A stretch of 35,036 nt of DNA, from the NCBI GenBank assembly GCA_021296535.1, contig JAGWAG010000047.1, forward strand, positions 1 to 35,036, in the 5' to 3' direction. How positions within the stretch are numbered: the stretch's first letter is position 1; each line of letters starts with the position of its first letter. Made by a program: the position numbers and the translations under genes. Below the pieces are notes generated by a model. It made no database searches. It worked only from the letters and a program-made list of their open reading frames with translations, and had not been told where the DNA came from. This document shows positions 1 to 35,036 of the stretch, piece by piece. This DNA comes from Acidobacteriota bacterium (lineage in GTDB: Bacteria; Acidobacteriota; Thermoanaerobaculia; Multivoradales; Multivoraceae).

Positions 1-1430
1 TCCGACGACTCCGTGTCGAACTCCCATTCGATCTCGAGTTCCGGTACGCCGGGGCGCCTGAGCCACTGGTCGAAGAACCAGTCGAGTCTCCGGCCCGACA
101 CCTCTTCCATGACCGCGGCAAAGTCGTCCGTGGAGGCGTTCCGGTCGCGGAACCGCTCGTAGTAGGTCCGCATGCCCTTCCAGAACGTGCCGTCGCCGAT
201 CTCGCCGCGCAGCATGTGCAGCACCCACGCCGCCTTCTGGTACACGTTCGGGCTGAGCAGGCGCCGCGGATCGGGCACGGACTCCGGCACGATGACGGAG
301 TCCGGCGCCTGGTCGAGGTACCTGAAGACCCGCTCCCGCGCCGCGTCCATCTGGCCCATGAAGCGCCCGCGGCCGTACGTCCAATCCAGGTAGCAGGCGG
401 TGAGGTAGGTCGCTAAGCCCTCGCTGAGCCAGACGTGGAGCCAGTCGCTCTCGGTCACCGAGTCGCCGAACCACTGATGAGCGATCTCGTGGGCGATCAG
501 GGTCTCGATCCCGTTCTCGCTGTCGATCGCGTCCTCGTCGTAGAACACGTTGCCGGCGTTCTCCAGGCCGCCCCAGCGGGTCGTCGTCTGCACGTTGAAG
601 AGCTTGGTGTAGGGATAGTCGCCCAGCCGACGCTCGAACGTGCCCACAACGCGGGCGGCGGGAGCGAACGCCCGCAGGCCGACATCGCGGTCCTGCGGAT
701 AAACCCAGGTCTCGACCGGCACGCCATCGACCATTGCCTGGCGGTGGCGAACGAACCGCGCGACGCCGACCGCCATCACCTTCGTGGCGACCGGCGCCCG
801 GCTGCGCCACTCGGTCCGGCGCAACCCGTCCCCAAGGTCGACGGCTTCCACGAATGCCCCGGTCGCCACGACCTGGTAGTGCGAAGGCGCCGTGACGACG
901 AAGGCCACGTGCGCCTTGTCCGACGGGTGATCGACCACCGGCAGCCAGTGATGGGCCCGATTCGGCCAGTTGTCGGCGAAGAAGGTCCGCTCGCCGTGCC
1001 GGTTCGTGCCGATCGTGAAGCCGTCGGCGGGGACACCCCGGTAGCGGATCTCGATGCGGCGGCGTTCACCGGCCGCCGCCCCGCGGTCCAGAACCACGAA
1101 GAGCCGGTCGTCCTGCTGCCGGAACCCGAGGGCCTGGCCGGCGAGCGTTACCGAGGAAACGACCATGCCCCCGGCCGGCCGGCCTTCACCGGCCTTCCCG
1201 CCGGCTTCCACGGCGCTCCCTTGCGCCGGATCATCGAGATCGAACACGACCTCGGAAACCGGACGCAGGACCCGGAAGGCGATCAACGCCCGGCCGTCGA
1301 TCTCGTCGTCCTGGTCCGAGAGCGCGAGTTCGAAACGGTAGTCCAGAACGTCGACCGCCGCTCCGGGCAACTGCGCCTGGACGGGCGTCGCCAGAGCCGC
1401 GGCGAGAAGGAGTCGCCGCGTCAAACGCAC
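1..1430 (-). CDS. M1 family metallopeptidase (aminopeptidase), 3' end cut by window
   Basis: Zinc aminopeptidase of family M1, probably removing N-terminal residues from peptides in the periplasm. The reverse-strand frame carries the GAMEN-like exopeptidase motif as WGGLENAGN (Glu about residue 290). The zinc site HEIAHQWFGDS follows (His314, Glu315, His318), and the third ligand Glu337 lies in SEGLATY, giving the family spacing HExxH-x18-E. I place the start at a GTG (1430), which gives a signal peptide (RLTRRLLLAAALATPVQA, Ala-x-Ala cleavage). A second in-frame GTG lies at 1469, and the frame stays open further upstream, so the start is not certain. About 476 codons are present and the C-terminal part continues beyond base 1. 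It lies 127 bp downstream of the aquaporin gene on the same strand. The family is secure; the substrate is unknown. Confidence 0.9.
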   Translation of the reverse strand, partial: MRLTRRLLLAAALATPVQAQLPGAAVDVLDYRFELALSDQDDEIDGRALIAFRVLRPVSEVVFDLDDPAQGSAVEAGGKAGEGRPAGGMVVSSVTLAGQALGFRQQDDRLFVVLDRGAAAGERRRIEIRYRGVPADGFTIGTNRHGERTFFADNWPNRAHHWLPVVDHPSDKAHVAFVVTAPSHYQVVATGAFVEAVDLGDGLRRTEWRSRAPVATKVMAVGVARFVRHRQAMVDGVPVETWVYPQDRDVGLRAFAPAARVVGTFERRLGDYPYTKLFNVQTTTRWGGLENAGNVFYDEDAIDSENGIETLIAHEIAHQWFGDSVTESDWLHVWLSEGLATYLTACYLDWTYGRGRFMGQMDAARERVFRYLDQAPDSVIVPESVPDPRRLLSPNVYQKAAWVLHMLRGEIGDGTFWKGMRTYYERFRDRNASTDDFAAVMEEVSGRRLDWFFDQWLRRPGVPELEIEWEFDTESS

Positions 1431-1496
1431 CGCGACGTGCCCCGGTCGGCGCGCCGTTGCCGGGGTCACGCGCGAACTTCGGTGCCTGGGAACGGT

Positions 1497-1511
1497 CGCC
1501 GCTTCGCGGCG
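1497..1511. other. Perfect hairpin CGCCGC-TTC-GCGGCG between aquaporin and M1 genes
   Basis: A 6-bp perfect stem with a 3-nt loop lies in the gap after the aquaporin stop. The same hairpin recurs at 22996-23010 downstream of the propeller gene. There is no T-run, so it is not a standard intrinsic terminator. It may be a processing or attenuation hairpin. Confidence 0.35.
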
Positions 1512-1557
1512 CCAAGTCCCTCGCGGATCAGAAGATCCGCGGCCGCTGCCGTCAGTC

Positions 1558-2175
1558 TCAGCCCTCGTTGAGGAACTTGTAGACGACTGCCGCCAACGCG
1601 CCGCCAACCAGCGGGCCCACTCCGTAGAGCGCCAGGGTGTTGGCATCGAAGCCACCACCCGTGACCGCCTCCATGACCGCGGGACCGATTCCGACCGCTG
1701 GATTGAGCGCACCACCTGAAACACCGCCGACCATGTAAACGCCGGCCGCAAGTGTAAAGCCGATGGCCAGACCGCCGGCCGGGTTGCCCGACGACCGCGA
1801 GGACATCATGTTCAGCACGACGGTGACAAGAGCGAAGGCGAGCAGCGCCTCAGCCACCATCCCATGCATGAGCGGATGGCCTTCCACCGCCATCGGCGCG
1901 GTGCTTCCGCCCACCAGGTAGTTGTGGACGAGCCAACCAAGACAGGCGCCGACAAGCTGGGCCACCATGTACTTGACCATGTCGGCCACGCCGAGCTTGC
2001 CTCGCATCCATGCGGCCAAGCTCACTGCCGGGTTGAAGTGGGCGCCGGACAGGTGTCCGCCGCTGTAGACCATCACCGCCAACATGAACCCGACGGCAAT
2101 AGGGTTGTTCCCGGTGAGAGCCACCGCCATCATCAGGAACATCGTGCCAATGCACTCCATGAGCAACTTGCGCAT
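1558..2175 (-). CDS. Aquaporin-like MIP family channel with altered second NPA motif
   Basis: Inner-membrane channel of the major intrinsic protein family, 205 aa, about six hydrophobic segments, slightly short for the family (usually 230 or more). The first half-helix motif is HFNPAVSLA (NPA 48-50). The second is ALNPAVGIGPA (NPA 157-159). In classical aquaporins and glycerol facilitators the second NPA is followed by Arg, which forms the aromatic/arginine selectivity filter; here that residue is Val160. This implies an unusual pore whose solute cannot be predicted from sequence. The ATG start is preceded by a strong purine-rich ribosome site (AGGGAGG). It is divergent from the formaldehyde dehydrogenase gene, and the M1 peptidase follows on the same strand. 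Confidence 0.88.
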   Translation of the reverse strand: MRKLLMECIGTMFLMMAVALTGNNPIAVGFMLAVMVYSGGHLSGAHFNPAVSLAAWMRGKLGVADMVKYMVAQLVGACLGWLVHNYLVGGSTAPMAVEGHPLMHGMVAEALLAFALVTVVLNMMSSRSSGNPAGGLAIGFTLAAGVYMVGGVSGGALNPAVGIGPAVMEAVTGGGFDANTLALYGVGPLVGGALAAVVYKFLNEG

Positions 2176-3439
<1,264 letters not shown>

Positions 3440-3447
3440 CTCGCTAG

Positions 3448-3500
3448 GGTTGTTGCGGTGGCACCCGCCTGCGCAGGCTAGCCGCTCTCGAGCAGCAACC
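3448..3500. terminator. Probable bidirectional terminator between convergent genes
   Basis: Outer arms GGTTGTTGC (3448-3456) and GCAGCAACC (3492-3500) pair with one mismatch, and an inner 12-bp palindrome GCCTGCGCAGGC lies at 3467-3478. The position, between the convergent frmA and symporter genes, suits a shared terminator. No long T-run is present, so the mechanism is uncertain. Confidence 0.45.
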
Positions 3501-3566
3501 AAGTGGAGCCATTCAGGGCGTAGCTGACCCAAGGAACCATCCAGGACCGACGGATGGAGAGCCCTG

Positions 3567-5048
3567 TCACATGTCCATGACCGCCGCGATGTCGCGGTCG
3601 AGTTGTGGTGGTTTGGACATGAGGGAGATGCCGAAGAAGAGGGTGAGGGAGACGAGGAGCGAGAGTGCGCCGACATCGATGCCGTACGGCACCGGGAGAC
3701 TGAAGAGCTGAACGCCGAAGTTGATCGCCAGGCTGGTGCCGATCGCGACGTTGGCGGCCGTTGCGGTGGCGCGTTTCCAGTTGAAGCCGATGGCCACCGC
3801 GGGTACCAGGGCCGCGGCGAAGGTGCCCCAGCCGAAGGCGCCGAGCAGGGCGACCATCTCCTGGCCGCTGTAGAGGGCGAAGAGGGACGCGACGACGGCG
3901 ATGATCACGGTCACGATCCGGGCCCACAGCAGCTCGTTCCCGAGCGAGCGGCCGAAGAGGGCGCGCGGAATGTCGTGGACGACGGCCGCGGCGCCGATGT
4001 TCAGGAAGCCGTCCGCGGTCGACATGATCGCGGCGAACAGGCCGGCGAAGACGACTCCCGCGAGGAGCGGATGAGCGAACGCCTGGAGGAACTGCGGCGC
4101 GGCCGCGTCGGCTCCGGGAATCTCCGGGTGGTTTCCCTGGAGCACCAGGGCCCGCATCACCAGCCCGATGCTGATCCAGAGCAGGGCCGAGACCGCGTAG
4201 GCCACGATCGACACCGGCAGAATGCTGCGCGCGTCGCGCACCCGGCGGCACATCATCATCTTCGTGATGACGTGCGGCTGCCCGGCCAGACCGAGGGCGA
4301 AGACGAAGTACCACGAGAGCGAGGTCATCATCCCGGCCGCGCCCCAAGGCCCCATCGACTCCGTGTCGTCGGCCATGATCGTCTCGCTCATGCCGGCGAA
4401 GCCGCCGTCGATCGCCGCGATCGCGGCCAGGAGCACGAGGACCGCCGCCACCATCATGACGAAGCCCTGGATGAGGTCGGTGTAGACCGAGGCGATGATG
4501 CCCCCGGTGACGCAGTAGAAGACGAGCACGGCGCAGGAGAAGGCGACGCAGGCCTCGATGCTGATCGGTCCGAAGCTGCGCTGGAGGATGTCCTGGAGAA
4601 CCGTCGCCATGGCCAGGATCTGGGTTCCCAGGTAGCCCATCACGCCCAGCAGGATGGCGAGCGCCGTGAGTCCGCGGCTCCACTGGCTCCGGTAGCGGGC
4701 CGCCACGGCGTCCGGCAGCGAGATCGAGTCCCGGAGTTCCGCGAACAGCCGCAGCCGCTTGCCGAGCAGGTAGAAGGCGATCACGTAGCCGACCGACGCG
4801 CAGACCACCATCCACAGCGAACTCATGCCCATCCGGTACACGAGCCCCGGGCCGCCGACGAAGCCGAAGCCCGACAGCGTGCTGGAGAACACGGCCAGGG
4901 CGGTGACGATGATGCCCAGATCGCGGCCGGCCATGAAGAAGTCCTTCGTCGACTTCGTACGCCGCAACGCCCACAAACCGACGCCGATGCACACCGCGAG
5001 GTAGGCGCCGATGCAGGCCAGGATGATGCTGTTGCCGCCGCCTTCCAT
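3567..5048 (-). CDS. Sodium:solute symporter (SSS family)
   Basis: Inner-membrane Na+-coupled transporter of the SSS family (the family of ActP, PutP and PanF), 493 aa, about 13 hydrophobic segments. Family features include an N-terminal helix followed by the charged loop RRTKSTKDFFMAGRDLG and then the glycine-rich helix FSSTLSGFGFVGGPGLVYR. Another is the conserved GGIIASVYTDLIQGFVMM segment in the middle. The ATG start abuts the stop codon of the upstream membrane-protein gene, TAG then ATG with no gap, so the two are translationally coupled. The substrate cannot be read from the sequence; carboxylates, amino acids or sugars are all possible. The C-terminus ends in a short polar tail. Confidence 0.9.
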   Translation of the reverse strand: MEGGGNSIILACIGAYLAVCIGVGLWALRRTKSTKDFFMAGRDLGIIVTALAVFSSTLSGFGFVGGPGLVYRMGMSSLWMVVCASVGYVIAFYLLGKRLRLFAELRDSISLPDAVAARYRSQWSRGLTALAILLGVMGYLGTQILAMATVLQDILQRSFGPISIEACVAFSCAVLVFYCVTGGIIASVYTDLIQGFVMMVAAVLVLLAAIAAIDGGFAGMSETIMADDTESMGPWGAAGMMTSLSWYFVFALGLAGQPHVITKMMMCRRVRDARSILPVSIVAYAVSALLWISIGLVMRALVLQGNHPEIPGADAAAPQFLQAFAHPLLAGVVFAGLFAAIMSTADGFLNIGAAAVVHDIPRALFGRSLGNELLWARIVTVIIAVVASLFALYSGQEMVALLGAFGWGTFAAALVPAVAIGFNWKRATATAANVAIGTSLAINFGVQLFSLPVPYGIDVGALSLLVSLTLFFGISLMSKPPQLDRDIAAVMDM

Positions 5049-5633
5049 CTACGCCGCTCCACCCGGGCCGTCGCCGTCCCCGCCGTCCGCTCCGCTGGCC
5101 GCCCCTCGCTCGCGTCGCGACGCGGCGACCAACTGCTCGAACTCCGCCACCTCCTCCTCGCTGATCACCCAGCGGTCGAAGTTCCGCATGTAGAGCACGG
5201 TAAAGACGAGGGGAACCGGCCAGATGCCATAGAGCATCCATGCCGAGGGCCGCGGGAACGACCCGAACAACGTCCGTTCGGCCCCCGGCGCGACGTAGGC
5301 GCGGTAGCTCAGGATGAGCAGCGTGAAGACCAGCGCGAAGAGCGCCAGACCGATCACCAGGGCCGGACCGCTACCCTTCGGCAGTCGACCGCGGCGCCGC
5401 AACCCCAGCGCCATGAAACCCACGAAGAGCGCAATCGACAGGGTGCCGTAGAGCCAGCCCCAGAACACGACGGAGTCGTGGCGCTCGGAGCCGCCGCCCT
5501 GGCGCATCGTCTCGAACTCGGGATGGTCGATGCCGCGGCTGCCGGCCGGCTCGTCCGTCAAGGCGACAGCCAGCACAACCGCACAAAGTGCGACCAGCAC
5601 CGCGAAGACGACAACGGGCACGCGCCCATTCAC
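5049..5633 (-). CDS. Small membrane protein coupled to the sodium:solute symporter
   Basis: Unrecognised membrane protein of about 194 aa. It has an N-terminal hydrophobic segment (VVVFAVLVALCAVVLAVAL), two or three further ones, one of them preceding RRRGRLPKGSG, and another before the motif YMRNFDRWVISEEEVAEFE. It ends in a low-complexity Gly/Ala/Asp tail. Its stop directly abuts the start of the symporter gene. Many SSS transporters are co-transcribed with a small membrane protein (for example the DUF485 or DUF4212 families). I infer a similar accessory role, but the sequence does not obviously match those families. I prefer the GTG at 5633; an ATG at 5726 is in frame but would run through the palindromic repeat at 5723-5795. 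Confidence 0.65.
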   Translation of the reverse strand: MNGRVPVVVFAVLVALCAVVLAVALTDEPAGSRGIDHPEFETMRQGGGSERHDSVVFWGWLYGTLSIALFVGFMALGLRRRGRLPKGSGPALVIGLALFALVFTLLILSYRAYVAPGAERTLFGSFPRPSAWMLYGIWPVPLVFTVLYMRNFDRWVISEEEVAEFEQLVAASRRERGAASGADGGDGDGPGGAA

Positions 5634-5722
5634 GTCAGCATCTCGCACGTCTGCATCTCGATGGCAGCCCGCGGCGGAACTTCGCCCCAGGAGGCAGGGC
5701 AGCGCCTGCGCTGCGCTGACTC

Positions 5723-5795
5723 GCATGGAACTGGCCGCGTACTGGGTGCGCCGGCCTTCTGGCCGGCATCCGCTTCAAGGCGGCCAGTTCCATGC
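5723..5795. repeat. REP-like palindrome nested in a 16-bp perfect inverted repeat
   Basis: The outer arms (5723-5738 and 5780-5795, beginning GCATGGAACTGG) are perfect reverse complements. Inside lies a copy of the dispersed REP-like unit: CTGGGTGCGCCGGCC, then the hairpin GCCGGCC-TTCT-GGCCGGC (5750-5767). It lies between the infC stop and the next gene on the same strand, so it may also end or process the infC transcript. Confidence 0.8.
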
Positions 5796-5820
5796 AAGGC
5801 TGCTCCGCCCTGATTCGGAC

Positions 5821-6348
5821 TCAGTCCTCCTGCGGCGCCGGGTTGAGGATCATCGTCATCTGACGGCCCTCCAGGCCGGACCGGGTCTCCACCTCGCCGA
5901 CACCCTCGATCGCTGAACTCACCTTGTCCAGAATCGCCACGCCGAGTTCCGGCCGGCGGAGCTGACGGTAGCGGAAGAAGATCGTCACCTTGACCTTCTT
6001 GCCCTCGCGCAGGAAGCGCAGCGCGCGGTCCGTCTTGATCTGGTAGTCGTGCGGATCGATCGTCGGCCGGTACTTGACCTCCTTCAGATCGATCGTCGCC
6101 GCCTTCCGCCGCGACTCCTTGTTCTTCTTGTCGCGTTCGAACTTGACCTTGCCCCAGTCCAGAATGCGAACAACGGGCGGATCCGCGTTCGGACCTACTT
6201 CAACGAGATCGAGCCGTGCCGCGTTAGCGCGCGTCTTGGCCTGATCCAGGGCGACGACACCCAGTTGGGTACCGTCTTGATCGATGAGCCGTACCGGGCT
6301 TTTCCGGATCCGGTGGTTGATGCGCGGCTCTTTAGATGGGGGTGCGAT
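5821..6348 (-). CDS. infC: Translation initiation factor IF-3, AUC start codon
   Basis: IF-3 binds the 30S subunit, keeps it apart from 50S and proofreads start codon-tRNA pairing. The 175-aa product contains the IF-3 N-domain start (RINHRIRKSPVRLIDQDG), the lysine/arginine-rich linker (WGKVKFERDKKNKESRRK) and the C-domain ending GRQMTMILNP. There is no in-frame ATG, GTG or TTG at a suitable place. The best start is ATC at 6348, with AGGAG at 6357-6361 and an 8-nt spacer, giving an N-terminus MAPPSKEPRINHRIR. Rare AUU/AUC-type start codons in infC are a known autoregulatory device, because IF-3 itself rejects non-canonical starts. rpmI and rplT, the usual downstream partners, are not next to it here. 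Confidence 0.93.
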   Translation of the reverse strand: MAPPSKEPRINHRIRKSPVRLIDQDGTQLGVVALDQAKTRANAARLDLVEVGPNADPPVVRILDWGKVKFERDKKNKESRRKAATIDLKEVKYRPTIDPHDYQIKTDRALRFLREGKKVKVTIFFRYRQLRRPELGVAILDKVSSAIEGVGEVETRSGLEGRQMTMILNPAPQED

Positions 6349-6361
6349 CTCGAAGACTCCT
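6346..6361 (-). promoter_or_regulatory. infC ribosome-binding site with AUC start
   Basis: AGGAG on the minus strand (6357-6361), an 8-nt spacer, then ATC (6348-6346). The site decides the start codon, because no standard start codon lies in frame at a sensible distance. Confidence 0.75.
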
Positions 6362-6538
6362 GTGTTGACTACCGGGCAATCCTGCTCACCGGCGGGCGGC
6401 TGCCGGCGGACGACTGAGACGAAGAGCTACCTTAGCCTCTCCCCGCCCGTGCACGTGCGCGGATCCAGTCAGTTGAATAGCGGCCGCGGTAACGGCCCTG
6501 ACGCCCTCGCGCTGAGGGCTCACTGACAACGGCTCACG

Positions 6539-7483
6539 TCAACCCACAGCGGCCCTGCGCTCGGGATCCGCCTTCGCCCGGCGCGCGCGCTTCTTCGTCG
6601 TCTTGCCGGCGGCAGCCGTCTTCTTCTTCGACGACCCGGCGGCGCCGGCCTTGCGGGAACCGGTCTTCGACTTGCGGCCGCCCGCAGCGTCGCCGGTCTC
6701 CGTGTCGCCGTTCTTCGAGAGGCTCGCCTTGAGCGCCTCCATCAGGTCGATGATCTGCGCCTGCGGCGCCTCCGTCTCGTCTTCGGCGACTTCGCGGCCG
6801 TCGATCTTGCTCTGGATCGCCTCCCACAGCCGCTTGCGGACCTCGTCCGTGTACTGGTCGGGCTTGAAGTCGTCGGAAGCGATCTGCTCGATCAACTGCA
6901 CCGCGAGCTCGAGTTCGCCCGGCTTGAGTTCGGTTTCCTCGCCCAGCGGCACTTCGTCGAAGGCCTTCAGCTCGTCCTCGTACTTCAGTTGCTGCATCAG
7001 CAGACCCGAGGCGTAGGGCCGCAGCATGACGAGGTACTGCTTGCCGCGCGCGGCGTGCTTGGCCAACGCCGAGCGCCCCGTGGTTCGCATCGCTTTGCTG
7101 AGCAGCCGGTAGGCGCGCTCGCCGCCCTTCTCCGGCCCCAGGTAGTAGGACTTCTCGAAGTAGATCGGCTCGACTTCCGCAAGTGGCACGAACTCGGTGA
7201 TCTCGATTGCCGGCGAGGCCTTCTCCTGCAGCTCCTTGATCTCCTCGTTGCTGAAGGTGACGTACTGGCCCTTGCCGAACTCGTAGCCCTTGATCGTCTC
7301 CTTGCGCTCGACGAGTTCGCCGGTACGGGGGTTCACCAACTGCTGCTTGACCCGCGTGTTGTCGGTCGGGTCGAGCATGTTGAAGCGGACCCCGCCCGAG
7401 GTCTCCGATGTCGAGTAGAGCCTGACGGGGATCGAAACCAAGCCAAACGAGACGGTACCGGTACCAACGGAACGTGCAGGCAT
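6539..7483 (-). CDS. ku: Non-homologous end-joining protein Ku
   Basis: Bacterial Ku forms a homodimeric ring on DNA double-strand ends and recruits LigD. The 314-aa product begins with the family start (MPARSVGTGTVSFGLVSIPVRLYS). It continues through the Ku core (for example VKQQLVNPRTGELVERKE, YYLGPEKGGERAYRLLSKAM, YDEL-like KYEDELKAFDEVP) and ends in a Lys/Ala/Arg-rich tail (about residues 265-314). Such tails are known to bind DNA and aid LigD recruitment in other bacteria. ATG 7483 gives the canonical N-terminus; the upstream extension of the frame is not conserved-looking. It is divergent from ligD across 190 bp. Confidence 0.96.
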   Translation of the reverse strand: MPARSVGTGTVSFGLVSIPVRLYSTSETSGGVRFNMLDPTDNTRVKQQLVNPRTGELVERKETIKGYEFGKGQYVTFSNEEIKELQEKASPAIEITEFVPLAEVEPIYFEKSYYLGPEKGGERAYRLLSKAMRTTGRSALAKHAARGKQYLVMLRPYASGLLMQQLKYEDELKAFDEVPLGEETELKPGELELAVQLIEQIASDDFKPDQYTDEVRKRLWEAIQSKIDGREVAEDETEAPQAQIIDLMEALKASLSKNGDTETGDAAGGRKSKTGSRKAGAAGSSKKKTAAAGKTTKKRARRAKADPERRAAVG

Positions 7484-7673
7484 AGGCGGCAAATCATAGC
7501 ACCGAAAGCGGTTCGGCGGTTCTACCGCAAGGTGCGTGCGCGGCAGAAGATTCGGAAGCCGGCGCTTCCGCGCCGAATGCACCCAGTTCTTCCGCGCACG
7601 CTGCGGGCTCCGTTGACACGAACGGACGGCGGCTCCTCGGAGAGACCCACCAGGTTCTGGGAGAATGCTGCGG
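7484..7673. promoter_or_regulatory. Divergent ku / ligD intergenic region
   Basis: This region must carry the promoters of both end-joining genes. It contains an inverted repeat, GGAAGC-CGGC-GCTTCC (7554-7569), flanked by ATTCGG and CCGAAT, which could be an operator shared by the two genes. A TTGACA hexamer lies at 7613-7618 facing ligD, but I see no matching -10 box. Confidence 0.35.
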
Positions 7674-10316
7674 ATGCCGAGCGGCAATCTCGAGGCCTAC
7701 CGCCGCAAGCGATCGAGCGAGGCGACGCCCGAACCCTTCGGTCCCGCGACGGGGACGGGCGCCGGCCGCTTCGTCGTCCAGAAGCACGCGGCACGCCGCG
7801 TCCACTTCGACCTGCGCCTGGAGCTCGAAGGCACGCTGAAGTCCTGGGCCGTGCCCCGCGGCCCCAGCCTCGACCCCGAGGTCAAGCGCCTGGCGGTGGC
7901 CACCGAGGACCACCCGCTGGAGTACGCCGATTTCGAGGGATCGATCCCCGCCGGCAACTACGGCGCCGGGGCGATGATCGTCTGGGACAGCGGCCGCTGG
8001 AGGCCGCTCGAGGACCCGGTCGCCGGGTTGGAGAACGGCAAGCTCCTCTTCGAACTCCACGGCTACAAGCTGCGCGGCGTCTGGACTCTGTTTCGCACCG
8101 GCGGCCGGCGCCAGACGGACGACGGCAATCAGTGGCTGCTGATGAAGAAGCCCGACGCGGCCGCCCGGCCGGAGAGCGAGGGCGGCGAGGACGACCTGCC
8201 GCCGGAGTCCGTGCTCTCGGGCCTGACCGTCGAGGAACTCCGCGACGGCTGCGAGCGGATCGAGGAGGTGCGGGCCGAGGTCGCCGGATCCGGCGCTCGA
8301 CAGCGCAACGTCGACCCGCGCTCGCTGCAACTGATGCTCGCGGTCACCGGTGATCGGCCGTTCTCCCGGCCGGGCTGGATCTACGAACTGAAGTACGACG
8401 GCTACCGCCTGGTGGCGGCCAGGGAAGGCGGCAACGTCTTCCTCCGCTATCGGAACGGCGGCGACGTGACCGCGCTCTACCCCGAACTGGTCCGCGCCCT
8501 GCGCGCCCTGCCGGTGCAATCGGTGGTCCTGGACGGCGAGGTCACCGTCCTCGACGGCGGCGGCAGGCCGAGCTTCGCCAGGCTCCAGACACGGGCCCTG
8601 CTCAGCCGACCGGTCGACATCGAACAGGCCGCCGTGCGCCGGCCCGCGACCCTGTTCGCCTTCGATCTCGTCGCCTTCGAGGGATCGGACCTGCGGTCGC
8701 TCGCCCTGCTGGAGCGAAAGGCCCTGCTGGCGAAGGTTCTGCCCCCGGCCGGGCCGCTCCGCTACTCGGACCACATCGAGGAGCAGGGCGAGGCGTTCTT
8801 CGAGCAGGTGGCGGCGATGGGCCTCGAGGGCGCGATGGCCAAGGACGGCGACTCCCGCTACGTCGGCCGCCGGTCGTCGTCGTGGGTGAAGCTGCGCACC
8901 GAACGGACCGCCGACTTCGCCATCGTCGGCATGTCGCCGCCCAAGGGCAGCCGGGTCGGCCTCGGCTCGCTCCACCTGGCGGTCTGGGATGCGGAGGCCG
9001 CCGACACGGCGGCAGCCGGCGGCGGCAAAGCCGGCGGCCTCGTCTATGCCGGACGCGTCGGCACCGGGTTCAGCGACGCGGTCCTCGCGGAGCTGGCGGA
9101 CCGACTGTCGGCCAACCGGCGCGACGGTCCGCCGTGCCGGGCCCCCGTCGGCGCGGACGGCGGCGTCGGCGCGGGCAACGACGCCGATGGCGACGATCCC
9201 GTCGACAAGCCGCTGGGCGACAGCGACCTGATGGGGGGCCGCGTCGAAGACCAGACCTGGATCGAGCCGAACCCGGAGCTGATCTGCGAGGTCCGCTACA
9301 AGGAATGGACCCCCCACGGCATGCTCCGGCACCCTGTCTTCCTCCACTTGCGCGACGACAAGCCGATCGAGGACTGCGTACGAGCGGCCGAGCCGCGAAC
9401 TCCCGGGAGCGACCCGCCGCCGCCGCCCGAACGGCGCGTCGACGTGACGAACAGGTCCAAGGTCTTCTGGCCGGCCGAGGGCTACACAAAGGGCGACCTG
9501 ATCGACTTCTACGCCGAGATCGCCGACGCGATGCAGCCCTACCTGACCGACCGGCCGCTGGTCATGACCCGCTATCCCGACGGCATCGCTGGCAAGTCCT
9601 TCTTCCAGAAGAACGCCCCCGACTTCGCGCCGGACTGGCTGCAGACCGTGAAGCTGGTAAGCCCCCGCACCGGCAAGGAAGTCGAGTACTTCGTCTGCCG
9701 GGACCGCGAAAGCCTGGTCTACATCGCCAACCTGGGTGCGATCGTCCTCCACGTGTGGTCGAGCCGGGTGCACCAGCTCGGCCAGCCCGACTGGTGCATC
9801 CTCGATCTCGACCCGAAGGACGCGCCCTTCGAGGACGTGATCGAGATCGCCCTGGCCATCCGCCGCCTGTGCCGGAAGATCAAGCTGCCCAGCTTCGTCA
9901 AGACCAGCGGCTCGAGCGGTCTGCACGTTCTCCTGCCGCTCGGCGGCGCCTGCACCTTCGAGCAGTCCCGCGGCCTCGGCCAACTCATCGCCCAGATCAT
10001 CTGCCGCCAGTTGCCCGACATCGCCACGATCACCCGCAACCCCGAACGCCGCGGCGGCAAGGTCTACATCGACTTCGTCCAGAACGGACGCGGCAGGCTG
10101 CTCGTCGCCCCCTTCAGCGTCAGACCGCTTCCGGCGGCGCCGGTCTCGACGCCGCTGCGCTGGTCCGAGGTCAAACCCGGCCTCGACCTGCGCGACCACA
10201 ACATCCGGTCGCTGCCCGAACGCCTCAAGAAGCTCAAGACCGACCCGCTGCGCGGCGTGCTCACCGAGCAGCCCGACCTGCTGGCCGCGCTAAGGCGGTT
10301 GAGCGAACTCGTGTAG
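7674..10316 (+). CDS. ligD: Multifunctional DNA ligase D (PE-LIG-POL)
   Basis: ATP-dependent end-joining ligase with three domains in the order phosphoesterase, ligase, polymerase, about 880 aa. The 3'-phosphoesterase domain is near the N-terminus (RRVHFDLRLELEGTLKSWAVP, then PAGNYGAG). The ligase core has the nucleotidyl lysine in YELKYDGYR (Lys about 240) and the later ligase motif SSSWVKLRTERTADF. After a variable Gly/Ala/Asp-rich linker, the primase-polymerase domain starts at VTNRSKVFWPAEGYTKGDL and has the catalytic acidic motif LDLDPKD (Asp about 711). ATG 7674 is preferred because GGGAG lies 10 nt upstream; ATG 7665 is too close to it. It works with the divergent ku gene. Confidence 0.96.
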   Translation: MPSGNLEAYRRKRSSEATPEPFGPATGTGAGRFVVQKHAARRVHFDLRLELEGTLKSWAVPRGPSLDPEVKRLAVATEDHPLEYADFEGSIPAGNYGAGAMIVWDSGRWRPLEDPVAGLENGKLLFELHGYKLRGVWTLFRTGGRRQTDDGNQWLLMKKPDAAARPESEGGEDDLPPESVLSGLTVEELRDGCERIEEVRAEVAGSGARQRNVDPRSLQLMLAVTGDRPFSRPGWIYELKYDGYRLVAAREGGNVFLRYRNGGDVTALYPELVRALRALPVQSVVLDGEVTVLDGGGRPSFARLQTRALLSRPVDIEQAAVRRPATLFAFDLVAFEGSDLRSLALLERKALLAKVLPPAGPLRYSDHIEEQGEAFFEQVAAMGLEGAMAKDGDSRYVGRRSSSWVKLRTERTADFAIVGMSPPKGSRVGLGSLHLAVWDAEAADTAAAGGGKAGGLVYAGRVGTGFSDAVLAELADRLSANRRDGPPCRAPVGADGGVGAGNDADGDDPVDKPLGDSDLMGGRVEDQTWIEPNPELICEVRYKEWTPHGMLRHPVFLHLRDDKPIEDCVRAAEPRTPGSDPPPPPERRVDVTNRSKVFWPAEGYTKGDLIDFYAEIADAMQPYLTDRPLVMTRYPDGIAGKSFFQKNAPDFAPDWLQTVKLVSPRTGKEVEYFVCRDRESLVYIANLGAIVLHVWSSRVHQLGQPDWCILDLDPKDAPFEDVIEIALAIRRLCRKIKLPSFVKTSGSSGLHVLLPLGGACTFEQSRGLGQLIAQIICRQLPDIATITRNPERRGGKVYIDFVQNGRGRLLVAPFSVRPLPAAPVSTPLRWSEVKPGLDLRDHNIRSLPERLKKLKTDPLRGVLTEQPDLLAALRRLSELV

Positions 10317-10331
10317 AGCCGAGAGGTTCCG

Positions 10332-10445
10332 ACTGGGTGCGCCGGCCTGCCATCCGTGCACCCGATGACGGGCGCACGGACTGGTTCGCGGGTGGCGCGG
10401 ATCGCGCCACCCGGGTTCTGGCCGGCTTCCGCCGCAGGCGGCCGG
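10332..10445. repeat. REP-like element split by an insert with two hairpins
   Basis: The left half reads CTGGGTGCGCCGGCC and the right half TGGCCGGCTTCCGCC followed by GCAGGCGGCC, matching the REP-like units at 5741 and 23068. Between them lie about 68 bp absent from the other copies. These hold the hairpins CCGTGC...GCACGG (10354-10379) and GGGTGGCGCG-GAT-CGCGCCACCC (10390-10412). The element follows the ligD stop and may also act as its terminator. Confidence 0.7.
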
Positions 10446-10474
10446 AAAGCCGCGCCGCGCGCAAGGCGCCCGTG

Positions 10475-10505
10475 TTGACATCGGACCCACAACTGAACTA
10501 AGTTC
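10475..10505 (+). promoter_or_regulatory. Toxin-antitoxin promoter with overlapping operator
   Basis: A consensus -35 box TTGACA (10475-10480) is followed, 18 nt later, by TAAGTT (10499-10504) as a weak -10 box. A perfect palindrome GAACT-A-AGTTC (10495-10505) overlaps the -10 box, as expected for autoregulation by a Phd-type antitoxin. The predicted transcription start lies within a few bases of the ATG at 10512 and there is no Shine-Dalgarno sequence, so the transcript may be leaderless. Confidence 0.5.
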
Positions 10506-10511
10506 CAGACT

Positions 10512-10769
10512 ATGATTCGACTCAACATGCACGAAGCCAAGACGCATCTGTCCCGCTACATCGCGCGGGTCGAGGCGGGGGAGAAGATCCTCCTCTGCCG
10601 CCGGAACGAACCGGTCGCCGAGATTCGTCCGGTGCCAGCGGCCCGGAAGAAACCTCGCCCGTTCGGACTGGATCGAGGCAAGTTCGAGGTCCCCGACTCG
10701 TTCTTCGACCCCCTGCCCGACGAGTTCATCGATGCGTTCGAGAACGGGCCGGTGTTTCCCGAGGAGTGA
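10512..10769 (+). CDS. Phd/YefM-type antitoxin
   Basis: Antitoxin of a type II toxin-antitoxin pair, 85 aa. The N-terminal half (MIRLNMHEAKTHLSRYIARV, then EPVAEIRPV) is the Phd/YefM DNA-binding fold. The acidic C-terminal tail (PDSFFDPLPDEFIDAFE) is the expected toxin-neutralising segment. Its stop overlaps the start of the PIN toxin gene as GTGA, so the two are translationally coupled. It probably represses its own promoter through the palindrome at 10495-10505. Confidence 0.9.
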   Translation: MIRLNMHEAKTHLSRYIARVEAGEKILLCRRNEPVAEIRPVPAARKKPRPFGLDRGKFEVPDSFFDPLPDEFIDAFENGPVFPEE

Positions 10770-11152
10770 AGCTGCTGCTCGACACCTGCGTGTTCCTTTG
10801 GTGGAGCCAAGGCTCCGCCAGAGTCCCCAGGGAAGTCCGAAAGCTCGTCGCGGACCCCGCGAACGATGTCTACGTGAGCGCGGTCACGGCCTGGGAGTTG
10901 GCCGTCAAGCACGGGCTCGGCAAACTCGAGTTGCCTGCACAGCCAGACGTCTTCGTTCCCACACGGCGAGAGTGGTACGGCTTCAAGTCCCTGCCGGTCG
11001 ACGAGGCCAGCGCCCTGCAGCTACCGCGGCTGCCGCCCGTGCACGGCGATCCGTTCGACCGCCTCCTGATCTGCCAGGCGATTGAGCACGGGATGACGCT
11101 TGTAACACCGGACAGGCTGGTTTCCCAGTATCCGGTGCGGATCGCGTGGTAG
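10766..11152 (+). CDS. VapC-like PIN-domain toxin (ribonuclease)
   Basis: Toxin of the pair, 128 aa, a PIN-fold Mg2+-dependent ribonuclease. The acidic active-site residues are visible: Asp6 (LLLDTCVFLWW), Glu43 (TAWELAVKHGLGKL), Asp94/Asp97 (HGDPFDRLL) and Asp115 (TPDRL). The subfamily is the one paired with Phd-type antitoxins; the RNA target is unknown. The GTG start overlaps the antitoxin stop. It converges on the TonB-receptor gene, whose stop lies 47 bp away. Confidence 0.9.
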   Translation: MKLLLDTCVFLWWSQGSARVPREVRKLVADPANDVYVSAVTAWELAVKHGLGKLELPAQPDVFVPTRREWYGFKSLPVDEASALQLPRLPPVHGDPFDRLLICQAIEHGMTLVTPDRLVSQYPVRIAW

Positions 11153-11198
11153 GGGGCCGAGCGCCCCGCTCCTCCGGCAGCCAAGTCAGCCAGGTCAA

Positions 11199-13941
11199 TC
11201 AGAACTGCAGCCGCAACCCGGCCCGCACCCGGCGGCTGTCCTGGAACGCGGCCGGGAGGCCTTCGCGGCCGTCCGGCCTCGGCTGCTGCGCGGCGACGGC
11301 GTCGGCGACGGTGCCGGCCCCCGGACCGATCAGCACCGGATCGAAGTAGGCGAGCGGCCAGAGATCGGTGGCGGCGTCCTGGTCGAAGACGTTCAGCGCC
11401 TCGGCGAAGAAGGACAGTCGCCGGTGCTCGGAGCGCAGCGGGATGCGGTAGGTCAGGGAAAGGTCCACCCGCTTCAGGTCCGAGCTCTTGACCGGTGTCT
11501 CCAGACCCGGAGGCAGCGGCGCGAGTCCCGTGCTGAGAATGCGTTTCTCCTCGTCGACCCGTACCGCCATCGTCCTCGGCACGTACGACCCGCCCGTGCG
11601 GAACCGGTAGACGAGGGCGGTCACCAACCGGTCCCCCGGAGACAGCACGAACCAGCCGGCGAACTGGTGCTCGCGGTCGACGTCGAGGCGCCGACTCTCG
11701 TCTGTCACGTCGAGCACGTCGCACGGCACCGGCGAGGAACAGAGGTCGAACGCTGCCAGTCCCGGATGAACGTCCGTTCCACTGATTGCCTGAAGCGCCA
11801 GTCCGCCGGCCTCGTGGTTGCCGGTCAACCGACTCAGCACAGGCCGGGCTGGCACCGACGTTCGCATTGAGTTCGGCGCCCCACCAGTCCTGCTGCAACC
11901 GCGGCAGATCGTCGCTCGTGCCTTCCCGCGGACTTCTACCGGCGCCCACACCGGGCGTCAGCAGCGTCGGCACGACCGTGCCGCCATCGACCACAGGAAC
12001 AAGTCGAATGCCGTCTCGCAACCGGCGGCGGGCGAGACGCGCGGAGATCACGACGTCCGGCAGGAACTGGTATCTCGTTCCCAACTGGACCTCCCGCACC
12101 AGACCCGGACGCAGGTCGGAACTGGCGGCGGCACGCTCGAAGACCAGAGGCGAACCGGAGTACCCCGCCGTCTCCAGGGTCGCCAGTCCGTCGATACCCG
12201 CCAAACCGGCGACGGGCCGGAAGGCGTCCAGGTGCCACCAGGCAGCACCTCCGTAGAGCTTCCACTTTCCGCGTCCGGTGACGTCCCAGGCGAAACCGAT
12301 CCGGGGTTCCGTGCGGTCACCGAAACCGAGTTCGAGCGGCCCGGTCGACTCCTCCTCGGCACGCAGGCCCAGGTGCAGGGTCAGGCGGCGGTTGAACACT
12401 CCCGCCAGGCGCCAGGCGTCCTGGACGTAGAGCGCCCGCTTCTTCTGCCGCAGACCGCCCGCTCCGAGAGGCTCGCCGCGCCACTCCGGCAAGGGGCCGC
12501 CGGCAAACCGCAGCTCCCGGCCCGGATGATCGAAGCGCTGCAGTTGCAAATCGCCGCGGGTACTCTGAATGCCGACCTCCAGGGTGTGATCGAACAGGAA
12601 GAACGACGGTTCCACGGCCCAGTTTCGGCGCGCCGCCAACCGCCGTAGCGGCCCCGCGGTCCGCGGGTACAGAGAGCCCGCGGCGAGACCAGGGGCAGGC
12701 GCCACGAAGTAGGTGCCCGTGTCCTGCCAGGGGTCGGCGCGATCGCGAAGGTCGGAGCGGCCGCCGAAGAGCCGTAGCCACAGTCGATCCGAAACACCCC
12801 ACTCGACGTTAAGGCTCGTCGTCTGGTGACTGGAACGCCTGTTCTCCACTCCGTTCGCGTCGGGAAGCACCAGCAGGGCAGGCCGACGGCCATCCAGTTC
12901 CGTGGCCCCCGCGTGATGCTTCAGGCTCAGGTTGCTCGCCGAGCCTGCCCACCAGTCCAATTTGCCGACCGACAACTCCGTTGTTTCGCGCCACGTCAAC
13001 GGCGCGCCTGCCAGAAACAGATCGAAGACACCCCTGGCCCGGCCCGTCGAGTGGCCGCCGAAAGCCCGCGCGCGCTCGTCGCGAAGTGGACCGCCAACGA
13101 AGACATAGGCCTCTTCGCCGGAAATCCTCCTGCTATCGGTGCCGCCAAAGGAGACCTGGTCGTCGGCCTGCTGGCGCAGAGCCAACCTCTTCGCGCTGTC
13201 CAGCGGCTCGACAGCCGACAGACCGCCGTTCACCCGCCAGGCCGTATCGCCCGTCCGCGTAATCAGGTCGACCTGCGGGCCTGCCAGCGCCGCCGAGAAG
13301 TCCATCGTTCGCACGCGCACCTGATCGACCCAATGGAGGTCCACCGCCGTCGCTTCCCGCGTGTCGACGGCCGTTGCCTGCCCGTCGATCCGATAGTTGG
13401 CGAGTCCGGGTGACCAGCCGTTGACCGCCAGTCCTCCCGCCACCGCGTCCAGACCGGTGGCTAGGTCCAGGTTCACTGCCGCGGTTGAGCCGGGCAGTTC
13501 CCGCAGGTCGTCGCCGGCCAGCACATTGCCGTCACTGCCAGTGACCACGTCCAGCAAGGGCGACGACTCGAGGTCGAGACTCGAGGCGCCGCCAGGTCGA
13601 AGATCGAAGTCGACCCGCAGCACACCTCCCGTCACCAGGATCAGGTTCTCCGCCGCGGAGGTCACGAACCCCTCAACACCCGCCTCGACGCTGTACTTGC
13701 CAGGCGGCAGGCCCGGCGCCCGGTAGCTGCCGCCGGTGCCGACGTGAACGACCCTGGGCCTGTACAACTGCTCGCCGATGATCCTGATCTCCGCGCCGGA
13801 CAGCGGCTCACCGGTGGCCTCGCTCCGGACCTGACCGTTGATCTCACCGTTCAACTGGGCCCATGCCGCTCGCGGCGAAGCAAGAACCGAACCCGCGACC
13901 GCGAGGACGATCACCGCCGAGACCGCCGGTGCCGCCGCCAC
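11199..13941 (-). pseudogene. TonB-dependent receptor (Oar-like), frameshifted near 3' end
   Basis: Outer-membrane receptor for uptake of a bulky substrate with energy from TonB. From GTG 13941 it has a signal-like segment (AVIVLAVAGSVLASPRAAWA) and a carboxypeptidase-regulatory domain (EINGQVRSEATGEPLSGAEI, PPGKYSVEAGVEGF). A plug-like region (LAVNGWSPGLANYRIDGQ) and a long beta-barrel follow, ending VRAGLRLQF with the terminal Phe typical of outer-membrane barrels. The barrel frame changes around 11835-11870: the upstream part ends near QQDWWGAELNANV and the downstream part resumes at RPVLSRLTGNHEAGG in the +1 frame. The total length of 2743 nt is one base over a multiple of three. It is joined without a stop to the MFS frame upstream. 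This is either a decayed gene or an assembly error. Confidence 0.8.
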
Positions 13942-15129
13942 TCCGGTCGGCTCCCGTTTCGGCAGGAGCAGCGAAGCAAACGCCGACACCAGGCCGACGA
14001 CGGCGCCGGCCTGCAGCACCGAAGTCAGTTCGAAACGATCGGCGAGCCCTCCGATTCCCCAGGTGGCGAGCCCGCCCGTCGCGAACAGGAAGCCGAGTGC
14101 CGTTCCCGAAGCCAGCCCCCGGCGCCAGGGCAGCACTTCCTGGGCCATGACGATCAGGATCGAGTGCGACGCCCCCAGCAACGCTCCGCACGGCAGTACG
14201 AGGGCGAAGATCAGGCCTTCGGACTCCGGCACCAGCGCCAGCAGCAGCGAACCCAGCAACGTCGTCAGAAAGACGACCGGGCGTCGACCCCAACGATCGG
14301 CCCAGGCCCCCGCGAGAACCGCCGTGACCGCGCCCCCGAGCAGAAACAGCCCGCTGGCAAGCCCCTGAGTCGAGGATCTGTATCCCTGCTGGCTCAACAG
14401 GAGAGGCAGGAACGCCATCGTTCCAAACATGGCCCAGGACCGGCTGGCGAACACCAGGGCCAGAAGAGCGATGACGCCGCCGCGCATCGGTCGCCGGCGA
14501 CTGGCGGGCGCTTCCGCGCCACCGGCCGGCCTGTCATCGGCGGACCGCAACGGGCCAGGCGCCGCGTTGACCCGCCGCGGCCCCATCGCGAAGGCCATGA
14601 ACAGCGGCACCGGCGCCACGACCAGCACGAGCCAGTAGATCCCCGTAAGCCCCGCCCAGTCGAGCGCCAGCCCCGCCAGATACGGGCCCGTGGTGAGCCC
14701 GAGCTGACCGCAGAAGAAGAAGATCGCGGTGAAGGTGGCCGAGCGGGCGACGTTCACCGTACTGGAGTGCATCACGCCCAGAGGATGGAACGCGCCGGAG
14801 GCGACCGCCGCGAGGGCGAACGGAATGAGGAACAGTCCGAAACTCCCCGTCGCGGCAGCGGCAGCAACCGCCAGCGCCATGCACCCCAAGTTGAAGGCAA
14901 CGCTGAATGGACCCAGGAAGCGGCTGCCGACCCTGTCGACCAACCAGCCGAAGGCCGGCTGCGTCGTCCCCGCCAACACCTGGAACAGTCCGACCGCAAG
15001 CCCGATCTGCGCGGCGCTGAGGCCGAGCGGCTCCCTCAGGAAGGCCAGCAGCACCGGCCCCATGCTGTTGAAGATGTCGATGCCGAGGTGACCAACCGTA
15101 ACGGCGGCGAAGATGCGTCGGCCGTTCAT
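13942..15129 (-). CDS. MFS transporter, fosmidomycin-resistance (Fsr)-like, no stop before receptor
   Basis: Inner-membrane exporter of the major facilitator superfamily, 396 codons, about 12 hydrophobic segments. Fsr-like features are HLGIDIFNSMGPVLLAFL at the N-terminus, the loop GWLVDRVGSR after TM2, and the AFHPLGVMHSS segment; the second half starts after a polar central loop (about residues 190-225) and has DRWGRRP. The start is ATG 15129. It overlaps by one base the stop of a 19-codon ORF that repeats the same first 12 residues. There is no stop codon at the end: the frame runs through PKREPTG directly into the TonB receptor. Transported substrate unknown; efflux of a drug or metabolite is likely from family membership. 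Confidence 0.85.
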
Positions 15130-15188
15130 CAGAGATCGAGCCCGAAGCGAGCTACTGTCACCGCGGCGAAGATGCGTCGGCCGTTCAT
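15129..15188 (-). CDS. Short ORF 2, 19 aa, close copy of MFS N-terminus
   Basis: ATG 15188 opens MNGRRIFAAVTVARFGLDL, whose first 12 residues equal those of the MFS protein. It stops at a TGA whose last base is the A of the MFS ATG (TGATG), an arrangement that allows ribosomes to reinitiate on the MFS gene. It is either a coupling leader or the remnant of a tandem duplication. Confidence 0.45.
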   Translation of the reverse strand: MNGRRIFAAVTVARFGLDL

Positions 15189-15247
15189 GCGATCTCGCCA
15201 ACGACCCGGCGCGACAGCACCGCGGCCACAATACGCCGAGCACTCAT
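15185..15247 (-). CDS. Short ORF 1, 20 aa, diverged copy of MFS N-terminus
   Basis: ATG 15247 opens MSARRIVAAVLSRRVVGEIA and stops at a TGA that overlaps the next ATG (ATGA). It starts 10 bp after the ggt stop. It resembles the MFS N-terminus (MNGRRIFAAVTV). It could act as a translational-coupling leader peptide or be a relic; nothing shows that the peptide itself has a role. Confidence 0.4.
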   Translation of the reverse strand: MSARRIVAAVLSRRVVGEIA

Positions 15248-15257
15248 GCGCGGCCCG

Positions 15258-17039
15258 CTACCCGCTCGCGGGCGCCTCTCCCCGCGGCGCGCTCACGCCG
15301 CCTCCCCGCCGCGGGTCGGCAACGCCGACGAGCGCCTCGTCCTTTACCCGGATCGCCGACACGTCGCCACTCAAGCCGCGCTCGAAGAGCTCGTGACCAC
15401 GCGCGGCCAGACCTTCGAGTGCCTCGGAAGAAAGGCCACCCTGCTCGTAGAAGATCCGATCGGGCCACGCCTGATGATGTACGCGCGGGCTTTCCACCGC
15501 CTGCTTCAGGGTCATGCCGTGGTCGATCACGTTCGAGATCACGTGGTAGACGGTCGTGATGATCGTCGGGCCGCCCGGCGTGCCGACGACCATCATCAGG
15601 TCGCCCTCCGGGTCGAGGACGATGCTCGGGGTCATCGACGACAGCATCCGCTTGCCGGGGACGATCGCGTTGTTCTCGCCCTCCACCAGCCCGAACTGGT
15701 TCGGCTGACCCGGTGAAGCGGCGAAGTCGTCCATCTCGTTGTTCAGCAGGAACCCGGCGCCGGTCACCGTGACCGCGTTGCCGTAGCCGCTGTTGATCGT
15801 GGTCGTGATCGACGCCGCATTGCCCCAGCGGTCGACGACGGAGTAGTGGGTCGTCTCGGTACTTTCGGCCGGCGGCGCGACCTCGACCGGTGGCAGCGGC
15901 CGCGCCCGCGCGGGATCGATCTGCGCCCGCAGCCCGTCAGCGTAGTCCTGGGACTCGAACTGCGCCCGCGGAACGTCGACGAAGTCCGGGTCGCCGAGCA
16001 GCGTGTTCCGATCGCGGAACGCGAGCCGCATCGTCTCGGCTTCCAGGTGGATCAGTTCGGCGCTGCCGAACGGAGGCAGGGGATCCCAACCTTCCAGCAC
16101 GTTCAGGATCAGGCCCATGGTCAGGCCGCCCGAAGAGACCGGCGGCATCGAGTAGATCGTGTGGCCGCGGTACTCCACCTCGACCGGCTCTCGCCACGCG
16201 GGTGCGTAGCTCTCCAGGTCCTCGTGCGAGATCAGGCCTCCGCCCCGCTCCATCTCGGCGACGATCAGATCGGAGACCGGGCCGCGGTAGAAGCCGTCCG
16301 GGCCCTGCTCGGCGATCGCCGTCAGGGTGGCCGCCAGGTCGGGCTGCTCAAGAAGCGTCCCCGGCGCCGGCGCCTCGCCATCGACGAGAAACTGCTCCGC
16401 GCTGGCCGGGAAGCGGTTCAGCCGGTCAACCGCCGACCCGAGGCTCCGCGAGCGCACTTCATCGACCTCGTGGCCCCGAGCGAGCTCGATCCCCGGCGCC
16501 ACCAGGTCGGCCCAGGGCAGGGACCCGACCTGCTGGTGCATCTCCCACAAACCGGCCACCGAGCCCGGAACGCCCGCCGCCAGGTGGCCGATCACGGCGT
16601 TCTCCGTTACCTTGCCCTCGTCGTCGAGGAACATGTCGCGGGTGGTCGCGCCCGGCGCCTTTTCGCGGTAGTCGAGCGCCCGCACCTCGCCGTCGTTCGA
16701 GCGGTAGACGAGGAAGCCGCCGCCGCCGATGTTGCCCGCCGCGGGAAGAACCGCCGCCAGAGCGAAACCGACCGCCACCGCGGCGTCGACCGCGTTGCCA
16801 CCCTGCTCGAGGACGCGCGCGCCGGCCGCCGACGCCAGGCCATGGCCGCTCGAGACCATGCCATGCCGGCCTTCCGCCGCCGGTGCCTTGCCTTCCAGGC
16901 TCCAGGCCGCCGAGGCCTCGGTATCGCCCGCCGATTCCGCCCTCGTGCAGGCAACTCCGAGCAGCACGGCAGGAGCGACGCAGCCGGCTATCAGGCGCTG
17001 AACGAGCGGACGCGAGGCAATGGTCGCGAACCGGCTCAT
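15258..17039 (-). CDS. ggt: Gamma-glutamyltranspeptidase, probable lipoprotein
   Basis: Periplasmic N-terminal nucleophile hydrolase that cleaves or transfers the gamma-glutamyl group of glutathione and similar peptides, 593 aa. Large-subunit features are HGMVSSGHGLAS and GGNAVDAAVAVGFALAAVLP, followed by NIGGGGFLVYR. The autocleavage and nucleophile site is ESTETTHYSVVDRWGNAAS, where Thr396 would start the small subunit. Substrate-binding motifs follow, such as GFLLNNEMDDF and SSMTPSIVLD. A lipobox-like LLGVAC near residue 30 suggests a membrane-anchored lipoprotein. It is divergent from the GCS2 ligase gene (82 bp gap) and is followed by the short ORFs and the MFS gene. Confidence 0.95.
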   Translation of the reverse strand: MSRFATIASRPLVQRLIAGCVAPAVLLGVACTRAESAGDTEASAAWSLEGKAPAAEGRHGMVSSGHGLASAAGARVLEQGGNAVDAAVAVGFALAAVLPAAGNIGGGGFLVYRSNDGEVRALDYREKAPGATTRDMFLDDEGKVTENAVIGHLAAGVPGSVAGLWEMHQQVGSLPWADLVAPGIELARGHEVDEVRSRSLGSAVDRLNRFPASAEQFLVDGEAPAPGTLLEQPDLAATLTAIAEQGPDGFYRGPVSDLIVAEMERGGGLISHEDLESYAPAWREPVEVEYRGHTIYSMPPVSSGGLTMGLILNVLEGWDPLPPFGSAELIHLEAETMRLAFRDRNTLLGDPDFVDVPRAQFESQDYADGLRAQIDPARARPLPPVEVAPPAESTETTHYSVVDRWGNAASITTTINSGYGNAVTVTGAGFLLNNEMDDFAASPGQPNQFGLVEGENNAIVPGKRMLSSMTPSIVLDPEGDLMMVVGTPGGPTIITTVYHVISNVIDHGMTLKQAVESPRVHHQAWPDRIFYEQGGLSSEALEGLAARGHELFERGLSGDVSAIRVKDEALVGVADPRRGGGVSAPRGEAPASG

Positions 17040-17121
17040 CGCGGCGAAGACCGTATCAGAGCAGCCGGATACGCTTTAGCGGTCCCGCAACGAACCCCTT
17101 CCCCTGCTCAGGAGAAGAACC
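17040..17121. promoter_or_regulatory. Divergent ggt / GCS2 ligase intergenic region
   Basis: Eighty-two bases separate the two start codons and must hold both promoters. A purine-rich AGGAGAAG (about 17109-17116) serves as the ribosome site for the ligase ATG at 17122. No clear -35/-10 pair was found. Confidence 0.45.
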
Positions 17122-18231
17122 ATGCAGACGAAGCTCCCCGAGCTGACGATCGGTATCGAAGAGGAATACCAGATCATCGACCCCGAGAGTCGGGAGTTGA
17201 AACCCTTCATCCAGAAGTTCCTCGAGCAGGGTCAGATCGTTCTCCAGGAGCAGATCAAGGCGGAGCAGTTGCAGTGCCAGGTCGAGGTCGGCAGCGACGT
17301 CTGCCGCACGATCGGCGAGGCCCGCCAGGAATTGATCCGCCTGCGGCGATCGATCTCCCATCTCGCGTCCCGGAACGGTCTGTCGATCGCCGCCGCCAGC
17401 ACGCATCCATTCTCCTCCTGGCAGGAGCAGGACGTCACCGAGGCCCAGCGCTACATCAAGCTGCAGGAGAACTTCGGCGACGTCGCCCGCCGCATGCTGA
17501 TCTTCGGCATGCACGTCCACGTAGGCGTGCCGGACAAGGACCTGCGCATCGACGTGATGGACCAGTCGCTCTACTTCCTGCCTCACCTGCTGGCGCTGTC
17601 GACGAGTTCGCCGCTCTGGCAAGGGCGGGACACCGGGCTCAAGTCCTACCGCTCGGTGGTCTTCGAGAGCCTCCCCCGCTCCGGTCTGCCGCCCTCGCTC
17701 CGGTCCTACGCCGAGTACGAGCGCCTCGTGAACGTTCTCGTCAAGACGAAGTGCATCGAGGAGCCCACGCAGATCTGGTGGGACGTCCGGCCTCATCCCA
17801 AGTTCCCGACGATCGAGTTCCGCGTCTGCGACGTCTGCACGAAGATCGAGGAGGCGCTGTGCCTGACGGCCCTGTTCATGGCGATCGTCGGCAAGCTGAT
17901 CCGCCTGCGGCGCAACAACCAGGCCTGGCGCCGCTACCCCCGCCACCTGCTCTACGAGAACAAGTGGCGGGCGATGAGATACGGCATCGACGGCAAGCTG
18001 ATCGACTTCGGCAAGGCCGAGGAGGTGCCGCTGCGGTTCCTGACCCTCGAGTTGATGGAGTTCGTCGACGACGTGCTCGACGAACTCGGCATCCGCAAGG
18101 AAGCCGAGTACGTCCACACGATCCTCGCCGAAGGCACCAGCGCCGACCGCCAGTTGAAGCGAGCCGAAGAAGGCGACCTGAACGCCGTCGTCGACGGACT
18201 GATCGCAGAGACCCGCGAAGGGTTCGACTGA
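17122..18231 (+). CDS. GCS2-family carboxylate-amine ligase (glutamate-cysteine ligase-like)
   Basis: ATP-dependent ligase of the GCS2 (YbdK/EgtA-like) family, 369 aa, expected to join the gamma-carboxyl of glutamate to an amine, classically cysteine in the first step of glutathione-type thiol synthesis. The N-terminal signature is LTIGIEEEYQIIDPESREL. The metal and substrate region includes AASTHPFSSWQEQ, FGMHVHVGVPD and the WWDVRPHPKFPTIEFRVCD block. Members vary in substrate, so cysteine is an inference. The neighbouring divergent ggt and the glutathione-dependent dehydrogenase elsewhere in the window are consistent with thiol metabolism. No glutathione synthetase gene is in the window. 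Confidence 0.88.
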   Translation: MQTKLPELTIGIEEEYQIIDPESRELKPFIQKFLEQGQIVLQEQIKAEQLQCQVEVGSDVCRTIGEARQELIRLRRSISHLASRNGLSIAAASTHPFSSWQEQDVTEAQRYIKLQENFGDVARRMLIFGMHVHVGVPDKDLRIDVMDQSLYFLPHLLALSTSSPLWQGRDTGLKSYRSVVFESLPRSGLPPSLRSYAEYERLVNVLVKTKCIEEPTQIWWDVRPHPKFPTIEFRVCDVCTKIEEALCLTALFMAIVGKLIRLRRNNQAWRRYPRHLLYENKWRAMRYGIDGKLIDFGKAEEVPLRFLTLELMEFVDDVLDELGIRKEAEYVHTILAEGTSADRQLKRAEEGDLNAVVDGLIAETREGFD

Positions 18232-18242
18232 GGGGCTCACCC

Positions 18243-18423
18243 GTCTGCTCTGGGGTCCGAAGGGGAGGGTCCCAGCGGACGCTCGCGCTCCCTGAGTGGT
18301 GGGGGAGGTTGGCGCTCGCTGCGGTCGGCTGCGCTCCGGTTGGGTGTCGGTTCATGCAAGCGCGCCGGCCGTCGCTTGCCGACAGCCTCGCTGGGACCCT
18401 CCCCTTCGGACCCCGGCGCAGAC
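18243..18423. repeat. Large structured element with 26-bp perfect terminal inverted repeats
   Basis: Arms at 18252-18277 and 18389-18414 (starting GGGGTCCGAAGGGG) are perfect reverse complements over 26 bp. Six further paired bases (GTCTGC 18243-18248, GCAGAC 18418-18423) extend the stem after a 3-nt internal loop. The 111-bp interior has its own stem, GCAAGCG (18356-18362) with CGCTTGC (18373-18379). It has no ORF of its own and no obvious target-site duplication. It lies between the convergent ligase and VanZ-like genes. It could be a MITE-like non-autonomous element or a very large terminator. Confidence 0.85.
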
Positions 18424-18457
18424 TGGCGGCATCGACTGCGTCGCGTGGCAACCGCGG

Positions 18458-19585
18458 TCAGGACCGTGTTCCGGCGCGCCGGGCCGAAACCAGAGCAACG
18501 AAAACGCCCAGGAGGAGAGCGGAGAGAAGCAGAGTGGGCCCGAGGAAGCGGGGCCAGATCCAGATGCGGTTGCCGCCAGCGAGGCTTTCGTACGAAGGCA
18601 CCGGGACGGCCCCTTCCTGCTGGAGTCGCCGGACCCTGTCCGCGGGGAAGGCGTGGCGAAGGCCGCCGTCGGGATTCCGAACTTCTGCCAGGACCGCCGG
18701 GTAGTAGCGACTGGCGGCGGTGGGCCAGTCTTCGGCGTCGAAGGCCTCGTTGCGGGCCTGGACGTGCCAGGTGGCCTCGTTCAGGAAGTGGTCCTGGATA
18801 TGCCAGGGCTGGAAGGGCGGGTTGAGCGGTGGTTTCGTGGGCCAGCGGGCGAAGCGGTTCTCGTTGAGTCGTTCGAGCCGGTCGGGGCTGTAGTAGCTGC
18901 GGAAGCTGCCGAGTTCCGGGTCGGTTATGCGGTGGCCGAGGTTCGCGAGGTCGACGAGGCCGAACGAAGCGACGACGAGGACGGCCCAGAGGACCGCGAT
19001 GGTCCGGCGTTCAGCCGGGGCGGGTGCCCGGGTGTCGAATCCGAAGAGCCCCAGCCCGAAGACGACGCCGCAGCCGGCGGCCGAGGCGTTCAGCACACAG
19101 TCGTAGAAGTCGCCTACGCGGACCCAGACGAGCCACTGGACGAACTCGTCGGCAAGCCCGACGAGCGAGGTCAGGACGGCGGCGGAGAACGCGGCGGCGA
19201 TGGCCGACCGGCCGCCGCGCAGAAAGGCCCGGTAGAGCAGCAGCGCGACGAGCCCGTAGAGGACGAGGTGCATCCGTTCGAGAGCGGACTCCTCCGGGCG
19301 GCCGCGGGCCAGCGCGGTTGCCTGCGTCACGGCACAGACCGCCCCGACTGCGAGCGCCGTGTAGTTGGTCCACCGAAGCCGCTTCGCGGAGCGAACCACC
19401 CAGATCACGAACGCCGCCGCCGCGACCCAGAACAGGATCGTCGGCACGATGATGAGAAGCGAACGGTCGACTTCTTCCTCAATCCACCGTGTCAGGCGGC
19501 CGAGGAAGGGCGCCGAACCAACGATCCAGAGCACGAGGAGGATCGGTGCGGCGAAGCCGGTCGGTCGCGTGGGCTTTGAGGACAC
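18458..19585 (-). CDS. VanZ-like membrane protein
   Basis: Integral membrane protein of about 375 aa. Its first half resembles VanZ: ERMHLVLYGLVALLLYRAF, then LADEFVQWLVWVRVGDFYDC followed by LNASAAG, matching the VanZ pattern of His, DE-x2-Q and GD-x2-D-x2-N. The central part is soluble and rich in aromatic residues (SFRSYYSPDRLERLNENRFA, PPFQPWHIQDHFL), and a final membrane helix (LLLSALLLGVFVALVSA) precedes the basic C-terminus. VanZ domains are linked to glycopeptide tolerance in some bacteria, but most members have no known role. I choose GTG 19585; a further ATG at 19642 would overlap the divergent methyltransferase gene. Confidence 0.65.
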   Translation of the reverse strand: MSSKPTRPTGFAAPILLVLWIVGSAPFLGRLTRWIEEEVDRSLLIIVPTILFWVAAAAFVIWVVRSAKRLRWTNYTALAVGAVCAVTQATALARGRPEESALERMHLVLYGLVALLLYRAFLRGGRSAIAAAFSAAVLTSLVGLADEFVQWLVWVRVGDFYDCVLNASAAGCGVVFGLGLFGFDTRAPAPAERRTIAVLWAVLVVASFGLVDLANLGHRITDPELGSFRSYYSPDRLERLNENRFARWPTKPPLNPPFQPWHIQDHFLNEATWHVQARNEAFDAEDWPTAASRYYPAVLAEVRNPDGGLRHAFPADRVRRLQQEGAVPVPSYESLAGGNRIWIWPRFLGPTLLLSALLLGVFVALVSARRAGTRS

Positions 19586-19626
19586 ACGGCTATCATGAAC
19601 CAACCGGAAGCCGAAAAGGAGCCCCC

Positions 19627-20703
19627 ATGGCCGAACCTGCACTGCGTACTGCTCAGCACACCATAGAGACCCGGCACCCTCGTCCCGTCACCGCGAACAG
19701 CGGAGGCGAACTGAGAGAGGCGCTCGACGACTTCCTCGAACTGAAGGAGATGGCCGCCGCCCAGGAGGCGGATCGTGCCCTGCACGATCAACCGCAGATG
19801 GTGAGTCGCTACTACGATGTGGTCACCAAGTTCTACGAGTACGGCTGGGGGCAGTCGTTCCACTTCTGCCCCCGCCGTTCCGGGGAGGGCCTCCAGGCGG
19901 CACTGCACCGTCACGAGACCGGCGTGGGCGAACTCCTGGCCCTCGGGCCGGGAACGAAGGTCGCCGACATCGGATGCGGTGTCGCCGGGCCACTGGTCAC
20001 GATCGCCGGGGCCACCGGCGCCAGCATCACCGGCATCAACTTCAACGCGTACCAGATCGCGAGGGGCGAGCGATCGGTGCGCCGCGCCGGTCTTCAGGAA
20101 ACGTGCGACTTCCTGCTCGCCAGCTTCATGGACGTGCCTCTCGAAGACGGCCACTTCGACGCCGCGTACTCGTTCGAAGCGACTTGCCACGCGCCCGACA
20201 GGGCCCTCTGCTTCAAGGAGCTCCATCGGCTGCTCAGGCCGGGAGGCGAGCTCGCCCTGATCGACTGGTGCCTGACCGACAACTTCGACGAGGAGGATCC
20301 GGGCCATCGCGACATTCGGGACCGGGTCGAGTTCGGAAACGCGACGCCCAACCTGCCCACGACCTCTCGCCAGCTCGACCTGGTCCGAAGTGCCGGTTTC
20401 GAGGTTCTCTCGAGCTGCGACCAGGCGCTCGAAAGCGACCCGGGCACTCCCTGGTACCGGTCGCTCCAGGGGCGTGACTTCTCACTCGCATCACTCGGAC
20501 GGATTCCCGTCGGCCGATGGTTTACCGCCAGGGCGACCGGCCTGCTGGAGCTGCTCCGCATCGCGCCTGCCGGCACGAGTGAGGCCGCCCGCATCCTCAA
20601 CGTGGCGGCCGACGCCCTCGTCGAGGCCGGCGTGGCGGGCATCTTCACGCCCTCCTTCCTGATTCACGCGCGCAAGCCGGGCGGCGAATCGATCTCTTCG
20701 TAG
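19627..20703 (+). CDS. Sterol C-24 methyltransferase (SMT/ERG6) homologue
   Basis: SAM-dependent methyltransferase, 358 aa, matching the sterol side-chain methylase family throughout. Region I is YYDVVTKFYEYGWGQSFHF (residues 62-80). SAM motif I is VADIGCGVAGP (112-122), followed by GINFNAYQI. The ERG6 signature EATCHAPD lies at 184-191, and IDWCLTDNFDEEDPGH corresponds to the third ERG6 region. The C-terminal third (GFEVLSSCDQAL, PWYRSL) fits the SMT C-terminal domain. SMTs methylate C-24 of sterol side chains; bacterial members are known but uncommon. An AAGGAG site (19616-19621) precedes the ATG. It is first in a set with the Rieske and propeller genes. It could act on another isoprenoid, but the sterol signatures are strong. 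Confidence 0.85.
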   Translation: MAEPALRTAQHTIETRHPRPVTANSGGELREALDDFLELKEMAAAQEADRALHDQPQMVSRYYDVVTKFYEYGWGQSFHFCPRRSGEGLQAALHRHETGVGELLALGPGTKVADIGCGVAGPLVTIAGATGASITGINFNAYQIARGERSVRRAGLQETCDFLLASFMDVPLEDGHFDAAYSFEATCHAPDRALCFKELHRLLRPGGELALIDWCLTDNFDEEDPGHRDIRDRVEFGNATPNLPTTSRQLDLVRSAGFEVLSSCDQALESDPGTPWYRSLQGRDFSLASLGRIPVGRWFTARATGLLELLRIAPAGTSEAARILNVAADALVEAGVAGIFTPSFLIHARKPGGESISS

Positions 20704-20719
20704 CGGTTGGAGTTTCCTC

Positions 20720-21865
20720 ATGGGCTTCAGAACGCGCCGTTCAAACCACCGGGAGCCCCAAACCTCCGACGATCTCCGTCTCGCCGGCTATCCCCACCCC
20801 TTCCCGGACGGCTGGTACCGGCTGATGACCTCGAAGTCGCTCCGGCGCGGTCAGGTGCGCTACCTCGAGTGCCTCGGGAGGTCGCTGGTTGTGTGGCGCA
20901 GCGAAGATTCGGACGACGTACACGCGATGCAGGCGTTCTGCCCCCACCTCGGCGCGAACCTCAGGCACGGCCGCGTCCGCGAGGACCGCATCGAGTGCCC
21001 GTTTCACAACTGGCAATTCACAGGGGACGGACGGCCGGCCTGCGTGCCCTACAGCGACACGGCGCCGACCCGCGTCGCCGCCGAGAGCTTCCCGGTACAG
21101 GACGTGCATGGGCAGATCTTCATGTATCACCGCAGCGACGGCGCCAGACAGCAGGCCGGCGATGAGCTGCCGTACCCCGTCCCCCGGCTCCCGGAAGTCG
21201 ACGACGGGAGCTTCGTCTACCGCGGGCACTACGACGCCGGCCGCGTGCAGATGCACATCGTCGAGTTCATCGAGAACGCCGCCGACTTTGCCCACTTCAT
21301 CTACATCCATGAACAGATGAACGTCCCGTGGACCGGAATCCCGGTCCCCGGCATCAAGATCGAACACACGCCCGGCGTGGAGTTCCCCAAGGACCGGCCC
21401 TGGACGATGCACTTCCTCGACGAGGCCGTGCTCAAGTTCCGCGACCGTCCTCTCGAGCGGACACGGACACGGGCCCGGGCCACGTTCACCGGTCCGGCCA
21501 GCATCGTGAACTTCAGGTTCTTCATTCCCGACGCGGGTGAGATCGACCTGTGCCAGACGCACCTGCCGGTCGGGCCGCTTGAGCAGCAGGTCGACTTCCA
21601 CTGGTTCGCCGATCGAAAGCTCCCGCGCTTTCTGGTCTGGTACGTCGTCGGCAGTTGGATCGCCCAATGGCGTCACGACATCGAGATCTGGGAGAACAAG
21701 ACCTATCTCGACCACCCGACGCTCTGCCGCGACGACGGGCCCGTCGTTCGCATGCGGCGCTGGTACCGGCAATTTTTCCCGGACGCGCTGCCGGCGGCAG
21801 GGTCGCCGCGGGAAGCGCCGGGCGAACCAGCCGAACGCAGGCTGGTCGGAGTGGCCTCCAACTGA
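20720..21865 (+). CDS. Rieske oxygenase, DAF-36/Neverland/SdmA-like (sterol-type)
   Basis: Non-heme iron oxygenase, 381 aa. The Rieske cluster ligands are Cys74-x-His76 (FCPHLGANL) and Cys93-x2-His96 (CPFHNWQF). The mononuclear iron site has the Nx2Dx2Hx4H pattern in ENAADFAHFIYIH (Asn186, Asp189, His192, His197), with the third ligand probably the Asp in HDIEIWENKTY. The N-terminus (PFPDGWYRLM, then RYLECLGRSLVVWR) and C-terminus (WENKTYLDHP, MRRWYRQFF) resemble cholesterol 7-desaturases and bacterial sterol C-4 demethylases. The reaction is therefore probably desaturation or oxidation of a sterol ring. GGAG precedes the ATG; 16 bp separate it from the methyltransferase. No ferredoxin reductase is encoded nearby. 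Confidence 0.82.
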   Translation: MGFRTRRSNHREPQTSDDLRLAGYPHPFPDGWYRLMTSKSLRRGQVRYLECLGRSLVVWRSEDSDDVHAMQAFCPHLGANLRHGRVREDRIECPFHNWQFTGDGRPACVPYSDTAPTRVAAESFPVQDVHGQIFMYHRSDGARQQAGDELPYPVPRLPEVDDGSFVYRGHYDAGRVQMHIVEFIENAADFAHFIYIHEQMNVPWTGIPVPGIKIEHTPGVEFPKDRPWTMHFLDEAVLKFRDRPLERTRTRARATFTGPASIVNFRFFIPDAGEIDLCQTHLPVGPLEQQVDFHWFADRKLPRFLVWYVVGSWIAQWRHDIEIWENKTYLDHPTLCRDDGPVVRMRRWYRQFFPDALPAAGSPREAPGEPAERRLVGVASN

Positions 21866-21867
21866 AC

Positions 21868-22986
21868 GTGCCGCGGACACTCACATGGACGTGCGTCCTG
21901 CTGGCCGGACTGACCGCGCCGGCGCCGGCGGCCGACCCGGAGGCGAGCCCGGTGCTCCGCATCGAACGCTGGATCGAGGGCGGCGGCCGGCTCGACTGGT
22001 CCCGCCAGGGCGAGTGGCTGGCCTACGACAAGGCCGGAGAGGACGGCCGCTACGACATCTACATCACGTCGACGGACCTCCTGGCCGAGCGCTGCCTGAC
22101 CTGCGAGATGTACGCGTTGCGGAAGGACAACGCGATGAACCCGGTCTGGCACCCCGCCGGCGAACGCCTCATCGTCCAGGTGCAGAGCCGCCCCAAGCGG
22201 CTCAAGTTCATTGCCGATCCGCTGCAGCTCCTGACTCCCGACCGGGCGGTGCACAGCGAGCTCTACGACATCGACCGCAGGGGCAAGCACTTCACGCTCC
22301 TGACCCGGTTCGGCGACAATGGCACCGCGGTGCTCGATCCCCACTTCGCCTTCGACGGCGAGCGGCTGTTGTGGAGCGAGCGCGTCAAGGCGCGCAAGGG
22401 CCGCTACGGCGCCTGGCAACTGCGCAGCGCCCGATTCCAGGTCGGCCGCACCGGCATCCCCAAACTACGCCGGATCCAGTCGTACCCGGTGCCCACCGAC
22501 GCGCTGATCGTGCCCCAGGGCTACACCCCCGATGACCGCGGCGCCCTGGTCGCGGCGAACTTCGAGCCCGGGCAGTCGCCCGACACCCTCGACCTTTACC
22601 GAATCCGCTTCGACGGCGGCGAGCCGGAACGGCTGACCCACACGCGCGGCGGAGCCGAGGAGTACGTCCGGCTGTCGCCGACAGGCCGCCACCTCGCCTT
22701 CACGTCGAACGCCGAGATCCGCGGCACGGAACCCGGGCAGTCGGTGCCGCCGACAGCCCGACGCGAGCTGTGGTTGATGGACGCGGATGGCTCGAACAAA
22801 CGCCGGCTCACCTTCTTCAACGACCCGCCCTCCGACCACAGTCTGGGCCACACCTACGTCGGCGACCTGGCCTGGAGCCCGCGCGGCGACCAGATCGCCG
22901 TACACGTCATGTGGGGCAGCGAGGATGGCGGACGACCGCGAGAAGCGGTGTACCGTATCGATCTTGTTTCGTCCTTCCGGCGCTAG
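21868..22986 (+). CDS. Secreted TolB/WD40-like beta-propeller protein
   Basis: Exported protein of 372 aa with a signal peptide (PRTLTWTCVLLAGLTAPAPA). Repeated propeller-type strands follow, such as LDWSRQGEWLAYDK, NPVWHPAGERLIVQV, RLSPTGRHLAFTSN and LAWSPRGDQIAVHVMW. It contains LMDADGSNKRRLT, the typical TolB/PD40 blade. GTG 21868 starts 2 nt after the Rieske stop, so the genes are likely co-transcribed and coupled. It has no peptidase or hydrolase domain. A periplasmic binding or scaffold role for the product or substrate of the upstream enzymes is only inference. Confidence 0.75.
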   Translation: MPRTLTWTCVLLAGLTAPAPAADPEASPVLRIERWIEGGGRLDWSRQGEWLAYDKAGEDGRYDIYITSTDLLAERCLTCEMYALRKDNAMNPVWHPAGERLIVQVQSRPKRLKFIADPLQLLTPDRAVHSELYDIDRRGKHFTLLTRFGDNGTAVLDPHFAFDGERLLWSERVKARKGRYGAWQLRSARFQVGRTGIPKLRRIQSYPVPTDALIVPQGYTPDDRGALVAANFEPGQSPDTLDLYRIRFDGGEPERLTHTRGGAEEYVRLSPTGRHLAFTSNAEIRGTEPGQSVPPTARRELWLMDADGSNKRRLTFFNDPPSDHSLGHTYVGDLAWSPRGDQIAVHVMWGSEDGGRPREAVYRIDLVSSFRR

Positions 22987-22995
22987 CAGTATCGT

Positions 22996-23068
22996 CGCCG
23001 CTTCGCGGCGCGTGTACCTGGCCGCCTGCGGCGGCAGCCGGCCAGACGGCCGGCGCACCCAGTCGGTG
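22996..23068. repeat. REP-like palindromes after the propeller gene
   Basis: A hairpin CGCCGC-TTC-GCGGCG (22996-23010) is followed by GCCGCC-TGC-GGCGGC. A reverse-orientation REP-like unit comes next, ending GCCGGCGCACCCAG, with the stem GCCGGCC-AGAC-GGCCGGC. This is the same unit as at 5741. The cluster could end transcription from the three-gene set upstream. Confidence 0.75.
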
Positions 23069-23121
23069 CCGCTCACGCCTTGGACTCGCAGACGCAACAC
23101 CACCCCACTCGAGGAATCCGT

Positions 23122-24471
23122 ATGAGAAGACGTCCCGCCTCGTTCCTGCTCGCCGCCCTGCTGCCGGCACTCCTCGCCGCGCTACCCGCCGCGGCCCAGG
23201 ACGACCCCCACGTATTCCGCGGCGCCCGGCTGCTGCCGATCGCCGGTCCGCCGATCGACGACGGCGTCCTGGTCGTCCAGGGCGGCAAGATCACAGGCGT
23301 CGGCGGCCCCGACACGAACACGCCGCGCGGGGCGGTCGAGCACGACGTGTCCGGCAAGGTGCTGATGCCCGGCCTCGTCGACACCCACTCCCACGTCGGC
23401 TCTGTATCCGGGGGCGACCGGTCCGCGCCGCTCCACCCGGACGTGAGGAACCTCGACTCGATCGACGTGGCAGCCGACAGCATCTGGCGCGCCCGATCCG
23501 GCGGCATCACGACGCTGAACATCATGTCGGGCTCCGGGCACCTCATGTCCGGACAGACCGCCTACGTCAAGCTGCGCGACGGCGCCCGCACGATCGAGGA
23601 CTGGCTCTACTGCGACGATCCGATCAACGGCATCTGCGGCGGCATGAAGATGGCGAACGGCACGAACTCGATCGGCTCGCCGCCCTTCCCCGGCACGCGC
23701 TCCAAGTCGGCGGCCCTGGTGCGAAACCTCTACCACGAGGCGGTCGAGTACCGGGACAGGATGGCCGAGGCGGAAGCGAGCGAAGACGGGGACGACGGGG
23801 GCGAGCCGGCCAAGCGAGACCTGCGCATGGAGGCGCTGGCCCAGGTGCTGGCTGGCGACCGGATCGTCCAGCACCACACCCACCGCCACAACGACATCGC
23901 CACCGTGCTGCGGCTCAAGGAGGAGTTCGGCTTCCGGGTCGTCGTCCAGCACGGGACGGAATCCTGGAAGGTCGCCGAGGAACTTGCCGCCGCCGACGTG
24001 CCGGTGTCGATCACCTGGATCGACGCGCCGGGCGGCAAGGAAGAGACGATCGACTGGAACATGGAGATGGGCGCGATCCTCGAACAGGCCGGCGTCGACG
24101 TCAGTTTCAACACGGACGACTCGGTGACCGATTCGCGGCTCCTCTTCCGAGCCGCAGCGATCGCGGTCCGCTACGGCATGTCGCGCGACAAGGCGATCGA
24201 GGGCCTGACTCTCGCGCCGGCGCGGGCACTTGGGCTCGATGACCGGATCGGCTCGCTCGAAGCCGGCAAGGACGCGGACTTCGTCGTCCTCTCCGGCGAT
24301 CCCTTGAGCGTGTACTCGAAGGTCGAGCAGACCTGGGTCGAGGGGACGATGATCTACGACCGCTCGAACCCCGACCACCGCAAGTTCGCGGTCGGGGGCT
24401 ACAAGGTCTACCGGACCACGGCCCACGAAGACCACATGACCCGGCAGTTGCTCGAGGGAGAGACACGATGA
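23122..24471 (+). CDS. Secreted amidohydrolase, complete metal site
   Basis: Metal-dependent hydrolase of the amidohydrolase superfamily (imidazolonepropionase-like), 449 aa, exported by a signal peptide (MRRRPASFLLAALLPALLAA, then LPAAAQ). Metal ligands are present: His89-x-His91 in PGLVDTHSHVG, the His cluster in QHHTHRHND (251-256), His277 in VVQHGTES, and Asp332/333 in NTDDSV. The substrate is unknown; family members cleave C-N bonds of cyclic amides, dipeptides and similar compounds. GAGGAA precedes the ATG. The last 4 bases overlap the next gene (ATGA), a degenerate paralogue, so the two products are made together. Confidence 0.9.
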   Translation: MRRRPASFLLAALLPALLAALPAAAQDDPHVFRGARLLPIAGPPIDDGVLVVQGGKITGVGGPDTNTPRGAVEHDVSGKVLMPGLVDTHSHVGSVSGGDRSAPLHPDVRNLDSIDVAADSIWRARSGGITTLNIMSGSGHLMSGQTAYVKLRDGARTIEDWLYCDDPINGICGGMKMANGTNSIGSPPFPGTRSKSAALVRNLYHEAVEYRDRMAEAEASEDGDDGGEPAKRDLRMEALAQVLAGDRIVQHHTHRHNDIATVLRLKEEFGFRVVVQHGTESWKVAEELAAADVPVSITWIDAPGGKEETIDWNMEMGAILEQAGVDVSFNTDDSVTDSRLLFRAAAIAVRYGMSRDKAIEGLTLAPARALGLDDRIGSLEAGKDADFVVLSGDPLSVYSKVEQTWVEGTMIYDRSNPDHRKFAVGGYKVYRTTAHEDHMTRQLLEGETR

Positions 24472-25760
24472 AGCGACTGGGAATCACGTTCTTCTCCTTC
24501 GCCCTGGCGGCGGTAACCGCGGTCCCGACCGCGGCCCAGGTTGCGGTTCGCGCGGGCACCCTGCACACGGTTTCCGGGCCACCGATCGAAAACGCGGTCG
24601 TGATCGCCGGCGCGGACGGCAAGATCGAGTGGGTCGGGCCGGCGGCCGAAGCAGACATCCCCGACGGCGCCCGTGTCCTCGAAGCCGCCGTCGTCACCCC
24701 CGGCCTCGTCGACCCGCACTCCGTCGTCGGGCTCTCGGGCGCGTTGAACAGCAACGTCGGTCCCGTCCGCGACCAGGATCAGCTCGAACGCTCCTCGCCG
24801 ATCCAGCCCGACCTGCGGGCGATCGACGCCTACGACGCGAACGAGACCCTGGTCGAGTGGGTCCGGTCGTACGGGGTCACGACGATGCACACCGGTCACG
24901 GGCCCGGAGCTCTCGTCAGCGGCCAGACGATGATCGCGAAGACCCGCGGCCGGAACGTCGACCAGGCCGTCGTCGTCCCCGCGCGGATGCTCGCTTCCAC
25001 GCTCGGCAACGCGGTGTCGTCCAACTTCCAGTCGCCGGGGACATCGGCCAAGGGAATCGCGATGCTCCGCAATGCACTGTTCGGGGCCCAGGCGTACCTG
25101 GATCAGGTGCAGCAGGCGGCGGAAGCCGGTACGGAGGATGGCGACGAAGCCGAGGGTGACGAGGCCGACGGGGAAGAGGGCGACGCCAAGCCTGCGCCCA
25201 AGCCCCCGGCGCGCGACCTCTCCAAGGAGGCCCTGGGCCAGGTGCTCGAGGGCGAGCTGTGCCTGCTGATCACGGCGAACACCGTGCCCGAAATCGCCTC
25301 CGCGCTCAGGCTGCAGCAGGAGTTCGGCTTCGACCTGGTGCTCGACGGCGCCGCCGAGTCCTACCTGCTGCTCGACGAGATCCGCGAGGCCGGCGTGCCC
25401 GTCCTGCTCCACCCGACGATGAGCCGGGTCCGCAACGGTTCCTACGAGACCGCCGCGTCGCTCGCCGACGCCGGCATTCCGTTCGCGATCCAGACCGGAT
25501 TTGAGGGCTACGTCCCGAAGACCCGCGTCCTGCTCTGGGAAGCGGCCATCGCCGCCGCCAACGGCCTCGGCATGGAACGCGCCCTCGAAGCGGTCACCCT
25601 GAGCCCGGCACGCATCCTCGGCATCGACGACCGCGTCGGCTCGATCGAGGTCGGCAAGGACGCCGACCTCGCCCTCTTCGACGGCGACCCGTTCGAGTAC
25701 ACCAGCCACATCTGCGGCGTGATCATCGAGTCGGAGGTGATGTCGACGGAGTGCCGGTAG
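24468..25760 (+). CDS. Secreted amidohydrolase-fold paralogue, metal ligands lost
   Basis: 430 aa, with signal peptide (KRLGITFFSFALAAVTAV, then PTAAQ). It aligns along its whole length with the preceding enzyme (for example ALRLQQEFGF against VLRLKEEFGF, and LSPARILGIDDRVGSIEVGK against LAPARALGLDDRIGSLEAGK). The metal positions have changed. The HSH motif is HSV (His84 kept, second His to Val86), the HHTHRH cluster is ITANT, QHG is DGA, and NTDD is QTGF. An acidic low-complexity insert (about residues 220-245) is present. Hydrolysis is therefore unlikely. I infer a non-catalytic partner or regulator of the first enzyme, perhaps in a heteromer. Confidence 0.85.
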   Translation: MKRLGITFFSFALAAVTAVPTAAQVAVRAGTLHTVSGPPIENAVVIAGADGKIEWVGPAAEADIPDGARVLEAAVVTPGLVDPHSVVGLSGALNSNVGPVRDQDQLERSSPIQPDLRAIDAYDANETLVEWVRSYGVTTMHTGHGPGALVSGQTMIAKTRGRNVDQAVVVPARMLASTLGNAVSSNFQSPGTSAKGIAMLRNALFGAQAYLDQVQQAAEAGTEDGDEAEGDEADGEEGDAKPAPKPPARDLSKEALGQVLEGELCLLITANTVPEIASALRLQQEFGFDLVLDGAAESYLLLDEIREAGVPVLLHPTMSRVRNGSYETAASLADAGIPFAIQTGFEGYVPKTRVLLWEAAIAAANGLGMERALEAVTLSPARILGIDDRVGSIEVGKDADLALFDGDPFEYTSHICGVIIESEVMSTECR

Positions 25761-25979
25761 GCGCTCAGGGAGGCATACGACGCGTTTGACCGAAGCGAAG
25801 CTCGGCGGCTACTCGCTGCTGTCCGGAACCGTGGCGGTGGCTGTGGCCTACGCCTCTCCTGGGGTGGCGGTTGGCGGTATCCGGGGCAGGCGACCCGGCC
25901 ACCGACTGAGCCGGAGTCGATGTCAGCCGAGTGCCGGCAGGGTGCCCGGAAGTCGCATATCGGCTAGACTATCGCCGTT
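25761..25979. other. Gap with no supported gene; partial duplicate of the preceding gene end
   Basis: No convincing gene. The 33 nt at 25908-25940 resemble the last 33 nt of the preceding amidohydrolase gene (25728-25760), with roughly 26 positions equal, so the gap may hold the relic of a duplication. No clear promoter for the ATPase gene was recognised. Confidence 0.4.
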
Positions 25980-25991
25980 TTGCGACGCAAA
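25979..25991. promoter_or_regulatory. Palindrome TTTGCG-A-CGCAAA over the ATPase start codon
   Basis: A perfect 13-mer inverted repeat spans the TTG start at 25980. Its place suggests an operator or translational control site, but it is short and could be chance. Confidence 0.25.
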
Positions 25992-27158
25992 TCGGCAGTA
26001 ACCCCGCGCTTCTGCAAGCTACCGGACCAGAGTTTCTTCCTCTTCGGACCTCGGGGGACAGGCAAATCGACCTGGCTCCAAGCCCAGCTTCCGGGCGCGC
26101 TCTATCTGGATCTTCTTGACCCGGCTCTCTACCGGGCTCTCCGGGCTCGGCCCGAGCGCCTGCGCGACATGATCGCCGCAGAGCCGGATCGCAACGACGT
26201 CGTCATCGACGAGGTCCAGCGTGTGCCCGAGCTTCTCACCGTGGTCCACGCCGTTCTGGAATCGCCGGACCCCAGGCGATTCGCACTCACCGGATCGAGT
26301 GCGAGGAAGCTCCGCCAAGGGGGCGTCGATCTCCTCGGAGGCCGAGCCTTCTACAGGACCATGCACCCCTTCATGGCGGCTGAGACGCCCGCCTTCTCCC
26401 TCGATCGAGCACTCGCCATCGGACTCCTGCCCCTGGTGACGCGCGCGCCGGACCCCGAAGAGATGCTCCACGCGTACGCCGGGCTCTACCTGGAGCAGGA
26501 AGTCCAGGCCGAGGGCATCGTTCGCGACGTCGGCGCCTTCGCCCGCTTCCTCGAGGCAGTCAGCTTCTCGCATGGCGCCCAGCTCAACGTTGCCTCCGTC
26601 GCCAGGGAGTGCGAAGTGCCACGCCGCACCGCCTCCGGCTACGTTGCCATCCTGGAGGATCTGCTTCTGGCCTTCCGCCTGCCCGTGTTCCGCCGCCGCG
26701 CACGCCGAAAGACGGTCGTCCACGACAAGCTCTACCTCTTCGACGCCGGCGTCTTTCGAGCGCTCCGTCCGACCGGACCGCTGGACAGCCGAGCGGAAAC
26801 GGAGGGACCGGCCCTCGAAGGTCTCGTGGCGCAACATCTCCGCGCCTGGGCCGCCTACTCGGAAGGGACCTCCAGGCTGTTCTTCTGGCGCACGCGCGCC
26901 GGTTCAGAGGTCGACTTCGTCGTTTACGGAGAGGCTGGCTTCTGGGCCTTCGAGGTCAAGAACTCCCGGAACGCGCACCGGAGCGACCTGCGAGCTCTTC
27001 GGGCTTTCCTGAACGACTACCCGGAAGCGCAGGCCGCTCTTCTCTACCGCGGCGCCCGCCGACTGCTGATCGACGATGTTCTTTGCCTGCCGGTCGACGA
27101 GTTCCTGCGCGGCATCTTTCCGAACCGTCCTCTGCTGGAGCAACTCCCGAGCGCCTGA
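25980..27158 (+). CDS. AAA-type ATPase with DUF4143 domain
   Basis: 392 aa. The N-terminal P-loop ATPase has Walker A GPRGTGKST (23-31), Walker B NDVVIDEVQRVP and the sensor-like LTGSSARKL. The C-terminal DUF4143 half ends in a nuclease-like pattern (SEVDFVVYGE, then FWAFEVKNS), resembling the PD-(D/E)xK core. A winged-helix-like segment (LNVASVARECEVPRRTASGY) sits between them. The TTG at 25980 is the only plausible start, because a stop lies just upstream and the N-terminus fits the family (FCKLPDQSFFLFGPRG). These proteins are common, often mobile, and of unknown role. Not part of an evident operon. Confidence 0.9.
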   Translation: MRRKSAVTPRFCKLPDQSFFLFGPRGTGKSTWLQAQLPGALYLDLLDPALYRALRARPERLRDMIAAEPDRNDVVIDEVQRVPELLTVVHAVLESPDPRRFALTGSSARKLRQGGVDLLGGRAFYRTMHPFMAAETPAFSLDRALAIGLLPLVTRAPDPEEMLHAYAGLYLEQEVQAEGIVRDVGAFARFLEAVSFSHGAQLNVASVARECEVPRRTASGYVAILEDLLLAFRLPVFRRRARRKTVVHDKLYLFDAGVFRALRPTGPLDSRAETEGPALEGLVAQHLRAWAAYSEGTSRLFFWRTRAGSEVDFVVYGEAGFWAFEVKNSRNAHRSDLRALRAFLNDYPEAQAALLYRGARRLLIDDVLCLPVDEFLRGIFPNRPLLEQLPSA

Positions 27159-27340
27159 GGAGCGTCTGCACCATCGAGGACTGTGCCGAGGTCGGCCGCT
27201 TCGACAGTTCAGATTCCGCGCACGCTCGCGAACAGGAGCGCGTGGCCTAAACCCCCCACGCAGCGAGTGACAAGCCCACGATCACCCAGCATCCCGGAGA
27301 CGGGTCTGATTTCCCGCCGCTCATCCCTCAGCTGCGCCGG
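27159..27340. other. Convergent intergenic gap
   Basis: About 180 bp between the convergent ATPase and amidohydrolase genes. No gene was seen. The short palindromic stretch GCCGGCTAATCCGCCGGC just at the amidohydrolase stop may help end transcription. Confidence 0.3.
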
Positions 27341-28670
27341 CTAATCCGCCGGCTGCGGGAAGGCCGGCAAGCCACGCCCGAGCCACACGCCCGCCTGCAT
27401 CACGCGATCGATCTGCCGCGTGTTGCGGATGTCGGCGAGGGGATCGGCGAATAGAAGCACGAGGTCGGCGGCCTTGCCGTCGGCGACCGTGCCGAAGTCG
27501 GGGTCGCCGGTGAGTTCCGCCGCCGCGGCCGCGCCGGCGGCGGCCAGAGCCTGAAGCGGCGTCAGGCCGCCGTCCTCGACCAGGGCTTCCAGCTCGTGGT
27601 GGGTGCCCCAACCGTAGGCGATGTTCCCGGCGCCGCTGTCGGAGCCGGCGGTGATCACGACTCCGGCTTCGTTCATCCGGCGGACGAACTTCGTCACGTA
27701 GTCGTAGGCGACGCGACGCCTGGCCGTCGACTCGCTCTCCAGCATGGCGGCCCGGTTCCCGGGATCGAGCAGTCGCTCGAACGCAGGCGGTTGGATGCCG
27801 GCCCGGAACTCCTCGTCGTCGAGCAGTTCCGGATGCTCGGCTACCCACCAGAAGGTCTTGGCCTGGCCGAGAGCGGGCGCGAAGGTGAGTCCGTTGTCCT
27901 GCGCCATCGCGACGAACTCGTCGTCGACCTCCTGGTCGCGAACGCCGTGGACGAAGGACCGCACGCCGGCCTCGACGAGTTGCCAGACGTCGTCCTCGAA
28001 GAAGACGTGGGCCGAGACGGGAATGCCGTACTGCGCGGCTTCGTCGGCGATCGCGGCGCGGATCCCGGGCTCGATCTTGGGCCGCGTGTCGAGGAAGGTG
28101 TCGACCCACATCTTGATCAGGTCGACTTCCTGGGCGGCGAGTTCGCGCACCATCTCGCGGGCCTCTTCTTCGGTGGCGGGACCCAGCTTGCCCGGCGGGA
28201 AGCCTTCGGGGTGGGAGAAGCCGACCCCGGCGGTGAAGATGCGCGGCGCCGGCACGTTGCCGGCCCGGGCCTCGGCGATCATCGCCGGCGTCTGGCCGTG
28301 GTCGGAGCCGAGGCTGCGGACGGTCAGCACGCCGGCGTGGAGTTGCAGGCCCCAGGCCCATTCCTCGAGGCCGTCCCGGTAGTGGTTGTGGAGGTCGACG
28401 AGCCCGGGAATCAGGAACTTGCCGGTCGCGTCGATGACCTCGCCGCCTTCGGGCACGGGTTTCGATGCGATCGCCGCGGACGATGACGACCGCATCCTCG
28501 ACGGGCGGCGCACCGGTGCCGTCGATCAGGGTGGCGCCGGCGATCGTGATCGTGCCGGCGCCGTCGATGGCGGGTTGGTTGGGGGCGCAGGCTGTAAGGG
28601 CAGTGGCGAGTGCGAAGGCGATTGCCAAAAGCCGAAGCGGAACCGGATGCCGGCGGGGACGCCGGCGCAC
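27341..28670 (-). pseudogene. Lipoprotein amidohydrolase, frameshifted near 5' end
   Basis: Metal-dependent amidohydrolase with a lipoprotein signal (RLLAIAFALATALTACAP, lipobox LTAC). The N-terminal part, ending VVIVRGDRI, is in one frame. The remainder, starting KPVPEGGEVIDATGKFLIPG, is in the +1 frame; the change falls near 28460-28470 around GAAACCC. Later motifs are intact: LVDLHNHYRDG (HxH), SAHVFFED, SFVHGVRD and ITAGSDSG. The total length of 1330 nt is one over a multiple of three. No ATG starts the signal peptide: either GTG 28670 inside the neighbouring repeat gives MRRRPRRHPVPLRLL, or TTG 28628 is used. It may be an assembly error or a decaying gene. Confidence 0.8.
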
Positions 28671-28826
28671 CCAGTGGCGGAGCCCCGTGTGCGGATGCCG
28701 GCCAGAGGGCCGGCGCACCCAGTGGCGGAGCCCCGTGTGCGGATGCCGGCGGGGACGCCGGCTCACCCAGTGGCGGAACCCCGTGTGCGGATGCCGGCCA
28801 GAGGGCCGGCGCACCCAGTGGCGGAG
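28645..28826. repeat. Four tandem 48-bp REP-like units, alternating types
   Basis: Units start at 28645, 28693, 28741 and 28789 (the last shortened). Each has GGATGCCGGC, six variable bases, GCCGGC(G/T)CACCCAG and then TGGCGGAGCC with CCGTGTGC. The variable six alternate GGGGAC, CAGAGG, GGGGAC, CAGAGG, so the array is also two 96-bp repeats. Each unit can form a 7-bp hairpin. The array fills the gap between two minus-strand genes and overlaps the possible GTG start of the downstream one. Confidence 0.92.
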
Positions 28827-28834
28827 TGGTTCAG

Positions 28835-29920
28835 TCACTCGAAGAAGACCTCGGCGATCGCGATGCCGCTCTCGCCGGCGACGGCGTAGAGCAGGAAGAC
28901 GCGGCCGTCCTCTTCGTAGATCGCCGGGTCGCGCAACTGGTTGACGTGGCCGTAGGCGGTGCTGCGAACGGACGGTTCGAGCGGGGCGTAGGCGCCTTCC
29001 CAGTCGCGTTCGGGGCGCAGGACCTCGACGGGTTCGGAGTCCGTCCAGCTCATCCAGTCGCCGCTGAGATCGATGCTGCTGAGCAGAATCCGTTCCGGCA
29101 CCTCGCCGACCTGGGTCCAGAACACCCACAGCGTGTCGCCACGGAGCAGCAGGGCCGAGTGGCGCATGTCCGGGTTGAACAGCAGCGGACCCTGCTCGAA
29201 GTTCGTGAAGCCGTCCTCCGACCGGTAGAACTGGCCGGGCATGGCGAGGGAGTAGGTCAAACCGCCGTAGTGGAAGATGCGCATGTAGGTGCGGCCCAGC
29301 TCCTGGGGCTGCGCTTCGAAGTCGATGCCGTCGGTCGACGTGGCGACCCGGGAGACCTGGCGGCCCACGTCTTCCAGTCCGTGGAAGTACATGACGATCC
29401 GCTCGTTCTGATCGTCGACGTGAACGTCCGGCGACGCGATGTGAGTCGCCGTGATTTCCTTCACTACGTCATGGGAGATCTTCAGGCCCCGCCGCTCCTC
29501 CCACTCGGCGGCCATCTCCGGAGTCACCTCCGGCGGCTCGACGAGGAAGTGGGATTCCTCGATCTGCAGGCTCCCGGGGACGTGGATCGACCAAGGCCCG
29601 AGCAGGTCGTCGGCGTAGGCAAGGCGGATGTAGTGGCCCTTGTGGTCGGCGAAGTAGAGGTAGTAGCGGCCGAGCGGGTCGGCAACCCAGTCCGGCACGC
29701 GGATGAGTGACGGCCCCTGGATGTTCTCCCCGATGCTCGGGTCGAGTTCGGGCCCGATGATCGGAGCGTCGAGGAGGCGTTCGACGCGTACCGGGGCGGC
29801 GGTGTCGGTGGCGACCGCCCCGTCGACATCGGGGGCCGGTTCGGGGTCGGGGGCCGCGCAGGACAGGGCGGAGAGGGAGGCGGTGAGGGAGAGGGCCACG
29901 AGGGAGCGCACCGCTCTCAT
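28835..29920 (-). CDS. Secreted lipoprotein with five-bladed propeller-like (GH43-like) pattern
   Basis: 361 aa. It has a lipoprotein signal (RSLVALSLTASLSALSC, lipobox LSC). The sequence pattern resembles the five-bladed propeller fold of GH43/GH32-type glycoside hydrolases: GPSLIRVPDWVADPLGRYYL followed by YFADHKG, then HIASPDVHVDD, IVMYFHGLED, MRHSALLLRGDTLWVFWTQ and RDPAIYEEDGRVFLLYAVAG. The catalytic acids cannot be assigned with confidence, so hydrolase activity is not claimed. ATG 29920 is chosen over TTG 29932. It is divergent from the quinoprotein gene. Confidence 0.7.
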   Translation of the reverse strand: MRAVRSLVALSLTASLSALSCAAPDPEPAPDVDGAVATDTAAPVRVERLLDAPIIGPELDPSIGENIQGPSLIRVPDWVADPLGRYYLYFADHKGHYIRLAYADDLLGPWSIHVPGSLQIEESHFLVEPPEVTPEMAAEWEERRGLKISHDVVKEITATHIASPDVHVDDQNERIVMYFHGLEDVGRQVSRVATSTDGIDFEAQPQELGRTYMRIFHYGGLTYSLAMPGQFYRSEDGFTNFEQGPLLFNPDMRHSALLLRGDTLWVFWTQVGEVPERILLSSIDLSGDWMSWTDSEPVEVLRPERDWEGAYAPLEPSVRSTAYGHVNQLRDPAIYEEDGRVFLLYAVAGESGIAIAEVFFE

Positions 29921-29932
29921 CGGCTGATCCAA

Positions 29933-29961
29933 TTGTGTATGGGTTGCATTGCCCCTATGCT
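29933..29961 (+). promoter_or_regulatory. Candidate promoter of the quinoprotein gene
   Basis: TTGTGT (29933-29938), a 17-nt spacer and TATGCT (29956-29961) form a plausible sigma-70 promoter. If real, transcription starts at about 29968-29969, next to an in-frame GTG at 29969, so the message would be leaderless and start there, not at the ATG at 29957. Confidence 0.3.
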
Positions 29962-31939
29962 AGCCGCCGTGTACCACCAACCCCGTTGGATTCTCGCGGC
30001 ACTCCCGGCCCTCTTCCTCTGCACCGCAGGCGCCGCTCAGTACGGGGCTGCGGACGGGGAGTGGCGCCATCACGGCGGCGACGACGGGTTCACCCGCTAC
30101 ACCGCGCTCGACCAGATCGACGGCGCGAACTTCGACCGGCTCGAGCCCGTATGGAAGTGGGCGTCCGCCGACTCGCGGATCGAGGAGAACTCGCCCTACC
30201 GGCGGCAGGTGCTCCGCTCGTCGCCCCTGGTCACAGGCGGCCGGCTCTACATCCCAACCGAGTTGAGCCAGGTCGCCGCGCTCGACGCCGCGACGGGCGA
30301 GGAACTCTGGGTCTACGACCCGAAGAGCTACGAGCGCGGCAAGCCGGCCCAGAACAACTACTACACGCGCGGACTCGAGTACTGGACCGACGGCGAGCAG
30401 GAGCGCCTGTTCGTCGCCACGATCGGCAAGCAGCTCATCTCGATCGACCCGGCCACGGGGCTGCCCGACCGCGCCTTCGGCGAGGACGGCGTGGTCGAAC
30501 TCTCCCGCAACCTGGGGCGCGAGAACACGGAACTCCGGAACATCAGCCATGGCCAGCCGGTGATCGTCGTCGGCGACACCATCGTCGTCGGTTCCCGCAT
30601 CTTCGACTTCCCGCTCCAGAACAACAACCCGCCGGGCCACGTCCGCGGCTACGACGTGCGCACCGGCGAGTTCAAGTGGCGGTTCCACACGATCCCCCAG
30701 GAGGGCGAGGAGTTCGTCGAGACCTGGGAGAACGACTCCTGGAAGACGACCGGCAACACGAACGTCTGGGCGCCGATGACCGCCGACCAGGAGCTCGGCT
30801 ACGTCTACCTGGCGACCAGCACGCCGACCAGCGACTACTACGGCGGTCTGCGGCACGGCGACAACGTGTACTCCGAGAGCCTGATCTGTGTCGACGCCGC
30901 GACGGGCGAGCGGGTCTGGCACTTCCAGACCGTCCACCACGGCGTCTGGGACTACGACATCGCCTCGGCGCCGAACCTGCTCGACATCGTCGTCGAAGGC
31001 CGGCTGATCAAGGCGGTCGCCCAGGTGTCGAAGACCGCCTTCACCTACGTCTTCGACCGCGCGACCGGCGAGCAGGTGTGGCCGATCGAGGAGCGTCCGG
31101 TCCCTTGGAAAAGCACGGTCCCGGGCGAGAAGATGTCGAAGACCCAGCCGTTCCCGACCAAACCGCCGGCGTTCGACCGCCAGGGCGTGAGCGAAGACGA
31201 CCTGATCGACTTCACGGCGGAGCTCCGGGCCGAGGCGCTCGAGATCGCCGAGAAGTTCATCCTTGGGCCGATGTTCATGCCCCTGATCCGCCGCGGCGAG
31301 GGCGGCAAGGAGGCGATTCTCGTCCTTCCGGGCGCCGGCGGCGGAGCGAATCACCCGGGCGCCGCGGCCGACCCCGAGACCGGGATGCTCTTCGTCCAGT
31401 CGATGACCCGGCCCTCGGGGATGGCCCTGGTCGAGCCGGACGGGGCGCGGAGCTCCTGGCCCTACGTGCTGGACCGCGTCTCGACCGCCGGTCCGCGCGG
31501 CCTGCCGCTGCTCAAGCCGCCGTACAAGCGAATCACCGCCATCGACCTGAACCGCGGCGACATCGCCTGGCAAGTGCCCCTCGGCGACGGGCCGCGAAAT
31601 CACCCCGCGATCCGGCATCTCAACCTGGGGCCGCTCGGAGGGCTTGCGTCGAGCGCGGTGACGGAAGGCGGCCTGCTCGTCACGAAGACGCTGCTCATCA
31701 CCCATACCGCCCGCTTCGAGGTCTACAACGACCGCTCGACCGTGCTCGGCAGCTCGCTCCAGGCCTACGACAAGGCGACGGGCAAGCTGCTCGCCGAAGT
31801 GCTCACCGACCGCGCCCTGCACGGCGCCCCGGTCAGCTACATGCAGGGCGGACGGCAGTACATCGCGGTCACCGGCGGCGGGATGACCGAACCGGCGGAG
31901 TTGATCGCCTTCGCCCTTCCGGAAAGCAAGGCTCCTTAG
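29957..31939 (+). CDS. PQQ-type quinoprotein dehydrogenase (glucose dehydrogenase-like)
   Basis: Exported enzyme of the eight-bladed PQQ propeller family, about 660 aa, with a signal peptide (RWILAALPALFLCTAGAAQ). Blades have the tryptophan-docking pattern, for example AALDAATGEELWVYDP, YDVRTGEFKWRFHTI, CVDAATGERVWHFQTV and IDLNRGDIAWQVPLG. The PQQ glucose-dehydrogenase motif HHGVWDYDIASAPNL is present. Unlike membrane-bound glucose dehydrogenase it has no N-terminal multi-helix anchor. It would pass electrons from an alcohol or sugar to the respiratory chain; the substrate is unknown. The start is ATG 29957 or GTG 29969. It is followed after 19 bp by a partner gene. No PQQ biosynthesis genes are in the window. 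Confidence 0.88.
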   Translation: MLAAVYHQPRWILAALPALFLCTAGAAQYGAADGEWRHHGGDDGFTRYTALDQIDGANFDRLEPVWKWASADSRIEENSPYRRQVLRSSPLVTGGRLYIPTELSQVAALDAATGEELWVYDPKSYERGKPAQNNYYTRGLEYWTDGEQERLFVATIGKQLISIDPATGLPDRAFGEDGVVELSRNLGRENTELRNISHGQPVIVVGDTIVVGSRIFDFPLQNNNPPGHVRGYDVRTGEFKWRFHTIPQEGEEFVETWENDSWKTTGNTNVWAPMTADQELGYVYLATSTPTSDYYGGLRHGDNVYSESLICVDAATGERVWHFQTVHHGVWDYDIASAPNLLDIVVEGRLIKAVAQVSKTAFTYVFDRATGEQVWPIEERPVPWKSTVPGEKMSKTQPFPTKPPAFDRQGVSEDDLIDFTAELRAEALEIAEKFILGPMFMPLIRRGEGGKEAILVLPGAGGGANHPGAAADPETGMLFVQSMTRPSGMALVEPDGARSSWPYVLDRVSTAGPRGLPLLKPPYKRITAIDLNRGDIAWQVPLGDGPRNHPAIRHLNLGPLGGLASSAVTEGGLLVTKTLLITHTARFEVYNDRSTVLGSSLQAYDKATGKLLAEVLTDRALHGAPVSYMQGGRQYIAVTGGGMTEPAELIAFALPESKAP

Positions 31940-31958
31940 AGCAACAGGAGGTCAGCCG

Positions 31959-32987
31959 ATGCGAATCCAACTCCTCGTGGTCGCGGCGATCCTGGTCGCT
32001 CCCACTGCAACCATCGCCCAGGACGACATTCCCCGCACACCGAGCGGCAGGCCGGACCTCTCCGGCACCTACGACATCGCCACCCGCACGCCGATGATGC
32101 GCGATCCGAAGTACGGCAGCGACCCGTACATGAGCGCCGAGGACGCGCACCAGATCGCGGCCGCGACCGAAGCCGGCAGGGTCCAGGCCGACATCCCCAG
32201 CGACCCGGACCGCAAGGCCCCGCCGGTCGGCGGCGACGGACACCGCAGCAACATCGGCGGCCACAACCAGTTCTGGTTCGACTTTGGCAACATCCCCTTC
32301 GAGATCGACGGGAAGTACCGCAACTCGATCATCACCGATCCGCCCAACGGCCGGCTGCCGCCCAAGACGGAGCGCGGCCAGACTCTCACCCCGCGCGGCC
32401 TCGGCGCCTACAACCAGAATCCGGGCGGGGCGTGGTGGCTCGAGACCGGCGAGAATCTCTACGACGAGCCGGAGGTCCAGACCCTGGGCACCCGCTGCCT
32501 GTACGCGGGCGGCCCCACGGTGCCGGTGCGGCCCTCGGCCTACAACAACCTGAAGACGATCACGCAGACCGACGCCCACGTGGCGATCCACGTCGAGTGG
32601 ATGCACTGGACGCGTATCGTCCGCCTCGACTCAGAACACGCACCGCCCGAGGTCCGTTCCTTCGCCGGCGACTCGATCGGCTGGTGGGAAGACGACACCC
32701 TGGTCGTCGAGACGACGAACTTCCTGCGCGCACCGAATGTCCCGCACGACGGCCTGCGCGTCGTCGAGCGCTTCTCTCGCCTCGATGCGGACACCCTGTT
32801 CTACGAGTTCAGCGTCGAGGACTCCGACTACACCGCACCGTACGCCGGCTCCCTGCCCTGGCCGCGGACCGACAAACGGCTCTACGAGTACGCCTGCCAC
32901 GAAGGGAACTACGCGATGGGCAACATGCTCCGCGGCGCCCGGCTGCTGGAGAAGGAGGCGCGCGAGAAGCCGCGCGTAGGCGGCTGA
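31959..32987 (+). CDS. Secreted protein of unknown function, quinoprotein partner
   Basis: 342 aa with signal peptide (MRIQLLVVAAILVAPTATIA). I do not know a function. Recognisable blocks are PRTPSGRPDLSGTYD after the signal and TRCLYAGGPTVPVRPSAYNN. These are followed by ITQTDAHVAIHVEWMHWTRI, GDSIGWWEDDTLVVETTNF, RLDADTLFYEFSVED and YEYACHEGNYAMGNMLRGAR. From general knowledge, this block pattern occurs in a large family of secreted proteins abundant in Acidobacteriota. It follows the quinoprotein gene after 19 bp with AGGAGG just before its ATG, so the two are probably co-transcribed. It may bind the substrate or accept electrons, but this is not shown by the sequence. Confidence 0.75.
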   Translation: MRIQLLVVAAILVAPTATIAQDDIPRTPSGRPDLSGTYDIATRTPMMRDPKYGSDPYMSAEDAHQIAAATEAGRVQADIPSDPDRKAPPVGGDGHRSNIGGHNQFWFDFGNIPFEIDGKYRNSIITDPPNGRLPPKTERGQTLTPRGLGAYNQNPGGAWWLETGENLYDEPEVQTLGTRCLYAGGPTVPVRPSAYNNLKTITQTDAHVAIHVEWMHWTRIVRLDSEHAPPEVRSFAGDSIGWWEDDTLVVETTNFLRAPNVPHDGLRVVERFSRLDADTLFYEFSVEDSDYTAPYAGSLPWPRTDKRLYEYACHEGNYAMGNMLRGARLLEKEAREKPRVGG

Positions 32988-33104
32988 TACCCTCCCTCCG
33001 CTCCCACCACAGACCGGCGCTTCCAAAGCGCCCCTCAGACGCTCTGGAAGTCGCTTCTGGCTAACCAAGTACTCGATCCGTACACCGTCCGCCACGGCGA
33101 GGCC

Positions 33105-34475
33105 GTGGCCCCGCCGGTCAGGTTCCGGGACCGCCTGAAGTACCTGGGTCCGAGCCTCATCGTCACCGGTGCGGTGATCGGCTCGGGCGAGCTGGTGCTC
33201 ACGACCAGCCTGGGCGCGGTGGCGGGCTTCACGCTGCTGTGGTGGATGCTCCTCTCCTGCTGGTGCAAGTCGCTGGTGCAGGCCGAGATGGCGCGCTACA
33301 CGATCGAGTCCGGCGACACGTACCTGCGGGCGATCAACCGGTTGCCGGGGCGCATCTGGCGCATCTCCTGGCCGATCTGGCTGGGCATCCTCGCCTACGT
33401 CCCTGGGACGATGGGGCTGGGCGGCATCATCGGCGGCGCCGGCCAGTCGATGTCCTTCCTCGCCTCGCTGGCGAACGTCGAGCTCGACGGGGTTCTCTGC
33501 ACCGGCCTCATCGCCGTCGTCTGCTCGATCATCCTCGGCACCGGCTCCTACAAGTGGCTCGAGCGGGTCATGCTGCCCCTGGTCCTCGCCTTCACGTTCT
33601 GCACGCTGGTCTGCCTGATCGCGATGCAGTTCACCGAGTTCCGGACCACGCCGGGCGAGATCCTCGGCGGCATGAAGCCGGACCTGTCGCTGTTCGTCGT
33701 CGTCGCAGCGCTGGCCCTCTCGGCATACGGCTACACCGGCACGACCTCGGGCGACATCACGTCCTACACCTACTGGTGCATCGAGAAGGGCTATCCCAGC
33801 CTGCTCGGCTCCGACCGCAGCGACCCGAACTGGGAGTCGCACGCCCGCGGCTGGATGCGAGTGCTCCACACCGACGTCTGGCTCGCTCTCCTCATCGTGA
33901 CCTGCGCCACGATTCCCTACTACATCCTCGGCGCCGGGGTGCTGAACAAGATGGGGCTGACGCCGGAGGGCAACGACGAGACGATCGGCGAGCTATCCAA
34001 CATCTTCACCCAGACCCTTGGCATATGGGCGGTCTGGGTCTTCGCCATCGGCGCCTTCTGCATCCTCTTCTCGACCGTGCTCTCAGGCGCCGGCGGCGGC
34101 GGCCGGACGATCCCGGACTACCTGATGGAGATGGGCCTGATCGAGCGCTCCAACCTGGCGCTGCGCAAGAAGATCATCCGCGGCTACCTGGTCTGCCTGC
34201 CCCTCGCCGCCTTCGGCATCTACTACTTCGTCACCGACTTCGTCATCCTGATCATGGTCGGCGGCCTGACCTCGGCGATCTTCCTGCCGATCCAGTGCGG
34301 CGCCACCCTGTGGCTGCAGCGCACCCGGATGGACCCGCGCATCCGGCCCCGGCGATTGACCCACATCGGACTCTGGGTCGTCTTCGTGTTCGAAGCCGCG
34401 ATGGCGCTGCTCGTCATCCGCTACGTCGTGCTGAGGGACCAGTTCGACTGGTTGTTCGGCTACCTCTTCGGCTGA
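33105..34475 (+). CDS. Nramp-fold transporter lacking the metal-binding motifs
   Basis: Integral membrane protein, 456 aa, about 11-12 hydrophobic segments, with the Nramp-like N-terminus LKYLGPSLIVTGAVIGSGEL followed by VLTTSLGAVAG. In true Nramp metal transporters the TM1 motif is DPGN and TM6 carries MPHN. Here the TM1 position reads IGSGEL (residues 25-30) and the TM6 region reads ALSAYGYTGTTSGD, so the known metal ligands are absent. The substrate is thus unlikely to be Mn2+ or Fe2+ by the known mechanism. GTG 33105 is the only conventional start near the conserved region, although the open frame runs upstream without a stop for some distance. It follows the quinoprotein pair after 117 bp. 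Confidence 0.75.
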   Translation: MAPPVRFRDRLKYLGPSLIVTGAVIGSGELVLTTSLGAVAGFTLLWWMLLSCWCKSLVQAEMARYTIESGDTYLRAINRLPGRIWRISWPIWLGILAYVPGTMGLGGIIGGAGQSMSFLASLANVELDGVLCTGLIAVVCSIILGTGSYKWLERVMLPLVLAFTFCTLVCLIAMQFTEFRTTPGEILGGMKPDLSLFVVVAALALSAYGYTGTTSGDITSYTYWCIEKGYPSLLGSDRSDPNWESHARGWMRVLHTDVWLALLIVTCATIPYYILGAGVLNKMGLTPEGNDETIGELSNIFTQTLGIWAVWVFAIGAFCILFSTVLSGAGGGGRTIPDYLMEMGLIERSNLALRKKIIRGYLVCLPLAAFGIYYFVTDFVILIMVGGLTSAIFLPIQCGATLWLQRTRMDPRIRPRRLTHIGLWVVFVFEAAMALLVIRYVVLRDQFDWLFGYLFG

Positions 34476-34492
34476 GGAGACGCGGGTCGGTA

Positions 34493-34573
34493 CGCCGGCC
34501 ACTGGGTGCGCCGGCCACTGGGTGCGCCGGCCATTGCGTGCGCCGGCCACTGGGTGCGCCGGCGTCCCCGCCG
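34493..34573. repeat. Four 16-bp REP-core repeats plus one hairpin
   Basis: CGCCGGCCACTGGGTG is repeated four times head to tail (34493-34556; the third copy has two changes). A full hairpin GCCGGCG-TCCC-CGCCGGC and ATCCGG follow. This is the same family as at 5741, 10332, 23068 and 28645. It directly follows the transporter stop. Confidence 0.9.
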
Positions 34574-34623
34574 GCATCCGGCGCGCCAGCGCCGGCTCCG
34601 GCGGCCGCTAGCATGCCAACACC

Positions 34624-35036
34624 ATGATCCGACACGCCCTCATCATGACCCTCGCTCTCCTCACAACCTCCGCCCGACCGCGCCGACCGGATGCGGGAGC
34701 GCAGCCGGCAGATGGACGCCAGCCTCGCCGACGACCCCTACGTCGGCATCCACGCCAACTCCGGCATCCAGCGCGGCCTCTTCAGAATCGAGTCCACCGG
34801 CGTATCGACGGAGCCGGTCCGGCTGGCCGCGGAGAAGTTCCTGGCAGCTCTTTCAGCCGAACAACGCACGAAGACGACCTTCCCGGTCGACGACGACGAG
34901 TGGCGCAAGTGGATGAACCAGCACTTCTACGTGCGCCAGGGCGTCGGCTTCGACGAGATGGACGAAGCCCAACGCGAAGCGGCTTTCGGCCTGATGCGCG
35001 CCTCGCTCAGCGCGGACGGACTCAAGCTGAGCCGCG
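34624..35036 (+). CDS. DUF3500 family protein, 3' end cut, probable frameshift near start
   Basis: The frame from about 34667 to the window end matches the DUF3500 family: LAAEKFLAALSAEQRTKTTF, VDDDEWRKWMNQHFYVRQG and AQREAAFGLMRASLSADG. Its function is unknown. A signal-peptide-like start (ATG 34624, MIRHALIMTLALLTTSA) lies in a different frame and would join at about 34660-34675 after a +1 change (to QPPPDRADRMRERS). Otherwise translation could start at ATG 34691 without a signal peptide. Members of the family are often exported, which supports the frameshift reading. Confidence 0.7.
   Translation, partial: MIRHALIMTLALLTTSARPRRPDAGAQPADGRQPRRRPLRRHPRQLRHPARPLQNRVHRRIDGAGPAGRGEVPGSSFSRTTHEDDLPGRRRRVAQVDEPALLRAPGRRLRRDGRSPTRSGFRPDARLAQRGRTQAEP

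Follow-up and report, generated by a model that had tools for sequence, protein, structure and literature searches.

A candidate sterol-tailoring gene pair, encoding a methyltransferase and a Rieske oxygenase, in Acidobacteriota of sponge-symbiont type

The stretch of Acidobacteriota DNA analysed here (35,036 nucleotides, hereafter the window; contig C127 of a draft genome of 3.76 Mb that is 86% complete) contains a two-gene unit at 19627..21865 on the plus strand, consisting of an ERG6-type sterol C-24 methyltransferase gene (SMT1) and a KshA_C-type Rieske non-haem iron oxygenase gene (Rieske1). We propose, with a probability of roughly 0.6, that this unit is a sterol-tailoring module in which SMT1 would methylate C-24 and Rieske1 would oxidise the ring, mostly on sterol of foreign origin. 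The pair is conserved and recurs across distant phyla (Acidobacteriota and Chloroflexota), and it is retained in a genus most of whose members apparently make no sterols.

The methyltransferase and the oxygenase

SMT1 runs from ATG to stop at 19627..20703 (plus strand, 358 amino acids) and was assigned by Pfam, motifs and tree. The Sterol_MT_C domain scores 69.4 bits on the protein, against a Pfam cut-off of 21.7; in the genome search PF08498 has its sole match in the source genome here (20506..20679, plus strand, 73 bits) and matched none of 14 control genomes. The three motifs for which an earlier note on this DNA had called the gene an ERG6-type methyltransferase, FYEYGWGQSFHF, EATCHAPD and DWCLTDNFDEEDPGH, are all present, and the domain score bears the assignment out. 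The protein shows each of the four motif regions of SMTs (I, aromatic, YEYGWGxSFHF; II, SAM; III, YxxEATCHAP; IV, EWxxTDxxDxxxxxH), with minor changes in region II (GCGVAGP) and region IV (IDWCLTD). Region I (residues 69-80, 19831..19866, plus strand) agrees with FYEYGWGSSFHF of yeast, and regions I, III and IV together with the C-terminal FTPSFLIHARKP have counterparts in yeast ERG6 and plant SMTs and are missing from RebM and MitM. Identity to ERG6 and the plant SMTs is 33-39%, a range that refers to three eukaryotic reference sequences whose identity was checked by Pfam only. It reaches 57% with a gammaproteobacterial SMT located in an oxidosqualene cyclase (OSC) cluster, along with squalene synthase, squalene epoxidase (SE), CYP51, ERG24 and SdmA.

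In the trees, all SMTs split at 100/100 from RebM and MitM, which stood for the small-molecule methyltransferases. SMT1 belongs to a clade of 18 rows that also holds the Chloroflexota SMTs adjoining Rieske1 and the gammaproteobacterial OSC-cluster SMT (90/90, and 100 in a second tree). The branching between SMT lineages, the eukaryotic ones included, is weakly resolved, and the SMTs of module C (see below) join differently in the two trees. Judged by sequence, SMT1 groups with eukaryotic SMTs and with bacterial SMTs from OSC clusters, away from small-molecule methyltransferases, as the earlier note had supposed. A small-molecule methyltransferase is ruled out by the trees and by the motifs absent from RebM and MitM.

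Rieske1 (20720..21865, plus strand, 381 amino acids) matches the Rieske domain at 75.6 bits and KshA_C at 84.7 bits; in the genome search the catalytic KshA_C domain (PF19298) lies at 21173..21778 on the plus strand, with 85 bits. The best PDB match is KshA (4qdf, E 3.6e-39). The eight metal and bridging residues are all conserved, i.e. the C/H/C/H cluster ligands, D178, H181, H186 and D304 (KshA numbering), so that the 2-His-1-Asp site and the bridging Asp are intact. On this domain evidence Rieske1 is a member of the KshA_C steroid-oxygenase group, outside the aromatic-ring oxygenases, and the earlier note was right to prefer the steroid type. Its further claim, a motif layout that also lies closest to bacterial sterol demethylases, did not hold: the NCBIfam model for SdmA (NF052579) gives 51.5/600 bits for Rieske1, compared with 400 bits for the SdmA-like gene at locus L111, and the SdmA-like genes form a separate clade. 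SdmA, a 4beta-methylsterol monooxygenase, is also a Rieske oxygenase and has sterols as its substrates in bacteria, but the SdmA-like gene examined from an OSC cluster has a VanA_C domain, whereas Rieske1 has KshA_C. Rieske1 and its relatives form one clade of 19 rows (support 99), apart from the SdmA-like and Rieske2 types; KshA is possibly the sister of this clade (support 80).

Although Rieske1 shares its domain family and all metal ligands with KshA, it differs at the proposed steroid contacts. The ring contacts of KshA are described as shared by the known KshAs (PMC4064121); at the positions of V176, Q204, Y232, M238, N240, N257, F301 and W308, Rieske1 carries A, E, F, I, N, Q, W and W. 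Since only two of the eight are kept, Rieske1 is no true KshA, and because the other six differ its substrate could be another polycycle. Steroid-degradation genes were not seen among the scanned neighbours of Rieske1. The protein also carries the motifs described for the cholesterol 7-desaturases Neverland and DAF-36 (PMC7609953), C-x-H-x16-17-C-x2-H (CPH..CPFH) and E/D-x3-D-x2-H-x4-H (ENAADFAHFIYIH), which are undiagnostic because KshA shares them. Rieske1 is likened to these animal enzymes by the motifs and by a published tree in which KshA clusters with Neverland (PMC4064121), and this clustering makes a desaturation as plausible as a hydroxylation for Rieske1.

Within the genus, SMT orthologues are 72-85% identical with dN/dS of about 0.20-0.26, and Rieske orthologues are 66-91% identical with dN/dS of about 0.13-0.24, which indicates purifying selection on both genes and shows that the two frames are no chance occurrence. 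An in-frame TAG occurs in the Rieske genes of one congener (G069) and of two Chloroflexota genomes; in G069 and G224 the protein has a shorter tail, for which the TAG serves as the regular stop, and pseudogenes were ruled out there. AlphaFold models of the SMT1 and Rieske1 proteins, made from alignments of 11-12 rows, reached a low mean pLDDT of 39 and 51, respectively. A simple scan for promoters and terminators found none.

Boundary and distribution of the pair

SMT1 and Rieske1 are separated by 16 nt, and a frame for a propeller protein with a weak PD40 match (24 bits) has a possible GTG start at 21868, 2 nt past the Rieske1 TGA. The spacings given in the earlier note thus agree with the reading-frame coordinates, but its grouping of three genes stands in part: SMT and Rieske are linked across phyla, whereas the propeller is distributed independently of them. 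It was found in 42 of the 149 genomes of the class, in 15 genera, among them two congeners (G081 and G082) that have neither SMT nor Rieske. The gene order GCS2-VanZ-propeller occurs without the pair in G081, G082, G062 and G084, and VanZ and the propeller are contiguous in other genera too. The two-gene unit is absent en bloc from the closest relative, G082, as seen in a nucleotide comparison with locus L148. In G082 the sequence ATGGCCGACAGGACCTCCAACTGA, the start of the SMT gene joined to the end of the Rieske gene, lies as a scar between VanZ and the propeller, with flanks of about 95% identity over most of their length. The likeliest history is that the pair was gained beside VanZ inside the genus and then lost jointly in G082, though the scar may be an assembly error. 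The distribution across genomes and the comparison with the empty site rule out the propeller as a third member; it is a native neighbour, outside the unit.

Counting the source genome, SMT1 is present in 18 of the 21 genomes of the genus, Rieske1 in 18 and both in 17, and in all 17 the two genes are adjacent on one strand. The closest SMT relatives (83-85% identity) come from MAGs named Acidobacteria, Holophagales or Thermoanaerobaculia. The exceptions within the genus are G070 (SMT without Rieske), G069 (Rieske elsewhere, without SMT) and the two genomes with neither; because G070 and G069 each keep one gene alone, SMT1 and Rieske1 are not strictly interdependent. In a genome of another genus (G063, locus L113) a Rieske gene is followed on the same strand by an SMT gene at a contig end, an order reversed with respect to the window.

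Among 294 Chloroflexota genomes, sampled from the class of a Dehalococcoidia locus (L010), Sterol_MT_C was found in 31 and Rieske1 in 10, all of them within the 31 (hypergeometric P 4e-11, uncorrected for phylogeny). The two genes are adjacent at L010, L208, L210, L211, L212, L215 and L221, in six genomes. The SMT genes occur in three settings. In module A, an SMT stands beside SdmA-ERG24-CYP51-SE-OSC (for instance at L219, L220 and L222); module B is the SMT-Rieske1 pair, as in the window; and in module C a second SMT (SMT2) lies close to a gene in which a P450 and a GPP34 domain are fused, often with the second Rieske type (Rieske2).

Origin of the sterol and competing explanations

The window contains no OSC, from which the earlier note had surmised that the substrate might come from outside. 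A genome search found neither OSC nor SHC in the source genome, and 18 of the 21 genomes of the genus are without OSC, in line with that surmise. The absence from the source genome says little by itself because this genome is 86% complete and is without even hopene cyclases, which almost every congener possesses; the argument for foreign sterol therefore rests on the pattern in the genus. OSC was found in G067, G072 and G076 only, with the VSDCTAE motif and beside squalene epoxidase, and two of these three clusters also hold CYP51 and SdmA-like genes. The remaining cyclases of the genus, some of them fragmentary, are of the hopene type with DCDDTA. As only 3 of the 21 genomes have OSC, most congeners probably use foreign sterol. 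The isolate prefixes of relatives (e.g. RHO, COS and CAR) agree with demosponge hosts sampled in PMC8163846, from which we infer a sponge origin. In the Chloroflexota with module B, OSC is present in G149, G171, G224, G239 and G374 and absent from G312; since most of them have OSC, sterol-making cells are a natural setting of the module.

We propose the following mechanism. With S-adenosylmethionine as the donor, SMT1 would methylate C-24 in the side chain of a delta-24 sterol, or else a 24-methylene sterol, and Rieske1 would oxidise the rings of that sterol, receiving electrons from a putative reductase encoded elsewhere. The oxidation would most likely be a C-7 desaturation, as by Neverland, or a 9alpha-hydroxylation, as by KshA, perhaps another reaction. 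In the genus, the substrate would most likely be sterol of the sponge host or of neighbouring symbionts, because the module usually works there without OSC; sterol of host or community is the simplest reading of its source. In Chloroflexota the module mostly stands with a complete de novo sterol cluster. The distribution suggests that bacteria with the pair finish or remodel sterols acquired from others, conceivably to the benefit of the cell or its host.

Three other, less probable explanations deserve mention. The pair could serve de novo sterol synthesis, as in Chloroflexota, the cyclase being merely absent from the MAG. The 86% completeness of this MAG, the OSC/SE clusters of three congeners and the OSC of most module-bearing Chloroflexota would fit such a role, but hopene cyclases are the sole cyclases in 14 of the 17 other SMT1-bearing congeners; these 14 genomes all reach a completeness of 93% or more and include the assemblies G070 (3 contigs) and G077 (7 contigs). 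We therefore regard this explanation as unlikely. More doubtful again is a substrate other than sterol, a polycyclic triterpenoid or terpenoid such as a hopanoid or a sponge meroterpenoid, to which the changed KshA contact residues and the commonness of hopene cyclases in the genus would lend themselves. SMTs act on a delta-24 double bond, however, and hopanoids have no such bond; the four SMT motif regions and Sterol_MT_C are intact, and the nearest relatives outside the genus lie in OSC clusters or OSC-bearing genomes.

Uptake and breakdown of sterols, in which the KshA-like Rieske would open the rings for catabolism while the SMT diverts part of the sterol pool, seems to us only slightly less improbable than a non-sterol substrate. 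KshA is the nearest solved family and initiates steroid ring opening in bacteria (PMC4064121), yet its contact residues are unconserved in Rieske1, the partner is an anabolic SMT, and the de novo clusters alongside the pair in Chloroflexota point to tailoring.

Relation to known systems

Sterol tailoring on mostly foreign sterol, the reading we favour, extends what is known of bacterial SMTs. The earlier note held side-chain methylation in a bacterium to be remarkable since sterol alkylation was treated as a eukaryotic marker, a view now dated by the functional SMTs of bacterial sponge symbionts published in 2023. In that study (Brown et al. 2023, PMC10070321), SMTs of uncultured bacteria, sponge symbionts included, methylated desmosterol in vitro, with side chains as far as 24-isopropyl. 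They resemble SMT1 in being of ERG6 type, in coming from uncultured and often sponge-associated bacteria, and in lying sometimes within sterol clusters; the main text never mentions Rieske, whereas here the SMT is paired with a Rieske oxygenase in genomes mostly without OSC. Similarly, an ERG24-CYP51-LSS core, often flanked by an SMT, has been described in MAGs of Ircinia symbionts (Kelly et al. 2022, PMC9531527). Those clusters, likewise of sponge-symbiont type, correspond to our module A, but in the window the SMT is of another lineage, its partner is a KshA-like Rieske, and the module is not embedded in a cluster of that kind. We found no description of an SMT paired with a KshA-like Rieske in the literature, coverage of which was thin for subscription papers and supplements, and an earlier mention is possible. 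Bacterial SMTs being already known, the new part is the phylum-crossing module of SMT and KshA-like Rieske, which in this genus is usually uncoupled from sterol synthesis.

If our reading is correct, alkylation of sterols by bacteria need not go hand in hand with a sterol pathway of their own, and a survey for OSC only would miss such bacteria, because the module occurs in cyclase-less genomes. A disputed biomarker for the earliest animals rests on 24-alkylated demosponge sterols, and the ability to make their side chain is now established for bacteria. A bolder proposal, against which we would put the odds somewhat, is that a horizontally spread sterol-finishing module enables sponge symbionts without the pathway to alkylate C-24 and to oxidise the ring of sterols from the host or its neighbours, and that they thereby make some of the unusual 24-alkylated, ring-oxidised sterols ascribed to demosponges. 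As the module consists of two small co-expressible genes, the maker of these sterols is directly testable. A 9alpha-hydroxy 24-ethyl delta-7 sterol, reported from Spongia (PMC9028682), would then be an example of such bacterial products.

Deletion scar and neighbouring genes in congeners

In the closest congener (G082), whose genome is without SMT1 and Rieske1, a deletion scar of 24 nt lies at about L148:8190-8216, and fuses the first codons of the SMT in frame to the last codons of the Rieske gene (M-A-D-R-T-S-N-stop). Downstream of the propeller, the window carries two adjacent amidohydrolase genes (23080-25760) with approximately 32% identity to each other, and this gene pair also follows the propeller in the compared congener loci. 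The hopene cyclase genes of two congeners, G064 (L247) and G068 (L248), are broken after approximately codon 188, and their middle parts are absent or damaged.

Related genes in Gemmatimonadota and Chloroflexota

A Gemmatimonadota contig holds a short, degenerate-looking SMT remnant (L012:10001-10547) of at most 74% identity to the window SMT. At L010:14137-16196, in a Chloroflexota locus, a second Rieske1-type gene is located close to the SMT-Rieske pair and is adjoined by a phytanoyl-CoA dioxygenase-like gene (PhyH); PhyH-like genes are also found near the SMT at four other Chloroflexota loci (L210, L211, L212, L218).

A second SMT-oxygenase locus

A distinct SMT (SMT2; approximately 35% identity to the window SMT) adjoins a fusion protein of a GPP34 (GOLPH3-like) domain and a cytochrome P450, forming a second SMT-oxygenase locus (L073:10125-13213 and L073:14630-15727; further instances L228, L232, L233, L235, L240, L244). 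This locus type is present in both Acidobacteriota and Chloroflexota, and a further KshA-like Rieske often accompanies SMT2 and the P450-GPP34 fusion. SMT2 was not found on C138, a short contig of the window's own genome; near an RND permease, this contig encodes a P450-GPP34-type gene (41% to the L073 counterpart) and Rieske2 (73%) at L084:6587-9671.
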